Notes under the pieces: model-generated | Seen by the model: the letters and a program-made list of their open reading frames with translations, nothing else | Databases searched by the model: none | Told to the model about the DNA's origin: nothing | Made by a program: the position numbers and the translations under genes | NCBI RefSeq assembly: GCF_019173455.1 | Contig: NZ_JADPQH010000001.1 | Location: 930,001 to 994,000 of the forward strand | Reading direction: 5' to 3' | Length of the DNA stretch: 64,000 nucleotides | Source of the DNA: Nesterenkonia sp. Act20 | GTDB lineage: Bacteria; Actinomycetota; Actinomycetes; Actinomycetales; Micrococcaceae | Part shown: one piece after another, positions 1 to 64,000 of the stretch | Layout of the letters: the number at the start of each line of letters is the position of its first letter | Numbering within the stretch: position 1 is the first letter of the stretch

Positions 1-93
1 CGCGTCCAGTCGAAGCTGATTGAGGTGGTTGACCCAGGCAGCGACGGCTTGTTCCTGATTGCTCTTCGCGAGGTTCTCCGTCTCATTCGTCAT
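1..93 (-). CDS. N-terminus of unknown protein (cut by window edge)
   Basis: An ATG on the minus strand at 93 opens a frame with no stop to the window edge (31 codons, beginning MTNETENLAKSNQEQ). It overlaps the end of the upstream gene by 11 bp, so the two are probably translationally coupled. Too little is visible to assign a family; the visible part is polar and probably helical. Confidence 0.55.
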   Translation of the reverse strand, partial: MTNETENLAKSNQEQAVAAWVNHLNQLRLDA

Positions 94-1078
94 GGGCCGG
101 CTCCGGGTCGATCCGGCTGCTGAGCAGCGCCGCACAGGCTTTGGTGTTGTTGACCAGGGCCACCAGCTGCGACTGTTCCTGCGCATTCAAGGCACGAAAG
201 TCAGCGTTGAACAGTCCGACTGACTGTCTGTAGCTGTTCCGGAGTCGTTCGCGAAGGCTGTCGGTGCGCTGGAGGAGGTCTCCGAGCTGCGCGTCCATGA
301 GCCTCACTGAGGCCGTGTTCTGTTTGACCGACTTCAGCGCCTCCTGTCGTGCTTCATGGTTCTCAAACTTCTTCTTGGCGAAGAGCGCAATAGATGTCAG
401 CAGGGTCGCACCTGCGATCGTCCATCCAATGGGGCCAGCCAATGCGAGCAACGTTCCGCCGGCAGCCGTGCCTCCACCACCAGCGGCCAGGGCACCGCCT
501 CCGAGCCAAGCCAGCGCGGACTGTGAGGCTGCTGCCCCAGACAGGGTAGAGATTGCAGTCCCAGTGGAAGCTGTGCCGAAAGTGGTGGCCACCCACATGG
601 CCGCAGTCGGGGCCACGCTGGCAACTGCAGCGCCTGCGGCGAATCCGGCCCCGCTGCTGTATGCCGACTGTCGTGCCGCTTCGAGGTCCCGCAGCCCGAA
701 CTCCTCCGCCTCGAGAAAAGTAATCCGGTGAAACTTGATCTCCGCAAGATCAACCTCAAAGGACTTCGGAGTGTTGGCGATGCTGTTCACCAGTTCCTCG
801 ATGAGCTGGATCAAGTCGGTGGAACGCTCTCTCTGCAGGAGAAGTGAGACCCCTTTGTCGCTCATCAAGGTGAAGGCGCCGTTGTATGCGGCGATAGCCT
901 CCTCGTACTCATCTGTCTTCTTGTCCGTCAGATTCTCAATGCTCCCCACCGCGGAGTCCTTGAGGTCGCTGACCTGCCCCACAAACTGAGCCGACGTGGT
1001 TCGTGCGAACTTGCTGATGTCTCCTGCAGTCTTACCGAAACTGGCCTTGGCATCATCCATTCTGGGTCGTTTGACCAT
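83..1078 (-). CDS. Glycine-zipper membrane protein of unknown function
   Basis: 331 aa, not assigned to a named family. Residues 1-140 are polar and helical; residues 140-235 hold two or three hydrophobic stretches rich in Gly and Ala (around AWLGGGALAAGGGGTAAGG at 190-208), a glycine-zipper pattern that can pack into membranes; the tail is again charged and helical. A GGGGAG ribosome site lies just before the ATG. It overlaps a downstream partial gene and sits next to an Mrr-type nuclease on the same strand. Proteins with such glycine-zipper cores occur in bacterial conflict systems, so a defence role is possible, but this is inference. Confidence 0.7.
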   Translation of the reverse strand: MVKRPRMDDAKASFGKTAGDISKFARTTSAQFVGQVSDLKDSAVGSIENLTDKKTDEYEEAIAAYNGAFTLMSDKGVSLLLQRERSTDLIQLIEELVNSIANTPKSFEVDLAEIKFHRITFLEAEEFGLRDLEAARQSAYSSGAGFAAGAAVASVAPTAAMWVATTFGTASTGTAISTLSGAAASQSALAWLGGGALAAGGGGTAAGGTLLALAGPIGWTIAGATLLTSIALFAKKKFENHEARQEALKSVKQNTASVRLMDAQLGDLLQRTDSLRERLRNSYRQSVGLFNADFRALNAQEQSQLVALVNNTKACAALLSSRIDPEPAHDE

Positions 1079-1180
1079 CGAACTCCCCGCTTCTTTTGCT
1101 GTTCCATTGCTGGCAAAAGGATATCGGTGACCACCGACATGAAGTTCTTCGGACTCCGGTGCCGATTTATCGCGTGCGGC

Positions 1181-2110
1181 CTATTCGAAGAAATCTTCAT
1201 CGATCTCGACGACCGCGTAGGACTGTTTCACCTGAACTCCTACGCCGTATTTGATCATCAGTTCTGCGAGACGCTTCCCGTCGATGAGCACAATGCGTGT
1301 TGGGACAGCGCTTGCGTAGTCGCGCGCCCCCTGGGTAAATCTGCTCGAGGTGATGAAAACACCGCGATGCGCCCCGAATCCATGGAGTGCGCCCATGAAC
1401 GCCTGGATCGACTCGCGACCCACTGAGTTGCCGTCGGCGTAGCGTTTCGCCTGGACATAGATCTGATCCAGGCCCAGAGCATCCTGGTCTATGACCCCAT
1501 CCACACCGCCATCTCCAGTGCCCCCGATACGTTTTCCGCGCTGTTCCGCACCGCCATAGCCCATAGCCAACAGGACGCTCACCACCGCATCTTCGAAGAA
1601 GGTGGGGTTGCTTTCACGGAGCCGCCGAAGCAGCTCCTCCGCGACATTCTCTCTGAGCTGCGCGACCCCTAATTCGACCTGTTCAACAGGGTCGAGGTCG
1701 TTCGTCTCGGGATTGGGCGCGGGGACCGAACCCATGCCGCTCGCTTGCGCAGTCTGCGGCCAGTAGTCCTTGAACAGCTGGGTGGCTTCGCTGAAGCTGA
1801 GTGACGCGCTCGGGTTTTGGGCAAGCCAGGAGCGTCCTGTCTCGGTGATGCGATAGACCGCGCGCTGCGGGCGTTCGACCCAACCGGCCTTGTAAAGATT
1901 GGTTAGTGCCCAACCAACTCGATTCTCAGCACGACCGTCACCTGCCGCCAGAGTCTCTTTCCGAGCCTCATGGGAGATCTCAGCCGCATCCAGGACGCGT
2001 GCGATCAGATCTCTACGCGAGATGGTTTCTCCGGTGTTGAGGACCCTTAGAACGTACGGCAAGAAGTGAGGCCAGATGGGGACAGCAGACTCTGTGGGCG
2101 ACTCACTCAT
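1181..2110 (-). CDS. mrr: Mrr-type type IV restriction endonuclease
   Basis: 309 aa. The N-terminal part (about 10-100) has the winged-helix look of the Mrr N-domain. The C-terminal nuclease domain carries the PD-(D/E)XK layout seen in Mrr: GTGDGGVDG with Asp204 and then YVQAKRY with Gln220 and Lys222. Members of this family cut modified (methylated) foreign DNA. A GAAGGA ribosome site precedes the ATG at 2110. About 100 bp separate it from the downstream glycine-zipper gene on the same strand. Family assignment is firm; the recognised modification cannot be read from sequence. Confidence 0.88.
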   Translation of the reverse strand: MSESPTESAVPIWPHFLPYVLRVLNTGETISRRDLIARVLDAAEISHEARKETLAAGDGRAENRVGWALTNLYKAGWVERPQRAVYRITETGRSWLAQNPSASLSFSEATQLFKDYWPQTAQASGMGSVPAPNPETNDLDPVEQVELGVAQLRENVAEELLRRLRESNPTFFEDAVVSVLLAMGYGGAEQRGKRIGGTGDGGVDGVIDQDALGLDQIYVQAKRYADGNSVGRESIQAFMGALHGFGAHRGVFITSSRFTQGARDYASAVPTRIVLIDGKRLAELMIKYGVGVQVKQSYAVVEIDEDFFE

Positions 2111-2270
2111 ATTTTCCTTCGCAGGGCAGGAATCTCGGGCAGAATGAAAATCATAAATGTCTAAAGCAATCTAGGCGAGGAGATGACTTAGTCGTGATCC
2201 TCTGCGCGCCACAGGGCGTGTTCAAAGGGCGTCGAAATCTTGCAGCTCAGCCTAACGGACGGGGGCGACA

Positions 2271-2627
2271 TCACTGCGGCGGGTGTGAGACCTCGACGTC
2301 GATCTGGACGTCCACGCCGCCCGTCGCCTCTTCTGCGACTTCCGTGTACTCGCGAACGGCGTCCTCGCTGATCTCATCCTCCGGGTCCCAGACTGTCACC
2401 TGGACGATGTCCTCCTCGGCGGAGTACACCGCGCCTTTGACCTGCGGGAGGTCGGTCATGGACTGCAAGACTTCCTCTTCGACGCTCTGCGGTTCCGGCG
2501 GCTCGTCCGAGCATGCGGCCAGAAGCCCTGCGGCGAGGGCGAGGGCGGCTGTGATCGCGAGTGGACCGGCTCGCCGGACCCGGTATTGGGCAGCACCTGC
2601 TTCTCCCCAGAACTGAACCCCCATCAT
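2271..2627 (-). CDS. Small secreted lipoprotein, function unknown
   Basis: 118 aa with a hydrophobic N-terminal segment ending in a lipobox-like LLAACS, so probably exported and lipid-anchored; the mature part is short and acidic (about 75 aa). The annotated ATG overlaps the stop of the upstream gene by 4 bp (ATGA), though another start nearer the signal peptide is possible. No family recognised. It is probably the last gene of a small operon with the two genes upstream. Confidence 0.6.
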   Translation of the reverse strand: MMGVQFWGEAGAAQYRVRRAGPLAITAALALAAGLLAACSDEPPEPQSVEEEVLQSMTDLPQVKGAVYSAEEDIVQVTVWDPEDEISEDAVREYTEVAEEATGGVDVQIDVEVSHPPQ

Positions 2628-3112
2628 CGCCCCCGCCGCAGCAGGAGCTGGTGCTTCAGCTCGTCAGCGAGGCTCTCGGACTCCCGCACCTGGATCCGAA
2701 CGTCTCGTCCGGTGTCCTTCATCTCCAGGACGAGCACCTGGTCACCGCGGATTGCGAGCATCCGGCCGCGGAGGGTGAGGCGCAGGCCTCCTCCACCGCC
2801 CCATCCCGGGTCTTTGGCCTGCTCCACGCGCGCTCTGAGAACCCTTTCAAGCCGCACACGCAGCAGCGGCAGGCCCAGGAACCAAGACCGGACACGCAGG
2901 TCCTCGTGATCAGAGCTCACATGCACTCGAGCGCAGATCAGCAGCACCAGCGACAGGGCCACCCCCACCCACGCGCAGAGGATCACGACGATGCTCTCGG
3001 ATTCCAGGGACAGCGTCATCGAAGCTCCGGCAATGACCAGCGCTGCAGCAGCGGAGATCATCATGGCCGGTGAACTCTCTTGGACTGTCACCGTCGCACC
3101 GCTGTAGATCAT
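2624..3112 (-). CDS. Small membrane protein with PH-like C-terminal half, unknown
   Basis: 162 aa. Two hydrophobic segments (about 15-35 and 42-62) are followed by a soluble beta-rich half with a GGGGG loop, reminiscent of small membrane-anchored PH-like proteins of actinobacteria, but I cannot name a family. Start and stop both overlap neighbours by 4 bp (with the PPK2 gene upstream and the lipoprotein downstream), so the three are translationally coupled. Confidence 0.6.
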   Translation of the reverse strand: MIYSGATVTVQESSPAMMISAAAALVIAGASMTLSLESESIVVILCAWVGVALSLVLLICARVHVSSDHEDLRVRSWFLGLPLLRVRLERVLRARVEQAKDPGWGGGGGLRLTLRGRMLAIRGDQVLVLEMKDTGRDVRIQVRESESLADELKHQLLLRRGR

Positions 3113-4167
3113 GAGTCGAGCAGTCGCTTCCGTTCGGCCTCCACGTCATAGTCCGCCGCTGGCCAGCGCAGCTTCAGATCCGAGAACGCCGCGATGAGCA
3201 GCTCCTGGACCGCGAGCCGGGAGTACCACTTCCGATCCGCCCCGATCACATGCCAGGGCGCGTGGTCGGCGTCGGTGGCTTCCAGCAGGTAGGCGTAGAT
3301 GGACTGGAACAGCGAGAACTGGGCGCGCGCGTCGGCGTCGGAGGGGTCGTACTTCCAGTGCTTCTCCTCCCGGTCCAGCCGGGAGACCAGCCGGTCCAGC
3401 TGCTCCTCCGGGGAGACGTGGAGCATGACCTTGATGATCACGAACCCCTGACGGGCCAGCTCGAGCTCGAACAGCTTCAGCGCTTCGGTGCGGCGTTCAA
3501 GCTCCTCCGGGCTCTCGCTGCCGGTGATGGTGGGCACCAGCACGTCCTCGTAGTGGGAACGATCGAAAACCCCCACGTGACCGGGGCGCGGGAGCCGACG
3601 GATCACCCGCTCCAGGTAATGCTCGCGGTTCTCCTCCGAAGTGGGCTTGCCGAATCCGGCCACCTCCACCCCCATGGGGTCCATGGAGCTGACCACCTGC
3701 TTCACCACCCCACCCTTGCCGGCGGCGTCCATGCCCTGCAGGATCAGCAGCACACGCGGCCCCCGGGCCAGGTTGCTCAGTGCAGTCTCCACCTCCGGAG
3801 AGAACAGCTCCTCGCGGCGGGCCTTCTCCGTAGGCGTTCGGCGCGGCACCCGGGCGGCGATGGCCTTGGCCACCTCGCGCTGCTCCGCCTCCGGCGCGGA
3901 GGCCACATGGGCCCACATCAGCTCCTGCAGATCAGCGAGCATCTCGGCGCGGTCGGCGAGCGCGTCCTCGCCGTCGTCCTTCTTGCCCTTGAACCCGACC
4001 TTCTTGCGGGTGGGCGCGTCGGAGAGGCTGAACGGGGAGGCGAACTGGTTCACCCGCCAAAGACTGCGCGGGTCGCCGTCGAACGGTGTCTTCTTCGCTC
4101 CCTTGGGGCCGCGGACACCTGCCAGATCAACATCGAGCGGGGCGGGGTTCTGATCCTTCTTGGGCAC
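3109..4167 (-). CDS. ppk2: Polyphosphate kinase 2 family phosphotransferase
   Basis: 352 aa. PPK2 enzymes move phosphate between polyphosphate and nucleotides in the cytoplasm. The P-loop GMDAAGKGG (145-153) and the Walker-B-like FDRSHYEDV (201-209) are intact, as is the downstream GADRKWYSRL segment. The first about 75 residues are a charged extension. It most resembles the PPK2-related nucleotide phosphotransferase subgroup; whether it prefers ADP, AMP or GDP cannot be told. First of a three-gene overlapping set with two membrane or secreted unknowns. Confidence 0.9.
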   Translation of the reverse strand: MPKKDQNPAPLDVDLAGVRGPKGAKKTPFDGDPRSLWRVNQFASPFSLSDAPTRKKVGFKGKKDDGEDALADRAEMLADLQELMWAHVASAPEAEQREVAKAIAARVPRRTPTEKARREELFSPEVETALSNLARGPRVLLILQGMDAAGKGGVVKQVVSSMDPMGVEVAGFGKPTSEENREHYLERVIRRLPRPGHVGVFDRSHYEDVLVPTITGSESPEELERRTEALKLFELELARQGFVIIKVMLHVSPEEQLDRLVSRLDREEKHWKYDPSDADARAQFSLFQSIYAYLLEATDADHAPWHVIGADRKWYSRLAVQELLIAAFSDLKLRWPAADYDVEAERKRLLDS

Positions 4168-4205
4168 GGCGTCTCCTTAGTGCAGGCGGTCTGAGGGTCA
4201 GTATG

Positions 4206-5096
4206 TCAGGTGGACTTTCGCGGTGACCTGCGCAGAAAGTCATCGGCGATGTCATTGAACTGCGCCCACTTCACGCCCTCATGGGAATTGATGTGTTCGA
4301 TCAGCCGCTCCAGCATCAGCAGCACCTGCGGGCGACCGGAGACGTCCGGGTGGATGGTGATGGTGAAGACCGCGTACTCGCTCTCCCGGTAGACCCAGTC
4401 GAACTGGTCGCGCCAGATCTCCTCCAGCTGGCGGGGGTTCACGAAGCCGTGGCTGTTGGGGCTGGACTTGATGAACATCATCGGCGGCAGGTCATCGAGG
4501 TACCAGGAGGCCGGGATCTCCACCAGGTCGGTCTCTTCCCCACGGACCAGCGGCTTCATCCAGGAGCTCGCCGGCTTGTCGTAGTCGATCTTCGAGTGCT
4601 CCCAGCTGTCCCCTACACGGACGTAGTACGGCTCGAAGTCCCGGTGCATGAGCGAGTGATCATATTTGATGCCCTGCTCCAGCAGCAGCTCATTGGTGAT
4701 GGTGGAGAACTCCCACCACGGGGCCACATAGCCGGTGGGACGCCGACCGCTGCGCTTCTCGATCAGATCGATGCAGTAGGTGAGGATCTCCGTCTCCTGC
4801 TCGCGGGTCATCGCGATCGGGTTCTCGTGGCTATAGCCGTGCACCCCGATCTCGTGGCCGGCCGCGACCACCTGATCGAACTGCTCCGGGAAGGTCTCGA
4901 TGGAGTGGCCCGGCCAGAACCAGGTGGAGGGCAGATCGTATTTGGCCAGCAGGTTGTTCAGCCGCGGCACCCCGACCTCCCCGGCGAACATGCCGCGGGA
5001 GATGTCGCCCGGGGAGTCCTCGCCCCCGTAGGAGCCCAGCCAGCCGCCGACCGCGTCGACGTCGATGCCCAGTGCTACGTAGATCTCTTTCGCCAT
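4206..5096 (-). CDS. Polysaccharide deacetylase family protein (PuuE-like)
   Basis: About 296 aa. The NodB-type metal site is visible: Asp12 and Asp14 in [11 protein letters not shown] and the HGYSH motif (His86, His90). The spacing and the long C-terminal part resemble the PuuE/allantoinase-like branch that acts on small amides rather than peptidoglycan, so an amidohydrolase role is likely; substrate unknown. I chose the ATG at 5096 because AGAGG lies 8 nt upstream; a GTG three codons earlier is possible. It follows the asparaginase gene by about 57 bp on the same strand, which fits a nitrogen-scavenging pair. Confidence 0.82.
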
Positions 5097-5153
5097 GATG
5101 TGCACCTCTTCCGTGGTGTACCTGGTGTGCGGTGGTCTCTGCGGAGCGGGGCC

Positions 5154-6206
5154 TCAGGTTCCGGCGGCGACCCGCGCCTGGAGCAACTCGCGCGCCTCCT
5201 CGATCGGGTGGGTGCTCTGCAGCAGGGCCATGAGGATCCTTGCCTGGGTGGCCGGCAGCGCGCCGAGCGGGACTGCTCCGGCGGCGACGGCGTCCACTGC
5301 TCCCCCACCTCCATAGATCACCGCGACGTGCCCTGCCCCGGTGCGGGTGCCCAGACCCACCAGCACGCCCTGGGCGGTGGCCTCCCGGATGACATCCACC
5401 ATTGGCGCGCCGGGGTTGCCGGCGCCTGCACCAAGCACCACCAGACCGGTGGACCCCGCCTCCAGTGCGGCGCGCAGAAGGGCGCCGTCGGCCCCGGGGT
5501 AGCCCAGCACCATGTCCACACGCTGGGCCTCGAAGGACTCATCGGGCAGTGGCAGCGGCTCGACTCGTCGGGCTGTGGCGAAGAAGTGAGGCCTGGACTC
5601 GACGACGCCGCCCAGCACACCCCCGCTGGAGTGGCTGAAGGGCTGCATGTCCAAGGTGTGAGCCTTACGTGTGCCCAAGGCGCTGTGGATCGCACCACCG
5701 AAGCTCAGGAGCACCCCCTGGTCTCGGGATTCCGGAGCCGCCGCGATGAGGATGGCCTCATGCAGGTTGCGCGGGCCGTCGCTGTCCGCGTGGTCCGGGC
5801 TGCGCTGGGCTCCGGTGAGCACCACCGGCCTGGGGTCATCATGGGTGAAGCCCAGGAGCGCGAGGCTCTCCTCCATGGTGTCGGTGCCATGAGTGACGAC
5901 GACGCCGTCCACGTCCTCCCGGCGAAGGATCTCTGCGACTGCATGGGCGATCCGGGAGAGGTCCGCGAAGGTGAAGCTGAAGGAGTTCTTCACCGAGATG
6001 TCCTGCGCCTCGAGCTCGATCCCGTCTCCGAAGTCGCCGAAGCCCCGCTCGGGAAGGGCCTCGATCAGGTCGGCCGCGGTGTCACTGGCCCTGGAGCCGC
6101 CCTCGGCGCTGGTGCGCGATGCGATAGTGCCACCGGTGGCGAGTACTACGATGCGGGTCACGTCAGTCTCAATTCCGCTGGACGTACTTTTCGCTTTCGA
6201 GTCCAT
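5154..6206 (-). CDS. L-asparaginase
   Basis: About 350 aa. Both family signatures are present: VLATGGTIAS with the nucleophile Thr27, and VVTHGTDTMEE with Thr108-Asp109. It hydrolyses asparagine to aspartate and ammonia. The open frame extends 50 codons further upstream, but that extension has no family-like sequence, so I place the start at the ATG at 6206. No clear signal peptide with this start, so cytoplasmic. It heads a probable operon with the deacetylase downstream. A degraded copy of its 5' end appears to lie near 6590-6650. Confidence 0.9.
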   Translation of the reverse strand: MDSKAKSTSSGIETDVTRIVVLATGGTIASRTSAEGGSRASDTAADLIEALPERGFGDFGDGIELEAQDISVKNSFSFTFADLSRIAHAVAEILRREDVDGVVVTHGTDTMEESLALLGFTHDDPRPVVLTGAQRSPDHADSDGPRNLHEAILIAAAPESRDQGVLLSFGGAIHSALGTRKAHTLDMQPFSHSSGGVLGGVVESRPHFFATARRVEPLPLPDESFEAQRVDMVLGYPGADGALLRAALEAGSTGLVVLGAGAGNPGAPMVDVIREATAQGVLVGLGTRTGAGHVAVIYGGGGAVDAVAAGAVPLGALPATQARILMALLQSTHPIEEARELLQARVAAGT

Positions 6207-6382
6207 CACAGACTGGCGGACGTCACAACGGCTCCGGCGAGGCAGCCCCAGCACTCCCGTATCGACGAAGGTGCCCAATGAGGTGAGTCTCGTGCTTGGT
6301 CCTTTACACGTTGACCTCAATCTAGTTCGCTCATTCACGTATCCAGGAAGGAGCACGGACGATATTCCGTCCCAGGAGAAAC

Positions 6383-6565
6383 ATGATGGAGACCAAGGTC
6401 AGAATGCCGCTTATCGCCGCCTGGACTGCGTTCGCTCTCGCGCTGATGATCAGGTGGACGCTTGATGCAGGGAACATTCTGATGGTCTTGACCGGAGTGA
6501 TCGCGCTGAGCATCACCGGGGTCGCCGTCACGCGAAACAGGTCTGGCCCCGGACCGACCCCATGA
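6383..6565 (+). CDS. Small two-helix membrane protein, unknown
   Basis: 60 aa, ATGATG start preceded by AGGAGA at a good distance. Two hydrophobic helices (about 9-25 and 30-50) and a short polar tail. No family recognised. It is transcribed away from the asparaginase gene. Short length makes it uncertain, but the ribosome site and clean two-helix pattern favour a real gene. Confidence 0.45.
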   Translation: MMETKVRMPLIAAWTAFALALMIRWTLDAGNILMVLTGVIALSITGVAVTRNRSGPGPTP

Positions 6566-6799
6566 TCTAGGTCGATAGGCAGCGAAGATTCACGGGTACC
6601 CGCGCCAGTACAAAGACCCGGGTCACGTCAGCTCGATTCTGCGGGACGCCTCTGTCTGTTCCGGGTCCGTGACCGGGCCGCGTGCAGAAGAATGCTGTCG
6701 CCTCACCGCTGGCGGGGCTACGCTCGAAGGAAACCCTCGTGTGGAGCTCTTCCCGATATGGGCCCGGTCCCGCGCGGGGAAACCTAGGGAGAACTCCAG

Positions 6800-7861
6800 A
6801 TGTCGTCCTCCGATACCCCGCTGCGCGTCATGTTGATAGCGGATCCGGGCGTGGCCGCCCGCCGTATCCACAAAATCACCGACCAGTTCACCGATGAGGT
6901 GAAGGATGTGATGACCAAGGACGTCGAGGTGGTCGTGGAGACTCGCAGCGTGCGAATCAGCCCCGACGGCACTCTCGACATCACGGCGATCGGTGAACTC
7001 GACGCCGAGCACCTCGATGCAGATGCTGTCTTGGTGCTCACGGAAGTGCCGCGCTACGAGGAGGGAAACCCGCTGGTCGCGGAGATCTACTCCGAGAAGC
7101 GGACTGCGATCATCTCCTTCCCGACGCTGGGAGTCTGGGCCACCAAGCGCCGAATCCGTGAGATCTTCATGGACTGCCTTCTGCGCCTGCTCCCCGCCGA
7201 GCACCGGCCCGTGGGCGAGAAGTACACCCAGCGATGGACCGAATGGAGGTCCACAGATCAGGGCGATAAGCACCGTCTCTTCGCCCACACCATGACCGGG
7301 GATCCACGCACCATTCTCGGCATGACGGTGGCCAATGAGCCGCTGCGGACCGCGCCCAAACTTTCGGGCGCGCTGGCCGCGGCGTCGGCGATGGGCGCAT
7401 TCGGGATCTTCTACTACTCCATCTGGGAGATGGCCGATGCCCTGAGCACCGTGCGGCTCCTCTCGATCGGCGCGGCGGTGATACTCAGCATGACCGCGTG
7501 GCTCATCTTCACCAACGGGCTCTGGGACAAGCCCTCGAGCCGCCACCCCGGACGAGTGGTGATGCTCTACAACGGCTCCACCGTGATGACCCTGCTCGTC
7601 GCGGTGGGTGTGCTGTATCTGGCGCTGGTCGTGGGAATCTTCCTCGGAGCCCTGGTCGTCATCGACCCAGATTTCCTGGCCGAGCTGATCGGCGAAGATG
7701 TAGATATCTTCAACTACCTCGACATTGCATGGCTCAGCGCCGCGATGGGGGTCGTCGCTGGTGCCATCGGTTCAACCTTCGACTCCAACATGGACGTCCG
7801 TCGCATCACCCACGGGCAGCGCGAGTTCCAACGCAGGTATTCGGAAGAGGACCTCGCCTAA
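6800..7861 (+). CDS. Conserved membrane protein with N-terminal soluble domain, unknown
   Basis: 353 aa. Residues 1-180 form a soluble alpha/beta region starting LRVMLIADPG, then four or five hydrophobic segments fill 190-335. No catalytic motif I can name; the N-terminal part looks like a Rossmann-type or hydrolase-like fold. GGGAGAA lies upstream of the ATG. Stands alone between the small membrane ORF and a convergent TIGR03085 gene. Confidence 0.75.
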   Translation: MSSSDTPLRVMLIADPGVAARRIHKITDQFTDEVKDVMTKDVEVVVETRSVRISPDGTLDITAIGELDAEHLDADAVLVLTEVPRYEEGNPLVAEIYSEKRTAIISFPTLGVWATKRRIREIFMDCLLRLLPAEHRPVGEKYTQRWTEWRSTDQGDKHRLFAHTMTGDPRTILGMTVANEPLRTAPKLSGALAAASAMGAFGIFYYSIWEMADALSTVRLLSIGAAVILSMTAWLIFTNGLWDKPSSRHPGRVVMLYNGSTVMTLLVAVGVLYLALVVGIFLGALVVIDPDFLAELIGEDVDIFNYLDIAWLSAAMGVVAGAIGSTFDSNMDVRRITHGQREFQRRYSEEDLA

Positions 7862-7895
7862 GCGAACTGCCGCGTCGCTGGTTCGCGGACCGGGC

Positions 7896-8498
7896 TCAGA
7901 TCTCGGTGATCTCGACCTGCGCCTTTTCCTCGCGGCCGAAGGCCCAGAGCAGCAGCTCCTCGGGTGCGCCCTTGATCTGGCGCTTCGGGGCGTCGGACGG
8001 GCCGTGAGTCTTGGACCCGTATCCGGGGCTGAGGAAAGTGATGCGCTGCTTTGCGCCGCGTGCCGCCATCGGGAACATGAGCGCGCCCTGTTTCCATAGC
8101 CGCTTGCGCAGCTTCTCGGAGATCACCCGCGGGCTGCTCGGATCGAAGCCCGGCTGGGCGCGCAGGACGTCTTCGGTGTGGATGTAGAACTCAGCGGTGT
8201 TCATCATGTCGTTCAGCGGCGGCAGGGACTGCGGGAAGTACGGCGGGGGCCCGGCCTCCGCTCGCTTGACCAGTTCCGCATACCCGGTGTTGCGCAGGTT
8301 CTGCAGGGCCTTGCTCGCCCAGTCCCCGACCAGGGGCAGCTGCGGGCCGACCAACAGGTCCGGGCGGGAATCACGGATCACGATGTGCAGCGCGAGGTCC
8401 TCGGCCGCCCACCCTTCACAGAGCGTCGGCGCATCGGAAGTCACGCCGCGCAGGGCGGTGACCAGGGCTTGGCGTTGCTCGGAGGCTGTAGAGGTCAT
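7896..8498 (-). CDS. TIGR03085 family protein (DinB/mycothiol-dependent superfamily)
   Basis: 200 aa from the ATG at 8498 (an upstream ATG at 8549 would add 17 unlike residues). The typical sequence features of this actinobacterial family are present: DAPTLCEGWAAEDLALH near the N-terminus and EFYIHTEDVLRAQPGF in the middle, the latter giving the His-x-x-x-His-like metal site of the DinB/mycothiol-maleylpyruvate-isomerase fold. Precise reaction unknown; a mycothiol-linked transferase role is typical of the superfamily. Divergent from tspO, with which it shares a promoter region of about 50 bp. Confidence 0.8.
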   Translation of the reverse strand: MTSTASEQRQALVTALRGVTSDAPTLCEGWAAEDLALHIVIRDSRPDLLVGPQLPLVGDWASKALQNLRNTGYAELVKRAEAGPPPYFPQSLPPLNDMMNTAEFYIHTEDVLRAQPGFDPSSPRVISEKLRKRLWKQGALMFPMAARGAKQRITFLSPGYGSKTHGPSDAPKRQIKGAPEELLLWAFGREEKAQVEITEI

Positions 8499-8551
8499 GG
8501 GCCCAAGTGTAAGGTCGAGGGGATCAGTTGGGTACGGGAAGGACCACAATC

Positions 8552-9115
8552 ATGACGCCATACAGGCCCTCCGCCGCCAGTCCAGACACTCCGGGTGACA
8601 TCGGCACCACGTCCAGCCCGGACTCCTCGCTCAGGCAGATCACAGCCCTGATCCTCTTCGTGGTCATCCCGCAGGCAGTCGGGCTGCTCGGAAGCCTGCT
8701 GACCTCTGCGCAGGTCGACGGCTGGTATGCCGAGGCCAGAAAGGCCCCCTGGACTCCGCCGGATGCGGTCTTCGGTCCCGTCTGGGCGGTGCTGTATCTG
8801 CTCATGGGCGTGGGAGCGTGGCTGATCTGGCGCAAGCGACACTGGCTCAACGCCCGTCCCGCGCTGAGCATCTTCGTGGTCCAGCTGGTCCTGAACAGCA
8901 TCTGGTCTCCGCTGTTCTTCGGCGGCTACCCCTGGTTCGGCGCGGCCGCATTGTGGATGGCGCTGGCGCTCATTCTGGTGCTGATCCTCGCCATCATCGA
9001 GACGATGCGCAGGTTCTGGCCGCTCTCCCGGGTGGCCGCGCTGCTGCTGACCCCGTACCTGGTGTGGACGATCTACGCCTCCACGCTGAACCTCTACATA
9101 GCGCTGACCGACTGA
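8552..9115 (+). CDS. tspO: TspO/MBR family membrane protein
   Basis: 187 aa, five hydrophobic helices, with the tryptophan-rich signatures of the TspO/peripheral benzodiazepine receptor family: WYAEARKAPWTPPDAVFGPVW and NSIWSPLFFG. Such proteins bind porphyrins and are linked to stress and tetrapyrrole handling. The ATG at 8552 is preferred over one at 8528 because AAGGA stands about 10 nt before it. About 30 N-terminal residues precede the first helix, longer than usual. Confidence 0.9.
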   Translation: MTPYRPSAASPDTPGDIGTTSSPDSSLRQITALILFVVIPQAVGLLGSLLTSAQVDGWYAEARKAPWTPPDAVFGPVWAVLYLLMGVGAWLIWRKRHWLNARPALSIFVVQLVLNSIWSPLFFGGYPWFGAAALWMALALILVLILAIIETMRRFWPLSRVAALLLTPYLVWTIYASTLNLYIALTD

Positions 9116-9195
9116 CCGCGGCGGGGTCCGCCCGCTGGGCGGTGGGGCACACCCGCCAGACGGTCGGGCGCACCCGCCGTCGCGCCGTCGGGAAC

Positions 9196-9456
9196 TCAGT
9201 CGGAGAGCAGAAGCTCCCTGACCTTCGCCTCGACGTCGGCGTTGGTCGGCTCCACCTGGTGGGAGCCGTCCGGGTAAAGCAGCACCGGGATGCGCGTGCG
9301 CCCGGAGATTTCCTCGGCCACCTTCGCCGCGGCGGGGTCCTGCTCCAGGTCGATGTACTCGTAGTCCAGTTCCAGCTCGTCGAGCTGCGCCTTGGTGCGC
9401 CGGCAGTCGCGGCACCACTGCGCGCCGAACATCCGAATCTGTGAAGGTGATGTCAT
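9196..9456 (-). CDS. Glutaredoxin-like protein (mycoredoxin-like)
   Basis: 86 aa thioredoxin fold. The redox motif is WCRDC (Cys14-x-x-Cys17 region), followed by the conserved cis-Pro segment TRIPVLLY. Short actinobacterial proteins of this type use mycothiol for electron supply. The motif CRDC differs from the CGYC of classical mycoredoxin-1, so the partner may differ. It lies 15 bp upstream of the TIGR01777 gene's end on the same strand and is probably cotranscribed with it. Confidence 0.85.
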   Translation of the reverse strand: MTSPSQIRMFGAQWCRDCRRTKAQLDELELDYEYIDLEQDPAAAKVAEEISGRTRIPVLLYPDGSHQVEPTNADVEAKVRELLLSD

Positions 9457-9471
9457 CGTTCCCGTGTCCTC

Positions 9472-10998
9472 TCAGCTGCCCAACACATGTTCCAGGGCCT
9501 CTTTCAATGTGTGGTGGCGGAAGGCATATCCCAGCGATTCCGCCTTCACGGCGCTGACCTGCTGATCGGCACCGACGATCTCCTTGGCTCCCTGCTCGCC
9601 GAGCACCAGCTTCGGTCCGAAGGCGGGCACCGGGATCGCGGAGGGTCGGCGCATGACTGAGGCCAGGGTCTTGGAGTACTGCTTGGCAGTGACCGGTTCC
9701 GGACCGACCCCGTTGACCGGACCCTCGGCGCGCGGGCTCAGCACCAGGTGGACGATCAGTGCGGCAATGTCATCGATGCTGATCCAGCTCTGCCATTCCT
9801 TGTCGCCCAGCGGACCGCCGGCGCCCACCGTGTAGAGCGGCAGCAGCTGAGCCAGTGCACCACCGGCGGGGGTCTGCACGATTCCGGTGCGGACCATGGC
9901 AGTGCGCACGCCCGCGTTCCTGGCGGGGGCGGTGCTCTCTTCCCACTTCTCGCAGACCTCGGCGAGGAAGTCGGTGCCGGCCGGTGAGTCCTCGGTCAGG
10001 ATGGTGCTGCGGCTGGCGCGGTCGGCCGGCGTCGCCCCGTAGTAACCGATCGCGGATCCGCTGATCAGCACGCGACTGCGGGGGTCTTCGGTCTCCAGGC
10101 TTGCCAGCGTGGTGGCGATCAGCGACGTGCCGTCGACTCGGGAGTCCAGCACCTTCTTCTTGTGCTCTTCGGTGAAGCGGGAGGCCAGCGGGTGCCCGGC
10201 CAGATGAATGACCGCGTCCACATCCCTCAGCGACTCCGGGTCCAGCGTGCCGGCGTCGGGGTCCCAGGCGATGTCGCCGGCCTGCAGATGCACCGAGTCC
10301 GCGGAACCGCGGACCATGCGGCGGACCTCGATCCCCGCACCGCCGAGCAGAGCGCAGACCTGCCGTCCGATGAGACCGGAGGCCCCACTCACCGCGACCA
10401 CCTTCACCGGTGCAGACTCCGGCACGTGGTGCGAGTCCAGCGACTGCTGTGAGGCGAGGCGTCCGTGGGCCTGGTGGAAGGCGAGGTCGTCACGGCTCTG
10501 ACGCTCCCGGAAGGCGAAGATGCGATGCAGCTCGGCCTCGAACTGACGAGCGGCGACCTTCTGCACCGCGGCGGGGAGCTTGTCGATGAGGGGAAGCTCG
10601 TAGGTGACCTTCTCCCGCAGCACCATGCTGGTCCCGTCGTCTTCGAAGCTGCGGTCGTGGCGCCAAGACTTGGCGGGCCCAGAGATCATCTCATCGGCGA
10701 AGCCCCGGCCGGGCACGAAATCTGTATGCCGTGCGCGCCATTTGGTGTAGCCGCGCACCGGCAGCGAACTCGCGGACCCGGCCATGTCGGCCAGCCCGGC
10801 CAGTGTGGTGCCGAAGATGCTGGGCAGGTTCATCCCGAGCACCGATTCAGAACCGTCCTGCAGGCCGTTGCTGGGCTCCTCGAGCACGCGGCCCGCGAAG
10901 GGCGGGTGCAGCCTCACCAGGGCCCCGGGGCGGGAGTACCAGTCGAAGACGTCTTCGCGGTGAAAGGGCAGGTGGGTCTCGTACTCGAAGATCGGCAT
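9472..10998 (-). CDS. TIGR01777 family NAD(P)-binding epimerase fused to SRPBCC domain
   Basis: 508 aa. Residues 1-150 resemble the polyketide cyclase/dehydrase (START-like) ligand-binding fold; from about 197 there is an extended SDR with VVAVSGASGLIG for the cofactor and the family's GYYG active-site segment (SAIGYYGATP). This fused arrangement is common in actinobacteria; the substrate is unknown. Possibly cotranscribed with the mycoredoxin-like gene 15 bp downstream. Confidence 0.88.
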   Translation of the reverse strand: MPIFEYETHLPFHREDVFDWYSRPGALVRLHPPFAGRVLEEPSNGLQDGSESVLGMNLPSIFGTTLAGLADMAGSASSLPVRGYTKWRARHTDFVPGRGFADEMISGPAKSWRHDRSFEDDGTSMVLREKVTYELPLIDKLPAAVQKVAARQFEAELHRIFAFRERQSRDDLAFHQAHGRLASQQSLDSHHVPESAPVKVVAVSGASGLIGRQVCALLGGAGIEVRRMVRGSADSVHLQAGDIAWDPDAGTLDPESLRDVDAVIHLAGHPLASRFTEEHKKKVLDSRVDGTSLIATTLASLETEDPRSRVLISGSAIGYYGATPADRASRSTILTEDSPAGTDFLAEVCEKWEESTAPARNAGVRTAMVRTGIVQTPAGGALAQLLPLYTVGAGGPLGDKEWQSWISIDDIAALIVHLVLSPRAEGPVNGVGPEPVTAKQYSKTLASVMRRPSAIPVPAFGPKLVLGEQGAKEIVGADQQVSAVKAESLGYAFRHHTLKEALEHVLGS

Positions 10999-11118
10999 GA
11001 TGCCTCCTGATGGGCGCGACTCGTCAACTTAGCCGGAACGCTACCAGGCGGCGCTCCCCAGTGTCTGAACGAGGTGTGGGTCCCGCTGTGGCAACCCGCG
11101 CGGTGCTAATCTCAGGCC

Positions 11119-11487
11119 ATGCCTGCTCGTACTTCCCGCCGCGCCCGCGCCGCCCGGAAGCGGACCAAGCGCGTGGCGGCCTCCGGAAGCGACCTCACGG
11201 CGGAGCAGTGGTTCAGCATCCTCGAAGCATGGGCCTGTTGTGCCTACTGCGGGGCCGACGGCGCCGCACTCCAGAAGGACTGTGTCTCCCCCATCTCCCG
11301 GGGTGGCCGCTACACGCTCGACAACGTGGTCCCTGCCTGCGGATCCTGCAATGCGAGCAAGTCCAATGCCGAAGTCACCTCATGGATGCGACGGCGGCGC
11401 CTCGATGAGCCGGCGTTCCTGCGACGCTGGGTCGAGGTCACCCGCGCCCTGCGCACGAGCGAACCGCTTCCGGAATCCTCGCCCTGA
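11119..11487 (+). CDS. HNH-nuclease-like protein with altered first His
   Basis: 122 aa. A zinc-knuckle HNH fold is clear: CAYC, then ISRGG, then DNVVPACGSCNASK. At the place where most HNH enzymes have Asp-His the sequence is DCVSP, so the usual catalytic histidine is replaced. The N-terminus is very basic. Whether it still cuts DNA is open. It lies 42 bp before the RecQ-like helicase on the same strand, hinting at a joint role in DNA handling. Confidence 0.75.
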   Translation: MPARTSRRARAARKRTKRVAASGSDLTAEQWFSILEAWACCAYCGADGAALQKDCVSPISRGGRYTLDNVVPACGSCNASKSNAEVTSWMRRRRLDEPAFLRRWVEVTRALRTSEPLPESSP

Positions 11488-11529
11488 GAGGCCTCCGCCC
11501 GTGTCCTAGGGCTGTGACAGAGTAAACGT

Positions 11530-13728
11530 GTGAGCACCTCAAGCACGGACACCGCCAGCCCTTCGCCCTCCGACGCCGAGGCGCGCCTCGCCGAGCAGGA
11601 TCCGGCCTTCCACGCCGAGGCCCGCGAGCGCCTGGCCGCATTGGCCGGAGCCAAGGTGGACTTCCGGCAGGGCCAGTTCGAGGCGATCTCTGCCCTGGTC
11701 CAGCAGCGACGCCGCGTGCTGGTGGTGCAGAAGACCGGTTGGGGCAAGTCAGCGGTCTACTTCCTCGCCGCCCACCTGCTGCGCAGCCGGGGCCGAGGCG
11801 TGAGCCTCATCGTCTCCCCGCTGATCGCGCTGATGCGGGATCAGATCGCCGCCGCCACCCGCGCCGGGGTGCGCGCCCAGGCGGTGAGCTCCGCGAACGC
11901 CCATGAATGGGACACCATCATGGAGTCCCTGCGCAATGACGAACTCGACGTGCTGCTGATCTCCCCAGAGCGTCTGGCCAATCCCCGATTCCGCGACGAG
12001 GTCCTTCCCGGGCTGCTGCAGCGCATGGGCATGCTCGTGGTGGATGAGGCGCACTGCATCTCCGACTGGGGCCACGACTTCCGGCCCGACTACCGTCGGA
12101 TCGGAGAGATCGTACGCAACCTCCCCACCGAGGTCCCCGTGCTCGCCACCACCGCCACGGCCAACTCGCGGGTGGTCGATGACATCGCCGCTCAGCTGAC
12201 TCCCGCCGGCGAACAAACCCGCGGCGCCGGCGAGCACCCAGACAAAGAGGTCCTCGTGCTGCGCGGCACGCTGAGCCGTGAGTCGCTGCGCCTGGGCGTG
12301 CTCTCGCTGCCGGATTCCGAGCAGCGAATCGCCTGGCTGACCCAGCACCTGGAGGACCTCACCGGCAGCGGGATCGTCTACGCGCTGACCATCTCCCAGG
12401 CCACGGACCTCGCCGCGCACTTGAACGCACACGGCTACAAGGTCGCGGCCTATACGGGGCAGACCGACCCTGACGAGCGCCAACAGCTGGAGCAGGCGCT
12501 GAAGGACAACACCGTGAAGGCGCTGATCGCGACCAGCGCGCTGGGCATGGGCTTCGACAAACCCGATCTCGGCTTCGTGGTCCACCTCGGCGCACCGTCG
12601 TCCCCGGTCTCCTATTACCAGCAGATCGGTCGTGCGGGCCGCGCCGTGGACAGCGCGGACGTGCTGCTGATGCCCGGCAAGGAGGACGTCCGCATCTGGG
12701 AGTACTTCGCCCAGGCCTCCATGCCCACCCAGGAGCGCGCCGATGCGGTGCTGCAGGCCCTCTCCCCGGAGACCACACTCTCCGTGGCGAAGCTCGAAGC
12801 CATGGTGGAGATCCGCCGCTCCCCGCTCGAGCTGCTGCTCAAGGTCCTCGAGGTCGACGGCAGCGTCCGCCGCGTCTCGGGCGGATGGCTCTCCACCGGG
12901 GTTCCGTGGACCTATGACGCCGAACGTTACGACACCATCCTGGCCATGCGTCGCGCCGAGCAGCAGCTCATGCTCGATTACGAGCGTCTGCCCCAAGGGC
13001 AGTGCCGGATGGTCTTCCTGGCCCACGCCCTCGACGACGACGCCGCCCAGCCCTGTGGGCGCTGTGACACCTGCGCAGAGACCTGGTTCCCGCAGGACGT
13101 CTCCCAGCCCGCCCTCGCCGAAGCCAAGGCGAGCCTGGACCGGGTCGGTCTGGAGATCGCCCCGCGCAAGCAGTGGCCCACCGGGTTGGGGGCGCTGGGC
13201 ATCTCTCTCAAGGGCAAGCTTCCCGCCGAAGCTCTGGCCGAGCCCGGGCGCGCGCTGGCCCGGCTGAGCGACCTCGGATGGGGCACCCCCGTGCGCGAAG
13301 CCCTGCAGGGCGAGGACACAGAGGTCTCGGAGCAGCTGGTGCGCGGAGCAATCCGGGTCCTGGCCGAATGGGGGTGGGCGCGGCGTCCCGACGTCGTCGT
13401 CTCCATGCCCTCGAGGAAGCATCCAGTGCTCGTGGAATCGCTGGCGCAGTCGCTGGCCCGGGTGGGGCAGCTGCCCTATGCCGGCGCCCTGGAGTGGGCC
13501 GATGGTGGGCCTACCAGCTCCCCAGACACCAACAGCGCCTTCCGGCTGGCCGGACTGCTGGGCAAGTTCGGGGTCTCCTCCGAACTCGCTGGCCGGATCG
13601 AGGGAGCGTCCGTGCTGCTGGTCGATGACGAAGTGGTGTCCCGTTGGACGCTCACCGTGGCGGCGCGGGAGCTCCGCGGCGCCGGTGCCGCCCAGGTGCT
13701 GCCCTTCGCGCTCGGGATGCGCGGCTGA
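11530..13728 (+). CDS. RecQ-like superfamily II DNA helicase with PRTase-like tail
   Basis: 732 aa, GTG start. Helicase motifs: FRQGQ (46-50), Walker A TGWGKS with Lys73, VVDEAHCISDWGHDFRPDYR (DEAH 172-175), TATAN, and a motif VI region QQIGRAGR. The RecQ zinc cluster is present (CGRCDTC). After about 580 the sequence departs from RecQ, and the last 40 residues carry VLLVDDEVVSRWTLTVAA, the signature of a type I phosphoribosyltransferase fold but with the PRPP-loop Thr/Gly altered. It unwinds DNA in repair or recombination. No RQC or HRDC domain is evident. Confidence 0.9.
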   Translation: MSTSSTDTASPSPSDAEARLAEQDPAFHAEARERLAALAGAKVDFRQGQFEAISALVQQRRRVLVVQKTGWGKSAVYFLAAHLLRSRGRGVSLIVSPLIALMRDQIAAATRAGVRAQAVSSANAHEWDTIMESLRNDELDVLLISPERLANPRFRDEVLPGLLQRMGMLVVDEAHCISDWGHDFRPDYRRIGEIVRNLPTEVPVLATTATANSRVVDDIAAQLTPAGEQTRGAGEHPDKEVLVLRGTLSRESLRLGVLSLPDSEQRIAWLTQHLEDLTGSGIVYALTISQATDLAAHLNAHGYKVAAYTGQTDPDERQQLEQALKDNTVKALIATSALGMGFDKPDLGFVVHLGAPSSPVSYYQQIGRAGRAVDSADVLLMPGKEDVRIWEYFAQASMPTQERADAVLQALSPETTLSVAKLEAMVEIRRSPLELLLKVLEVDGSVRRVSGGWLSTGVPWTYDAERYDTILAMRRAEQQLMLDYERLPQGQCRMVFLAHALDDDAAQPCGRCDTCAETWFPQDVSQPALAEAKASLDRVGLEIAPRKQWPTGLGALGISLKGKLPAEALAEPGRALARLSDLGWGTPVREALQGEDTEVSEQLVRGAIRVLAEWGWARRPDVVVSMPSRKHPVLVESLAQSLARVGQLPYAGALEWADGGPTSSPDTNSAFRLAGLLGKFGVSSELAGRIEGASVLLVDDEVVSRWTLTVAARELRGAGAAQVLPFALGMRG

Positions 13729-13872
13729 GCCACTGAGCCCGCCAAGCACCGCGGGCGCCACGGATGGCTTCCGGGACGCCAATGCTGGATACTCCCAGCT
13801 CCAGCCCCCAGGATGAAAACCACAGCCCGGTACAGCATCTAGCACTCGCAACACCCTGAGGAAGGACGCCCC

Positions 13873-15513
13873 GTGAATTCGCAGCCCGCGCACTCCACCT
13901 ATGAGCCGTCGAACACCCAGCGCTCCCTGTGGCTGGACACCCACTCCCCCGAGTCGATCGCCACGGACTCCTTCACCGAGGGCGCCCACTATGACACTGT
14001 GGTCGCCGGCGCCGGTCTGACCGGGCTCACCACGGCGGTGCTGCTCGCGCGGTCCGGGCACAAGGTGGCAGTCCTGGAGGCTCGCGCGGTCGGCGTCGTC
14101 GCCACCGGGAATACCACCGCCAAACTGTCGCTGCTGCAGGGCACCAACCTCTCCAGCATCCGAAAGCACCATTCCGATGAGATCCTCCAGGCCTACGTGG
14201 ACGGCAATCAGGAGGGACAGTCCTGGCTGGTCCGCTACCTCGAGGAACACGGCGTGCCCTACCAGCGGCGCACCGCCTACACCTATGCGGCCACCGAATC
14301 CGGTCTCTCCTCCCTGCGTGAGGAGCTCGCGGCCTGCCAGAACGCGGGGCTGCCGGTGGAATGGACCGAGAAGACGGGCCTCCCCTTCCCGGTCAGCGGT
14401 GCGGTGGCGCTCAAGGACCAGGTCCAGTTCCACCCCATGGAGGTCCTCGCGGCACTGGCCGCGGAGCTGCGCCACCGAGGCGGTGAGCTCATCGAGGGTG
14501 TGCGGGTCACCGGAGCGAGCTCCGGCGACGGCTCCTGGCGGGACACTGAGGCGGATGCCGCCCGGAGCTCCACTGACGATGACACCGAGGGCTCACCGCT
14601 GACCGATACAGCGCCGGAGATCGATTCAGCGCCGCTGAGCGTGCAGACCAGTCAGGGCAGTGTCACGGCGGGCCGGCTCATGCTCGCCACCGGTGTGCCG
14701 GTGCTGGATCGCGGCGGTTACTTTGCCAAGCTCAAGCCGAATCGGTCCTACGCGATGACCTACCGGGTGCCTGACTCCCCCGCGAGCATCCCGCAGGGGA
14801 TGTACCTCAGCGCAGATTCTCCCGGCCGGACGCTGCGCACGGTTCCGGTCAACGGCGAGGAGCTGCTGCTGATCGGCGGCAATGACCACGTGGTGGGTCG
14901 CTCCGCGTCCGAGGCCGCCGCCGTGCAGGACCTCGAGGACTGGGCGCAGGAGCATTTCCCCGGCGCCGAGCGGACCCATGTCTGGTCGGCACAGGATTAC
15001 CGCACCTCGCAGTATGTTCCCTTCTTCGGGAAGCTGCCCCGCGGCGGCGGAAAGATCTACCTGGCTACCGGATACAACAAGTGGGGCATGTCGAATGCTG
15101 TGGCGGCAGCCCTTGCGATCTCTGCAGAGATCCTCGGTGGGCATATGGCCTGGGCCGAGACGCTGAGCGCCCGGATGACCTCACCGTCCGATGTGCTCAC
15201 CGGGCTCAAGGACAACGCCGAGGTCGGCGCCACCATGGTCGCCGGCTGGGCCGCGGCGGAGGCCCATGCCCTCCCCGAGGGCGCACCCGGCGAAGGTGCA
15301 GGCACTGTCGGACGCGAGCACGGCAAGCCGGTCGGGATCTCCACCGTTGATGGAGAGACGTGCAAAGTCTCGGCGATCTGCCCCCACATGGGCGGGGTGC
15401 TGAAGTGGAACGACGCCGCACTGTCCTGGGACTGCCCGCTGCATGGTTCGCGTTTCGCCGCGGACGGCGACCTTCTCGAGGGCCCCGCGGTCACGAACCT
15501 GTCGAAGCTGTGA
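13873..15513 (+). CDS. FAD-dependent oxidoreductase with C-terminal Rieske domain
   Basis: 546 aa, GTG start with GAGGAAGGA upstream. The N-terminal dinucleotide fold is VVAGAGLTGLTTAVLL (GxGxxG at 46-51), with DadA-like architecture. The C-terminal Rieske [2Fe-2S] ligands are Cys503, His505, Cys521 and His524 (CPHMGG and CPLHGS). Proteins of this build oxidise amines or related compounds; substrate unknown. Residues about 215-255 are an acidic insertion. Its 3' end overlaps the convergent PfkB kinase gene by 23 bp. Confidence 0.88.
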   Translation: MNSQPAHSTYEPSNTQRSLWLDTHSPESIATDSFTEGAHYDTVVAGAGLTGLTTAVLLARSGHKVAVLEARAVGVVATGNTTAKLSLLQGTNLSSIRKHHSDEILQAYVDGNQEGQSWLVRYLEEHGVPYQRRTAYTYAATESGLSSLREELAACQNAGLPVEWTEKTGLPFPVSGAVALKDQVQFHPMEVLAALAAELRHRGGELIEGVRVTGASSGDGSWRDTEADAARSSTDDDTEGSPLTDTAPEIDSAPLSVQTSQGSVTAGRLMLATGVPVLDRGGYFAKLKPNRSYAMTYRVPDSPASIPQGMYLSADSPGRTLRTVPVNGEELLLIGGNDHVVGRSASEAAAVQDLEDWAQEHFPGAERTHVWSAQDYRTSQYVPFFGKLPRGGGKIYLATGYNKWGMSNAVAAALAISAEILGGHMAWAETLSARMTSPSDVLTGLKDNAEVGATMVAGWAAAEAHALPEGAPGEGAGTVGREHGKPVGISTVDGETCKVSAICPHMGGVLKWNDAALSWDCPLHGSRFAADGDLLEGPAVTNLSKL

Positions 15514-16402
15514 AGTCACGCGGGTAGGAGCTCTGCGCGCCGAAGCGGGTCGCGGCGTCTGCTGCGAACCTCGCGGCCGTGGTGGCCGCTGTCTGCAGGC
15601 TGTCTCCGCAGGTGAGGCGGCCCACCAGGGCGCCCGCGAAGGCGTCTCCGCAGCCGCTGGTATCCACGGCCTTGACCGGCACTCCGGGGACCTCCACGGC
15701 GGGCTGTCCTCTGCGGTGCAGCACCGCGCCCTCGCCGCCGCGGGTGACGATGAGCGTCTCGAGGCCGAGCAGGGCTGCCGGGTCAGCGGGGTCGGAACTC
15801 GCGGGGTCGGAACTCGCGGCCTCGGTCTGGGGTGCTCCCTCCAGAAGGTGCTGGGCTTCCCCCTCATTGACGGTGACCATATCCACGTTCTGCAGATCCA
15901 CGGCCCCGGCGGGCAGCGGTGAGGCGTTCAACGCCACCTTCGTCCCGGCGGCGCGCGATCGGGCGGCCATCTCCAGGACCGTCTCCAGGGGGACCTCCAG
16001 GCTCAGCAGCACCCATGCTGCCCGTTCCAGCAGGGCTGGCGGGCAGTCATCGGCGGTGAGCTCAGCGTTGGCGCCTGGGACCACGACGATCGTGTTCTCA
16101 CCGTCCGCGCGCACGGTGATGAACGCCATCCCCTGTGCACCGCGTCCTGGTGTGACCGCCTCGGCGCGGACCCCTGCCTCCAGAAGGGAAGTCACGGCCT
16201 CGGTGCCGGCGGTATCGGCGCCGCAGCGGGCCACCAGATGGGAGTCAGCGCCCACCAGTGCGGCGGCCACGGCTTGATTGGCGGACTTGCCCCCCGTGGC
16301 GGTCTCTGCCGCGCGGGCGAGCACGGTCTCACCCGGCTGGGGGAACTCGCCCAGCTGTGCGGTGATGTCTCGGTTCACCGATCCCATGACCAGCAGTGTC
16401 AT
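15491..16402 (-). CDS. PfkB/ribokinase family sugar kinase
   Basis: 303 aa. N-terminal signature GGKSANQAVAA (ribokinase-type, with Asn42) and C-terminal DTSGCGDAFAGAL with the catalytic base Asp253. It phosphorylates a sugar or sugar acid with ATP. Start overlaps the stop of the dihydroxyacetone-kinase-type gene by 4 bp, so it is the last gene of the TctCBA catabolic operon. The substrate is inferred to be an intermediate of that pathway; classical ribose use is also possible. Confidence 0.87.
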   Translation of the reverse strand: MTLLVMGSVNRDITAQLGEFPQPGETVLARAAETATGGKSANQAVAAALVGADSHLVARCGADTAGTEAVTSLLEAGVRAEAVTPGRGAQGMAFITVRADGENTIVVVPGANAELTADDCPPALLERAAWVLLSLEVPLETVLEMAARSRAAGTKVALNASPLPAGAVDLQNVDMVTVNEGEAQHLLEGAPQTEAASSDPASSDPADPAALLGLETLIVTRGGEGAVLHRRGQPAVEVPGVPVKAVDTSGCGDAFAGALVGRLTCGDSLQTAATTAARFAADAATRFGAQSSYPRDFTASTGS

Positions 16403-18072
16403 GCTTTGCCTCCTTTGACGGCGGCCAGCTCATGGAGGAAGTGGACAACAGCGGCGCTGCCCGGATCTCGCTGGCCCTGAGTCCTCGAGCCCTGCCACGC
16501 AGCTCGTCCTCGACGATTCTCCCAGGCATCGGATTCTTCAAGCAGCTCCTGTGCGCGTGCCGCGAGCTGCCGCGCTGGAGCAGGTGACTTCTCCTCCAGG
16601 AGCGGAATCAGGACGTCCAGCAAGGTCTTGTCTCCAGGAGTGGCTCCGCCGCGCTCTGCGACACGTCCGACGAATGCTCGAAGCACCTCATTCTCAGCAC
16701 CCACTATCGAGCGATCGCGCAGCGTCTCGGCTGCCGCCAATGCCCCTGCGCCTGTAAGTGCCGCGAAAGTGGAGGGATTCGCCTCAGCGAAGACCTGGGC
16801 TGCCACGATCAGGACATCTCGATCAGCTGCATCTTCCGGGATGGCGTCAAGCGCCTGCACCACGGCCTCAGCCCCGGCAGAGACGGTGATGCCCAGGTCC
16901 CCGTCACCGATCACGGCATCCAAGTCACGCAGCTCGTCTTGGTGCGTGAGCATCTGCGGCATCACTGCAAGCAATAGAGAACGAAGCTCGCTTGGCGTGC
17001 CGGTCTGTGTCACGTCCCGCAACGGCGACACGACATTCTGGGGCGTCCGTTGCCACGCTGTAGGCCCGCTGGACCCGCTCTTGAAGAACGGGGAGTCTGC
17101 CGGAGCCGCCAACAACGCGTCCAATTCCTCGTCGACTTCCAGAAGCGTCACCGAGGCGCCGGCCATCTCGAGACTTGTCACGTAGTTGCCGACGAAGCGA
17201 TGGGCGATCTGCACCCCCCGACTGTCCAAGACCTCAGCGACCCGCCGATAGATCAGGTACAGCTCCTCCAGCGGCGTCGCGCCCAGACCGTTCACCAGGA
17301 CTGCCACCCGCGTTCCGTGTTCCAGCGTGAGCTCTTCGCCCAGCTCCGTGAGAAAACGGTCGGTGATGGCATCAGCCGGTTCCAGGGGTCCGCGATGTGT
17401 GCCCTGCTCGCCATGGATGCCCACACCGATCTCCATCTCGCCCTCATCGAGGGTGAAGGTGGGTTCCCCCGCGGCGGGAAGGATCGTCGGGGCGAGACCC
17501 ACGCCCATGGTTCGGCTGCTGTCGACTGCTCTCTGCGCCAGACGTGCGACCTCCTTCAGCGAGGCGCCGGCCTCCGCTGCGGCTCCAGCGATCTTGTAGG
17601 CAAGGACGAGCCCCGCGATCCCCCGTCGTCGGTCTTTCTGGTCTTCCGGTGCCGAGAGGATGTCATCGTTGCCGATGACCGTTCGGGTGGCTATGCCTTC
17701 TGCCTCGAGCAGGTCCCCGGCGAGATCGAAGTTGTAGATGTCGCCTCCGTAGTTGCCGTAGAGGAACAGCACGCCGGCCCCGCCTTCGGTGTCCCGGGCA
17801 GCCTGGTAGACCTGGCTGGCCGAGGGCGAGGAGAAGACATTGCCTACGGCAGCCGCGGAACACAGTCCACGACCCACGTACCCAAGGAACAGCGGCAGAT
17901 GTCCGGACCCGCCCCCGGTCACGATCGACACTCGTCCGTCCTGCGGCGCATCGGTTCGCGCCATCGCACGGCCAGCGGGGTCCACTGGACGCAGTCGTTC
18001 CGCGTGGGCGTGGTAGATGCCATCAATGACTTCATCGACGAACACTTCGGGCTGATTGATGATCTTGCGCAC
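16399..18072 (-). CDS. Dihydroxyacetone-kinase-type kinase (DhaK-DhaL fusion)
   Basis: 557 aa, the length of ATP-dependent dihydroxyacetone kinases. The DhaK half (1-335) has TGGGSGH, NYGGDIYNFDLA and the substrate-linking His220 in GVGIHGEQG. The DhaL half (about 365-557) has the Mg-nucleotide aspartates Asp385, Asp390 and Asp392 (DAVIGDGDLG), spaced as in E. coli DhaL. Enzymes of this build phosphorylate dihydroxyacetone, or four-carbon ketoses such as erythrulose. It lies 16 bp after the DapA-family gene and overlaps the PfkB gene by 4 bp. Confidence 0.9.
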   Translation of the reverse strand: MRKIINQPEVFVDEVIDGIYHAHAERLRPVDPAGRAMARTDAPQDGRVSIVTGGGSGHLPLFLGYVGRGLCSAAAVGNVFSSPSASQVYQAARDTEGGAGVLFLYGNYGGDIYNFDLAGDLLEAEGIATRTVIGNDDILSAPEDQKDRRRGIAGLVLAYKIAGAAAEAGASLKEVARLAQRAVDSSRTMGVGLAPTILPAAGEPTFTLDEGEMEIGVGIHGEQGTHRGPLEPADAITDRFLTELGEELTLEHGTRVAVLVNGLGATPLEELYLIYRRVAEVLDSRGVQIAHRFVGNYVTSLEMAGASVTLLEVDEELDALLAAPADSPFFKSGSSGPTAWQRTPQNVVSPLRDVTQTGTPSELRSLLLAVMPQMLTHQDELRDLDAVIGDGDLGITVSAGAEAVVQALDAIPEDAADRDVLIVAAQVFAEANPSTFAALTGAGALAAAETLRDRSIVGAENEVLRAFVGRVAERGGATPGDKTLLDVLIPLLEEKSPAPARQLAARAQELLEESDAWENRRGRAAWQGSRTQGQRDPGSAAVVHFLHELAAVKGGKA

Positions 18073-18088
18073 GGGGCGCCTCCTGAAC

Positions 18089-18961
18089 TTAGGCCGAGGC
18101 GAATTCGGCGGCGAGAGCGGTGATGGACGAACGGTCGGCTTCTCCTGCGGGGGCCACCGCGGAGCGGACGGGTCCGCCGGCGAAGCCTCGTGCCGACACC
18201 CCCGCCTTCAGATGCGTCAAGCTTCCAGCATTGACTGCTGAAACCGCCCGCTCGACCTGGCTCTGAGCCTGACGCACGGCCTCGGGATCTCCCTCGATGA
18301 GCGCGTCACGCAGGGCGATGAAGGGTTCGGGGTAGACAGAGGAGACACCCGAGATGATGCCGTCACCCCCTGCTGAGCTGAACCACTCGAAGGACACGTC
18401 ATTGCCCGAGAACACCGAAAAGCCCGTGGGGCGATGCGCCAGATACTGAGCAACGGTCTCGTCCGATTCACCGCTGATCTTCACGCCGGCGAGGCCAGCC
18501 TCAGCGAAGGATGCCAGCATGGTGGGGGTGGACCGCGTCGATGTTCGGGCCTCAAACAGGTAGGCGAAGAGATCGGCGCCCTCCGCCTCGTGAGCGACGT
18601 GCTCGTAGTAGCGAAGTGTCTCGGCCTCAGGCGCTGATTGATAGTACGGTGTCACCGCGGCGAGCTTGCGTGCTCCTCGCCGCACGGACTCCGCCGCCAG
18701 TTCACCGGCCTGCTTGGCCGATGGGGCGCCGACGTGGAAGTAGGTGCGCTCAGGACCGAAGACTTCGAGAGAAAGGTCCAGCACCGCGAGCTTCTCCGCG
18801 TCAGAGAGAGTGGGGAACTCTCCGGTGGTCCCTGCAGAGAAGATCGCGTCCACTCCGGACTCCTTGAGCCAGTTCAAGTGTTCGCGTATACCGGTCTCGT
18901 TCAAGTCCCAGGTCTGGTGAAACAGGGTTGGAGTGGCAGTGATGACGACGGGGTGTGGCAT
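18089..18961 (-). CDS. DapA/NAL family lyase or aldolase
   Basis: 290 aa from the ATG at 18961; a longer frame to 19102 overlaps tctA and is unlikely, and AAGGACT precedes 18961. Class I aldolase fold of the dihydrodipicolinate synthase/N-acetylneuraminate lyase family: GTTGEF (44-49), Tyr134 region and Schiff-base Lys161 in AGVKISGES. True lysine-pathway DapA is unlikely because of the operon: it sits between a tripartite carboxylate transporter and two kinases. It most probably splits or dehydrates a 2-keto-3-deoxy-type acid. Confidence 0.85.
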   Translation of the reverse strand: MPHPVVITATPTLFHQTWDLNETGIREHLNWLKESGVDAIFSAGTTGEFPTLSDAEKLAVLDLSLEVFGPERTYFHVGAPSAKQAGELAAESVRRGARKLAAVTPYYQSAPEAETLRYYEHVAHEAEGADLFAYLFEARTSTRSTPTMLASFAEAGLAGVKISGESDETVAQYLAHRPTGFSVFSGNDVSFEWFSSAGGDGIISGVSSVYPEPFIALRDALIEGDPEAVRQAQSQVERAVSAVNAGSLTHLKAGVSARGFAGGPVRSAVAPAGEADRSSITALAAEFASA

Positions 18962-19007
18962 GAGAGTCCTTTCGAGTGTTCCGCAGCGCTGAATGCGGGG
19001 AATAGGT

Positions 19008-20513
19008 TCATTGGTTGATGGTCTGCGCAGTTCGTCGGTCAGCTCTCCTGGACCGCCAGATGCGCAGGAGCGGAGGCAGTGCCACCGAAGCCAGAGCGAC
19101 AAGGAGGAAACCGACGGCGATCGGGCTGGTGAGCACGTTGGAGACTCCTCCGATCTCTAGGGCCCGACGAAGATTGGCCTCCGCCATGCTGCCCAGGATG
19201 AGACCCAGCACCACAGGTCCTGGTGGGAAGCCCAGCCGTCGCATGAAGAGACCGACCACGCCGAAGATGATCATGGCCAGAACATCGACGGTGCTGTTGT
19301 TGACCGCGTAGGTACCCACCAGACAGAAGACGATGACCACCGTCCACAGGTAATGCGGCGGCAGCTCGAGCAGCTTCGTCACTCCACGCATGCGCAACAG
19401 GCTCAACCCGAGGGTCAGCACAGTGGCGAGCACCATGATTCCAGCGATCGTGTAGACCAGATCTGGCTGCGCGGCAAAGAGCCCTGGACCGGGATTGAAT
19501 CCCCAGATCACAAGAGACCCCATGAGCACGGCCATGACCGAATCACCGGGGACGCCAAGAGCAAGCGTCGTGCTGACGGATGGCCCGAGTGTCGCATTCG
19601 AGGCAGTGTCGCCCGCTGTCAGACCTTCCAGGGACCCCTTGCCGTAGAGCTCGGGATTCTTGGACGAGCGTCGAGAGACGGACCACGCTGTCAGCCCGGC
19701 GATGTCCCCGCCGGCCGCTGGGACGGCACCGACCACGGCGCCGACACCGGAACCGATGGCCATCGGCTTGAGCATCTGGCGACGCTCCATTCGATTGGGC
19801 ATCCATCGGCCGAAGCTCTGAATCGGTTTGGCGGTGGCGGCATGGTGCGTGAGCATCTGGTCGAAGACATCCGCGATGCCGAACAGGCCGATGATGACTG
19901 CGATGAATGGCAGACCGTCTGAGAGTTCGAGTACGCCGAAGGTCATGCGTTCGGTCCCCACGATGGGATCACGTCCCACTGTGGACAGCGCCAGACCGAA
20001 CCCTGCAGCAGCGAGGCCCTTGAGCAGGTTGCTCCCGGACACGCTGACGATCATGGTCAGACCAAAGACGACGAGCGCGAAGATCTCTGCCGGCCCGAAG
20101 TTCAGCGCTATCCGCGAAAGCGGAATCGCGGCGAATATCAGCACCAGCAGGCCGGCGAACGTGCCGAAGGCCGCACCAAACGCCGACGTCGTCAGGGCCA
20201 GACCGGCCTTGCCCTGTCGAGCCAAGGGGTAACCGTCGAAGGTTGTCGCGATCGAGGCCGGTGTTCCTGGCGTATTCACCAGAATCGCTGGCACTCGGTC
20301 CCCGAAATTCGCGGCCACGTAGATCGTCAGGAGCACCGCGAGACCTTGGACGGGTTCCATGGTGAGGGTGAATGCGCTGGCCAACGCGACGGCCATCGTG
20401 GCAGTGATGCCGGGAAATGCTCCTACGAGCATTCCAGCGAGTGCACCGATCAGTATGCACAGCAGCACGACTGGATCATTGAGCTGGCTGAGTCCTTCCA
20501 TCACAGCACTCAT
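19008..20513 (-). CDS. tctA: Tripartite tricarboxylate transporter, large membrane subunit
   Basis: 501 aa from the ATG at 20513, which overlaps the tctB stop by 4 bp; the longer open frame to 20918 is out of family. About twelve hydrophobic helices with TctA signatures: GAFPGITATMAVAL near the N-terminus and NTPGTPASIATTFDGYPLARQG. With TctB and the TctC binding protein it drives cation-coupled uptake of a carboxylate across the cytoplasmic membrane. Length matches the family. Confidence 0.95.
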   Translation of the reverse strand: MSAVMEGLSQLNDPVVLLCILIGALAGMLVGAFPGITATMAVALASAFTLTMEPVQGLAVLLTIYVAANFGDRVPAILVNTPGTPASIATTFDGYPLARQGKAGLALTTSAFGAAFGTFAGLLVLIFAAIPLSRIALNFGPAEIFALVVFGLTMIVSVSGSNLLKGLAAAGFGLALSTVGRDPIVGTERMTFGVLELSDGLPFIAVIIGLFGIADVFDQMLTHHAATAKPIQSFGRWMPNRMERRQMLKPMAIGSGVGAVVGAVPAAGGDIAGLTAWSVSRRSSKNPELYGKGSLEGLTAGDTASNATLGPSVSTTLALGVPGDSVMAVLMGSLVIWGFNPGPGLFAAQPDLVYTIAGIMVLATVLTLGLSLLRMRGVTKLLELPPHYLWTVVIVFCLVGTYAVNNSTVDVLAMIIFGVVGLFMRRLGFPPGPVVLGLILGSMAEANLRRALEIGGVSNVLTSPIAVGFLLVALASVALPPLLRIWRSRRADRRTAQTINQ

Positions 20514-21034
20514 ACGGGCACCCTCAGCAGCACGCTGAACAGGAGCCACAGCACGGCCGTGACCACCACAGGGAACGCGACGAGACCGGCCCAGCCGCGA
20601 CCACCGTTGACAGCAACCAGACCGGCGACCAGAAGTACGGTCACAATGCGGAAGTCGAGCCAGTGCCAGAGCACGCCATATGCAGCGATGGCACCGAGAC
20701 TGGCCGCGATTCGCCTCACACCGCCGGGCTGAATGCTGTCCAGCTCGTCCATCGGCGCATGTGAAGGAATCGCTCGTACCGCAGCGGCAAGCGAGAAGAG
20801 GACGATGGCGGCCCCAGAGAGTTGGGGCCACCAGCGCGGGCTGAACTGTCCATCGATGGACGGCAGCGTGATCGTCTGCGCAAGCGCGATGACAGCTATG
20901 CCAACCGCAATTCCGCACAACGGACCGGCGAGGCGAACAGCAAGCGAGGGTGGCGTCGCCGGATTCTCGGCAGTTGTCTCCGCTGCAGGAGCAGTGATGT
21001 GTGGTGTCCCGTGAACGGCGGCGTCATAAGTCAT
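20510..21034 (-). CDS. tctB: Tripartite tricarboxylate transporter, small membrane subunit
   Basis: 174 aa. About 35 polar residues, then four hydrophobic helices, as in TctB. The sequence is weakly conserved in the family, and the call rests on size, topology and its place between tctC and tctA with a 4-bp overlap to tctA and 6 bp after tctC. Confidence 0.88.
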   Translation of the reverse strand: MTYDAAVHGTPHITAPAAETTAENPATPPSLAVRLAGPLCGIAVGIAVIALAQTITLPSIDGQFSPRWWPQLSGAAIVLFSLAAAVRAIPSHAPMDELDSIQPGGVRRIAASLGAIAAYGVLWHWLDFRIVTVLLVAGLVAVNGGRGWAGLVAFPVVVTAVLWLLFSVLLRVPV

Positions 21035-21040
21035 GGCGCA

Positions 21041-22009
21041 TCACTCCTCCGCGAAGAGGGACTCGAAGCGTGAGTTCTCCTCCTCATAGAACGGCTGGAA
21101 CTCCTCGGGGCTCACATTCACCGGGATGTTGCCGGAGTCTTCGATGAGCTCGACGAATGCATCGCTTTCCGCGGCAGCAGAGATGGCATCCACAAGCACC
21201 TCGTGAGTCTCCTCCGGAAGCCCCGCTGGGGCACCGATCGCTCCCCAACCACCAATGCTGACGTCATGACCCAGTTCCTCCGCGGTGGGGACATCGGGCA
21301 TGACGTCCGCGCGTTCATCATCGAGAATCGCGAGCACGCGAAGGCGTCCATCTTCGGCCGCCACGGCAGTTTCAGAGACACCCGCGACGACCGCATCGAC
21401 CTGGCCGCCGACCGCGGCGTTGACCGCAGGCGCGCCGCCGTCGAACGGGACCGGGGACAGCTGCGTTCCGGCTTCTTCATTGAGCGCCGTGGTCGCAGCC
21501 TGCCAGATGGAACCGGTGCCGGAGTTGGAGACTGACAGCTCCTCGGACTCTGCAGCCTCGAGCAGCTCGTCCAACGTCTCGTACTCGCTGTCGGCGGGAA
21601 CCGCGATGGTGGCCGGGACTGACACGATCTGCCCCAGAGGATCAAAATCGGCGGGGTCGATGTCGTAGCCCTGGTGTCCGAGCATGACCGTCTCCACTGG
21701 AAGGTAGCCGAGGGTGTATCCGTCGGCCTCCTGGCTGGCAAGGTAGTCCAGCCCCACAGAGCCGGCACCTCCGGACCTGTTTTCCACGATGACTGAGACA
21801 TCGAGTTCGGTCTCCAGCTCGGCCGCCAGGGTCCGGGCGGAGAGGTCCGAGGCGCCTCCCGCGTCGTAGGGGACGACCATGGTGATGTCCTCGGTGGGAT
21901 AAGCGGCTTCTTCGCCGCCTCCTGCCCGATCGGCACAGCTTGTCAGTGCCAGGAGTGAGACTGCGGCGACTGAAATTGGCATAGCTGTATTGCGGAATGT
22001 GGTGCGCAT
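21041..22009 (-). CDS. tctC: Tripartite transporter substrate-binding lipoprotein (Bug family)
   Basis: 322 aa. Signal peptide with lipobox LLALTSC, so Cys25 is lipid-anchored, as expected for a Gram-positive. The mature protein begins the Bug fold with ITMVVPYDAGGASDLSARTLA and has the family's VENRSGGAGSVGLDYLA segment. It captures a carboxylate outside the cell for TctA/TctB. Ligand unknown; the downstream genes suggest a sugar acid. First structural gene after the GntR regulator, which lies 55 bp upstream. Confidence 0.94.
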   Translation of the reverse strand: MRTTFRNTAMPISVAAVSLLALTSCADRAGGGEEAAYPTEDITMVVPYDAGGASDLSARTLAAELETELDVSVIVENRSGGAGSVGLDYLASQEADGYTLGYLPVETVMLGHQGYDIDPADFDPLGQIVSVPATIAVPADSEYETLDELLEAAESEELSVSNSGTGSIWQAATTALNEEAGTQLSPVPFDGGAPAVNAAVGGQVDAVVAGVSETAVAAEDGRLRVLAILDDERADVMPDVPTAEELGHDVSIGGWGAIGAPAGLPEETHEVLVDAISAAAESDAFVELIEDSGNIPVNVSPEEFQPFYEEENSRFESLFAEE

Positions 22010-22064
22010 GGAGTGCTGCCTTTCTTGAATGTGCAGGTGAATGATCGTTCGGTGAAGTCAGGGG

Positions 22065-22751
22065 TCAGCGAGTGAGGATCTCGTCCTCGTCCGGCGCCCC
22101 GGCGTAGTCCCTTCGGATACGCCGGCGGGAAGCATTGAGGTGATCTGCGAGTTCAGCGAGCGCCGCGGAGTCGTTTCCTGCGCTGATCATGGCCGCGAGC
22201 TGTTCGTGCTTGCGCAGAGAGGGTTCCAGATGGTCGTGCTCAAGGTTCGCGACCAGGAGCAGATCGCCGATGGTGCGCTGAAACTGGCTCCACATGTCGT
22301 GGATCCGACGCAGGTGCGCCGAGCGCGGAAAGCTGCTGTGGAAGCGCATATCAGCTCGGGTGAAGGCTTGCGGGTCGTTGGCCTGGACAGCCTCGCGCAT
22401 CTCTTCCAACGCTTGCTCCAGGGCCTGCACCAGCTCTTCACGGTTGCTCTGCGTGCTGAAGTCCAGCGCCATGTGCTCGAGCGCGGCTCGCAGGGCGAAC
22501 AACTCATCGACATCCGCCGCATGGAGACCGATGACCCGGGCGCTTCTCCCACGATTCTCGACGAGTCCCTCCTGGACCAGTGTCCGGATGGCGTCTCGGA
22601 TCGGCCCCCGACTGACGTCATACTGCTCGGCCAGCTTCGACTCCACCAGAACGGCATCTGTCGGCAGCTCGCGAGTGATGATGCGGCGGCGCAGATCGTC
22701 CGAAACCTGGTCACCCAGGGCTCCTGCTCGCTCAACGGGGTTGCGGGTCAT
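22065..22751 (-). CDS. GntR family regulator (FadR/FCD subgroup)
   Basis: 228 aa. N-terminal winged helix (about 8-75) with the typical KLAEQYDVSRGPIRDAIRTLVQEGLV, then an all-helical FCD ligand domain with Asp/His metal-site candidates (ADMRFHSSF). Such proteins usually bind an organic acid and control the adjacent catabolic operon. It is the first gene of the tctCBA-lyase-kinase operon, so it is probably autoregulated; a CGGTTAACCG palindrome lies in its upstream region. Confidence 0.92.
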   Translation of the reverse strand: MTRNPVERAGALGDQVSDDLRRRIITRELPTDAVLVESKLAEQYDVSRGPIRDAIRTLVQEGLVENRGRSARVIGLHAADVDELFALRAALEHMALDFSTQSNREELVQALEQALEEMREAVQANDPQAFTRADMRFHSSFPRSAHLRRIHDMWSQFQRTIGDLLLVANLEHDHLEPSLRKHEQLAAMISAGNDSAALAELADHLNASRRRIRRDYAGAPDEDEILTR

Positions 22752-22780
22752 GTCGATCCTCTGCTGCGGTTTTCTGTAAA

Positions 22781-22790
22781 CGGTTAACCG
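22781..22790. promoter_or_regulatory. Candidate GntR operator
   Basis: CGGTTAACCG is a perfect 10-bp palindrome 30 bp upstream of the gntR start, in the only non-coding stretch before the operon. GntR/FadR proteins bind short palindromes at such places. Inference from position and symmetry. Confidence 0.4.
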
Positions 22791-22862
22791 AACTGTAGCG
22801 TGATCGACGCCACGTGTCCAACATCACACCCAGAGAATCTCCGCGTGATGAGCTCTGGCACG

Positions 22863-22895
22863 AAAAAGAGGCCCTGGCAGCTGCCAGGGCCTCTT
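22863..22895 (-). terminator. Rho-independent terminator of the cst operon
   Basis: Perfect 30-bp palindrome (22866-22895, AAGAGGCCCTGGCAG and its complement), followed on the minus strand by a run of five T. It lies 45 bp after the cstR stop and before the gntR promoter region, so it separates the two same-strand operons. Confidence 0.88.
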
Positions 22896-22939
22896 GAGGA
22901 ATGAATGCTGACGCTGAGGTCAGCCGACGGGGTCCAGTT

Positions 22940-23218
22940 TCAGGACAGTGAGAGGAACAGCTTCTCCAGCTCTTCCACGGTCAGCCCGTCCTCGGTCTCC
23001 GCCGCGGCTTCGGGATCGGTGATGCAGAACTGCATCGCCGAGGAGACCACGCTGAATCCGGCGCGGTCCAGCGCGGTGGACACCGCGGCAAGCTGGGTGA
23101 CCACGACTCGGCAGCTCCCACCGTTCTCCACGGCGTTGATGACCGAGTCCAGCTGACCGCGGGCTCGCTTGAGCCGGTTCACGATCTTGCGCTGTGTCTC
23201 CGGATCGGCTTCTCTCAT
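22940..23218 (-). CDS. cstR: CstR-type persulfide-sensing repressor
   Basis: 92 aa CsoR/FrmR-family protein (all-helical, DUF156). Cys36 and Cys65 are present, but the copper-ligand histidine between them (position 61) is Ala, the pattern of CstR, which senses persulfides, rather than copper-sensing CsoR. Its neighbours on the same strand (a TauE permease, a rhodanese and a persulfide dioxygenase-rhodanese) support that reading. It is the last gene of the operon it probably represses through the two sites at 26276-26323. Confidence 0.88.
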   Translation of the reverse strand: MREADPETQRKIVNRLKRARGQLDSVINAVENGGSCRVVVTQLAAVSTALDRAGFSVVSSAMQFCITDPEAAAETEDGLTVEELEKLFLSLS

Positions 23219-23251
23219 GCTGCTCTCCCTGCTTCTCGCGCGGATATGTCT

Positions 23252-24094
23252 CTATGATGCCAGCAGTTCTCGACGGCGCCAGAACCTCCGAGTCCCCAGC
23301 AGCGCGATGACCAACAGGGTCGCTAGTGCGCCGTAGACCGCGGGCAGCTCTTGGAAGAAGACCACAATGCCCATGGCCAGCACCAGGTATCCGAAGGCCT
23401 TCTTCAATGCCTTCTCCGGGACACGCTTGCCGAAGGCGGCACCGAGCAGCGCCCCGATGACTGTGATCACCGTGATCATCAGCACCGGCCCCCAATCGAT
23501 GCTCACTTCAGTCAGATACCCCGCGAGTCCGGTGAAGGACTTCATCGAGATGACCAGCAGCGAGGTCCCCACCGCCGCCGGCATGGACAATCCTCCCAGC
23601 AGCACGAGCGCCGGAACCACCAGGAATCCGCCGCCGGCGCCGACCATCCCGGTGACCAGACCGACCACCAGCCCCTCGACAAGGATCTTCGCCACAGGCA
23701 GCTTCCGAGGGGCTCCGCCGCTCGCCTGCGGCCGACGGTCCATGATCATCGCCAGCGCTGTGGCCACCATCATGATCCCAAAGGCCACCATGAGCACGAC
23801 GCCGGGCAGCTGACTCCCGATCAGGCCACCGCCGAAGGCCCCCGCCATGGCCGCCGCGCCGAAGATGAACCCGGTGCGCCACTGCACGTTCCCGCGCCGG
23901 GCGTGCGGGACCACGCTGACCAGGGAGGTGATCCCGATGATGAACATCGAAGCGGCGATGGCTTCCTTGGGTGAGAACCCTGCCACGTAGGTCAGCAGCG
24001 GCACGGCGAGGATGGTGCCCCCGCCGCCGAGCAGGCCCAGGGAGACCCCGATCCCGACGGCGAGGACCATGGCGAGGATGAGACCGCTGCTCAT
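23252..24094 (-). CDS. TauE/SafE family permease (probable sulfite or sulfur-anion exporter)
   Basis: 280 aa, about eight hydrophobic helices, with the family repeat GLLGGGGTILAVPLL near the N-terminus and GMVGAGGGFLVVPALVLLGG in the second half. In cst operons this permease is thought to export sulfite made by persulfide oxidation. Start overlaps the rhodanese stop by 4 bp, and cstR follows 33 bp later. Confidence 0.9.
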   Translation of the reverse strand: MSSGLILAMVLAVGIGVSLGLLGGGGTILAVPLLTYVAGFSPKEAIAASMFIIGITSLVSVVPHARRGNVQWRTGFIFGAAAMAGAFGGGLIGSQLPGVVLMVAFGIMMVATALAMIMDRRPQASGGAPRKLPVAKILVEGLVVGLVTGMVGAGGGFLVVPALVLLGGLSMPAAVGTSLLVISMKSFTGLAGYLTEVSIDWGPVLMITVITVIGALLGAAFGKRVPEKALKKAFGYLVLAMGIVVFFQELPAVYGALATLLVIALLGTRRFWRRRELLAS

Positions 24095-24780
24095 GGCCGT
24101 GCCCGCACCCGCGTGGCCTCAGCATGCTGACCCTGTGTTTCCCCCTCCTGGGCTGCCCGCTGATCCTGGATCTGCGTCGAACGCGGGAGCTCGGCCAGCA
24201 GCTTCTCCACCGTGGGGTCAGCTTCGACCTTGTTCCAGGGCATCTTGTTCAGCGCCGCGGCCATGGCGCAGGAATCGGTCAGCGCCGAAAAGGTCAGCCC
24301 CGCTCCGATCGCGCCGGCGAGGTAGCCCACCTTCGGTGAGATCACCTTGCTGCCCACGAACCCGGTGAGCACCAGGGAACCGGCCACCATGCGCACCTGT
24401 CGGTCCATGGCCCAGCGCTGGCGGCCCTGCTCCGTGTGGTGCTGGTGCTGGGCCTGAAGAGCGACGACGCCGCCCTCGAGCACTCGCGCCGAGTCCACTC
24501 CTGCAGCGCGCAAGTGCTGCAGGGCCTGGTTGGCGCGGTTGCCGGTCTGGCAGATCAGCACGATCTCCCCGGTGAGCTGCTCGGCCATGGTCTCCTTGTG
24601 CTTCTGCAGGAGATCCAGCGGCACGTTGTGCGATCCGGGAACCCGGAGTGACTCATGTTCCGCAGGTGTGCGCACGTCGATGAGCAGCGGTGCCTGCTGT
24701 GACTGGAGCTTCTCTGCGAGTTCGGTCGGGCTCATCGGGGCGGCGGGCGCCGTCGTCGTCGGGGTGGTGGTGTTCGCCAT
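24091..24780 (-). CDS. Rhodanese with DUF2892 membrane domain (YgaP-like)
   Basis: 229 aa from the ATG at 24780 (AAAGGAA upstream); an ATG at 24816 lacks a ribosome site. The rhodanese domain (about 17-115) has the persulfide-carrying Cys77 in LICQTGNRA. Residues about 128-185 are the two-helix DUF2892 segment, as in membrane rhodanese YgaP. The tail is Gln-rich and polar. It probably moves sulfane sulfur near the membrane, next to the TauE exporter with which it overlaps by 4 bp. Confidence 0.86.
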   Translation of the reverse strand: MANTTTPTTTAPAAPMSPTELAEKLQSQQAPLLIDVRTPAEHESLRVPGSHNVPLDLLQKHKETMAEQLTGEIVLICQTGNRANQALQHLRAAGVDSARVLEGGVVALQAQHQHHTEQGRQRWAMDRQVRMVAGSLVLTGFVGSKVISPKVGYLAGAIGAGLTFSALTDSCAMAAALNKMPWNKVEADPTVEKLLAELPRSTQIQDQRAAQEGETQGQHAEATRVRARP

Positions 24781-24853
24781 AGGGCTGGGTGTTCCTTTCA
24801 CGAAGTGCGGGGGCATTGATCGAGGTCCGATGACCTGGTTCAGTGGGACTGGT

Positions 24854-26245
24854 TCAGTGGGACTGCTTCCACTCGGACCAGCCGGCGTAGCTGCCGACGA
24901 GTTCGCGGACGTCGTGGCCCTCGCGACGCAGCGCGCTGGCCGCCACGGAGTTCCGCACTCCGGACTGGCAGTAGGTCACGATCGGCCCGCTGCTCGGCAG
25001 CTGGTCCTGGTGCCACAGCACCCGGCCGGCGCTGAGCTGCTGGGAGCCGGGGATGTGGCCAGCCGCATGCTCGGACTTGTTACGCACATCCAGCAGCAGG
25101 GTCGGCTCGAAGTTCTCCAGCTCCTCCGGCGTGATCGTGGCCGGCTGGGTCTGCGGCAAATCCGCAAGGCTGATCGTGTAGCCCTTGACCGCGTCGATGC
25201 CGACCCGCATCAGGTGATTGCGCATGTCCTCGGCCTGGTCCTGATCTGCTGCGAGCAGGATCAGTGGCTGCTGCTGGGTCTCTGGGTCGTAGGCCCAGGC
25301 GCCGAAGCTGGCGAACTTGCCCCCGGCGGGGATATTCAGTGCACCGAGCACGGTTGCCTGCTTGACCTCGTCGTTGCTGCGGGTGTCCACGAAGATCGCC
25401 CGGTCCTCCTCCAGGGCGCTGCGCACCTGATCCGAGGTGAACGCCTCCAGCGGGCTCAGCGGACCGAGCACGGTGGGGCCGTCCTTGTTCTCGCGCTTCA
25501 TCCGGCCGAAGTAGGCGTGGGCGTCGGGCTGGCCGTCGAGGAGCTCGTCGATGAAGCCCTGCTCGTCATCGGCGGCGAGGTGCTTGGACCACCAGGCGTT
25601 GGCCCGCTCGTAGCCCACCGTGGTGGCAGGCAGCGCGCCCAGGGCCTTGCCGCAGGCGCTGCCGGCGCCGTGGCCGGGGTAGACCAGGACGTGATCCGGC
25701 AGGGTGAGGAACTCGTTCTTCAGGCTGGCATAGAGCTGCTTGGCGCCCTCGAAGCGGGTCTCCTCTCCCCCGGCAGCCTCATCGAGGAGGTCCGGGCGGC
25801 CCAAGTCTCCGGCGAAGACGAAGTCTCCGGAGATCATGTAGCCGGCATCCTCGCTGAAGGCGCCGTCGGTCACCAGGAAGATCAGGTGCTCCGGAGTGTG
25901 ACCGGGGGTGTGGCGTGCCGTGATGGTGATGTTGCCCAGCGTGATGGTCTCGCCGTGCGTGAGCTTCGTGGCGTCGAAGCCGTACTGCCAGTCCTCACCA
26001 CCCTCACCGGAGATGAAGGCCTCGGCCTCTGCGGCGGCCGCGAGTTCCCGAGTGCCGGAGAGGTAATCGGCGTGGATGTGCGTCTCCGCGACCTTGGTGA
26101 TGCGCATGCCGTGGCGAGCGGCGAGGTCGAAGTACTCCCGGACATCGCGGCGAGCGTCGATGACGATCGCCTCACCCGTGGCCTGGCAGCCGATGAAGTA
26201 GCTGGCCTGAGCCAGGTCCTCGTCGTAGATCCGTTCCAGAAGCAT
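24854..26245 (-). CDS. cstB: Persulfide dioxygenase-rhodanese fusion (CstB-like)
   Basis: 463 aa. Metallo-beta-lactamase-fold persulfide dioxygenase at 1-240 with THIHADYLSG (His56, His58, Asp60), His116 and Asp147. Residues about 255-360 are a rhodanese-like domain without the active Cys (LLAADQDQ), and the C-terminal rhodanese has Cys426 in TYCQSGVRN. This dioxygenase/pseudo-rhodanese/rhodanese order is that of staphylococcal CstB, which turns persulfides into thiosulfate or sulfite. First gene of the operon, 30 bp from the first operator. Confidence 0.93.
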   Translation of the reverse strand: MLLERIYDEDLAQASYFIGCQATGEAIVIDARRDVREYFDLAARHGMRITKVAETHIHADYLSGTRELAAAAEAEAFISGEGGEDWQYGFDATKLTHGETITLGNITITARHTPGHTPEHLIFLVTDGAFSEDAGYMISGDFVFAGDLGRPDLLDEAAGGEETRFEGAKQLYASLKNEFLTLPDHVLVYPGHGAGSACGKALGALPATTVGYERANAWWSKHLAADDEQGFIDELLDGQPDAHAYFGRMKRENKDGPTVLGPLSPLEAFTSDQVRSALEEDRAIFVDTRSNDEVKQATVLGALNIPAGGKFASFGAWAYDPETQQQPLILLAADQDQAEDMRNHLMRVGIDAVKGYTISLADLPQTQPATITPEELENFEPTLLLDVRNKSEHAAGHIPGSQQLSAGRVLWHQDQLPSSGPIVTYCQSGVRNSVAASALRREGHDVRELVGSYAGWSEWKQSH

Positions 26246-26275
26246 GAGATCGCTCCCCTTCCTTGAAAGTCATGG

Positions 26276-26291
26276 ATACCCCTGGGGGTAT
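26276..26291. promoter_or_regulatory. CstR-type operator, site 1
   Basis: ATACCCCTGGGGGTAT: two 7-bp half-sites in perfect inverted repeat around 2 bp, the G/C-tract-with-AT-ends shape of CsoR/CstR operators. It lies 30 bp upstream of cstB and 32 bp (centre to centre) from site 2. Confidence 0.85.
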
Positions 26292-26307
26292 GTAGCCACT
26301 CTCGCAT

Positions 26308-26323
26308 ATACCCCAGGGGGTAT
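26308..26323. promoter_or_regulatory. CstR-type operator, site 2
   Basis: ATACCCCAGGGGGTAT, the same half-sites as site 1; with one more base on each side the arms reach 8 bp. About three helical turns separate the two sites, so bound repressors would lie on the same face of DNA. Confidence 0.85.
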
Positions 26324-26592
26324 ACAACTCCGATGGCAGAAGGGCATCCCATTGCTTCTTTTGGCGGCGCCACGGGCCCGCCGTGAATCCCGGCCTGAGA
26401 GGCTGCGTTAACACTGCTGAAACGCGACCCGGTAGGGTGGAGCACCTGCCCTCCCCCAGCGCGCCCGACCGGCGCCCTGTGTACGGACGCGAGCAGCAAT
26501 TGTGTGTATCTACCTGGCGTGCGCGGCGTTCCCTCCGCGGCGGCCAAGGCGGCACTGAGTACGACAGAGCCGACACCGGAGGATCAATCATC

Positions 26593-27849
26593 ATGCCCGC
26601 GCCCCAGCCCGACTTCGCGCCCAGCGAGGCCACGACGCCGACGCTGCGCGGCGCCGTCGGCCCCGCCTACTTCCCCGTCGCCCTGCTGGCCCGCTTCCCC
26701 TACGCCATGATGGTGGTGGGGGTGCTCACCCTGGTGGTCGCGGCACGGGATTCGCTGACCCTGGGCGGCGTCACCTCCGCGATGGTGGGCCTGGGCACCG
26801 CGATCTTCGGACCGCTGATCGGCGCGGCGGCAGACCGATGGGGTCAGCGCCCGGTGCTGCTGATCGCCGGTCTCGCCAGCAGCCTCTCGCTCTTCGCCCT
26901 GGCCTGGGTGGTCTACAGCCCGCTTGGCACCTGGGCGGTGCTGGTCTCCGCCTTCCTGGTGGGCGCCACTGCACCGCAGGTTCCGCCGATGTCCCGCAGC
27001 CGTCTGGTGGGCGTTATCTTCCGGAAGCTCCCCGCGGCCCGGCAGCAGAAGACGATGAACTCCACGATGGCATATGAATCAGCGGCCGACGAGATCACCT
27101 TCGTCTTCGGTCCCGTGATCGTGGGTCTGCTGGCGGCCACACTGGGCGGAGCGGCGCCGATCATCGGAGCAGCCGTGCTCACGTTAGGCTTCCTGCTCGC
27201 CTTCGCGATGCACCCGACCGCGGACGTCGTGCCCAAGAACACGGCCACCCACCGTGAGCCGGCACCGGTGGGTGAGCTCTTCGCTCCGCGGCTGCTGGTG
27301 CTGCTGGCGGGCGCCCTGGGCATCGGGCTGATCTTCGGCTCCACCCTGACGGTGCTGACCTCCTTCATGGCCGACCTGGGCCTGGCCGAGCGCGCGGGAT
27401 TGGTCTATGGCGCGATGGGCGTGGGATCAGCGATCTTCGCGCTGGCCGCGGCCCTGTTCCCGACCAGCTTCAGCTTGGAGGCACGCTGGCTGAGCTTCGG
27501 CGGGGTGCTGCTGCTGGGCACCATCGGGCTGCAGTTCGCCTCGGTGCTGCCGGTGCTGATCCTGGTGCTGCTGGTGATGGGGGTGGGCATCGGCCCGACA
27601 CTGGTCACCCAGTTCAGCCTGGTGGCCGAGCGAAGCCCCCATGGACGCTCCGCGACAGTGATGTCCATGCTCACCACGGCGATCGTGATCGGGCAGTCCT
27701 CCTCCACGGCGGTCACCGGTTATATCGCCGAGAACTTCGGCACACAGATCTCGGCGATCGTTCCGCTGGTGGCGGCGCTGCTGATCATCCTCGCGGCCGT
27801 GGGCAACGCGCTGGGTGTCAGCAATGCGCGGGACTACTCCCGGGACTGA
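26593..27849 (+). CDS. MFS transporter (probable exporter)
   Basis: 418 aa from the ATG at 26593, which has GGAGG about 10 nt upstream; the open frame reaches back to 26383 but that part is not membrane-like. About twelve hydrophobic helices; the loop between helices 2 and 3 is GAAADRWGQRPVLL, an MFS motif-A variant. Substrate unknown. It diverges from the cst operon with a gap of over 300 bp, which holds the two CstR operators near cstB and nothing else I can support. Confidence 0.88.
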   Translation: MPAPQPDFAPSEATTPTLRGAVGPAYFPVALLARFPYAMMVVGVLTLVVAARDSLTLGGVTSAMVGLGTAIFGPLIGAAADRWGQRPVLLIAGLASSLSLFALAWVVYSPLGTWAVLVSAFLVGATAPQVPPMSRSRLVGVIFRKLPAARQQKTMNSTMAYESAADEITFVFGPVIVGLLAATLGGAAPIIGAAVLTLGFLLAFAMHPTADVVPKNTATHREPAPVGELFAPRLLVLLAGALGIGLIFGSTLTVLTSFMADLGLAERAGLVYGAMGVGSAIFALAAALFPTSFSLEARWLSFGGVLLLGTIGLQFASVLPVLILVLLVMGVGIGPTLVTQFSLVAERSPHGRSATVMSMLTTAIVIGQSSSTAVTGYIAENFGTQISAIVPLVAALLIILAAVGNALGVSNARDYSRD

Positions 27850-28145
27850 TCAGGACCCTCCTGCCCGCGGGGCTCCTCGGCGCGGGGCTGCTCGACACGG
27901 GGCTCCTCGAGAGAGATCTCTGCCGGGTGATGCGCCGGACCGTGATGGTTCAGGTATTCGGTGGTGCGGGTGTCCAAGCTGGGCAGCGCGGAGATTGCGC
28001 TAGCGCCCAATACGGGCCGCAGCACTGAATCCCGCAGCGAAGAACCCGGGCGCCGTCGTCGTAGTGCCAGCACGAGACGGACTGATACTGCCACGAAGAA
28101 CACCAGGCCGAAGCCCAGCACGAGCACCGTCATCACCGTATCCAT
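27834..28145 (-). CDS. Small single-helix membrane protein, unknown
   Basis: 103 aa from the ATG at 28145, preceded by GGAG. One N-terminal membrane helix (about 3-25), a basic stretch RRRRPG, and a polar tail ending in an acidic Glu/Pro/Arg repeat (EEPRVEQPRAEEPRGQ). The tail overlaps the convergent MFS gene by 16 bp. No family recognised; an earlier start at 28244 would add 33 charged residues. Confidence 0.5.
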   Translation of the reverse strand: MDTVMTVLVLGFGLVFFVAVSVRLVLALRRRRPGSSLRDSVLRPVLGASAISALPSLDTRTTEYLNHHGPAHHPAEISLEEPRVEQPRAEEPRGQEGPDQSRE

Positions 28146-28378
28146 GTGCTCCACCCTGCCATGACCACGGTCCTCTTGGACCCCGGTTCCACCCTCGGAT
28201 CTCGGTTCCGGCTTCGGGTCTCGGGTCCACGCGAAGATCTCCATCTATTGAGCAATCTTGGCGAGTTGAAGGACTAGATGGGGCTACGAAATCCCGAAAA
28301 TCGCTCAACAGATGACCACCAGAGTGCGCCCCGGCATCAGCGCAGGGCACCTCCGCCAGCAAACCCATCTGTGCGCAC

Positions 28379-28424
28379 AAAAATGGCCGGTGAAGCTCCC
28401 CCGCAGGGGAACCTCACCGGCCAT
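28379..28424 (-). terminator. Rho-independent terminator of pnp
   Basis: Long hairpin with arms ATGGCCGGTGA and TCACCGGCCAT plus an inner CCCC/GGGG stem; on the minus strand five T follow. About 60 bp after the pnp stop. The stretch from here to 28145 shows no gene. Confidence 0.85.
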
Positions 28425-28484
28425 CATGTGGCGTCAGCCGCTCAGCCGGGGCTGGGCCAGCTGAAGCCGTTCAGCAGGAGCTGA

Positions 28485-30722
28485 TCAGGCGTCGTCGTCC
28501 TCGGTGTTCGAGGAGCCGTCGCCCTCGACCACGGGGGCGAGGCTGAGCTTTCCGCGGTCATCGACCTTGGAGATCTCGACCTGGATGCGCTGGCCGACGC
28601 TGACGACGTCTTCGACGTCATCCACGCGCTTGCCCTCGTTGAGCTTGCGCAACTCGGAGATGTGCAGCAGGCCATCCTTGCCCGGGGTCAGCGAGATGAA
28701 CGCGCCGAACGTGGTCAGCTTGACCACGGTGCCCAGGTACCGCTCGCCGATCTCGGGGACCTGCGGGTTGGCGATCGCGTTGACCGCGGCGCGGGCTGCC
28801 TCAGCAGCTTCGCCGTTGGTCGCGCCGATCAGGACGGTGCCGTCATCTTCGATCGAGATGTCGGTGCCGGTGTCCTCCTGGATCTGGTTGATCATCTTGC
28901 CCTTCGGGCCGATGACCTCGCCGATCTTGTCCACGGGGACCATCACCGAAATGATGCGCGGCGCGAACTCGGACATCTCATCCGGGGTGTCGATGGCAGC
29001 AGCCATGACGCTCAGGATGTGCAGGCGAGCCTCGCGGGCCTGCTTCAGCGCTGCGGAGAGCACCGAAGCCGGGATGCCGTCGAGCTTGGTGTCCAGCTGG
29101 ATGGCTGTGACGAACTCGGAGGTGCCGGCGACCTTGAAGTCCATGTCGCCGAAGGCGTCTTCGGCGCCGAGGATGTCGGTCAGTGCGGCGTAGCGGGTCT
29201 CGCCGTCGACCTGGTCGGAGACCAGACCCATGGCGATGCCTGCCACCGGGGCCTTCAGCGGCACACCGGCGTTGAGCATGGACAGCGTCGAGGCGCAGAC
29301 CGAACCCATCGAGGTGGAGCCGTTGGAGCCCAGGGCCTCAGAGACCTGGCGGATCGCGTAGGGGAACTCCTCGCGGGAGGGCAGCACCGGCACGATGGCG
29401 CGCTCAGCAAGAGCACCATGGCCGATCTCGCGGCGCTTGGGCGAACCCACGCGGCCGGTCTCACCGACCGAATACGGCGGGAAGTTGTAGTTGTGCATGT
29501 ACCGCTTGGTCTTCACCGGCGACAGGCTGTCGATGTTCTGCTCCAGCTTGAGCATGTTCAGCGTGGTGATGCCCATGATCTGGGTCTCGCCGCGCTCGAA
29601 GATGGCCGAGCCGTGGACGCGGGGAAGAACCTCGACCTCGGCGGTGAGCTGACGGATGTCCGTCAGGCCGCGTCCGTCGATGCGGACCTGATCGCGCAGG
29701 ATGCGCTGGCGGATGACCTGCTTGGTCAGCGCGCCGACGGCCTTGGAGACCTCGCCTCCGCGACCTTCGAACTGCTTGCCCTCGCCGGCGAGCTCCTCGC
29801 GGACCTCGGCCTTCAGCTCGGAGTCCGCGGTGTCGCGCTCCTGCTTGTCGGCGATCTGGTAGACCTTGCTCAGACGCTCGGAGGCGGAGGCCTCCACTGC
29901 GGCGAAGACGTCATCCTCGTAGTCCACGAAGGTCGGGACGTCGATGGCCGGCTTGGCGGCGCGTGCAGCCAGGTCAGCCTGTGCATCGCAGAGGACCTTG
30001 ATGAACGGCTTGGCAGCCTCCAGGCCCTCGGCGACGATGTCCTCGGTGGGCGCGGTGCGACCCTGCTCCTTGATGAGCTTCCAGGAGTCATCGGTGGCCT
30101 CGGCCTCGACCATCAGCACGGCGATGTCGCCGTCGACGACTCGACCGGCGACGACCATGTCGAAGACAGCGTCCTCCAGCTGGGAGTGCTTCGGGAAGGC
30201 GACCCACTGGGCGCCCTGACCTTTGTCCACGAGTGCCACACGGACTGCACCGATCGGGCCGGAGAACGGCAGACCGGAGAGCTGGGTGGACATGGAGGCG
30301 CCGTTGATGGCGACCACGTCGTAGAGGTCATCCGGGTTGATCGAGAGGATGGTCTCGACGACCTGGACCTCGTTGCGGATGCCCTTCTTGAAGGCGGGGC
30401 GCAGCGGGCGGTCGATCAGACGGCAGGCCAGGATCGCGTCGGTGGAGGGGCGACCCTCGCGACGGAAGAAGCTGCCGGGGATGCGACCTGCGGCATACAT
30501 GCGCTCTTCGACGTCCACCGTCAGCGGGAAGAAGTCAAAGCCCTCACGGGGGGACTTGCCCACCGTGGTGGCCGAGAGCAGGCTCGTGTCGTCGTCCATG
30601 GTGACCAGGACGGAACCGGCGGCCTGCTTGGCGAGGCGGCCGGTCTCGAAGGAAATCGTGCGTGTACCGAATGAGCCGTTGTCGATGATGGCTTCGGAAG
30701 TGTGAATCTCGGGACCCTGCAT
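28485..30722 (-). CDS. pnp: Polyribonucleotide nucleotidyltransferase
   Basis: 745 aa, full length. Two RNase PH domains (about 10-230 and 330-560), a KH domain ([21 protein letters not shown]) and an S1 domain ([30 protein letters not shown]). Degrades RNA 3' to 5' with phosphate in the cytoplasm. Lies after rpsO on the same strand, the classic order. Its leader contains a long nested inverted repeat (30761-30893) that may serve autoregulation. Confidence 0.98.
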
Positions 30723-30760
30723 AACAGGTGTCTCCTCTCAGTTGTCGTGCATTACCGGCG

Positions 30761-30893
30761 CGCCAGTGAGAGAGAAGGATCTGCGTACATATGGTCGGTC
30801 TTCGATCGAAGCCCACGGGCCCGGCACGTGCTGTGCCTCCCGGAGGCTACTACCGAGGACCGGAACATATGAGTTCGATCCCTCTCACTGGCG
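30761..30893 (-). promoter_or_regulatory. Long nested hairpin in the pnp leader
   Basis: Four pairs of complementary segments nest inside each other: CGCCAGTGAGAG (30761-30772) with 30882-30893; GGATC (30777-30781) with 30877-30881; CATATG (30788-30793) with 30866-30871; CGGTC (30796-30800) with 30858-30862. Together they fold into one long interrupted stem of about 130 nt ending 38 nt before the pnp start. In E. coli a long leader stem processed by RNase III and PNPase controls pnp; a similar role here is inference. Confidence 0.7.
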
Positions 30894-30925
30894 GGAGCGC
30901 CACCCACTAGTCTCGCATACAAAGC

Positions 30926-30967
30926 AGGCGGCTCCTACGGTCATTAAGACCGTGTAAGGAGCCGCCT
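30926..30967 (-). terminator. Hairpin after rpsO (terminator or processing site)
   Basis: AGGCGGCTCCT and its complement form an 11-bp stem with an inner CGGTC/GACCG pairing; on the minus strand only a short TTT follows. It lies 38 bp after the rpsO stop, so it may end most rpsO transcripts or mark the rpsO-pnp boundary. Confidence 0.6.
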
Positions 30968-31004
30968 GGTTCGTTGCTTGGTGATCAGCGTTTGACGCTG
31001 AAGC

Positions 31005-31274
31005 TCATCGGCGAATTCCGAGACGCTTGATCAGCGAACGGTAGCGCTCGATGTCCGTAGCAGCAAGGTACTTCAGCAGACGACGACGGCGACCCACCAG
31101 GATCATCAGACCGCGACGGGTGTGGTGATCATGCTTGTGCACCTTCAGGTGCTCGGTGAGGTCGGAGATCCGACGCGTCAGAACCGCAACCTGAACCTCG
31201 GGTGAACCTGTGTCACCCTCGGAGGTTGCGTACTCCTTGATGATCTCCTGTTTTACAACGGGATCTAAAGCCAT
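31005..31274 (-). CDS. rpsO: 30S ribosomal protein S15
   Basis: 89 aa, the usual length. Conserved signatures: [29 protein letters not shown] and LIKRLGIRR at the C-terminus. Binds 16S rRNA in the small subunit. AGGAGCT precedes the ATG. Upstream, 31275-31434 is non-coding and probably carries its promoter; pnp follows on the same strand. Confidence 0.98.
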
Positions 31275-31434
31275 GGAAGAGCTCCTTCATTGTTGTACCG
31301 CGAACAAGACCGGGCTTTGCCCAGATGGGCCAGGGACCAGTGTCAGCCACCGCGGACTGCAGCATGACGTTGCCGCCTAGGCGACCTTTCTACGATACAG
31401 GAGCCCGACGCGAGGGGCCACCCGAGCTCCCTTT

Positions 31435-31515
31435 CCAGCGTTTTACCACCCGGTGCGTGGATTACCGGCCCGACGGCGGGCCCGGTAAATCACGTAAGCC
31501 CAGGTAAAACGCTGG
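31435..31515. repeat. 75-bp palindromic repeat, copy 1 (with 3-bp outer extension)
   Basis: Core 31438-31512: GCGTTTTACC at one end, GGTAAAACGC at the other, 75 bp apart edge to edge; here the perfect terminal arms reach 13 bp (CCAGCGTTTTACC). Inner arms TTACC/GGTAA give a second stem. The loop (GGCCCGACGGCGGGCCC) is the most diverged of the four. The right part encodes the last residues of the methyltransferase gene. Confidence 0.85.
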
Positions 31516-32344
31516 TGTGGAGGACGGTGAGGTAGGGAAGCTGGACCGGCTTCCCCGGCGGCAGCTCCAGGTGCTCCTCGAGATACCAGTCGAGATTGGC
31601 TCGGCGGCGCTCCCGAGCCGGCTCATCGGCGGAGAGCCAGGAGCTCAGCGTGGTGGAGAGCGTGCGGATCTCCTCCGGAGTGATCGCTCGTTCCCAGCGG
31701 GTCTCCTGCGTGGTCCACCCACCGAAGAACGCCGGGTCCACCGGCGGGGTCCACCCTGGCCGGTAGACGTCCCCGGCGCGCATGATCCGGGTCAGTCGAT
31801 GCACCCAGGGCACGGAGGTGTCCAGGTAGTTCGCCACCACGGCCAGCACTCCCCCGGGCCTCAGGATCCGGCGCACCTCCTGTTGGACCAGCGCGTCATC
31901 GAACCAGTGCCAGGCCTGGGCCGCGACGACGACGTCGCAGCTCGCCTCCCCCAGTCCGGTCGCCTCCGCAGTGGTCCGGTGCACCTGAAGCCGCGGGCTG
32001 ACCTCGTCCTGGCCCCGAGTCTGATCGGGCTCTTGGCTGCGAGCCGCGAGCACCTCGGTCATCGCGATCGAGGGCTCGACTGCATGGACATGGGCTCCGT
32101 GGGCGAGCAGGGCGCGGCTGAGGATCCCGGTGCCGGCGCCGAGGTCGGCCACCACGGGGCGGGTGGGCGCGATCACCAGGATCGAGGCCACCACGTCGCG
32201 CGGATATCGGGGCCGGGCGGCGTCGTAGCGCCAGGCCTCCTGCAGGGAGGTGTCCGTGGAGAAGGAGGCGCCCAGCCGTCGTCGTCGGTCGGGGTCGGTG
32301 ATCAGCGACTGCTGGCCGGGTCGTGGTTTGGGGCGGGAGGGCAC
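31490..32344 (-). CDS. SAM-dependent methyltransferase
   Basis: About 284 aa from a GTG at 32344; the longer frame to 32542 only runs antisense-frame through ribF. Class I methyltransferase: VVADLGAGTGILSRALL (motif I), HAVEPS and VVVAAQAWHWFD. Substrate unknown. It begins 14 bp after the ribF stop, so it may be cotranscribed with truB-ribF. Its last seven codons and stop lie in repeat copy 1, which probably replaced the original 3' end. Confidence 0.82.
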   Translation of the reverse strand: MPSRPKPRPGQQSLITDPDRRRRLGASFSTDTSLQEAWRYDAARPRYPRDVVASILVIAPTRPVVADLGAGTGILSRALLAHGAHVHAVEPSIAMTEVLAARSQEPDQTRGQDEVSPRLQVHRTTAEATGLGEASCDVVVAAQAWHWFDDALVQQEVRRILRPGGVLAVVANYLDTSVPWVHRLTRIMRAGDVYRPGWTPPVDPAFFGGWTTQETRWERAITPEEIRTLSTTLSSWLSADEPARERRRANLDWYLEEHLELPPGKPVQLPYLTVLHTSVLPGLT

Positions 32345-32357
32345 GGCGCGGTCGGCA

Positions 32358-33362
32358 CTAGTCGACGGGGAGTCCGGCGAGGACCTGGCGGGTCTGGACC
32401 ACGTCCTGGTGCATCTGCTCCACCAGCTTCTCCACGCCCTCATAGGCGACCATCCCGCGCAGCCGCTGGACGAACTCCACGCGCACGTGCTGGCCGTACA
32501 GATCGAAGTCCTCGACCAGTTCTTGGGGCCGGTCGATGACATGGGACTCGACCACGCGTTCCAGTCCGTGGAAGGTCGGGTTGGAGCCCACCGAGATCGC
32601 GGCGGGCCAGCGTGCTCCGGCGGCGTCCTCCAGCCACCCGGCGTAGACGCCGTCGGCGGGGATCATGCCCTCGGAGGCGCTGGCCAGGTTGGCCGTGGGG
32701 AAGCCCAGGTCACGGCCGCGGGCCGCACCGTGGACCACCTCGCCGAGCACGGCGTGGGGGCGGCCGAGCACCTCTGCGGCGGCGGCCACATCTCCGGCGT
32801 CGAGAGCCTCGCGCACCCAGGTGGAGGAGCAGCGGCGCGAGGTCTCGGCCACGGTGTGCCCGGAGAGCGCGAAATCATCGACGCCGAGCACGCTGAAGCC
32901 GTAGCGCTCGCCCAGCTCGACCATGGTCTCGAAGTTGCCCGAGTTGCCGCGGCCGAAGCGGACATCGTGGCCGATCACGACCACGGAGACGTTGAGCAGG
33001 TCCACGAAATAGGTCTTCACGAACTCTTCCGCGGTGAGTCCTGCCAGGTCCAGGTTGTAGTGCAGCACGAGCAGCGCATCGATGCCGGACTCGGAGAGTC
33101 GCTGGACCTTCTCTGCGGTGCCGGTGAGCATGACCGGGCAGTCGTCGGGGCGGTGGACCTGCAGCGGGTGCGGGTCGAAGGTGATGGCCACGGCCTGGGT
33201 GTCGGCTTGGCTGTGGGCAGCGGCGACAAGCTGGGAGAGCACCTCCTGGTGACCCAGGTGGACGCCGTCGAAATTGCCGATGGTCACTGCGGTGGGTCCT
33301 AGTCCCTGCGGGACTTCTTCGCGACCGTTCCAGAACTGCACGTCGGAAAGCTTATCGCTCAT
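32358..33362 (-). CDS. ribF: Bifunctional riboflavin kinase/FAD synthetase
   Basis: 334 aa from the ATG at 33362, which overlaps the upstream stop by 4 bp. FAD synthetase domain with VTIGNFDGVHLGHQ (26-39) and a C-terminal riboflavin kinase domain with GRDLGFPTANL. Converts riboflavin to FMN and FAD. In an overlapping chain truB, two membrane proteins, ribF. Confidence 0.96.
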   Translation of the reverse strand: MSDKLSDVQFWNGREEVPQGLGPTAVTIGNFDGVHLGHQEVLSQLVAAAHSQADTQAVAITFDPHPLQVHRPDDCPVMLTGTAEKVQRLSESGIDALLVLHYNLDLAGLTAEEFVKTYFVDLLNVSVVVIGHDVRFGRGNSGNFETMVELGERYGFSVLGVDDFALSGHTVAETSRRCSSTWVREALDAGDVAAAAEVLGRPHAVLGEVVHGAARGRDLGFPTANLASASEGMIPADGVYAGWLEDAAGARWPAAISVGSNPTFHGLERVVESHVIDRPQELVEDFDLYGQHVRVEFVQRLRGMVAYEGVEKLVEQMHQDVVQTRQVLAGLPVD

Positions 33363-33868
33363 GCCTGGGTGCCGCGCGCGGCGGGACGTCCGGGACGATG
33401 GCGCAGCAGCCAGAACAGTCCGATGAAGGGCAGCACCAGCGGCACGAAGGCGTAGCCCTCGCCGAAGTGGGACCACACGGTGGCCTCGTTGAAGAGCTCC
33501 GGCTGCAGGTAGGTCCAGAGTCCGACGCCGAGCACCCCGGTCAACTCCACCAGGACGGCGATCAGCGCGAGGCGCCAGGCGCGCGCTCCGATGCGGGCCA
33601 GGGCCAGCGTGGCGACGATGTACACCGCGGCGGCGAACCCGCTGAGCGAGTAGGCCACTGGGGAGGCGTCGAAGTCGGTGAGGATCTGGTAGAGCGCACG
33701 GGCGAAGGAGGAGACGGCGAAGATGCCGTAGGCGGTGATGATGAGCATGCCGACGCCGCGGTTGCGCGGAGTGGGGGCCTTGCGGCCAGTACGAGCGGGG
33801 GCACCGTCGGTGCGATCGGCATTGGCCCGGCCGTCGTCGGCCGGGGTGCTGCTCAGGTTTCCGCTCAT
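33359..33868 (-). CDS. Four-helix membrane protein between truB and ribF, unknown
   Basis: 169 aa from the ATG at 33868, overlapping the upstream stop by 4 bp. A polar, Arg/Ala-rich N-terminus of about 35 residues, then four membrane helices. No family I can name. Overlaps ribF by 4 bp as well, so it is tightly coupled to the flavin and tRNA-modification genes. Confidence 0.72.
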   Translation of the reverse strand: MSGNLSSTPADDGRANADRTDGAPARTGRKAPTPRNRGVGMLIITAYGIFAVSSFARALYQILTDFDASPVAYSLSGFAAAVYIVATLALARIGARAWRLALIAVLVELTGVLGVGLWTYLQPELFNEATVWSHFGEGYAFVPLVLPFIGLFWLLRHRPGRPAARGTQA

Positions 33869-34230
33869 AGCGCGCTTCCCCACCAGATCTCCTCCAAGCG
33901 GTAGATCATCACGAATACGACGAGCCCGACGAAGCTCATCACCAGGTTGGACCAGCGGGTCTTGTCGATCATGGCCCAGACGAACACTCCCACCGGGAGC
34001 ATCAGTGCAGTGACAATATAGCCCCAGAACTCCCAGGCCTCTCCCGTGATCGAGGCGCCGGTGGCCTGCCGAATTCCGGCGTACACGGCATAGACGATGA
34101 GGTAGAGCTCGATCAGCGCCAGCGAGATGATCGAGGAATCAGCCGGGTGATCGCGCACCGCGGTCATGACCCAGCACACCACGACAGACAGTGCGCAGAC
34201 GAGGGTGCCTATGAGGAACATCACCGTCAT
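33865..34230 (-). CDS. Small four-helix membrane protein, unknown
   Basis: 121 aa, four hydrophobic helices and very short loops. It overlaps truB (4 bp) at its start and the next membrane protein (4 bp) at its stop. The two may form a complex. No family recognised. Confidence 0.72.
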   Translation of the reverse strand: MTVMFLIGTLVCALSVVVCWVMTAVRDHPADSSIISLALIELYLIVYAVYAGIRQATGASITGEAWEFWGYIVTALMLPVGVFVWAMIDKTRWSNLVMSFVGLVVFVMIYRLEEIWWGSAL

Positions 34231-35306
34231 GCAGTGGATTCCTCGGGCTGTGTCGGGGTCTCGGCGGGGGCGGTTGTGGACGGCGCGGGCAGGGCTGAGG
34301 TCTCAGCCGCGACCGGGGCGGTGGCGGGGGCGGTGGCGGGGGCGAAGACCAGTTCCGGCTTGGCCTGGTAGTCACTGGACTCTGCCGCGTCGGCGGCATC
34401 CGGTGACGCCGACGCCCCCTTCTTGGCCGGGACGTCGCGCAGCAGGGCCACTAGATCACCCTCGGGGCTGAAGGCGGCCGTGAGCTGGGGGTCCTCCCCT
34501 GTGCCGGAGGCCGTCACGCGCCGGCCGAAGCCGAGGTTGGCGGTCTCCTCAGCGGTGAGCTCGCGCGCGGGAAAGAGCTGAGCAGCGGCCTCGGCCAAGC
34601 CGATATAGCCGAAGTCCTCGCCGAGCTGTTCCAGGGTGAGGGTCTGGTCGATGCTGTAGGGACCCACCGCGGTGCGGCGCAGCGCGGTGAGATGACCGCC
34701 GACCTCAAGCGCCTCGCCCAGGTCTCGGGCCAGCGCGCGGACGTAGGTTCCGGAGGAGACCCGGACCTCGATGTCCACATCGATGAGCTTGCCGCCCTCG
34801 ATCCGGCGGATGTCGAGGACCTCGAAGGCATGCACGGTGATGGCGCGCGAGTTGAGCTCCACGTCTTCGCCGGCTCGGGCCCGGTCATAGGCGCGCCGAC
34901 CGTCGACCTTGATCGCGGAGACCGTGGACGGCACCTGCTGGATCTCACCGGTGAGCCGGGCCACTTCGGTATGGATGTCCTCCGCGCCCACCGCATTGGC
35001 GAACCTGGTCTGGAGGACCTCACCCTCGGCGTCGTCGGTGGTGGTGGACTGGCCCAGCCGCATGGTGGCGGTGTAGGTCTTGTCCACTCCGACGATGTGG
35101 GTGAGCAGCCGCGTGGCGCGGTTGATCCCGACGACCAGGACGCCGGTGGCCATCGGGTCCAGAGTCCCCGCGTGGCCGACCTTGCGCGTGCCCGCGAGTT
35201 TGCGGAGGCGACCGACCACGTCATGGCTGGTCCAGCCCGCGGGCTTGTCCACCAGGACGAGGCCGGAGCCGACCTCCAGCTCCTCGGGCTTCTGCTTCTT
35301 ACCCAT
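34227..35306 (-). CDS. truB: tRNA pseudouridine-55 synthase
   Basis: 359 aa. LVLVDKPAGWTSHDVV and the catalytic loop GHAGTLDPMATG with Asp50. Makes pseudouridine 55 in the T-loop of tRNAs. After about residue 290 there is a long Ala/Pro/Thr-rich tail (repeated PATAPATAP) of about 65 residues that most TruB proteins lack. Seven bases after rbfA. Confidence 0.96.
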   Translation of the reverse strand: MGKKQKPEELEVGSGLVLVDKPAGWTSHDVVGRLRKLAGTRKVGHAGTLDPMATGVLVVGINRATRLLTHIVGVDKTYTATMRLGQSTTTDDAEGEVLQTRFANAVGAEDIHTEVARLTGEIQQVPSTVSAIKVDGRRAYDRARAGEDVELNSRAITVHAFEVLDIRRIEGGKLIDVDIEVRVSSGTYVRALARDLGEALEVGGHLTALRRTAVGPYSIDQTLTLEQLGEDFGYIGLAEAAAQLFPARELTAEETANLGFGRRVTASGTGEDPQLTAAFSPEGDLVALLRDVPAKKGASASPDAADAAESSDYQAKPELVFAPATAPATAPVAAETSALPAPSTTAPAETPTQPEESTA

Positions 35307-35312
35307 GAACGC

Positions 35313-35813
35313 TCAGTTGGCCTCGGAGGAGCTGCGGCTGCCGGACCCGTCGGCGGCGGATTCGGCGTCGTCCTCGGAGGACTCGTCCTCCTCGACCTGC
35401 CAGCGGTAGGGCTTCTCCTCGGAGGCAGGCTGGGCGTCCTTGCGGAGTGCGGCGACGTGCTCGTCCTGCTCCCGGGCCTTGCGCAGCAGATCTTCCATAT
35501 GCGCGGCCGATTCGGGGATCTCGTCGGCGACGAACTCGAGGGTGGGGGTCAGCCGGATGTTGAGGTTTTTGCCGAGCTCGTGGCGCAGCACGCCCTGGTT
35601 GGCTGCCAGGACCGCTTCGGCGCCGGCGCGGGAATCCTCATCCGGGGCCATCACGGTGTAGTACACCGTGGAGTGCTGGAGATCGTTGGTCACGCGGGCG
35701 TCGGTGACGGTGATGAGCTCGGCGCGCTCATCCTTGACCCGGCGACGAAGCGCCTCGGCCACGATCACCTTGATGCGCTGCGCCAGTCGGGCGGCGCGTG
35801 CTGGATCTGCCAT
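35313..35813 (-). CDS. rbfA: 30S ribosome-binding factor A
   Basis: 166 aa. KH-like fold with RLAQRIKVIVAEALRRRVKDER and the downstream VYYTVM strand. Helps late 30S subunit maturation. The last 40 residues are an acidic Ser/Glu/Asp tail typical of actinobacteria. Between infB and truB, the usual order. Confidence 0.95.
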   Translation of the reverse strand: MADPARAARLAQRIKVIVAEALRRRVKDERAELITVTDARVTNDLQHSTVYYTVMAPDEDSRAGAEAVLAANQGVLRHELGKNLNIRLTPTLEFVADEIPESAAHMEDLLRKAREQDEHVAALRKDAQPASEEKPYRWQVEEDESSEDDAESAADGSGSRSSSEAN

Positions 35814-35884
35814 GGGGTGGTCCTTTCAAGAATTCTGTGTCTCAGCCTAGACCCGGTGCGGGACTCGGCGGAGCATGGAGTGCT

Positions 35885-35930
35885 GACAGGTCCGGGGACC
35901 CCGCCGTGTGGCAGAGTCCCCGGAACTGTC
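35885..35930 (-). promoter_or_regulatory. Hairpin between infB and rbfA
   Basis: GACAG-G-TCCGGGGAC pairs with GTCCCCGGA-A-CTGTC: two stems of 5 and 9 bp with one bulge. No T-run follows on the minus strand, so it is more likely an RNA processing or attenuation element than a full terminator. Confidence 0.5.
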
Positions 35931-35953
35931 GCCGGACGAACCGGCAGGCCTGG

Positions 35954-38791
<2,838 letters not shown>

Positions 38792-39004
38792 ATTTCTCCT
38801 TGTCTGGCCCACGCTTCCCCGCCGGCACCAGCGGGGCTGATGTCAGCGGTTCATCGGCGAAGGCCGTTTGAACTTCTCTGAAACCGTGACGGAGTTGCTC
38901 TGAAAAGTCATCGCGGCGAACTCATGCGTCGGTGTTCATCGGGGATCCATCTCTCTGAACCCTCTTTCTGGCCTCAGCCGCTGTGATCTGCACCGAGGTG
39001 CTTC

Positions 39005-39289
39005 TCACGAGCCGGGGCCGTTGGTGCCGATAATGTCGTGCAGCTCGAGTGTGCTCGTATCCACAGGCCTGCGGAACGCCCGGTTGAAGGCCTTCCGCTT
39101 CACTGCGGTGTCGAAGCACTCGCGCTGCGGGTGCAACCAGGCGCCTCGTCCGGGAAGAACCCGGGCGGTGTCCCACACCACCTGCTCAGGTGCGGATCCG
39201 GCGTCGTCGGCTGCGGCGAGGACAAGCCTCACCACGTCATCCTGGGCGACCTGACGGCGACAGCCGATACAGGTACGCACTGGAACCAT
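39005..39289 (-). CDS. ylxR: YlxR family RNA-binding protein
   Basis: 94 aa, DUF448: VPVRTCIGCRRQVAQDDVVRLVL and GRGAWLHPQRECFDTAVKRKAFNRAFR are the family's two conserved blocks. Small basic RNA-binding or nucleoid-associated protein usually found between nusA and infB, as here. Confidence 0.93.
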   Translation of the reverse strand: MVPVRTCIGCRRQVAQDDVVRLVLAAADDAGSAPEQVVWDTARVLPGRGAWLHPQRECFDTAVKRKAFNRAFRRPVDTSTLELHDIIGTNGPGS

Positions 39290-39345
39290 GACAGTCTACC
39301 CCTTCTCGCTGATTCGAGCAGAACTCTCTGCCCGAACGAACCCGG

Positions 39346-40323
39346 TCAGGGTGCGGCCAGCGTGGCGTCGGAGACGATGTCGATCCGCCAACCGGTGAGT
39401 TTCGCGGCGAGCCGGGCGTTCTGCCCCTCTTTGCCGATGGCCAGCGAGAGCTGGTAGTCCGGAACGACCACGCGGGCGCTGCGGGTGGCCTCATCCAGAA
39501 TGGTCACCGACTTCACCTTCGAGGGCGACAGCGAGTGGGCGATGAACTCCGCGGCGTCGTCGGAGTGATCGATGATGTCGATCTTCTCGTCGTTGAGCTC
39601 GGTCATCACAGCCCGGACACGGGAGCCCATGGAGCCGATGCAGGCACCCTTGGCGTTGATGCCCGACTGGTGGGCGCGGACCGCGATCTTCGTGCGGTGT
39701 CCGGCCTCGCGGGCGATGGCGGTGATCTCCACGCTGCCGTCGGCGATCTCCGGGACCTCGTGCTCGAAGAGCTTCTTCACCAGACCCGGGTGGGAGCGGG
39801 ACAGCGTGATGGAGGGGCCGCGCATGCCGCGGTGGACGTCGACGACGAAGGCGCGCAGCCGTCGGCCGTGGATGTACTCCTCGCCGGGGACGTGCTCCTG
39901 CGGGGGAAGCAGCGCCTCGACGCTGCCCAGGTCCACCTGGATCATATTCGGGTTGCGACCCTGCTGGATGGTGCCGGAGATCAGCTCACCCTCACGGCCG
40001 CGGAATTCGCCGAGGACCTGATCGTCCTCGGCGTCGCGGATGCGCTGCATGATGACCTGGCGCGCCGTGGAGGCGGCCACGCGGCCGAAGTCGCGGGGAG
40101 TGTCGTCAAACTCGCCGATGACCGTGCCGTCCTCGTCGCGCTCCTTGGCCCAGACCGTGACGTGACCCGTGGACTGATCGATCTCCGCCCGGGCGTGCTG
40201 CAGCGCACCGGGTGACTTGTGGTAAGCCAGCACCAGCGCCTGCTCAATGGCGGGGATCAGCCGCTCCAGCGGGATCTCTCGCTCTTTGACGAGCATGCGC
40301 AGTGCGCTCATATCGATATCCAC
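39346..40323 (-). CDS. nusA: Transcription termination/antitermination factor NusA
   Basis: 325 aa, the short actinobacterial form without the acidic C-terminal repeats. N-terminal RNA polymerase-binding domain, S1 domain (GELISGTIQQGRNPNMIQVDLG) and two KH domains (SRSHPGLVKKLFEHEVPEI; SLAIGKEGQNARLAAKLTGW). Acts in transcription pausing and termination. Preceded by rimP on the same strand. Confidence 0.97.
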   Translation of the reverse strand: MDIDMSALRMLVKEREIPLERLIPAIEQALVLAYHKSPGALQHARAEIDQSTGHVTVWAKERDEDGTVIGEFDDTPRDFGRVAASTARQVIMQRIRDAEDDQVLGEFRGREGELISGTIQQGRNPNMIQVDLGSVEALLPPQEHVPGEEYIHGRRLRAFVVDVHRGMRGPSITLSRSHPGLVKKLFEHEVPEIADGSVEITAIAREAGHRTKIAVRAHQSGINAKGACIGSMGSRVRAVMTELNDEKIDIIDHSDDAAEFIAHSLSPSKVKSVTILDEATRSARVVVPDYQLSLAIGKEGQNARLAAKLTGWRIDIVSDATLAAP

Positions 40324-40347
40324 TTGTGCCTCCGGTTAAGCCAGTCT

Positions 40348-40893
40348 CTACTCCGTGTGGGAAAACTCTACCTGCACTCGTGCCTGGGTGATCGACGCGA
40401 AACTGATCTCGGTGGGATCCGCATACTTCACCGGCATGCCCTTCTTGGGTGCCGGCTTCTGCTCGGCCACGGTGATCGCGTCTTCGCTCACGGTCTTCAG
40501 CCGGGCGAGCATCGGGCTCTCCCCGGTCTGGGTGATTTCCAGGAGTCGACCGAGGTTGCGCTCGAAGTGCCGGGGCTCGGTGAGCGGACGGGTCGCACCC
40601 GGGGTGGAGACCTCCAGCTCGTAGCTGTCGAGTTCGGGAAGCACGTCCTCTTCGTCCAGGCGAGCGGAGATGGCCTGGGAGAGTGCGGCGACCGTGTCCA
40701 GGTCGACTTGTCCGGTGCCCGAGGGAAGATCCACGGAGACCTTCAGCGTGGTGGTCCCGCCGCTGGGGCTGAGCTCGAGCTCTTCGAGATAGAGGCCCTG
40801 TTCGGTGACCGTAGGGATGAGCAGCTCGGCGATCTTCGCGGTGCGCGCATCGGTGAAGCGCTGCGCTCCGGTGGGGCGTGGGGCGATGGCCAT
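40348..40893 (-). CDS. rimP: Ribosome maturation factor RimP
   Basis: 181 aa. Two-domain RimP: LYLEELELSPSGGTTTLKVSVD and YELEVSTPGATRPLTEPRHFERNLGR, the family's most conserved block. Needed for 30S assembly. First gene of the rimP-nusA-ylxR-infB block; about 55 bp separate it from the end of repeat copy 2, which lies upstream. Confidence 0.96.
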   Translation of the reverse strand: MAIAPRPTGAQRFTDARTAKIAELLIPTVTEQGLYLEELELSPSGGTTTLKVSVDLPSGTGQVDLDTVAALSQAISARLDEEDVLPELDSYELEVSTPGATRPLTEPRHFERNLGRLLEITQTGESPMLARLKTVSEDAITVAEQKPAPKKGMPVKYADPTEISFASITQARVQVEFSHTE

Positions 40894-40945
40894 GACGGTC
40901 CTCTCAGTGGCGGGTGGTGCGTCTCCATTGTGCCTGAGACCTCCC

Positions 40946-41026
40946 CCGGCGTTTTACCTCCCCTTACGTGTTCTACCCGCCCGACGGTCCCCCTGGTAGA
41001 ACGCGTCCGCCCCGGTAAAACGCTGG
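40946..41026. repeat. 75-bp palindromic repeat, copy 2 (inverted)
   Basis: Core 40949-41023, again exactly 75 bp between the outer ends of GCGTTTTACC and GGTAAAACGC. Judged by the loop (ACCGTC on the other strand) and by the CACGTAAGGGGA arm, it is in the opposite orientation to the other three. Inner arms TCTACC/GGTAGA. The minus strand of this copy encodes the last 23 residues of the AbiEi/DUF559 protein. Confidence 0.85.
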
Positions 41027-42252
41027 GAAAAGGGGACTCCGGCCGCGTTCAGCAGTCGTCGGAGCCGGGAGGGGTCCTGCAGGTCGGCCCAGGTGAAACG
41101 GAGGACGCTCAGTCCGAGGGCCCGCAGCCCGTCCTCGCGCTCCTTCTCCGCGATCACGACCTCCTCGGCGCTCCGCCCCGAGAGCACCCTCGAATTCCGA
41201 TACTTCATGAGCCCGTCGAACTCGCCGACGACTCCCGGGCCCTCCCAGAAGAAGTCAGTGATGCAGGACTTCCCGTTCGGCAGCAGGAACATGCGCTGGA
41301 GAACCGGGGCGGAGAATCCCAGTTCGGCGATCCGCACCCGCGCCCAGGACTCCCCCGCGGACTCCGCCCTCGCGTCGGCGAAGGTCCATGCAGCGTCCCA
41401 GCGCGCGCGACCTCGCGCGGATGCGACCAGACGCAGCCAGGGTTCGACGGCGGAGAGCGTTCCTGCCGGGCGCTCGCCCTCGCCGACGCGGCCCGCCTTA
41501 TAGGCGTCGAGCACCACCACCGCATCCGCGAAGTTCAGCCGGGGCACGGTGTCGGCCAGCACCAGGCCCAGCGGTTCCACGCAGACCTCACGTCCTGCTG
41601 TGAGCTCCGCGTCGAAGGCCTGCAGCACAGGAAAAGGCTGCCGGAGGATGGCCTGCTCGTAGGCAGGTTTCCATTCCTCCCCCAGCCCCTCCCTCAGCCG
41701 GTCTCGGAGCGTGCGCGGGTACTGGTGATGACGGGTGCCGATGGCGCGCAGTGCTGCGGGACTCGGGGCGCCGCCGTCGTGCGTCTGTGGGTGAGCCGGT
41801 GGGTGAGTCCGCTGGAGACGTTCGATCGCGGTGGTGGAGGCTCGACCGGTCAGCGACGGCGCCGGATGCAGACCGGTCTCCGAGTTGTGTGCGGTCCGCA
41901 CCGTCACGGCGTCGGGAGGGTGGAGCAGTCCTAGACCATGCAGCGTCAGGGCGGTGGTACGGCAGAAATGCGTCTGCGGAGCCAGTAGGTGCACGGCGGC
42001 TGCGGCAATCAGATGGCGGTCCCAGGGGGCACTCTGCAACCACGTGGAGGGGTGGAGGTAGACGCCCCGTCGGATGCGCAGCAGCTCTCCAGCATCGACC
42101 AGCGCACTGAGCCGACGACCGATCTCCTCCACATCGCTGCTCGCAGACATTCCGATGCCGCGGGCACCACCGGAGCTGTCCCAGAGATCCTTGGCGCGGA
42201 AGAGTCGGCCGCGCGGCAGCGCAGTGGCAAGCGACGTGAGGTGTGTGGCCAT
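40954..42252 (-). CDS. AbiEi-like winged-helix protein with DUF559 nuclease-like domain
   Basis: 432 aa. The N-terminal about 100 residues resemble the AbiEi antitoxin winged helix (LVDAGELLRIRRGVYLHPS). The C-terminal domain (about 300-405) has the DUF559/Vsr-like PD-(D/E)XK layout: ITDFFWEG, VVGEFDGLMKY and EKEREDGLRALGLSVLRFTWADL. Such fusions are frequent in Micrococcales; function is unknown, possibly defence or element maintenance. The gene stands alone, bracketed by inverted copies of the 75-bp repeat, and its last 23 codons are repeat-derived. No partner AbiEii toxin is visible nearby. Confidence 0.75.
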   Translation of the reverse strand: MATHLTSLATALPRGRLFRAKDLWDSSGGARGIGMSASSDVEEIGRRLSALVDAGELLRIRRGVYLHPSTWLQSAPWDRHLIAAAAVHLLAPQTHFCRTTALTLHGLGLLHPPDAVTVRTAHNSETGLHPAPSLTGRASTTAIERLQRTHPPAHPQTHDGGAPSPAALRAIGTRHHQYPRTLRDRLREGLGEEWKPAYEQAILRQPFPVLQAFDAELTAGREVCVEPLGLVLADTVPRLNFADAVVVLDAYKAGRVGEGERPAGTLSAVEPWLRLVASARGRARWDAAWTFADARAESAGESWARVRIAELGFSAPVLQRMFLLPNGKSCITDFFWEGPGVVGEFDGLMKYRNSRVLSGRSAEEVVIAEKEREDGLRALGLSVLRFTWADLQDPSRLRRLLNAAGVPFSQRFTGADAFYQGDRRAGRTRKGR

Positions 42253-42325
42253 GGGAGAAGCCTGCTCCTGCGGCGTCGCTCTCGGGGCATTTCTGCTGAA
42301 CTGTGGAGAACTCTCCTCCCTCCCC

Positions 42326-42400
42326 GCGTTTTACCGTCCCTTGCGAGGAATACCACCCTGACCGTCGCCCAGGTAGAGCACGTAAGGGGAGGTAAAACGC
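42326..42400. repeat. 75-bp palindromic repeat, copy 3
   Basis: Same ends and length. Left arm CCCTTGCG, right arm CACGTAAGGGGA; inner stem TACC/GGTA; loop contains GACCGTC. It lies in the divergent gap between the AbiEi/DUF559 gene and proS, 64 bp before the proS start, so it may affect transcription of either. Confidence 0.85.
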
Positions 42401-42463
42401 CCGGGAGCGGTGGCCCTTAGACTTGGGCCGGTAGAAGATCCCTGACCGGAAACGAGAACACCT

Positions 42464-44287
42464 GTGCCGCTCCGCCTGTCCCACCTGTTCCTCCGCACGC
42501 TGCGCGACAACCCGGCCGACGCCGAGGTCGCCAGCCACCAGCTGCTGGTCCGCGCTGGCTACATCCGCCGCGCCGCGCCGGGCGTCTACAGCTGGTTGCC
42601 GCTGGGACTGACCGTGTTGCGGAAGATCGAGGCGATCGTCCGCGAGGAGATGCACCGGATCGGCGCCCAGGAGGTCCACTTCCCGGCCCTGCTGCCCAAG
42701 GAGCCTTACGAGGCCACCGGCCGCTGGGACGACTACGGCGACGGCATCTTCCGGCTCAAGGACCGCAAAGAGGCGGACTACCTGCTGGCACCGACGCATG
42801 AAGAGGTCTTCACCCTGCTCGTGAAGGACCTCTACAGCTCGTATAAGGACCTTCCGCTCTCGATCTACCAGATCCAGACCAAGTACCGCGATGAAGCACG
42901 CCCCCGGGCGGGCCTGCTCCGAGGCCGCGAGTTCATCATGAAGGACTCCTACTCCTTCGCGCTGACCGAAGAGGACCAGCGCGCGGCCTATGACGCCCAC
43001 CGCGAGGCCTACCTGCGCATCTTCGACCGCCTCGGGCTGCCCGTGGTCCCGGTCAACGCAGTCTCCGGTGCGATGGGCGGATCCGCCTCGGAGGAGTTCC
43101 TCTTCCCCTGCGACATCGGAGAGGACACCTTCGTCGAGTCCGACGGCGGCTTCCGCGCCAACGTCGAGGCCGTCACCACGCCGACGCCGGAGCCCATCGA
43201 CCACACGAACCTGCCCGCTGCGCAGGTGCACCACACCCCCGGCACCGACACCATCGCGACCCTGGTCGACGCCGCGAACACGCATCAGCCGCGCGAGGAC
43301 CGGGCCTGGACCGCGGCGGACACGTTGAAGAACGTGGTCGTCGCAGCCGTGCTGCCGGATGGTTCACGGCGCATCGTGGTCCTGGGCGTGCCCGGTGATC
43401 GCGACGTGGATCTCAAGCGCGCCGAGGCCACCATCGGCGGACTCATCGGCGTCGGCGGCGAAGTGGCGCTGGAGGCCGCCAACGAGGCCGATCTGAAGAA
43501 GAACCCCGGACTGGTCCGCGGCTATATCGGCCCCGGCCTGTCCCTGGACGCTCCGGTCCTCGGCGATGAGGGCAGCACCGGGATCACCTACCTGGTGGAT
43601 CCGCGCGTGGTGTCCGGCAGCAGCTGGATCACCGGCGCCAATGAGGCCGATCAGCACGTGTTCGGCCTGGTGGCCGGGCGCGACTTCGGCTGGGACGGGA
43701 TCATCGAGGCCGTGGTCGTCCAAGAGGGCGACCCCGCTCCGGACGGCTCCGGCCCGCTGCGCACCCGCCGCGGCATCGAGATGGGGCACATCTTCCACCT
43801 CGGCACCCGCTACGCCGAGGCGCTGGGCCTGCAGGTCCTCGATGTCAACGGCAAGCTCGCCACCGTGACCATGGGCTCCTACGGCTTCGGAGTCACCCGC
43901 GCGCTGGCCGCCATCGCCGAAGCCACGCATGACGAGAAGGGCCTGATCTGGCCCGCCGCGATTTCTCCAGCCGATGTGCACCTGGTTGCCACCGGCAAGG
44001 GCGATGAGGTCTACGCTGCGGCCGAGTCGCTGACCACCCAGCTCGAGGACGCCGGTCTCAGCGTGATCTACGACGATCGCCCGAAGGTCTCCCCCGGCGT
44101 GAAGTTCGGCGACGCCGAGCTCCTCGGAGTTCCGATGCTGGTCACCGTGGGCCGCGGGCTGAAGAACGGCACGATCGAGCTCAAGGATCGCCGCTCGGGC
44201 GAGTCTCATGAGGTCCCCGTGGATGAGGCCGCAGCGGCGGTGCTCGAGCACGTCAAGGGCCTGCAAGACGTCAAAGGCGCGCGCTGA
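42464..44287 (+). CDS. proS: Prolyl-tRNA synthetase (bacterial type, with editing domain)
   Basis: 607 aa, GTG start. Class II motifs: [26 protein letters not shown] (motif 1), [25 protein letters not shown] (motif 2) and [16 protein letters not shown] (motif 3). The editing insertion lies between motifs 2 and 3 (about 220-400). Charges tRNA-Pro in the cytoplasm. Possibly coupled to the permease gene that follows. Confidence 0.98.
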
Positions 44288-44346
44288 GCGAAGCCCTCGA
44301 GGCTGCCACTGACCTGCTGGTCGGGGGCAGCCTCGAGATCACCTGG

Positions 44347-45111
44347 GTGACCCTGCTGCTGCTCATCGCCGCAGGCTTCGCGGCCGGGTGGGTGGACGCC
44401 GTCGTCGGCGGGGGTGGTCTGCTGCAGCTGCCCGCAATGCTGATGATTCCGGGGATCACCCCGGTGCAGGCACTCGCCACGAACAAGCTCGGCTCGATCT
44501 TCGGCACCACCACCTCGGCGATCACCTACGCCCGGCGGGTGAAGCCTGCCATGGGCACCGCCCTCCCGATGGCCGTGGCGGCGCTGCTGGCAAGCTACTG
44601 CGGCGCCGTCGTCGCCGCCTCGCTGCCGGAGCGGATCATCCTGCCGCTGATCCTGCTGGCGCTGATCGGCGTCGGCGTGTTCACCGCGGTCCGCCCGCAG
44701 GTGGGCCAGCTGGAGAAGCTGCGCCACGTCGGCATGGGGCATCTGGCGCGCGCCGTGATGATCGGCATGATCTTAGGCTTCTACGACGGCGTGCTGGGTC
44801 CGGGCACCGGGACGTTCCTGGTCATCGCCCTGGTGACCGTGCTGGGGTATAACTTCCTGAACTCCTCCGCGCAGGCCAAGGTGGTCAATGTGGCCACGAA
44901 CCTGGGAGCGCTGCTCTACTTCGCACCCGCCGGGCACGTGCTGCTCGGGCTGGGCCTGGTGCTCGGCGCGGCGAACATGGCCGGCGGCTATCTCGGCGCC
45001 CGGATGGCGATCGCCAAGGGCTCGAAGTTCATCCGTGTGGTGTTCCTGATCGTGGTCTTCGCCCTGGTGATCAAGCTGGGCTACGACGTCGCCGTCGACC
45101 TGCTCGGCTGA
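44347..45111 (+). CDS. TauE/SafE family permease
   Basis: 254 aa from a GTG at 44347; about eight membrane helices with GWVDAVVGGGGLLQLPAML and GFYDGVLGPGTGTFLVIALV. The open frame extends back to a CTG at 44284 that overlaps the proS stop, so the true start may be upstream and unusual. Probably exports or imports a sulfur-containing or other organic anion; substrate unknown. It ends just before repeat copy 4. Confidence 0.85.
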   Translation: MTLLLLIAAGFAAGWVDAVVGGGGLLQLPAMLMIPGITPVQALATNKLGSIFGTTTSAITYARRVKPAMGTALPMAVAALLASYCGAVVAASLPERIILPLILLALIGVGVFTAVRPQVGQLEKLRHVGMGHLARAVMIGMILGFYDGVLGPGTGTFLVIALVTVLGYNFLNSSAQAKVVNVATNLGALLYFAPAGHVLLGLGLVLGAANMAGGYLGARMAIAKGSKFIRVVFLIVVFALVIKLGYDVAVDLLG

Positions 45112-45125
45112 GCCCGCCCCACCCC

Positions 45126-45200
45126 GCGTTTTACCCCCTCCTGCGAGGTTTACCGGCCAGACCGTCACCGGGGTAAAGCACGCAAGGGGAGGTAAAACGC
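45126..45200. repeat. 75-bp palindromic repeat, copy 4
   Basis: Same 10-bp ends and 75-bp length; the second arms are TGCGAGGTTTACC and GGTAAAGCACGCA and the loop contains GACCGTC. It fills the convergent gap between the TauE permease and the lipoprotein gene, where it could act as a bidirectional terminator, although no T-run is present. Confidence 0.85.
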
Positions 45201-45210
45201 TGGGGAGGGG

Positions 45211-46269
45211 TCAGTCGAGGCTGGCCAGCAGGTCCGCGGCTTCTTCCTCCAGCTCGACGACGGCGACCTCCGCCTCCTCCTCGGACAGCGAGTCCTGCAG
45301 CGGCACCATCACGGTCACGATATGCGAGCCGGTGCGCAGCGTGACTGCCGCACTGTGCTCGTTCTCCCCTGCGGAGCTGATCCGTCGGGTGATGCCAAAG
45401 GCAGCATCGGCTTCGGAGGTGAGGTCCACTCGGTCGATCGAGGTGGAGGTCTCGACAGCATCATCAGCGCTGCGCTGCGCGGTGTAGGAATCACACTCAT
45501 CCAGACCATCCTGCTCGGCGGTGAAGTGGGATTCGGCGGCGCGCCAGTCAGGGAAGGTGTAGATGACGGCCTGGCGCTCGGCAGGGAGATCCACGGTCAC
45601 CGGCTCAGGCTCCTCCTCCGAGTCCTCCCCGTCCTGCTCGGAATCTTCGGTGTCCGCGTCTTCGGCAGAATCGCCGGAACTTTCTTCACCGTCGGAATCC
45701 TCGCTGTCGGACCCGTCCGCGGAGTCCTCCTCGGTGCTGGCCAGTTGGACGGCTGCGCCAGAGCCAGAATCCGAAGCCTCCGGCTCCGCGTCTCCGGTCT
45801 CGGCGTCGCCGCCGGTCTCCGCCTCTCCGCCGGGCGCAGAACCAGCGGAGCCGCCCGACCCGTCGGCGAAGGCCACGAGCGCCCCGGCGGGCACTGGCAC
45901 GGCCGATCGCACCACGTACTGCTTGCACTCCGGGGGATCGACCACCAGCTTCTGCAGCTCGGTCTCGATGTCCCGCAGACCCGACCAATAATCATCGGTG
46001 TCGGTCAGCGTGGCCTCTGGGTACCTGGCTTCGAGCTGGGCGCGCATCTCTTCATGCGAAAGCTGGTTCCCCGTGGGCTCAGGCGCCTGCGCCTGGGAGT
46101 CCCCTGCGCTGGTGCCGGCGTCGGCTGCCGGCTCCGTGGAGTCCTCCACCGTCGCCGTCTCACATCCGGTGAGCAGCACCATGGCGAGCAGTCCGAGGGT
46201 GATGCCGGCGCGGGCGCGCCGCGGAGGCGCGCCAGCAGCAGAGGCAGAGGAAGAGGGGAAGAAAGTCAT
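45211..46269 (-). CDS. Lipoprotein with acidic low-complexity middle, unknown
   Basis: 352 aa. Signal peptide with lipobox VLLTGC (Cys36). A globular part is split by about 90 residues of Ser/Glu/Asp/Gly-rich sequence (about 140-225). The second folded part has paired Cys candidates and an aromatic beta-rich character, somewhat like extracellular sensor domains of actinobacterial kinases. Family not established. It overlaps no neighbour; the GNAT gene ends immediately upstream (1 bp). Confidence 0.7.
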   Translation of the reverse strand: MTFFPSSSASAAGAPPRRARAGITLGLLAMVLLTGCETATVEDSTEPAADAGTSAGDSQAQAPEPTGNQLSHEEMRAQLEARYPEATLTDTDDYWSGLRDIETELQKLVVDPPECKQYVVRSAVPVPAGALVAFADGSGGSAGSAPGGEAETGGDAETGDAEPEASDSGSGAAVQLASTEEDSADGSDSEDSDGEESSGDSAEDADTEDSEQDGEDSEEEPEPVTVDLPAERQAVIYTFPDWRAAESHFTAEQDGLDECDSYTAQRSADDAVETSTSIDRVDLTSEADAAFGITRRISSAGENEHSAAVTLRTGSHIVTVMVPLQDSLSEEEAEVAVVELEEEAADLLASLD

Positions 46270-47184
46270 CTAGAACAGTATGGTCGCGAAGGTCCCCACC
46301 TGCGTGAATCCGACGCGCTGGTAGGTCCAAATCGCCGCGGTGTTGTAGCTGTTCACGTAGAGACTCACCGTGGGCGCCAGCCTCAGGCCGTGCTCCACCA
46401 CGGCAGCCATTCCAGGCGCGGCGAGCCCCTGTCCACGGAAGCTCGGCCGTACCCAGACACCCTGGACCTGCACCACCTCGGGGCTGACGGCGCCGAACTC
46501 GGCCTTGAACGCAATCTCCCCGGTCTCAGGATCCTCAGCGATGATCGAATGTCCGGCATCGATGAGCCCCCGCACCCGCTCGCGGTACTGACTCGCTCCC
46601 TGGGCATAGGGCGAGAACCCCAGCTCTTCGGTGAACATCGCGGCGCTGGCCTTCTCCACCCGGGAGAAGTCCTCCGGCGCTGAAAGCCGCGCCGCAGGCA
46701 GCGGCGGAATCGCGGAGGCCTCGGTCATGGACATCAGCGGCTGCTCGGGCCGGACATCACGCGCGTCGGTCCAGCCGGTGGCGTCATAGAGTTCGACGGC
46801 GGCCTCGGCCTCCCCGTAGATCGAGGCCACGCGGCGGCGCAGCGCACCCACCGCCACACCGAAGAGCTCAGCATGCTCCGGCGTCGCGGCCACCGGGATG
46901 ATGTTGCTTCCCGCCCAGCAGGCGGCCTCGAGCCCGTTCTCACCGTCGATGCCCATCACCACGGCGCTGTTGCGGCCCCGGCCGGGACCAGCACTCTGCC
47001 GGGCACGCACGGTGGTGGTCACCGAGACATGCGCCACCGGATCGGTGGCGAGCAGCCGGTGCAGGGCAGGGGTGTCCCCGTGGGTGAGCACGCGGACTTC
47101 GCCGCGGGTCGCGCGGTGCACTCGGGCTGCCGCAGCGTCAGCTGACGGAGACCACAGGGGCACTCGTTGCCTGAGCATCTCCAT
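46270..47184 (-). CDS. GNAT family N-acetyltransferase (DUF4081-type)
   Basis: 304 aa. An N-terminal DUF4081-like half, then a GNAT domain with [28 protein letters not shown] (acetyl-CoA loop RGQGLA). This actinobacterial two-domain type is often next to ispG, as here; its acceptor is unknown. The start is uncertain: ATG at 47184 (used) or 47178, both overlapping the end of ispG. Confidence 0.82.
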
Positions 47185-48307
47185 CGGATTCGCGTTCCAT
47201 CTCCTCAGCCAGCCGGTTGGCCTCTTCGATCAGCGTCTCCACGATCTGGTCCTCGGGCACGGTCTTGATCACCTCGCCCTTGACGAAGATCTGACCCTTT
47301 CCATTGCCGGAGGCCACGCCGAGGTCGGCGTCGCGCGCCTCTCCCGGACCGTTGACCACGCAGCCCATGACTGCCACGCGCAGCGGGACGGTCATGCCCT
47401 CGAGTCCGGCGGTGACGTCGTCCGCCAGGGTGTAGACATCCACCTGGGCGCGCCCACAGGAGGGGCAGGAGACGATCTCCAGCTTGCGCGGACGCAGGTT
47501 CAGCGATTCCAGCAGCTGGTTTCCGACCTTGACCTCTTCGGCCGGCGGGGCGGAGAGCGAGACCCGAATCGTGTCTCCGATGCCCTGAGCCAGCAGCGTG
47601 CCGAAGGCCACCGAGGACTTGATCGTGCCCTGGAAGGCGGGACCGGCCTCGGTCACGCCCAGATGCAGCGGCCAGTCCCCGCGCTCGGCGAGCATCTGGT
47701 ACGCCTGGACCATGATTACCGGGTCATTGTGCTTGACCGAGATCTTGAAGTCGTGGAAGCCGTGCTCCTCGAACAGCGAGGCCTCCCAGACGGCTGACTC
47801 GACCAGCGCCTCGGGGGTCGCCTTGCCATATTTGTCCATGATGCGCTTGTCCAGCGAACCGGCGTTGACACCGATGCGCAGCGAGACTCCGGCGTCGCCA
47901 GCGGCCTTGGCGATCTCGCCGACCTTGTCGTCGAACTGCCGGATGTTGCCCGGGTTCACGCGGACCGCGCCACAGCCGGCGTCGATCGCCGCGAACACGT
48001 ACTTGGGCTGGAAGTGGATATCGGCGATCACCGGGATCTGGGACTTCGCCGCGATGATCTTCAGCGCCTCGGCGTCCTTGTCCGTGGGGCAGGCCACACG
48101 CACGATGTCGCAGCCGGAGGCGGTGAGCTCTGCGATCTGCTGCAGGGTGCCGTTGATGTCGTGGGTCTTGGTGGTCGTCATCGACTGCACAGAGACGCGG
48201 TGGTCACTGCCCACACCCACTGACCCGACCTGGAAGTTGCGCGTCTTCCGGCGCGGGGCCAGCACTGGCGGCGGCGCGGAGGGCATTCCGAGATTGATGG
48301 CGGGCAC
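47138..48307 (-). CDS. ispG: 4-hydroxy-3-methylbut-2-enyl diphosphate synthase
   Basis: 389 aa. Signatures of the MEP-pathway [4Fe-4S] enzyme: [38 protein letters not shown] and [17 protein letters not shown] holding the cluster cysteines. It makes HMBPP from MEcPP, using a flavodoxin or ferredoxin. Follows RIP and dxr on the same strand. Confidence 0.97.
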
Positions 48308-48416
48308 AGACTCTCCTGATGGATCAGTTGCTCCAAGGTCCTCGCGGACGCTGGATTCTCACGGACGACGTCGGGGTGATCCGACCTTCCCATCGTACCG
48401 CTCGCGAAGTGCCCGG

Positions 48417-49970
48417 CTAATCGAAGAGACGGATCGGGTTCACAATGTCCGCGTAGATCAGCAGCACGCCCATGGCCAGCATCATCACGGCCACGACGTA
48501 GGTCAGCGGCAGCAGCTTGGAGATGTCGAACGGCCCCGGATCCGGGCGCCCGAGCAGCTTGGCAAGCCGACGGCGCAGGCTCTCATAGAGGGCCCCGGCC
48601 ACATGACCGCCGTCCAGCGGGAGCAGCGGGATGAGGTTGAAGACCATGAGCGCCACGTTCACCCCGGCCACCAGGGACAGCAGCGAGGCGAAGCGGGACT
48701 CCAGCGGGATCTCCTCCTGGACCGAGAGCTCGCCGGCGATCCTGCCCACACCCACCACCGAGAGCGGCCCGTCGGGGTCCCGCTCGGCGGAGGTGAAGGT
48801 GGACACGGCCACGTCATACAGACGCACCGGCAGGTTCGCGACGACGCCGGCCACCGCCTTGGACTGTTCCCACACCACCGGGCCGGCCTCCCAGAACGGC
48901 TGCTGGACCATCTCCTGCTGGGCGCCCATACCGATGAAGCCCACCGGTTCGGTGATGAGTGCGCCGTCGTCGTCGCGCTGGGCTCGTCCCAGACCATCGC
49001 TGATCGGACGTTCGGTGAGGATCGGGGTCAGCGTGGTGCTGCGCTCCTCACCGGAGCGCAGGTAGGTGACGCTGCTGGACTCCCCTGCGGACTCACGGAT
49101 CAGTCCGGTGAGCTCATCCCACTCATCCACCGGCTGCCCGTCGAAGGCGAGGATCTCATCGCCGGGTCGCAGGCCTGCCTCATAGGCGGGCCCGGCTGGA
49201 TCGTCGGGACCGCATTCGCTCTGCGCCGCCTCGGCGGCGTCGGTCTCATCTGCGGAGACCACGCACTCGAAGACCTCGTTCACCGTGGTGTTGGGCTGCG
49301 CGGTGCCGTGCACGGAGACGATCCCGGCGGTCAATGCCAGCGCGATGAGCGCGTTCATCGCCGGCCCGCCGAGCATGATGATGATTCGCTTCCAGGTCGG
49401 CAGCTTGTAGAACATGCGCTGCTCGTCCCCGGGCTGAAGGTCCTCGGCGGCGACCTCACGGGCGTCGGCGGACATCTGCTGGAAGAGCCCGGTGGACTGG
49501 GAGCGGACCGTCTTGGTCGTGGTGGCCCCTGCCGCGTTCCCGGCAGGGGCCTCCCCCGCGTTCTCCGCAGCGGAGGCAGGTGCGCCGTACTGCGCGCCGA
49601 CCTCGCTGAGATAGGGGTCCCGCGGAGCAGAGTCGGCAGAGTCGGCAGCACCAGAGGTCTCTGCCGCAGCCTTCTCGGCTGTCTCCGACTCCTTCTGGTC
49701 TGCCGGGTGATTCACCGTCCCCGTCTCATCCGGGGGCGGGTACATCCCGATCATCGCGACATAGCCGCCCAGCGGAATGGCCTTGACCCCGTACTGGGTC
49801 TCACCGCGCTTCCGTGAGAACAGGGTCGGGCCGAAGCCGATCATGTACTGGGTCACCCGGACGCCGAAGAGCTTCGCCGGCAGCAGATGCCCGACCTCAT
49901 GCAGGGCAATAGAGAGCGCGATGCCCAGCGCGACCAGCAGGACCCCCAGGATCATCAGCAGCGCGATCAT
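48417..49970 (-). CDS. Site-2 (RIP) metalloprotease
   Basis: 517 aa. Zinc-protease motif HEVGH (His24, Glu25, His28) in the first membrane helix, a PDZ domain in the middle (GLRPGDEILAFDGQPVDEWDEL), and LIPLLPLDGGHVAGALYE in the third helix region, where Asp completes the site. A Glu/Ala-rich insertion (about 80-170) is larger than usual. Cleaves membrane-bound anti-sigma factors or similar. Start overlaps the dxr stop by 4 bp. Confidence 0.94.
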   Translation of the reverse strand: MIALLMILGVLLVALGIALSIALHEVGHLLPAKLFGVRVTQYMIGFGPTLFSRKRGETQYGVKAIPLGGYVAMIGMYPPPDETGTVNHPADQKESETAEKAAAETSGAADSADSAPRDPYLSEVGAQYGAPASAAENAGEAPAGNAAGATTTKTVRSQSTGLFQQMSADAREVAAEDLQPGDEQRMFYKLPTWKRIIIMLGGPAMNALIALALTAGIVSVHGTAQPNTTVNEVFECVVSADETDAAEAAQSECGPDDPAGPAYEAGLRPGDEILAFDGQPVDEWDELTGLIRESAGESSSVTYLRSGEERSTTLTPILTERPISDGLGRAQRDDDGALITEPVGFIGMGAQQEMVQQPFWEAGPVVWEQSKAVAGVVANLPVRLYDVAVSTFTSAERDPDGPLSVVGVGRIAGELSVQEEIPLESRFASLLSLVAGVNVALMVFNLIPLLPLDGGHVAGALYESLRRRLAKLLGRPDPGPFDISKLLPLTYVVAVMMLAMGVLLIYADIVNPIRLFD

Positions 49971-51217
49971 GCGCGCGCCTGCACGGTCGCAGCACTGATC
50001 AGCGCATCGGCCTCACGTCGAGCCCAGATCTCAGCCTCGAGGACCTCCGCGAGGGTGAGCGTGCCGGTGGAGGGTGTGTAGCGCTCCAGGGTGGCCTCCA
50101 CAGTGGAGACGATCCCGGGGAAGCTGAGCCGACCCTCGTGAAATGCCTCCACCGCCTGCTCATTGGCGGCGTTATAGACCGCCATATGCGTGTCCGAGGC
50201 GGCGCAGGCCTGTTTGGCCAGGGCGACGGCGGGGAACGCACGATGATCCAGCGGCTCGAAGTCCCATTGCATGGCCTGGGTCCAATCGATCGGCGCGTCC
50301 ACCTCGGAGAGCCGCTCCGGCCAGGACAGGCCGAGCGCGATCGGGATCAACATCCGCGGCCTCCCGGCCTGGGCGATGGTGGAGCCGTCGCAGAACTGGA
50401 CCATCGAGTGGATCCACTGCTGCGGGTGGACCACGGTCTCGATCTCCTCCAGACCAATGTCGAAGAGCAGGTGCGCCTCGATCACCTCGAGCGCCTTGTT
50501 GACCATGGTCGCCGAGTTGGTGGTCACCACGCGGCCCATCGAATAATTGGGATGCTTGAGCGCCTGAGCGGGGGTCACGTCCGCGAGCGCCGCGGGATCC
50601 CAGCCGCGGAAGGGTCCACCCGAGGCGGTGACGATCAGCTGGGACACCTCGGAGGCGCCGCTCAGCGCCGCGGCTCCTGATGCTGGCAGTGAGCAGAGGC
50701 CCCGCTCGTGGCGTCCCGAGCTCAGGGCCTGGGCCAACGCAGAATGTTCCGAGTCCACCGGGATGATCTGGCCCGGTCGCTGCACCGCCTGTGCCACCAG
50801 CGCACCGCCGACCACCAGGGATTCCTTGTTCGCCAGGGCGAGGGTGGCACCCGAGTTCAGAGCCGCCAGGGTGGGCTGCAGGCCGATGGAACCGGTCATG
50901 CCGTTGAGCACGACGTCGGCCCCGGACTCCGCAGCGATCTGCACCGCCGCCTCGTCTCCGGTGAGGATCTCGGTCTTCTGCGCACCCTCGGTGGTCCGCA
51001 GCGCGGCTTCGAGCTCACCGGCCGCCCCGGCGTCGGCGATCCCGGCGATGCGAGAGCCGGTGGCGCGGACCTGGTCGGCCAGCAGTGCAGCATTCGTCCC
51101 GGCCGCGAGCGCGACGACCTCGAAGCGGTCAGGGTGGGCGGCAATGACCTCAAGGGCCTGGGTTCCTATGGAACCGGTGGAACCGAGGATCGCCACGCGG
51201 CGCTTGGGGGAAGCCAT
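49967..51217 (-). CDS. dxr: 1-deoxy-D-xylulose 5-phosphate reductoisomerase
   Basis: 416 aa from the ATG at 51217 (the open frame to 51481 reads through a neighbouring gene). NADPH fold RRVAILGSTGSIGTQAL, then NKESLVVGGALV, PVDSEHSALAQ and SMGRVVTTNSATMVNKALEVIEAHLLF. Catalyses the committed step of the MEP pathway. Part of the dxr-RIP-ispG order usual in actinobacteria. Confidence 0.97.
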   Translation of the reverse strand: MASPKRRVAILGSTGSIGTQALEVIAAHPDRFEVVALAAGTNAALLADQVRATGSRIAGIADAGAAGELEAALRTTEGAQKTEILTGDEAAVQIAAESGADVVLNGMTGSIGLQPTLAALNSGATLALANKESLVVGGALVAQAVQRPGQIIPVDSEHSALAQALSSGRHERGLCSLPASGAAALSGASEVSQLIVTASGGPFRGWDPAALADVTPAQALKHPNYSMGRVVTTNSATMVNKALEVIEAHLLFDIGLEEIETVVHPQQWIHSMVQFCDGSTIAQAGRPRMLIPIALGLSWPERLSEVDAPIDWTQAMQWDFEPLDHRAFPAVALAKQACAASDTHMAVYNAANEQAVEAFHEGRLSFPGIVSTVEATLERYTPSTGTLTLAEVLEAEIWARREADALISAATVQARA

Positions 51218-51374
51218 TCCTCCATTATGGCGCACCAGGTCACCCGCGAAGCATGGGGCGCGAGCCGGTGCGCACTGTGGCGCACCAGCTCGCCCGTGAT
51301 GTGAGCGCACAGTAGTCTGGGGGCACACCAGATGCAGACCCACGCGGCCACAAGCCGATGAAGGAGCCTCACCG

Positions 51375-51842
51375 ATGATCACGCTGCGCAAAGTGGAGAC
51401 CGAGGATCTGGAACAGTTCTTCATCTTCCAGCAGGACGCCGACGCCGCCCATATGGCCGCCTTCGCCTCCACCAATCCCAAGGACCGCAGCGTGTTCGAC
51501 CATCATTGGGGTGAGCTGCTGAACTCCGATGACACCGTCGTGCGCACGATCGACCGTGACGGTCAGCCGGTGGGCTCCATCGCCGCCTTCGAGGATGAGT
51601 CCAGTCGGGAGATCACCTTCTGGATCGAGAAGCGCTTCTGGGGGCAGGGCATCACCACTGAGGCCGTGGAGAAGTTCCTCACCGAGTTCCCTGAGCGCCC
51701 CGTCACCGCGCGGGTCGTGGTGGACAATCTGGGCACGCTGAAGATCCTCGAGTCCCTCGGCTTCTCCGAGGTCGGCGAAGAGTCGAGCTTCTCCAATGTG
51801 CGCGCGAAGGTCGTGCAGGAGAAGATCCTGCAGCTGAGCTGA
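51375..51842 (+). CDS. GNAT family N-acetyltransferase (small, RimJ-like)
   Basis: 155 aa. ITLRKVETEDLEQFF start, then the acetyl-CoA segment WIEKRFWGQGITTEAVEKFL and ARVVVDNLGTLKILESLGF, the pattern of RimJ/RimL-type acetyltransferases. Substrate unknown. Divergent from dxr over about 157 bp that contains four GCGCAC motifs. Confidence 0.85.
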   Translation: MITLRKVETEDLEQFFIFQQDADAAHMAAFASTNPKDRSVFDHHWGELLNSDDTVVRTIDRDGQPVGSIAAFEDESSREITFWIEKRFWGQGITTEAVEKFLTEFPERPVTARVVVDNLGTLKILESLGFSEVGEESSFSNVRAKVVQEKILQLS

Positions 51843-51954
51843 GCGGACCCACACGTCCCCGGTGCGCAGCCGCCTCCTCCTCTGGCGCGTCCGTGTTTCA
51901 AGCCGACCGTTTCATGCCGACAGGGCAGCAGTTGTCGAAGAGTGACACCTGGTC

Positions 51955-52001
51955 TTGACGAGGCTGAACTGGAGTCTACTATTTGGTTAGTGCGTCTAAC
52001 C
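51955..52001 (+). promoter_or_regulatory. Promoter and palindrome before the LuxR-family gene
   Basis: TTGACG (51955-51960), 16 bp, TACTAT (51977-51982), followed at the likely transcription start by GGTTAG-5 bp-CTAACC (51985-52001). A GGAGG ribosome site lies at about 52017, before the ATG at 52033. The palindrome is a candidate autoregulatory site. Confidence 0.6.
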
Positions 52002-52032
52002 GTGGCCCACTGAAACGGAGGGGTTCACGACG

Positions 52033-54735
52033 ATGCAAGTCGAGGGTCCTCACGGCGTCATCGGTCGAGATGCTCAGCGCGCCAAGATCCTCAGCGCCAT
52101 CTACAGCGCCCGCGCTGGACGCAGCACCATCTGCTTCCTCGAGGGCACGATCGGCTCGGGCAAGACCGCACTGGCCGGAGAAGCCCGCGCCCGAGCGGCC
52201 TCGGCGGGCCTCACCGTGGTCTCCTTCGCCGATGTCGAGTCCGGTGAGGATGTGTGCGAGGCGCTGCGACGCCACGGCTCGGGCCCGTACTGCCTGGTGG
52301 CTGAGGATTTTCACCTCGCCGGCCCAGAGGTCCACGCCGGGTTGGTCAAGCTGCTGGAGGCGGGCGCCTTCGACCCCGAAGCGACATGCACCGTGCTGCT
52401 GCTGATGACCGTCTCCCCCACGGTGGACCCCCTCGCACGGCGGTTCGCCCGAGCCGCGGCCCGCACCGGTACCCGCATCACCCTGCGGGGCATCACCCGC
52501 GCTGAGATGGCCAAGCTGCTCCAGGTCCACGGCCACCGGCTCAGTGAGGAGATGCTCAGCCGCATCCACAGCCGCTCAGCCGGCAACCCCGGCATCGCGG
52601 TGAGTCTGGCAGCCACGTGCCGCACAGCGGATGAGGTCTCCACCTCTGATATCCCCACGTCTTTTCTGCGATCGGACGTGGAACATCTGACTCCTCCCCT
52701 GCGAACATTCCTGGAGGTCCTCGCGCTCGACGGCCGCCACGCGCGTGCAGAAGAGCTCGCGGACGTCGCGGCTCAGACCCTGCGTTCCTTCGCCCCGGAG
52801 GAGGACCAGGCGTTGCAGACGGACTCTCTGCTGGACGCACTCAGTCCGATCCTCACCGGCAATGGACGCGAGGTCCAGCTCGCCGATCAGACCTGGAGTG
52901 AGGCCGCCCAGGCATTGATCACTCCAGCACGCCTGCACCTGATCCACCTGCTGCTGGCCCAACGCACGACTGGACTCGCGCGGGCCAGGCACCTTGCCGC
53001 AGCCACACCAGGCAGGGACCCGGGGCTGGCCCAGGAGCTCGAGTCCCAGGGCGCCACCGCGTTGCAGGACGGCGACTACTCGGGAAGCGCCGAGTACCTC
53101 GCACTCGCCATGCGCGTCAGCCGGGGAGAGGACCGACGCAGACTGCTGATCTCCGCGGGCCTGACCATGGGTCTCGCCGAGAGCCCGCCGGGCGTCATCG
53201 AGCTGTTCGCGGAGATCGACGTGCTCGGGGACGTCCCGCTCGCAGCCTTCCTGCGAGCCGGCATGGCCTTCTTCACCGGGCATCTCGACGAGGCACGCAG
53301 CCTGTTGCTCGCCCAGCTGCGCAGTCCGCGCGAGGAGGAGCTCCTCGAGGACATCGTTCGCTGGCGGATGCTGATCCTGCTGTGCAGCGTGGAGATCGCC
53401 GCCGCCAATGAACAGGCGGCGCAGGCTGCTGTGGCTCAGGCCCGTGAACTCGGCATCGTGCCGAACAGCCCGATCGACCAGGTCATGGCTCGGGTGATGG
53501 TCATGCACGAGGTCTACGCCCTGTGGAACACCGGTGCGATCGAGGAGGCCATCAGCTGCCTGGACGTCTTTCTGATCGAGGCCGCCGACACGGCAGAACA
53601 CACCGACGCGCTCTACTTCCGCGGGCGGGTGCACTTCTATGCGGGCCATACTGCCGCTGCGCTGGATGACCTGGAACGCGCGGAGGAGGGCCGGCACCAG
53701 AAGGTGGTGCCGGCGGCAGCGCAGCGTGGCATGGCGGAACAGGCGGTGATGGAGTTCCATCTCGGACGCTGGTCGGATGCGATTCTGCGCGCTGAACGGG
53801 TGATCGCCATGGCGGGGACCACGCGGGACTGGCGCGGTCTGGCGAGTTCACATGCGGTGCTGGCGATGGTCGCCGTCGCGCATGCCGATGAGACCGCCGC
53901 GGCCGAGCATGTGGACTGGCTGACCCATCACGTCACGACGTCCAGCGCACTGCCGCTCTACAACGTGATGACGGCGCTGGCATGGACGGCCCGGATGTCG
54001 GGCGACCACGAGCGTGCGCTCGCTGTGATCGCCGACTTCCGCCGCACCAGGCTCTACGCGTGGGCGGACTCGGTTGGCCTCATCGGTTGGCGCGCGCTGG
54101 AGATCGGTGCACTGGTGGACCTGGAGAACCCCGGACGGGCACGTCTGGCAGAGGCTGAACGCCTGTTGAAACACTTCACCCAGAAGGTGGCGCAGCGGCC
54201 GGGGCTGCCGCTGCCCTACGGCCATCCGCTTGCGCTGCAGGCCAAGCTCGCCGCGAAGCGAGGGGACCTGGATTCTGCGGTGCAGGATTATCGGGCGTCG
54301 ATCTGGCTGGCCGCGGAGTTCCCACACATCCGCGCACGGCTGCATCATGCGCTCGGCGTGGTGCACCGTCAGCGCGGTGAGCACGCGGAGGCCGAGGAGC
54401 AGCTCGAGGCCGCACGCGACATCTTCGCGCAGCTGGGGGCCGCGCCGGAGCTCAGTGACGTGAAGAGCAGGCTCCTCTCCGTGGCGGGCCGCTACGCCTC
54501 CCTGACACCGCGCGAGCGAGACATGGCCTATCTGATCTCCCAGGGACGGACCAACCGGGAGATCGCGGAGAACCTCTTCGTCTCGATCAAGACAGTGGAG
54601 TACCACGTGTCCAATCTCCTGCCCAAGCTCGGCATCTCCTCTCGCCGGGAGCTCTGGACCTCCGCCGCCGTGGCGTCGCAGCGGATCAGCCCGCCGGACC
54701 AGGTCCCAGGGTTCTCACCCGGGATCCACGTCTGA
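52033..54735 (+). CDS. LuxR-family ATPase regulator (MalT/LAL type)
   Basis: 900 aa. N-terminal STAND-like ATPase with Walker A EGTIGSGKTALAGEA (about 37-51), a long helical TPR-like middle, and a C-terminal LuxR DNA-binding domain LTPRERDMAYLISQGRTNREIAENLFVSIKTVEYHVSNLLPKLG (about 824-868). Large activators of this type switch on operons after binding a signal. It lies next to the GH18/GT2 genes (convergent), so it may control them; that is inference. Confidence 0.93.
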   Translation: MQVEGPHGVIGRDAQRAKILSAIYSARAGRSTICFLEGTIGSGKTALAGEARARAASAGLTVVSFADVESGEDVCEALRRHGSGPYCLVAEDFHLAGPEVHAGLVKLLEAGAFDPEATCTVLLLMTVSPTVDPLARRFARAAARTGTRITLRGITRAEMAKLLQVHGHRLSEEMLSRIHSRSAGNPGIAVSLAATCRTADEVSTSDIPTSFLRSDVEHLTPPLRTFLEVLALDGRHARAEELADVAAQTLRSFAPEEDQALQTDSLLDALSPILTGNGREVQLADQTWSEAAQALITPARLHLIHLLLAQRTTGLARARHLAAATPGRDPGLAQELESQGATALQDGDYSGSAEYLALAMRVSRGEDRRRLLISAGLTMGLAESPPGVIELFAEIDVLGDVPLAAFLRAGMAFFTGHLDEARSLLLAQLRSPREEELLEDIVRWRMLILLCSVEIAAANEQAAQAAVAQARELGIVPNSPIDQVMARVMVMHEVYALWNTGAIEEAISCLDVFLIEAADTAEHTDALYFRGRVHFYAGHTAAALDDLERAEEGRHQKVVPAAAQRGMAEQAVMEFHLGRWSDAILRAERVIAMAGTTRDWRGLASSHAVLAMVAVAHADETAAAEHVDWLTHHVTTSSALPLYNVMTALAWTARMSGDHERALAVIADFRRTRLYAWADSVGLIGWRALEIGALVDLENPGRARLAEAERLLKHFTQKVAQRPGLPLPYGHPLALQAKLAAKRGDLDSAVQDYRASIWLAAEFPHIRARLHHALGVVHRQRGEHAEAEEQLEAARDIFAQLGAAPELSDVKSRLLSVAGRYASLTPRERDMAYLISQGRTNREIAENLFVSIKTVEYHVSNLLPKLGISSRRELWTSAAVASQRISPPDQVPGFSPGIHV

Positions 54736-54760
54736 CCGGCGGCCTGACCGGCACGCCCCA

Positions 54761-56317
54761 TCAGGACTCCTCGGCGATGTCGGCCTCGACCTCCTCGGCG
54801 GTCAGCGGCACCCAGGGCGAGCTGTCCGGGTCGGCTACAGACGCGTCCGGGCTGTCGCCCTCGGTCCACCACTTCGCCTCATAGGGCGTGCCCTCGGAGA
54901 GCACCCTGTCCCCCTTGTCATAGGAGGCATTGCCCTTCCACTCCGGGTAGGTTCCCTTCTCGACGGTGAAGACCGGGGCGGGCGTCTCGCCGGGAAGGAC
55001 CGGACCGATCAGCGCCCAGGGGGTGTCCCACTCCTCGAGCACCGGATTGTCCGGCAGCTCTCCTCGGGTCCACCATTTCGCCTCATAGACATTGCGGTGC
55101 CAGACGATCTTGGTGCCCTCGAGGTAGGAGGCTTCCTTGTTCCAGATGGGATAGGGGCTTGTCTCTGGATCATCCTCGGCCGGCGCGGCAGCGGTCGGGT
55201 CCGGCTCGGTGGATGCGTCGGCAGCCTCGGCGGCGTGGCCGGTGTACCCCTTGCTGAGCACCTCGGCGAAGCGCTTCTCACCCTGGTCGACGCCGCTGCA
55301 GGCATCCGATACTCGAGTGATGTCTGGGTAGTTCGACCCGCAGGTCGCATCGCGGTTCAGTGACCACGTCGACATCCGGCCCACACCGTTCTCCACGGCG
55401 AAGTCGTGGAGTCGCTCGGCGTCGTCCAGATCGAAGATCTCACCGGGCACGTCGTTCTGTCCGATCATCGGGGTGGCGCCCAGCTTCCCCCACAGGGCGG
55501 AGTCGCTGAGCGGGATGCCCGCCTGGTCATAGAGGATGCCCAGCTGGCGGTGCGTGGCGCGCATGGCCGCCGCGGAGGCGTCGAACATGCTCCGCGACTC
55601 CCGGGCCTCTCCGTAGTTCATGGTCATCAGGTTCACCCCGGCGAGATCTGTGCCGGAGTCCAACATGCCGCTGACCACGTCACGACCCTCGGCGGTCAGA
55701 CCGCTGGGGATGACGGGGAGCGTGAGCCAGACCGCCAGCGGCTTGCCCTCGGCACGCCGTTCGGCCTGCAGCGAGGCCACGGCCTCGGCCCGCAGGGCGT
55801 TGCTCTTGGCGTCCGTGAGCGCAGGCCCCTCGATGTCCAGGTCGATGGTGTCGAGGTCATAGCGCTCGATCACCTGGCGGTAGGCATCGGCAAGCTCCTC
55901 GGGGGAATCACAGACCGTGGCGAGCTCATCGTTGATGGCGCCTCCGAAGGAGACGACGACCCCGGCCCCCTGTTCGCGGAGCCGTTCGACGCGGCGGTCG
56001 AGGTCCAGCTCCTGACCTGCTTCATCCAGGCCGTAATAGGTCCCCCAGCTCGGCGTGCAGGTCCCATCCTTGTCCGCCACGATGAAAGACAGCACGACGT
56101 CGGAGGTGTTGCCCTCCGCATCCGGTGACCCCTCTTCGAAGGCGTAGCTCGGCGTGGCGGTCACGTCCACATAGCCCGCGAACCAGCGCGGCGCCGATTC
56201 CTGCGAAGCCCCAGCCTCATACATGCGGACTCCTACGACGCCGGCCACCGCAGTGGCCAGAAGAATGACGACGGCGAGAATGACTCGCCAGGGGGACAGA
56301 CGTGCCGTGGCGCTCAT
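54761..56317 (-). CDS. GH18-family hydrolase with two C-terminal chitin-binding-like repeats
   Basis: 518 aa. An N-terminal membrane anchor or signal (about 11-30), a GH18 barrel with the catalytic DxxDxDxE motif DTIDLDIE (156-163, acid Glu163), and two C-terminal CBM5/12-like units (about 395-515) of the form YPxWxxxxxYxxGxxVxxxxxxYEAKWWTxG. It should cut a chitin-like or N-acetylglucosamine polymer at the cell surface. Start overlaps the GT2 synthase stop by 4 bp, so the two are made together. Confidence 0.88.
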   Translation of the reverse strand: MSATARLSPWRVILAVVILLATAVAGVVGVRMYEAGASQESAPRWFAGYVDVTATPSYAFEEGSPDAEGNTSDVVLSFIVADKDGTCTPSWGTYYGLDEAGQELDLDRRVERLREQGAGVVVSFGGAINDELATVCDSPEELADAYRQVIERYDLDTIDLDIEGPALTDAKSNALRAEAVASLQAERRAEGKPLAVWLTLPVIPSGLTAEGRDVVSGMLDSGTDLAGVNLMTMNYGEARESRSMFDASAAAMRATHRQLGILYDQAGIPLSDSALWGKLGATPMIGQNDVPGEIFDLDDAERLHDFAVENGVGRMSTWSLNRDATCGSNYPDITRVSDACSGVDQGEKRFAEVLSKGYTGHAAEAADASTEPDPTAAAPAEDDPETSPYPIWNKEASYLEGTKIVWHRNVYEAKWWTRGELPDNPVLEEWDTPWALIGPVLPGETPAPVFTVEKGTYPEWKGNASYDKGDRVLSEGTPYEAKWWTEGDSPDASVADPDSSPWVPLTAEEVEADIAEES

Positions 56318-58839
56318 GCTGCGTCCTTCATGATGCTGTTCTGCTTAGAAGAGCTGGCTTCCTGGCGGCGCGTGGTCTCCATGGAGACCACGAGCTGCTT
56401 CGACGACGACGGCGGCGGCGGTGTCTGGGGCTTGAGCTGAGGCTGCGGCATGAGCTGCGGCTGAGGCTGCCGCTGGTCGCGCTGGGCGGAGAGCGACCCG
56501 ATGGCCCCCTCGTCCAGGACGACTCGCCAATCCAGGTTCTGCTCCGCAGACTCCTGCGAGTTCGATTTCCGTGCCGACCTGGCGCTGCGGCGCGACTCGG
56601 ACTTCTTCTCCACGTAGAACCATCCGCGCACTGCCAGCACCACGTCCACGAAGGCGTTCCACGGTCCGATGTAGGCGAGGAAGGCCCAGGTGCCCCAGAA
56701 GGCGTTGAATGCGGCGAAGGCGGCATTGCCCCAGTTCTGCTGGCCGATGTCCCGGGCAAGTGTGAGCACCGAGAATCCGACGATCAGCACCGGTGCCACG
56801 GCATACAGCCACGGTGCGGCGGTCCGGTTCTTCACCTTCGGAGTGCGGGCGAAGGGGATCTTCTCCCCGGTCAGCGCCTGCTGCAGAGACTTGATGACCC
56901 CGGCAAGGTTCACCGGCAGCAGGATCAGGTTGAACCCGTAGATGCGGAAGATGTCCGTGAACTTGTAACCGCACTGGCGCAGGTCAGCGCCCATGGTCAG
57001 GAAGTAGGGCACCGCGGCGAGCAGAATCAGCGGGCTGAGCAGGCGGGAGTCGTAGGGGTAGGCGAGCAGGAAGATCAGCCCCAGCGACGCCCAGGCGATC
57101 GAGGCCATGTAGTTCAGCCGCAGCAGCACCTCGCTCAGCCGGATCTGCTCCCCACGACGACGGCGCGCACGCAGCTCACGGAGCAGCTTGGGCAGGATCA
57201 GCAGCCCGCCGTTGGCCCAACGTCGGCGCTGGACCACCAGGGAACCGAAATCTGGCGGGGTTGCGCTGTAGGAGAGCCGTTCGGGGTAGTTCTGCAGCGT
57301 CCAACCGTGGGCTCCGAGGTCGATGCTCGACTCGGTGTCCTCAATGACCGTGCGGTCCTGCACGAAGCGCTGCACCAGGACACCGTTCTCCCAGCTGGCC
57401 TCGGCGATGTCCTTGAGCGCCGCGGTGCGGATGACCGCGTTGGCGCCGACCCAGAAGGTGGCTCCTGCATGGCTCATGCCCTGGTGCAGCAGGTGCTGGA
57501 TGTCAGTGGTGGCGCCTGCCAGGCGTTCGATCCGGGAGCCGGCCCCGCGGAAGGAGGAATAGGGCGTCTGCGTCACGGCGATGCGCTCGTTGCCCGGCTG
57601 CTCCAGCAGGTGCACGAGTCTCAGGCAGTACTCCGGCAGAAGCAGCGAGTCGGCGTCGAGGGTCAGCACAAACTCTGCATCGGGGACGCTGAGATCCGGG
57701 GTCACGCCCGGCTGCGCCGGCTGCAGAGAGGCACCCGTGAATCCCTGCTCGATCGTGTAGTCCCCGCCGAGCAGTCCGAGGTAGGCATTGAGGTTCATCG
57801 CCTTGTTCGCCTCATGGGAGAGGTTGGTGAAGCGCTTGCGCTCGAAGCTGCTGAGCTTGGCACTGAAGATCCAGGCAAGCCTGCGGTGCATCTGCAGCAT
57901 GCGCTCGGTGCTGGGGAGCTCTCCGGACTCGGCGGCCATCTCCAGAGCGTCGGCGGTGAGCTCCAGCTCGGCGGCCAGGCCTCCCAGGACCTGGGTGCAG
58001 AAGAAGTCATCCACGTGGTCCACACGCTGCTCCTGAGCGGCCATCGACCGAAGCCACTCCCCTCCCCAGGCGTAGTGTCCGGCCAGGATCATGGCCTGGA
58101 GCGAGTTCACCTGATGCTGCTCATCGAGCATCCTCTCGAAGACGGTCTGCGCATCGCGCATCCTCGTGGCTGGCTGCTCCAGTGCGGCCTCGATCTGGGC
58201 CGCGAGCGCTCTCGTCTCCTGAAGTGCGGGGCTGTCCGAATCGGGAGCGTCGTCGATCAGCAGCGCGACGTGGATCTCGGGATACTCCTGCAGGGCGGCG
58301 GACCAGAGGGTCTGTCGGACCACGCTGGGCTCCTCCGCGTAGGAGGGCACCAGCACGACCATGGGCGCATCATTCTCGGAGCGCTGGGAGACGGTGCTGT
58401 GACCGCCGAAGTGCGCATCCAGCTCGACCCGACAGGCGCGACGGTGGGTGCGGAATCGCAGCAGCGCCCCATGCCGCGCCACCAGATACATCAGCGCGGA
58501 GAAGGTCAGCATGGTCACCACCAGCAGATACCCCACGGTCTCCATGGTGAAGCGGAAGTTCTGTGACCCGTACTCCAGGAACTGCCAGAGCACGGTGGAG
58601 ATGATGTAGCCGACCCAGGCCAGGATGGTGGTCAGGATGGCCACGCGGCTGAGCACGATGCGCCGCACGCTCGGGCGTGGGTGAACCACGGGCAGGGGCT
58701 CGGTCCGGCGTTCTGCGCCGAGCTGGCGGCGACGCTTGGGTGCTGCCGAGGTCGCCGCGGGGGAAGCGGCGGTGGCGGGTGCGGACGGGCGGGCATGAGG
58801 CGCCGACGTGGGCAGGGCTGATTCAGAGGAAACAGACAT
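56314..58839 (-). CDS. Processive family 2 glycosyltransferase (polysaccharide synthase)
   Basis: About 841 aa from the ATG at 58839; an open frame back to 58938 or 58965 would add a Pro/Gly-rich leader. Membrane helices flank a GT2 domain with TLDADSLLLPEY (DxD), TQTPYSSF, VIEDTESSIDLG and QRRRWANGG (the QxxRW motif of cellulose, chitin and hyaluronan synthases). More helices follow. The last 75 residues are a Gln/Pro-rich tail (QPQPQLMPQPQLKPQ). Most likely makes and exports a beta-linked polymer that the GH18 partner trims. Confidence 0.88.
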   Translation of the reverse strand: MSVSSESALPTSAPHARPSAPATAASPAATSAAPKRRRQLGAERRTEPLPVVHPRPSVRRIVLSRVAILTTILAWVGYIISTVLWQFLEYGSQNFRFTMETVGYLLVVTMLTFSALMYLVARHGALLRFRTHRRACRVELDAHFGGHSTVSQRSENDAPMVVLVPSYAEEPSVVRQTLWSAALQEYPEIHVALLIDDAPDSDSPALQETRALAAQIEAALEQPATRMRDAQTVFERMLDEQHQVNSLQAMILAGHYAWGGEWLRSMAAQEQRVDHVDDFFCTQVLGGLAAELELTADALEMAAESGELPSTERMLQMHRRLAWIFSAKLSSFERKRFTNLSHEANKAMNLNAYLGLLGGDYTIEQGFTGASLQPAQPGVTPDLSVPDAEFVLTLDADSLLLPEYCLRLVHLLEQPGNERIAVTQTPYSSFRGAGSRIERLAGATTDIQHLLHQGMSHAGATFWVGANAVIRTAALKDIAEASWENGVLVQRFVQDRTVIEDTESSIDLGAHGWTLQNYPERLSYSATPPDFGSLVVQRRRWANGGLLILPKLLRELRARRRRGEQIRLSEVLLRLNYMASIAWASLGLIFLLAYPYDSRLLSPLILLAAVPYFLTMGADLRQCGYKFTDIFRIYGFNLILLPVNLAGVIKSLQQALTGEKIPFARTPKVKNRTAAPWLYAVAPVLIVGFSVLTLARDIGQQNWGNAAFAAFNAFWGTWAFLAYIGPWNAFVDVVLAVRGWFYVEKKSESRRSARSARKSNSQESAEQNLDWRVVLDEGAIGSLSAQRDQRQPQPQLMPQPQLKPQTPPPPSSSKQLVVSMETTRRQEASSSKQNSIMKDAA

Positions 58840-58882
58840 GAGAGGACATCCCGGGTCTCGAGCAGGCGATCCTGCAAAGGGT

Positions 58883-58910
58883 GGCCCGCCGGCGGAAGGA
58901 CCGGCGGGCC
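58883..58910 (-). promoter_or_regulatory. 10-bp hairpin upstream of the GT2 gene
   Basis: GGCCCGCCGG and CCGGCGGGCC pair perfectly around an 8-nt loop, in the leader 44 bp before the chosen start. If translation begins at the earlier ATG the hairpin would be coding. It could mask or expose the start. Confidence 0.5.
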
Positions 58911-59044
58911 GTGGTGCGTAATAGAGACTATTGTCCATACCCCTTGGGGCACCCTGGGGTGCCACCCTAGGGTTTGCCGCTGTGCGGACTTCTGTCCGTC
59001 TCTGCCGTGTGAGACGAAACTCCTCCTCGGTGTATTCTCAGGCC

Positions 59045-60085
59045 ATGACTGTGAGCCACACAACATCACCCGAGTCCACCTCCTCCCCGAGCACCCCCGG
59101 ACTGCGCTGGGGCATCCTCGCCACCGGCTTCATCGCCGCGCAGTTCACCGGCGATGCTCAGCTCGCCGGTCTGGACGTGAGGGCCGTGGGATCGCGCTCC
59201 CCCGAATCTGCGCAGCGCTTCGCCACGACCCACGGGATCCCCACCGCCCACGGCTCCTATGAGGCACTCGCAGCGGACCCGGAGATCGACATCGTCTACG
59301 TGGCGACACCGCATCCCATGCACCGCGAGACGGCAGGCATGATGCTGGAGGCGGGCAAGCACGTGCTCGTGGAGAAGCCGTTCACGCTCAACCGTGCGGA
59401 GGCCGTCGCGCTGCGCAACCTCGCGCGGAACAAGGGGCTGCTCGTGATGGAGGCGATGTGGACCCGCTATCTGCCGCACATGCGCCGGATCCACGAGATC
59501 ATCGCCTCCGGCGGCATCGGTGAGGTGCGTACCGTCTTCGCCGACCACACTCAGTCCATGCCCACCGATCCGGAGCATCGGATCAACGCTCTGGGTCTCG
59601 GCGGCGGCGCCCTGCTCGATCTGGGCATCTACCCGATCTCCTTCGCCTGGGACATTCTGGGGGAGCCGATCAGCGTCCAGGCAGCCGCGCACTTCGGCGC
59701 CACCGGCGCCGATACCGAGGTGGCCACTGTGATGACCCACCTCTCGGGAGCACTGTCCACGACGATGACCTCTTCTCGTGGCAAAGGCCCGAACACGGCG
59801 CATATCGTCGGGACGAAGGGACGGATCGACGTCGACGGGGTCTGGTACACCTCCACGGACTTCACCCACACCGCCACCGACGGCACCGTCGTCGAGCGCT
59901 TCGAGACGCCCCGGCAGGGCGTCGGCATGCAGCATCAGGCCATCGCCGCCGAGCACTACGTCACTCGCGGCCAGCTGGAGGGCGAGCTGCTCACCCTGGA
60001 CGACTCGGTGAAGATCATGGGAACCCTGGATGAGATCCGCGCACAGATCGGGCTGCGCTACCCCGGGGAGCCTCGCCTGCGCTGA
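59045..60085 (+). CDS. Gfo/Idh/MocA family oxidoreductase
   Basis: 346 aa from the ATG at 59045; the open frame to 58931 lacks family sequence. NAD fold LRWGILATGFIAAQF, then the family EKP motif HVLVEKPFTLN and a C-terminal beta-sheet domain with GGGALLDLGIYPISFA. Oxidises a sugar, inositol or trans-dihydrodiol type substrate; specificity unknown. TATTCT 7 bp before the ATG and no ribosome site suggest a leaderless message. Divergent from the GT2 synthase. Confidence 0.88.
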   Translation: MTVSHTTSPESTSSPSTPGLRWGILATGFIAAQFTGDAQLAGLDVRAVGSRSPESAQRFATTHGIPTAHGSYEALAADPEIDIVYVATPHPMHRETAGMMLEAGKHVLVEKPFTLNRAEAVALRNLARNKGLLVMEAMWTRYLPHMRRIHEIIASGGIGEVRTVFADHTQSMPTDPEHRINALGLGGGALLDLGIYPISFAWDILGEPISVQAAAHFGATGADTEVATVMTHLSGALSTTMTSSRGKGPNTAHIVGTKGRIDVDGVWYTSTDFTHTATDGTVVERFETPRQGVGMQHQAIAAEHYVTRGQLEGELLTLDDSVKIMGTLDEIRAQIGLRYPGEPRLR

Positions 60086-60089
60086 GCCG

Positions 60090-61622
60090 TCATCGCCGGT
60101 CCTGCCGCGCGGGAACCTCCGGAGTGTGCAGCCGGAGCATCACCGCGTCGGTATGGGCCGGTGGCTGCCCGTGCCCGAACCTGCTGACCACCACGGTCAC
60201 GGCGAAGGCCAGCGGAACGCACCACAGTGCGGGGGACACGAGCAGCTGCAGCGCCCCGGGCTGCACCGGCCCCTCCCCCAGCGTCAGACCCAACACCTGG
60301 GCGGACAGCGAGCCCACGGCACCTACCGCCATGCCCCAGATCGCGCCCTGGGCTGTCAGGCCGCGCCACCACACGCCCAGCAGCATCACCGGGGCGAGGG
60401 CCGAGGCAGTGAAGGTGAACACCATGGCCACTGCTCCGGCGAGGGCGAGCTCGGAGGTGACGGTCCCCACTGCCAGCGGCACGGCGATGGCCAGCAGCGC
60501 GCCCAGCCGAAAGCCGCGCACCGTCCCGGAGAAGAACTCCTGGGAGAGCACCCCGGAGACCGAGACGACCAGACCCGAGGTGGTGGAGAGGAAGGCGGCG
60601 AAGGCTCCACCCGCGATCAGCGCGGTGAGCAGGTCGCTGGAGAGCCCATCGAAGACCGCGGCAGGCAGTCGAAGGATCGCCGTGTCGTGGCTGAGTCCGC
60701 CGCTGCGCGCGATCTCGCCTGCGGCGGCAGATGTTCCCCAGACCATGCGGGCGACGATGCCCAGCACCACGGGCAGCAGATAGAACAGCACCAGCAGACC
60801 CATCAGGACCGTCGTGGTCCTTCGGGCCGCCGCGCCGTCGGGATTCGTGTAGAAGCGAACCAGCACGTGTGGCAGGCCGAGGGTGCCCATCATCAGGGCC
60901 AGCAGCACCGAGGTGCTGCGCGAGAACTCGGCCCACGGTTCCCCTGCTGGACCGAACGCTGCCAGCGAGGTCGACCACGCGCCGTCGAAGGCTGGCAGCT
61001 GAAGTCGATCCCACAGTCCGACCTGCAGCAGGATGAACACGGTGGGCACCAGCAGCGCGGTGAGCTTCACCCAGTACTGCACGGCCTGCGCCAGCGTGAC
61101 CGAGCGCATGCCGCCGGTGAGCACCACGAAGAGCACGACCAGGGAGACCAGCAGCGGGCCCACCCATCCGGGGGCACCGCCGGTGGCGGAGAGCGCGATC
61201 GAGGCGCCATGCAGCTGCGGGACGATGTAGAGCCACCCGGCGGCGACGACGACGATCACCGTCATCCGGCGCATCAGCGCCGAGCGGAAGCGCAGCACCA
61301 CGAAGTCCGGCAGCGTATAGGCCCCTGAGCGGCGCAGCGGTGCCGCCATGAAGAGCAGCAGGATCAGGAATCCGGCGGTGTAGCCCACCGGGAACCACAG
61401 CCCGTAGGTCCCGTGCGCCAGGATCAGCCCGGCCACACCGAGGAAGCTGGCGGCAGAGAGGAACTCCCCGGCGATCGCCGAGGCGTTCATCCAGGGCGGC
61501 ACCCGGCGCGAGGCCACGAAGAAGTCACCGGTGCTCCGGGAGAGGCCAGGGCTTCCCAGCAACAGCGTCAGCGCGCAGACGGCCCCGACGGCGAACAGGA
61601 CGGTGATCTGTTCCCCAGTCAT
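60090..61622 (-). CDS. Sodium:solute symporter (SSS family, acetate/monocarboxylate type)
   Basis: 510 aa, about thirteen helices. SSS hallmarks: FFVASRRVPPWMNASAIAGEFLSAASFLGVAGLI and, later, FAAFLSTTSGLVVSVSGVLSQ. ActP-like members take up acetate and related monocarboxylates with Na+. Start overlaps the DUF485-like stop by 4 bp; last gene of a four-gene operon with a two-component system. Confidence 0.92.
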   Translation of the reverse strand: MTGEQITVLFAVGAVCALTLLLGSPGLSRSTGDFFVASRRVPPWMNASAIAGEFLSAASFLGVAGLILAHGTYGLWFPVGYTAGFLILLLFMAAPLRRSGAYTLPDFVVLRFRSALMRRMTVIVVVAAGWLYIVPQLHGASIALSATGGAPGWVGPLLVSLVVLFVVLTGGMRSVTLAQAVQYWVKLTALLVPTVFILLQVGLWDRLQLPAFDGAWSTSLAAFGPAGEPWAEFSRSTSVLLALMMGTLGLPHVLVRFYTNPDGAAARRTTTVLMGLLVLFYLLPVVLGIVARMVWGTSAAAGEIARSGGLSHDTAILRLPAAVFDGLSSDLLTALIAGGAFAAFLSTTSGLVVSVSGVLSQEFFSGTVRGFRLGALLAIAVPLAVGTVTSELALAGAVAMVFTFTASALAPVMLLGVWWRGLTAQGAIWGMAVGAVGSLSAQVLGLTLGEGPVQPGALQLLVSPALWCVPLAFAVTVVVSRFGHGQPPAHTDAVMLRLHTPEVPARQDRR

Positions 61623-62092
61623 CGGGGCTCGCCGTCGACGTCTTGGGCCGCTGGGATGAGCCCGACCATCACGGCCCAGTGCCGCTCATTGGCCTCGGCC
61701 CGTCGCTGGAAGAACCAGGCAGCTCCCAGGAGCAACGGGAAGAAGCCCACACCGGGCACCACCCAGGCCAGCGGCACACCGGCCAACAGCACTTCGCCGA
61801 CCGGAGTGGCGGTCAGCAACAGCCCCACGAGCACCAGCACCACGAAGAATCCCACGCCGAGGACGAGGGCCAACCGAAGCTGGGCTCGCATGAGTCGGCG
61901 CACCGCGGCATCGGCCTCGGCGCGCGAGAGGTTTCCCTGCTCCGCGCCCAGGGCGTGTTCTGCCGCCTGGCCGCGGCTGAGCAGGGCCTCACGCACACTG
62001 GGCACCGCCTGCGGACCGCGCACCGCGCTCCACGCGCCCGGGGAGGGCTCCTCGCTCCACGCGCCCGGGGAGGGCTCCTCGGGCGAGCTCAC
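61619..62092 (-). CDS. Small two-helix membrane protein (symporter partner, DUF485-like)
   Basis: 157 aa from a GTG at 62092, which overlaps the response regulator stop by 4 bp; the longer frame reads through that gene. Two membrane helices (about 70-95 and 105-130) and place before an SSS transporter fit the DUF485 partner proteins of ActP. Near the N-terminus is a perfect duplication EEPSPGAWS EEPSPGAWS, from a 27-bp tandem repeat (62027-62080). Confidence 0.75.
   Translation of the reverse strand: MSSPEEPSPGAWSEEPSPGAWSAVRGPQAVPSVREALLSRGQAAEHALGAEQGNLSRAEADAAVRRLMRAQLRLALVLGVGFFVVLVLVGLLLTATPVGEVLLAGVPLAWVVPGVGFFPLLLGAAWFFQRRAEANERHWAVMVGLIPAAQDVDGEPR
62027..62080. repeat. 27-bp perfect tandem duplication
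   Basis: Two adjacent identical 27-bp units (62027-62053 and 62054-62080) that add nine residues in frame to the small symporter-partner protein. It is the kind of tract that can change copy number by slippage. Confidence 0.9.
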
Positions 62093-62868
62093 AGCCTGCG
62101 CTCCTCGAGCCGCTCGCGCACCTGCGACATCAGACGGCGGCTGACCTCGAGCTCCGCACCGGGAACCTCCACGAGCATCCGTCCCTGTCGCCGCGTCACC
62201 CGTCGGACGTGGGCCAGGTTCACCAGGGAGGACCGGTGCGTGCGCAGGAACCCGTGGACCTGCCACTGCTCCTCCAGCTCGGCCAGCGGCGCGCGCAGCA
62301 GGTACGTCCCGGCCTGGGTGTGCAGCCGCGCGTAGTCCCCGTGCGCCTGGACCCAGCGGATGTCCTGCAGGGCGACGAGCACGGTGGAGTCTCCCTGCAG
62401 CACCGAGACTCGCACCGGATCAGCGTGCTCCTGCCTCGGCGTCTGTTGCGCCGTGGCCGCGCGGCGCAACGCCTCCGCGAGCCGCTCTGCCCGCACGGGC
62501 TTGAGCAGGTAGTCCCGAGCTTCCAGTTCGAAGGCCTCCACCGCGGGATGGGCGTCGGCGGTCACGAATACGACTTGGGGGCTGGTGCGCGAAGCGCCGT
62601 CTGCTCCCGCCCTCTCGTCCGGAATCTCTTCGCGCAGTCGCCGCGCCAAGGCCAGTCCGCTCATCGCCGGCATGTGGATGTCGAGGAGCACCACATCAAC
62701 CTGCTGGGTCTGCAACACCTGCTCTGCGGCGCGCGCGTCAGCCGCGGTGAAGACCTCCCCTGCCTGGGGTTCGGCCGCAAGGAGCCATTCCATCTGGGTC
62801 ACCGCGAGCGGTTCGTCATCGACCACCAGCACAGTGAGGCCTCGGGTGAGGGGTGCGGCGTCCATCAT
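62089..62868 (-). CDS. LytTR-family response regulator
   Basis: 259 aa. Receiver with VLVVDDEP (Asp17, Asp18) and phospho-acceptor Asp63 in LLDIHMPAMSG, Lys in LLKPVRAERL; then a LytTR DNA-binding domain with IRWVQAHGDYARLHT and FLRTHRSSLVNLAHV. Its kinase gene overlaps by 4 bp upstream and the membrane partner by 4 bp downstream. Like E. coli BtsR or YpdB it may switch on its own transporter in response to a carboxylate. Confidence 0.94.
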   Translation of the reverse strand: MMDAAPLTRGLTVLVVDDEPLAVTQMEWLLAAEPQAGEVFTAADARAAEQVLQTQQVDVVLLDIHMPAMSGLALARRLREEIPDERAGADGASRTSPQVVFVTADAHPAVEAFELEARDYLLKPVRAERLAEALRRAATAQQTPRQEHADPVRVSVLQGDSTVLVALQDIRWVQAHGDYARLHTQAGTYLLRAPLAELEEQWQVHGFLRTHRSSLVNLAHVRRVTRRQGRMLVEVPGAELEVSRRLMSQVRERLEERRL

Positions 62869-63767
62869 GAGTCGTCCTGAGCTGGCCGCGGGGTCGGAGA
62901 GGTCTCGGACGTCTGCGAACTCTGCGGAGGGAGCTGGCCGGGCTGGAACTTCGGAATGCGCATGGAGACTCGCATCCCAGCCCCCGGAGCAGTCTCGACG
63001 ACCAGGCCTGCCTCGGCCCCGTAGGCCTGACGCAGCCGGAGATCCACGTTGCGCACGCCGATATGGGCATTGCCAGCCTCGCCGTGCAGCACCTCCCGCA
63101 TCGCTGCAGGTTCGGCGCCCTGCCCATCGTCCACCACGCTGATCTCCGCGTGGGTCCCGGCGTCCGCAGCGCGCAGCCAGACGGTGCCTGAACCGGTCTC
63201 GGAATCCACCCCGTGGCGCACCGCGTTCTCCACCAGCGGCTGCACGGCGAGGAACGGAATCTGCACGCCGAGCACCTCCGGCGCGATCTGCAACTTGACC
63301 TGGATCCGATCACCGAAGCGCGCCTTCTCCAAGAGCACGTAGCGTTCAATCGCCGCGAGCTCCTCGCGAAGCGTCGTGAAATCGCCCTCCGCACGCAGGC
63401 TGTATCGCGTGAAGTCGGCGAAGTCGAGGACCAGCTCGCGGGCGCGCACCGGATCCGCTGGGATCGTCGCGGCGATGGCGTTGAGGCTGTTGTAGATGAA
63501 ATGCGGGGAGATCTGCGCGCGCAGTGAGCGCAACTCCGCCTCCACCAGCTGACGCCGCATCGCCTCATCCACCGATGCCTCGCTCAGCTCAGCGCGGATC
63601 TCGGGGCTGATGACCGACTCCCCCGTGCGGGATCGGCCGGCGTCGTCGTCCGCGGCGTCGGTTTGGTGGGTTCGATACAGCAGCACGGCAGCACAGACCA
63701 CCCCGGCCACCAGGGCCAGGGCGAGTACGAAGGGGGCAAGCGCCGCCAGTGAATTCATCGTGTTCAT
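62865..63767 (-). CDS. LytS-like sensor histidine kinase with minimal input region
   Basis: About 300 aa (start ATG 63767; 63758 also possible). One N-terminal membrane helix, about 50 linker residues, then the His_kinase domain LRAQISPHFIYNSLNAIAAT with the phospho-acceptor His, and the ATPase domain (PLVENAVRHGV, VDDGQG, HIGVRNVDLRLR). No extracellular sensor or GAF domain is present, so the signal may come from the coupled SSS transporter or the membrane partner. Confidence 0.92.
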   Translation of the reverse strand: MNTMNSLAALAPFVLALALVAGVVCAAVLLYRTHQTDAADDDAGRSRTGESVISPEIRAELSEASVDEAMRRQLVEAELRSLRAQISPHFIYNSLNAIAATIPADPVRARELVLDFADFTRYSLRAEGDFTTLREELAAIERYVLLEKARFGDRIQVKLQIAPEVLGVQIPFLAVQPLVENAVRHGVDSETGSGTVWLRAADAGTHAEISVVDDGQGAEPAAMREVLHGEAGNAHIGVRNVDLRLRQAYGAEAGLVVETAPGAGMRVSMRIPKFQPGQLPPQSSQTSETSPTPRPAQDDS

Positions 63768-63866
63768 CCTATGAGGGGCGGGGCGTGAATGTTGCACAGC
63801 TCACGAACCGACCACTCATCGCTAATTCAGCACCGCTCATCGCACGACCCTCGAAAATGGCTGATC

Positions 63867-63880
63867 GTGACCCGGGTCAC
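63867..63880. promoter_or_regulatory. CRP/GlxR-like palindrome
   Basis: GTGACCCGGGTCAC is a perfect 14-bp palindrome and fits the TGTGA-N6-TCACA CRP/GlxR pattern except for the first T. It lies between the divergent kinase operon and the gene starting at 63954, so it could act on both. Confidence 0.6.
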
Positions 63881-63953
63881 ACTGCAGGGTGGAGACATAC
63901 ATCCGTGAACCTGGCTCGTGTGAGCGAGCCGAGACGACCTAGGAGGACCAGCC

Positions 63954-64000
63954 ATGACTGACGTCAATGCCCCGCATGCGGGGCCCGTTGACTACCGGGA
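63954..64000 (+). CDS. N-terminus of unknown protein (cut by window edge)
   Basis: ATG at 63954 with a strong AGGAGG 7 nt upstream; 15 codons visible (MTDVNAPHAGPVDYR). Position divergent from an SSS transporter operon suggests a related transport or acetate-metabolism gene, but nothing can be assigned. Confidence 0.6.
   Translation, partial: MTDVNAPHAGPVDYR

What the first reader, a model, noticed from the sequence alone, without database searches (positions are those of the whole stretch)
31435..45200. A family of four 75-bp palindromic repeats with fixed architecture
Four intergenic elements (cores 31438-31512, 40949-41023, 42326-42400, 45126-45200) are each exactly 75 bp, start with GCGTTTTACC and end with GGTAAAACGC. 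Each splits as 10-19-17-19-10: outer stem, second arm ending in TACC or starting with GGTA, and a 17-bp loop. Three loops share GACCGTC when oriented alike. Arms often carry CCCTTRCG/CGYAAGGGG. Sequence between the ends varies while length and pairing are kept, which suggests selection on a folded structure (RNA or cruciform DNA) or copying by a dedicated machinery. I do not recognise it as a described element.
Basis: seen in the sequence. Interest (0 to 1): 0.85.

Follow-up and report, generated by a model that had tools for sequence, protein, structure and literature searches.

The report
Nuclease genes paired with dispersed palindromes
The four 75-bp palindromes are copies of a DNA element that belongs, by position and by shared evolution, to a family of bacterial DNA-binding, nuclease-like genes, many of them flanked by their own palindrome type, which looks like a previously unrecognised kind of copying repeat system.

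Summary
In detail: four exact 75-bp elements, none in 100 shuffles. The genus is Nesterenkonia. The genome holds 17 copies at up to 3 mismatches (control 0).

The folded-structure reading is not supported. In 79 copies from six genomes, the spacer positions of the two arms pair about as often as independent letters. The repeated unit is a ~10-bp half-site, used four times, 19 bp apart and mirrored. Between species motif sites differ far less than spacers.

The 'dedicated machinery' reading gains a candidate. Elements 40949 and 42326 flank a gene (40954-42252) for an AbiEi-type protein with a Vsr/DUF559-like signature. Of 81 homologues in the genus, 50 have a palindrome beside at least one end (77 of 162 flanks; background 1.3% of 832 windows). 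Sequences differ per gene lineage, the 19-bp period stays, and the arrangement recurs in other Micrococcales. The genome carries a second dispersed family matching a second such gene. Units and solo copies have empty sites in relatives.

Organisation resembles REP/RAYT 'REPtrons', with an unrelated protein. Binding and copying are inferred, not shown.

The parts
31438..31512 (.). 75-bp element 1 (A-type): half-sites TTTTACC at 4-10 and TACC at 26-29 of the element, mirrored; overlaps the 3' end of the reading frame 31490-32542 (-)
   Evidence: copies at the same site in G011, G016, G021, G023; apparent relic in G022
40949..41023 (.). 75-bp element 2, at the 3' end of the AbiEi/Vsr-like gene, on the rimP side; the gene's reading frame runs through it
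   Evidence: same place in G011, G016, G021, G022, G023
40954..42252 (-). AbiEi-type winged-helix protein with Vsr/DUF559-like nuclease signature (432 aa), proposed partner of the elements
   Evidence: Pfam AbiEi_4 25.5 bits, cut-off 25; PADLOC AbiEi models; invariant E301, R305, D333, E344, D346, K350 in 38 aligned proteins
42326..42400 (.). 75-bp element 3, upstream of the AbiEi/Vsr-like gene, between it and proS
   Evidence: same place in G011, G016, G021, G022, G023
45126..45200 (.). 75-bp element 4, solo, 14 bp after the stop of a TauE-type gene and 10 bp before the end of the convergent reading frame
   Evidence: present in G011, G016, G021, G023, absent in G012, G018, G022; the same junction holds a whole unit in G002 and G020

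Best explanation
The elements are double-stranded DNA sites with four half-sites (each about 10 bp, 19 bp apart within an arm, the two arms mirrored around a short symmetric centre). They are the cognate sites of an AbiEi-type winged-helix protein that also carries a Vsr/DUF559-like PD-(D/E)XK nuclease signature, made by a gene that sits between two copies. Each lineage of this gene has its own palindrome sequence. Gene plus flanking palindromes behave as a unit that is gained or lost at a site, and some lineages have seeded some 10-20 solo palindromes through the genome. In organisation it works like a REP/RAYT 'REPtron' with an unrelated enzyme. Proposed working: two to four protein molecules bind one palindrome through the winged helices, the nuclease domain nicks or cuts at its edges, and repair copies the palindrome elsewhere. 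Shown: architecture, constraint, gene association, lineage matching, dispersal, empty sites. Inferred: binding, cutting, copying.
For: Association: 81 of the 82 homologous places listed were examined (a 94-aa fragment left out); 77 of 162 flanks (60 bp inside to 400 bp outside the match) carry a palindrome with at least 24 of 36 pairs, against 1.3% of 832 background windows of 460 bp; 50 of 81 genes have at least one, 27 both. Left and right palindrome of one gene are alike (mean 0.79, lowest 0.44, n=27); palindromes of different genes in one genome are not (0.46, max 0.55, n=35); protein identity and palindrome similarity correlate (49 genes, Mantel r 0.59, 0 of 999). Palindromes of the other lineages, found without using it, show the same 19-bp period (0.394 at 19, other shifts 0.234-0.281, random stretches 0.272 at 19; best shift 19 in 42 of 68). 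Other genera: 11 of 23 genomes have homologues; 13 of 19 loci have at least one such palindrome anywhere in the ~3.4 kb, 10 at least two (2.1% and 0 of 380 block shuffles), best shift 19 in 11 of 23 palindromes. Dispersal tracks the gene: b-type half-sites 18-30 in the six genomes with the b-lineage gene (G000, G018, G019, G021, G022, G023), 5-11 in the three without (G011, G012, G016), reversed controls 0-3, copies flanking the gene included (lineage read); in G000 13 complete b-type palindromes, all at offset 36. A-type elements occur in the six genomes with the A-lineage gene (three places in G022); G012 has one weak hit, G018 and G019 none. Empty sites: rimP-proS without the unit in G020, G002 and others; a solo copy lacking in G000 with a 78-bp difference between flanks 94-96% identical. 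Constraint: motif sites outside the search pattern differ 0.067 against 0.254 in spacers (G000-G016), 0.087 against 0.444 (G000-G023). AbiEi proteins bind inverted repeats, four in one promoter (PMC7319586, abstract and passages).
Against: No binding, cutting or movement was shown. 85 of 162 flanks and 31 of 81 genes have no palindrome at the threshold. DUF559 is recognised in only 5 of 38 proteins and AbiEi_4 in 13 of 38; no solved structure matched; the structure prediction failed (pLDDT 33.5). Over all gene pairs the rank correlation of protein and palindrome similarity is nil (0.04, p 0.18); the Mantel signal comes from relatives above about 50% identity. A-type copies are old, at the same sites in several species, and constrained, which fits a maintained function at least as well as active copying. 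G022 has the A-lineage gene but few A-type copies; G012 lacks the b-lineage gene but keeps two complete b-type palindromes. In N. massiliensis (G014) about 16 elements exist (31 strand matches), but the homologue near proS has no flanking palindrome at the threshold. The 81 loci and 79 elements include orthologues, which are not independent.
Confidence: 0.62

Rival explanations
1. Operator plus regulon or decoy: the protein is a regulator that represses its own gene through the upstream palindrome; the downstream and dispersed palindromes are further operator or titration sites, maintained for the host, and nothing is copied by the protein.
For: AbiEi and Rv2827c autoregulate through inverted repeats, Rv2827c through four in one promoter. 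Copies are constrained at orthologous sites over several species.
Against: Palindromes lie downstream of the gene as well as upstream (27 of 81 with both), and solo copies lie between convergent genes 10-21 bp from both stop codons (five sites). Neighbouring genes show no common function in Pfam. Unit and solo presence varies between species.
Confidence: 0.2
2. Passive miniature transposon: the palindromes are moved by some other transposase, and the AbiEi/Vsr-like gene is a passenger or a neighbour.
For: Dispersal at many places, presence/absence between species.
Against: Many unrelated palindrome sequences each match one lineage of this one gene family; a passenger would not explain that. 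Motif sites stay constrained. I did not search the genome for other transposases.
Confidence: 0.06
3. RNA or cruciform structure: bidirectional terminator, mRNA 3' end element or structured RNA.
For: Inverted symmetry, C-rich left and G-rich right flanks, short distance to stop codons at several sites. Over all subtypes both arms change together more than in shuffles. Two outer motif pairs exceed shuffles within subtype A (1/75 z 2.4, 3/73 z 4.5, on few changes).
Against: Spacer positions show no clear covariation in 79 copies (z between -3.4 and 2.2); change between subtypes is also what a symmetric protein site gives. Three elements lie between divergent reading frames (L004, L012, 42326); no T-run is seen in the printed flanks and one copy lies next to an ordinary hairpin with T-run (L028); no Rfam match at the four window elements.
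Confidence: 0.05
4. Chromosome-organising sites (as matS or parS).
For: 17 protein-site-like copies, 11 of them at C1:844-1230 kb.
Against: dif lies at C1:345 kb and dnaA at C1:1819 kb, so the cluster is at neither. Not found in 283 of 295 family genomes. A second, unrelated family coexists in the genome.
Confidence: 0.05

Closest known systems
REP/REPIN elements with RAYT genes (REPtrons, TIRtrons)
   Same: Short palindromes mostly outside genes, many next to 3' ends; a dedicated gene flanked by copies; each gene with its own repeat; several distinct genes within a genome (passages of PMC3116915, and PMC3733652).
   Different: Protein has AbiEi/Vsr-like signatures and no Y1/HUH family match; element is about 75 bp with four half-sites of 19-bp period instead of a GTAG- or CGTC-tagged hairpin; pairing is not what is conserved.
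Type IV AbiE toxin-antitoxin antitoxins (AbiEi, Rv2827c)
   Same: AbiEi-type N-terminal part (38 of 38 by a PADLOC model); known members bind two or four inverted repeats (PMC7319586).
   Different: C-terminal nuclease signature; the window gene stands alone between rimP and proS; palindromes also downstream and dispersed.
Vsr / DUF559 nucleases
   Same: Invariant E...R, D, E-x-D-G-x-x-K signature (name of the signature from recall); weak DUF559 matches in 5 of 38.
   Different: Joined to an AbiEi-type part; tied to palindromes of its own lineage.
MITEs
   Same: Short, inverted ends, dispersed, empty sites in relatives (general description from recall).
   Different: Internal half-sites constrained as well as the ends; no clear target duplication seen; partner gene is not a known transposase.

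Membership tests
REP/RAYT (REPtron) | Gene flanked by the palindromes, plus dispersed copies | tested here: met
REP/RAYT (REPtron) | Tyrosine HUH (Y1) transposase | tested here: not met
   38 proteins matched only AbiEi_4, DUF559 and, once, DUF4232 in Pfam at E 0.01. Whether the genome has a RAYT elsewhere was not tested.
REP/RAYT (REPtron) | 20-40 bp hairpin with GTAG or CGTC tag | tested here: not met
   75-bp four-half-site element, spacer positions without clear covariation; definition from PMC3733652 abstract and passages
Type IV AbiE toxin-antitoxin | AbiEi-type winged-helix domain | tested here: met
   (by profile; fold not confirmed)
Type IV AbiE toxin-antitoxin | Partner nucleotidyltransferase toxin gene in the operon | tested here: not met
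   For the window gene: neighbours are rimP and proS. Other homologues were not examined for a partner.
Vsr/DUF559 nuclease | PD-(D/E)XK-like residues conserved | tested here: met
   Invariant E301, R305, D333, E344, D346, K350; assignment to the superfamily is from recall
Vsr/DUF559 nuclease | Profile or fold match | tested here: inconclusive
   DUF559 5 of 38; PDB none; model unusable
MITE / insertion sequence | Target-site duplication | tested here: inconclusive
   Best empty site: G000 against G011/G016/G023, 78-bp difference to G011; a 3-bp GCG repeat is possible but GCG is also the element's end
Structured RNA / terminator | Compensatory changes in the stem | tested here: not met
   Spacer positions within subtype A; across subtypes both-side changes exceed shuffles, which does not separate the readings

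The most novel reading that the evidence does not exclude
Micrococcales carry a class of selfish palindrome systems in which an AbiEi winged-helix protein fused to a Vsr-like nuclease copies its own ~75-bp four-half-site palindrome. Many mutually independent specificities coexist, several in one genome: a REP-like system that arose from a nuclease/antitoxin instead of a tyrosine transposase.
Probability: 0.45. Interest if true: 0.92.

Novelty: categorically new. Interest (0 to 1): 0.84.

Why it matters
It gives a possible partner and function to a gene family of unknown role (28 of 30 Nesterenkonia genomes and 11 of 23 sampled other genomes have homologues). If the protein copies the palindromes, this is a second, independent origin of REP-like repeats, with a nuclease of another superfamily. 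The many lineages, each with its own DNA site, form a natural series for reading how a winged helix picks its target.

Tried and rejected
Terminus organiser: dif and dnaA placed; the cluster is at neither (dif pattern from recall). Rfam at gathering scores: only Actino-pnp at 30794-30864. Plasmids: the DNA query gave one 21-bp chance-like piece; the protein gave one partial hit in Collinsella (35.6% over 29% of the query, E 5e-11). Phages: no match. Viral contigs: 37 pattern stretches, none a relative. Three Flavobacteriia pattern hits (L090, L109, L111) lack the subtype features; I take them as chance, by eye only. Common function of neighbouring genes: none seen. PDB profile search: no hit. 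Gene presence alone is a weak link, since homologues are in 28 of 30 genomes; lineage matching carries the argument.
Full report
1. Observation. The four elements are real, exactly 75 bp, and not expected by chance. The genome (G000) has 13 exact end pairs and 17 places at up to 3 mismatches in 22 fixed bases, with no match to the reversed pattern. A scan of named contigs gave 34 stretches, 31 from Nesterenkonia and 3 from Flavobacteriia that I take as chance. With a sequence-only profile of 70 copies, 15 of 30 genus genomes match at E 0.01 and 12 of 295 family genomes at E 0.0001, all of this genus, one of 32 genera (stricter filters).

2. Anatomy. From 79 copies in G000, G011, G016, G021, G022 and G023 (16, 13, 16, 14, 2 and 18) the symmetrised consensus is: C-rich flank, GCGTTTTACC, six loose positions, T, N, CG, W, G, three loose positions, TACC, loose positions, (G)AC-S-GT(C), then the mirror image. 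The strongest positions are TTTTACC and TACC, whose ends lie 19 bp apart. At the spacer positions the two arms pair about as often as independent letters would (z from -3.4 at 32/44 to 2.2 at 24/52). Two outer motif pairs do exceed shuffles on few changes (1/75 z 2.4, 3/73 z 4.5). A consensus fold over all subtypes has a small covariation term (-0.38 of -9.26 kcal/mol), and both-side changes over all subtypes exceed shuffles (267 cells against 166.5); these separate subtypes with different consensus sequences, as a symmetric protein site would. Related subtypes have other centres: CCGTATACGG in N. massiliensis, TGCGGATCCGCA in N. cremea. One N. massiliensis locus has a further GGTAAAGCGC 19 bp outside the element.

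3. Constraint. 15 of 16 G000 elements tested have a copy at the same site in at least one other species (a match on one flank was accepted). Motif sites that were not part of the search pattern differ at 0.067 per site between G000 and G016 (14 pairs), spacers at 0.254; against G023 (15 pairs) 0.087 and 0.444; against G021 (11) 0.114 and 0.487; against G011 (11) 0.062 and 0.280. If the motif drifted as the spacer does, 5.6% (G016), 3.2% (G011), 0.04% (G023) and 0.01% (G021) of copies would still pass at 2 mismatches of 22. Only copies that were found enter these pairs, so lost copies are missing from the rates.

4. Place. Five elements lie at convergent junctions 10-21 bp from both stops (L003, L009, L013, L025 and 45126), others in tandem junctions, and three between divergent frames (L004, L012, 42326) (frames partly from a simple GC3 call). 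That argues against a pure terminator role. The neighbours are ordinary genes without evident common function.

5. The gene. Elements 40949 and 42326 enclose one gene (40954-42252) between rimP and proS. Its protein matches AbiEi_4 just over the cut-off (25.5 against 25 bits) and AbiEi models of PADLOC. An alignment of 38 proteins of the family, the window's included, has invariant E301, R305, D333, E344, D346, G347, K350 and R372, which I read, from recall, as a Vsr/DUF559-like PD-(D/E)XK signature; Pfam recognises DUF559 in 5 of 38 and AbiEi_4 in 13 of 38. No solved structure matched and the single-sequence model failed. No partner toxin gene lies beside the window gene.

6. Association. In 30 Nesterenkonia genomes, 28 have homologues. 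I examined 81 of the 82 places listed (a 94-aa fragment left out). 77 of 162 flanks carry a palindrome of at least 24/36 pairs from 60 bp inside to 400 bp outside the match, against 1.3% of 832 background windows of 460 bp; 27 genes have both, 23 one, 31 none. The two palindromes of one gene resemble each other (mean 0.79, lowest 0.44, n=27), those of different genes in one genome do not (0.46, max 0.55, n=35); Mantel r is 0.59 over 49 genes (0 of 999), though the plain rank correlation over all pairs is 0.04, because similarity is seen only above about 50% protein identity. The arms of the 68 palindromes outside lineage A repeat with a period of 19 bp (0.394; other shifts 0.234-0.281; random stretches 0.272 at shift 19; best shift in 42 of 68), a feature not used to find them. 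Of 23 sampled genomes of other genera in the order, 11 have homologues. In 19 of their loci, 13 have at least one and 10 at least two palindromes anywhere in the ~3.4 kb (2.1% and 0 of 380 shuffles); 19 is the best shift in 11 of 23 palindromes.

7. Dispersal. A second gene of the family in G000 (C1:236597-237676) belongs to a lineage with CCTGGGNNGTTGAGNNNTCCGG half-sites. At up to 2 mismatches G000 has 30 such half-sites (reversed control 0); 26 of them form 13 complete palindromes, each with the same 36-bp offset. The six genomes with this gene lineage have 18-30 half-sites, the three without 5-11; reversed controls are 0-3 per genome, and the copies beside the gene are included. G012, without the gene, still has two complete palindromes. 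A-type elements occur in the genomes with the A-lineage gene, with few in G022; G018 and G019 have none and G012 one weak hit.

8. Gain and loss. rimP and proS are neighbours without the unit in G020 and G002 (alignment gaps of 7 and 40 bp) and other species. In G002 and G020 a unit sits at the TauE 3' end, where the window has solo element 45126 and where G012, G018 and G022 are empty. The G027 unit after proS is absent in G029. G011, G016 and G023 have a solo element that G000 lacks, with a 78-bp difference between flanks 94-96% identical to G011. Direction (insertion or excision) is not proven; G023, the more distant by ProRS identity, has the element, which favours loss in G000.

9. Reading. 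The elements are sites of a DNA-binding protein, and the AbiEi/Vsr-like protein is by far the best candidate. AbiEi proteins are known to bind inverted repeats, in one case four in one promoter (PMC7319586: abstract and passages), so an operator role of the upstream copy is likely in addition. Operators alone do not explain the downstream copies, the solo copies and the gain and loss. The organisation resembles REPtrons (PMC3116915 and PMC3733652: passages), where a gene flanked by repeats goes with dispersed copies and, in two species described, most repeats between convergent genes lie within 20 bp of both 3' ends. The protein is not of the RAYT kind. The strong constraint on old copies is the main point that a purely selfish reading does not explain. 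I call it categorically new because the tested defining features of RAYT systems, AbiE toxin-antitoxins and structured RNAs were not met; a reader who counts by organisation alone may call it a new variant of the REPtron kind.

10. Literature. Library searches for Nesterenkonia genome repeats (listing), intergenic palindromic repeats in Micrococcaceae (0), AbiEi with DUF559 or palindromic (listing), REPIN/RAYT with Actinobacteria (listing), DUF559 with transpos and Actinobacteria (0), Vsr with palindromic repeats (listing), DUF559 alone (14 papers, titles and abstract starts seen) and AbiEi with inverted repeats (listing) showed no description of this link. Preprints and most subscription papers are not held.

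Noticed in passing
window 30794-30864 (-): Actino-pnp RNA (RF01688), upstream of the pnp gene 28485-30722.
   Followed up: no
window 45111-45211; L151, L150, L152, L278, L279: The TauE 3' junction holds a solo A-type element in the window's clade and a whole gene-plus-palindromes unit of another subtype in G002 and G020, and is empty in G012, G018 and G022: possibly a preferred site.
   Followed up: partly
L115 1470-1541 (G016, orthologue of window 31438): Extra tandem copies of the C-rich flank plus outer half-site (CCCACCCTGCGTTTTACC) beside the element.
   Followed up: no
L080 6688-6800 (N. massiliensis): A third half-site GGTAAAGCGC continues the 19-bp period outside the element.
   Followed up: no
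L083, L084, L101 (N. cremea): Inner parts of several elements are identical palindromes, as if recently copied.
   Followed up: no
L257, L259, L204 (N. massiliensis, G014): About 16 TTTACC-type elements, but the homologue near proS has no flanking palindrome at the threshold; which gene is the partner is unresolved (L259 has TTTTAC-like ones).
   Followed up: partly
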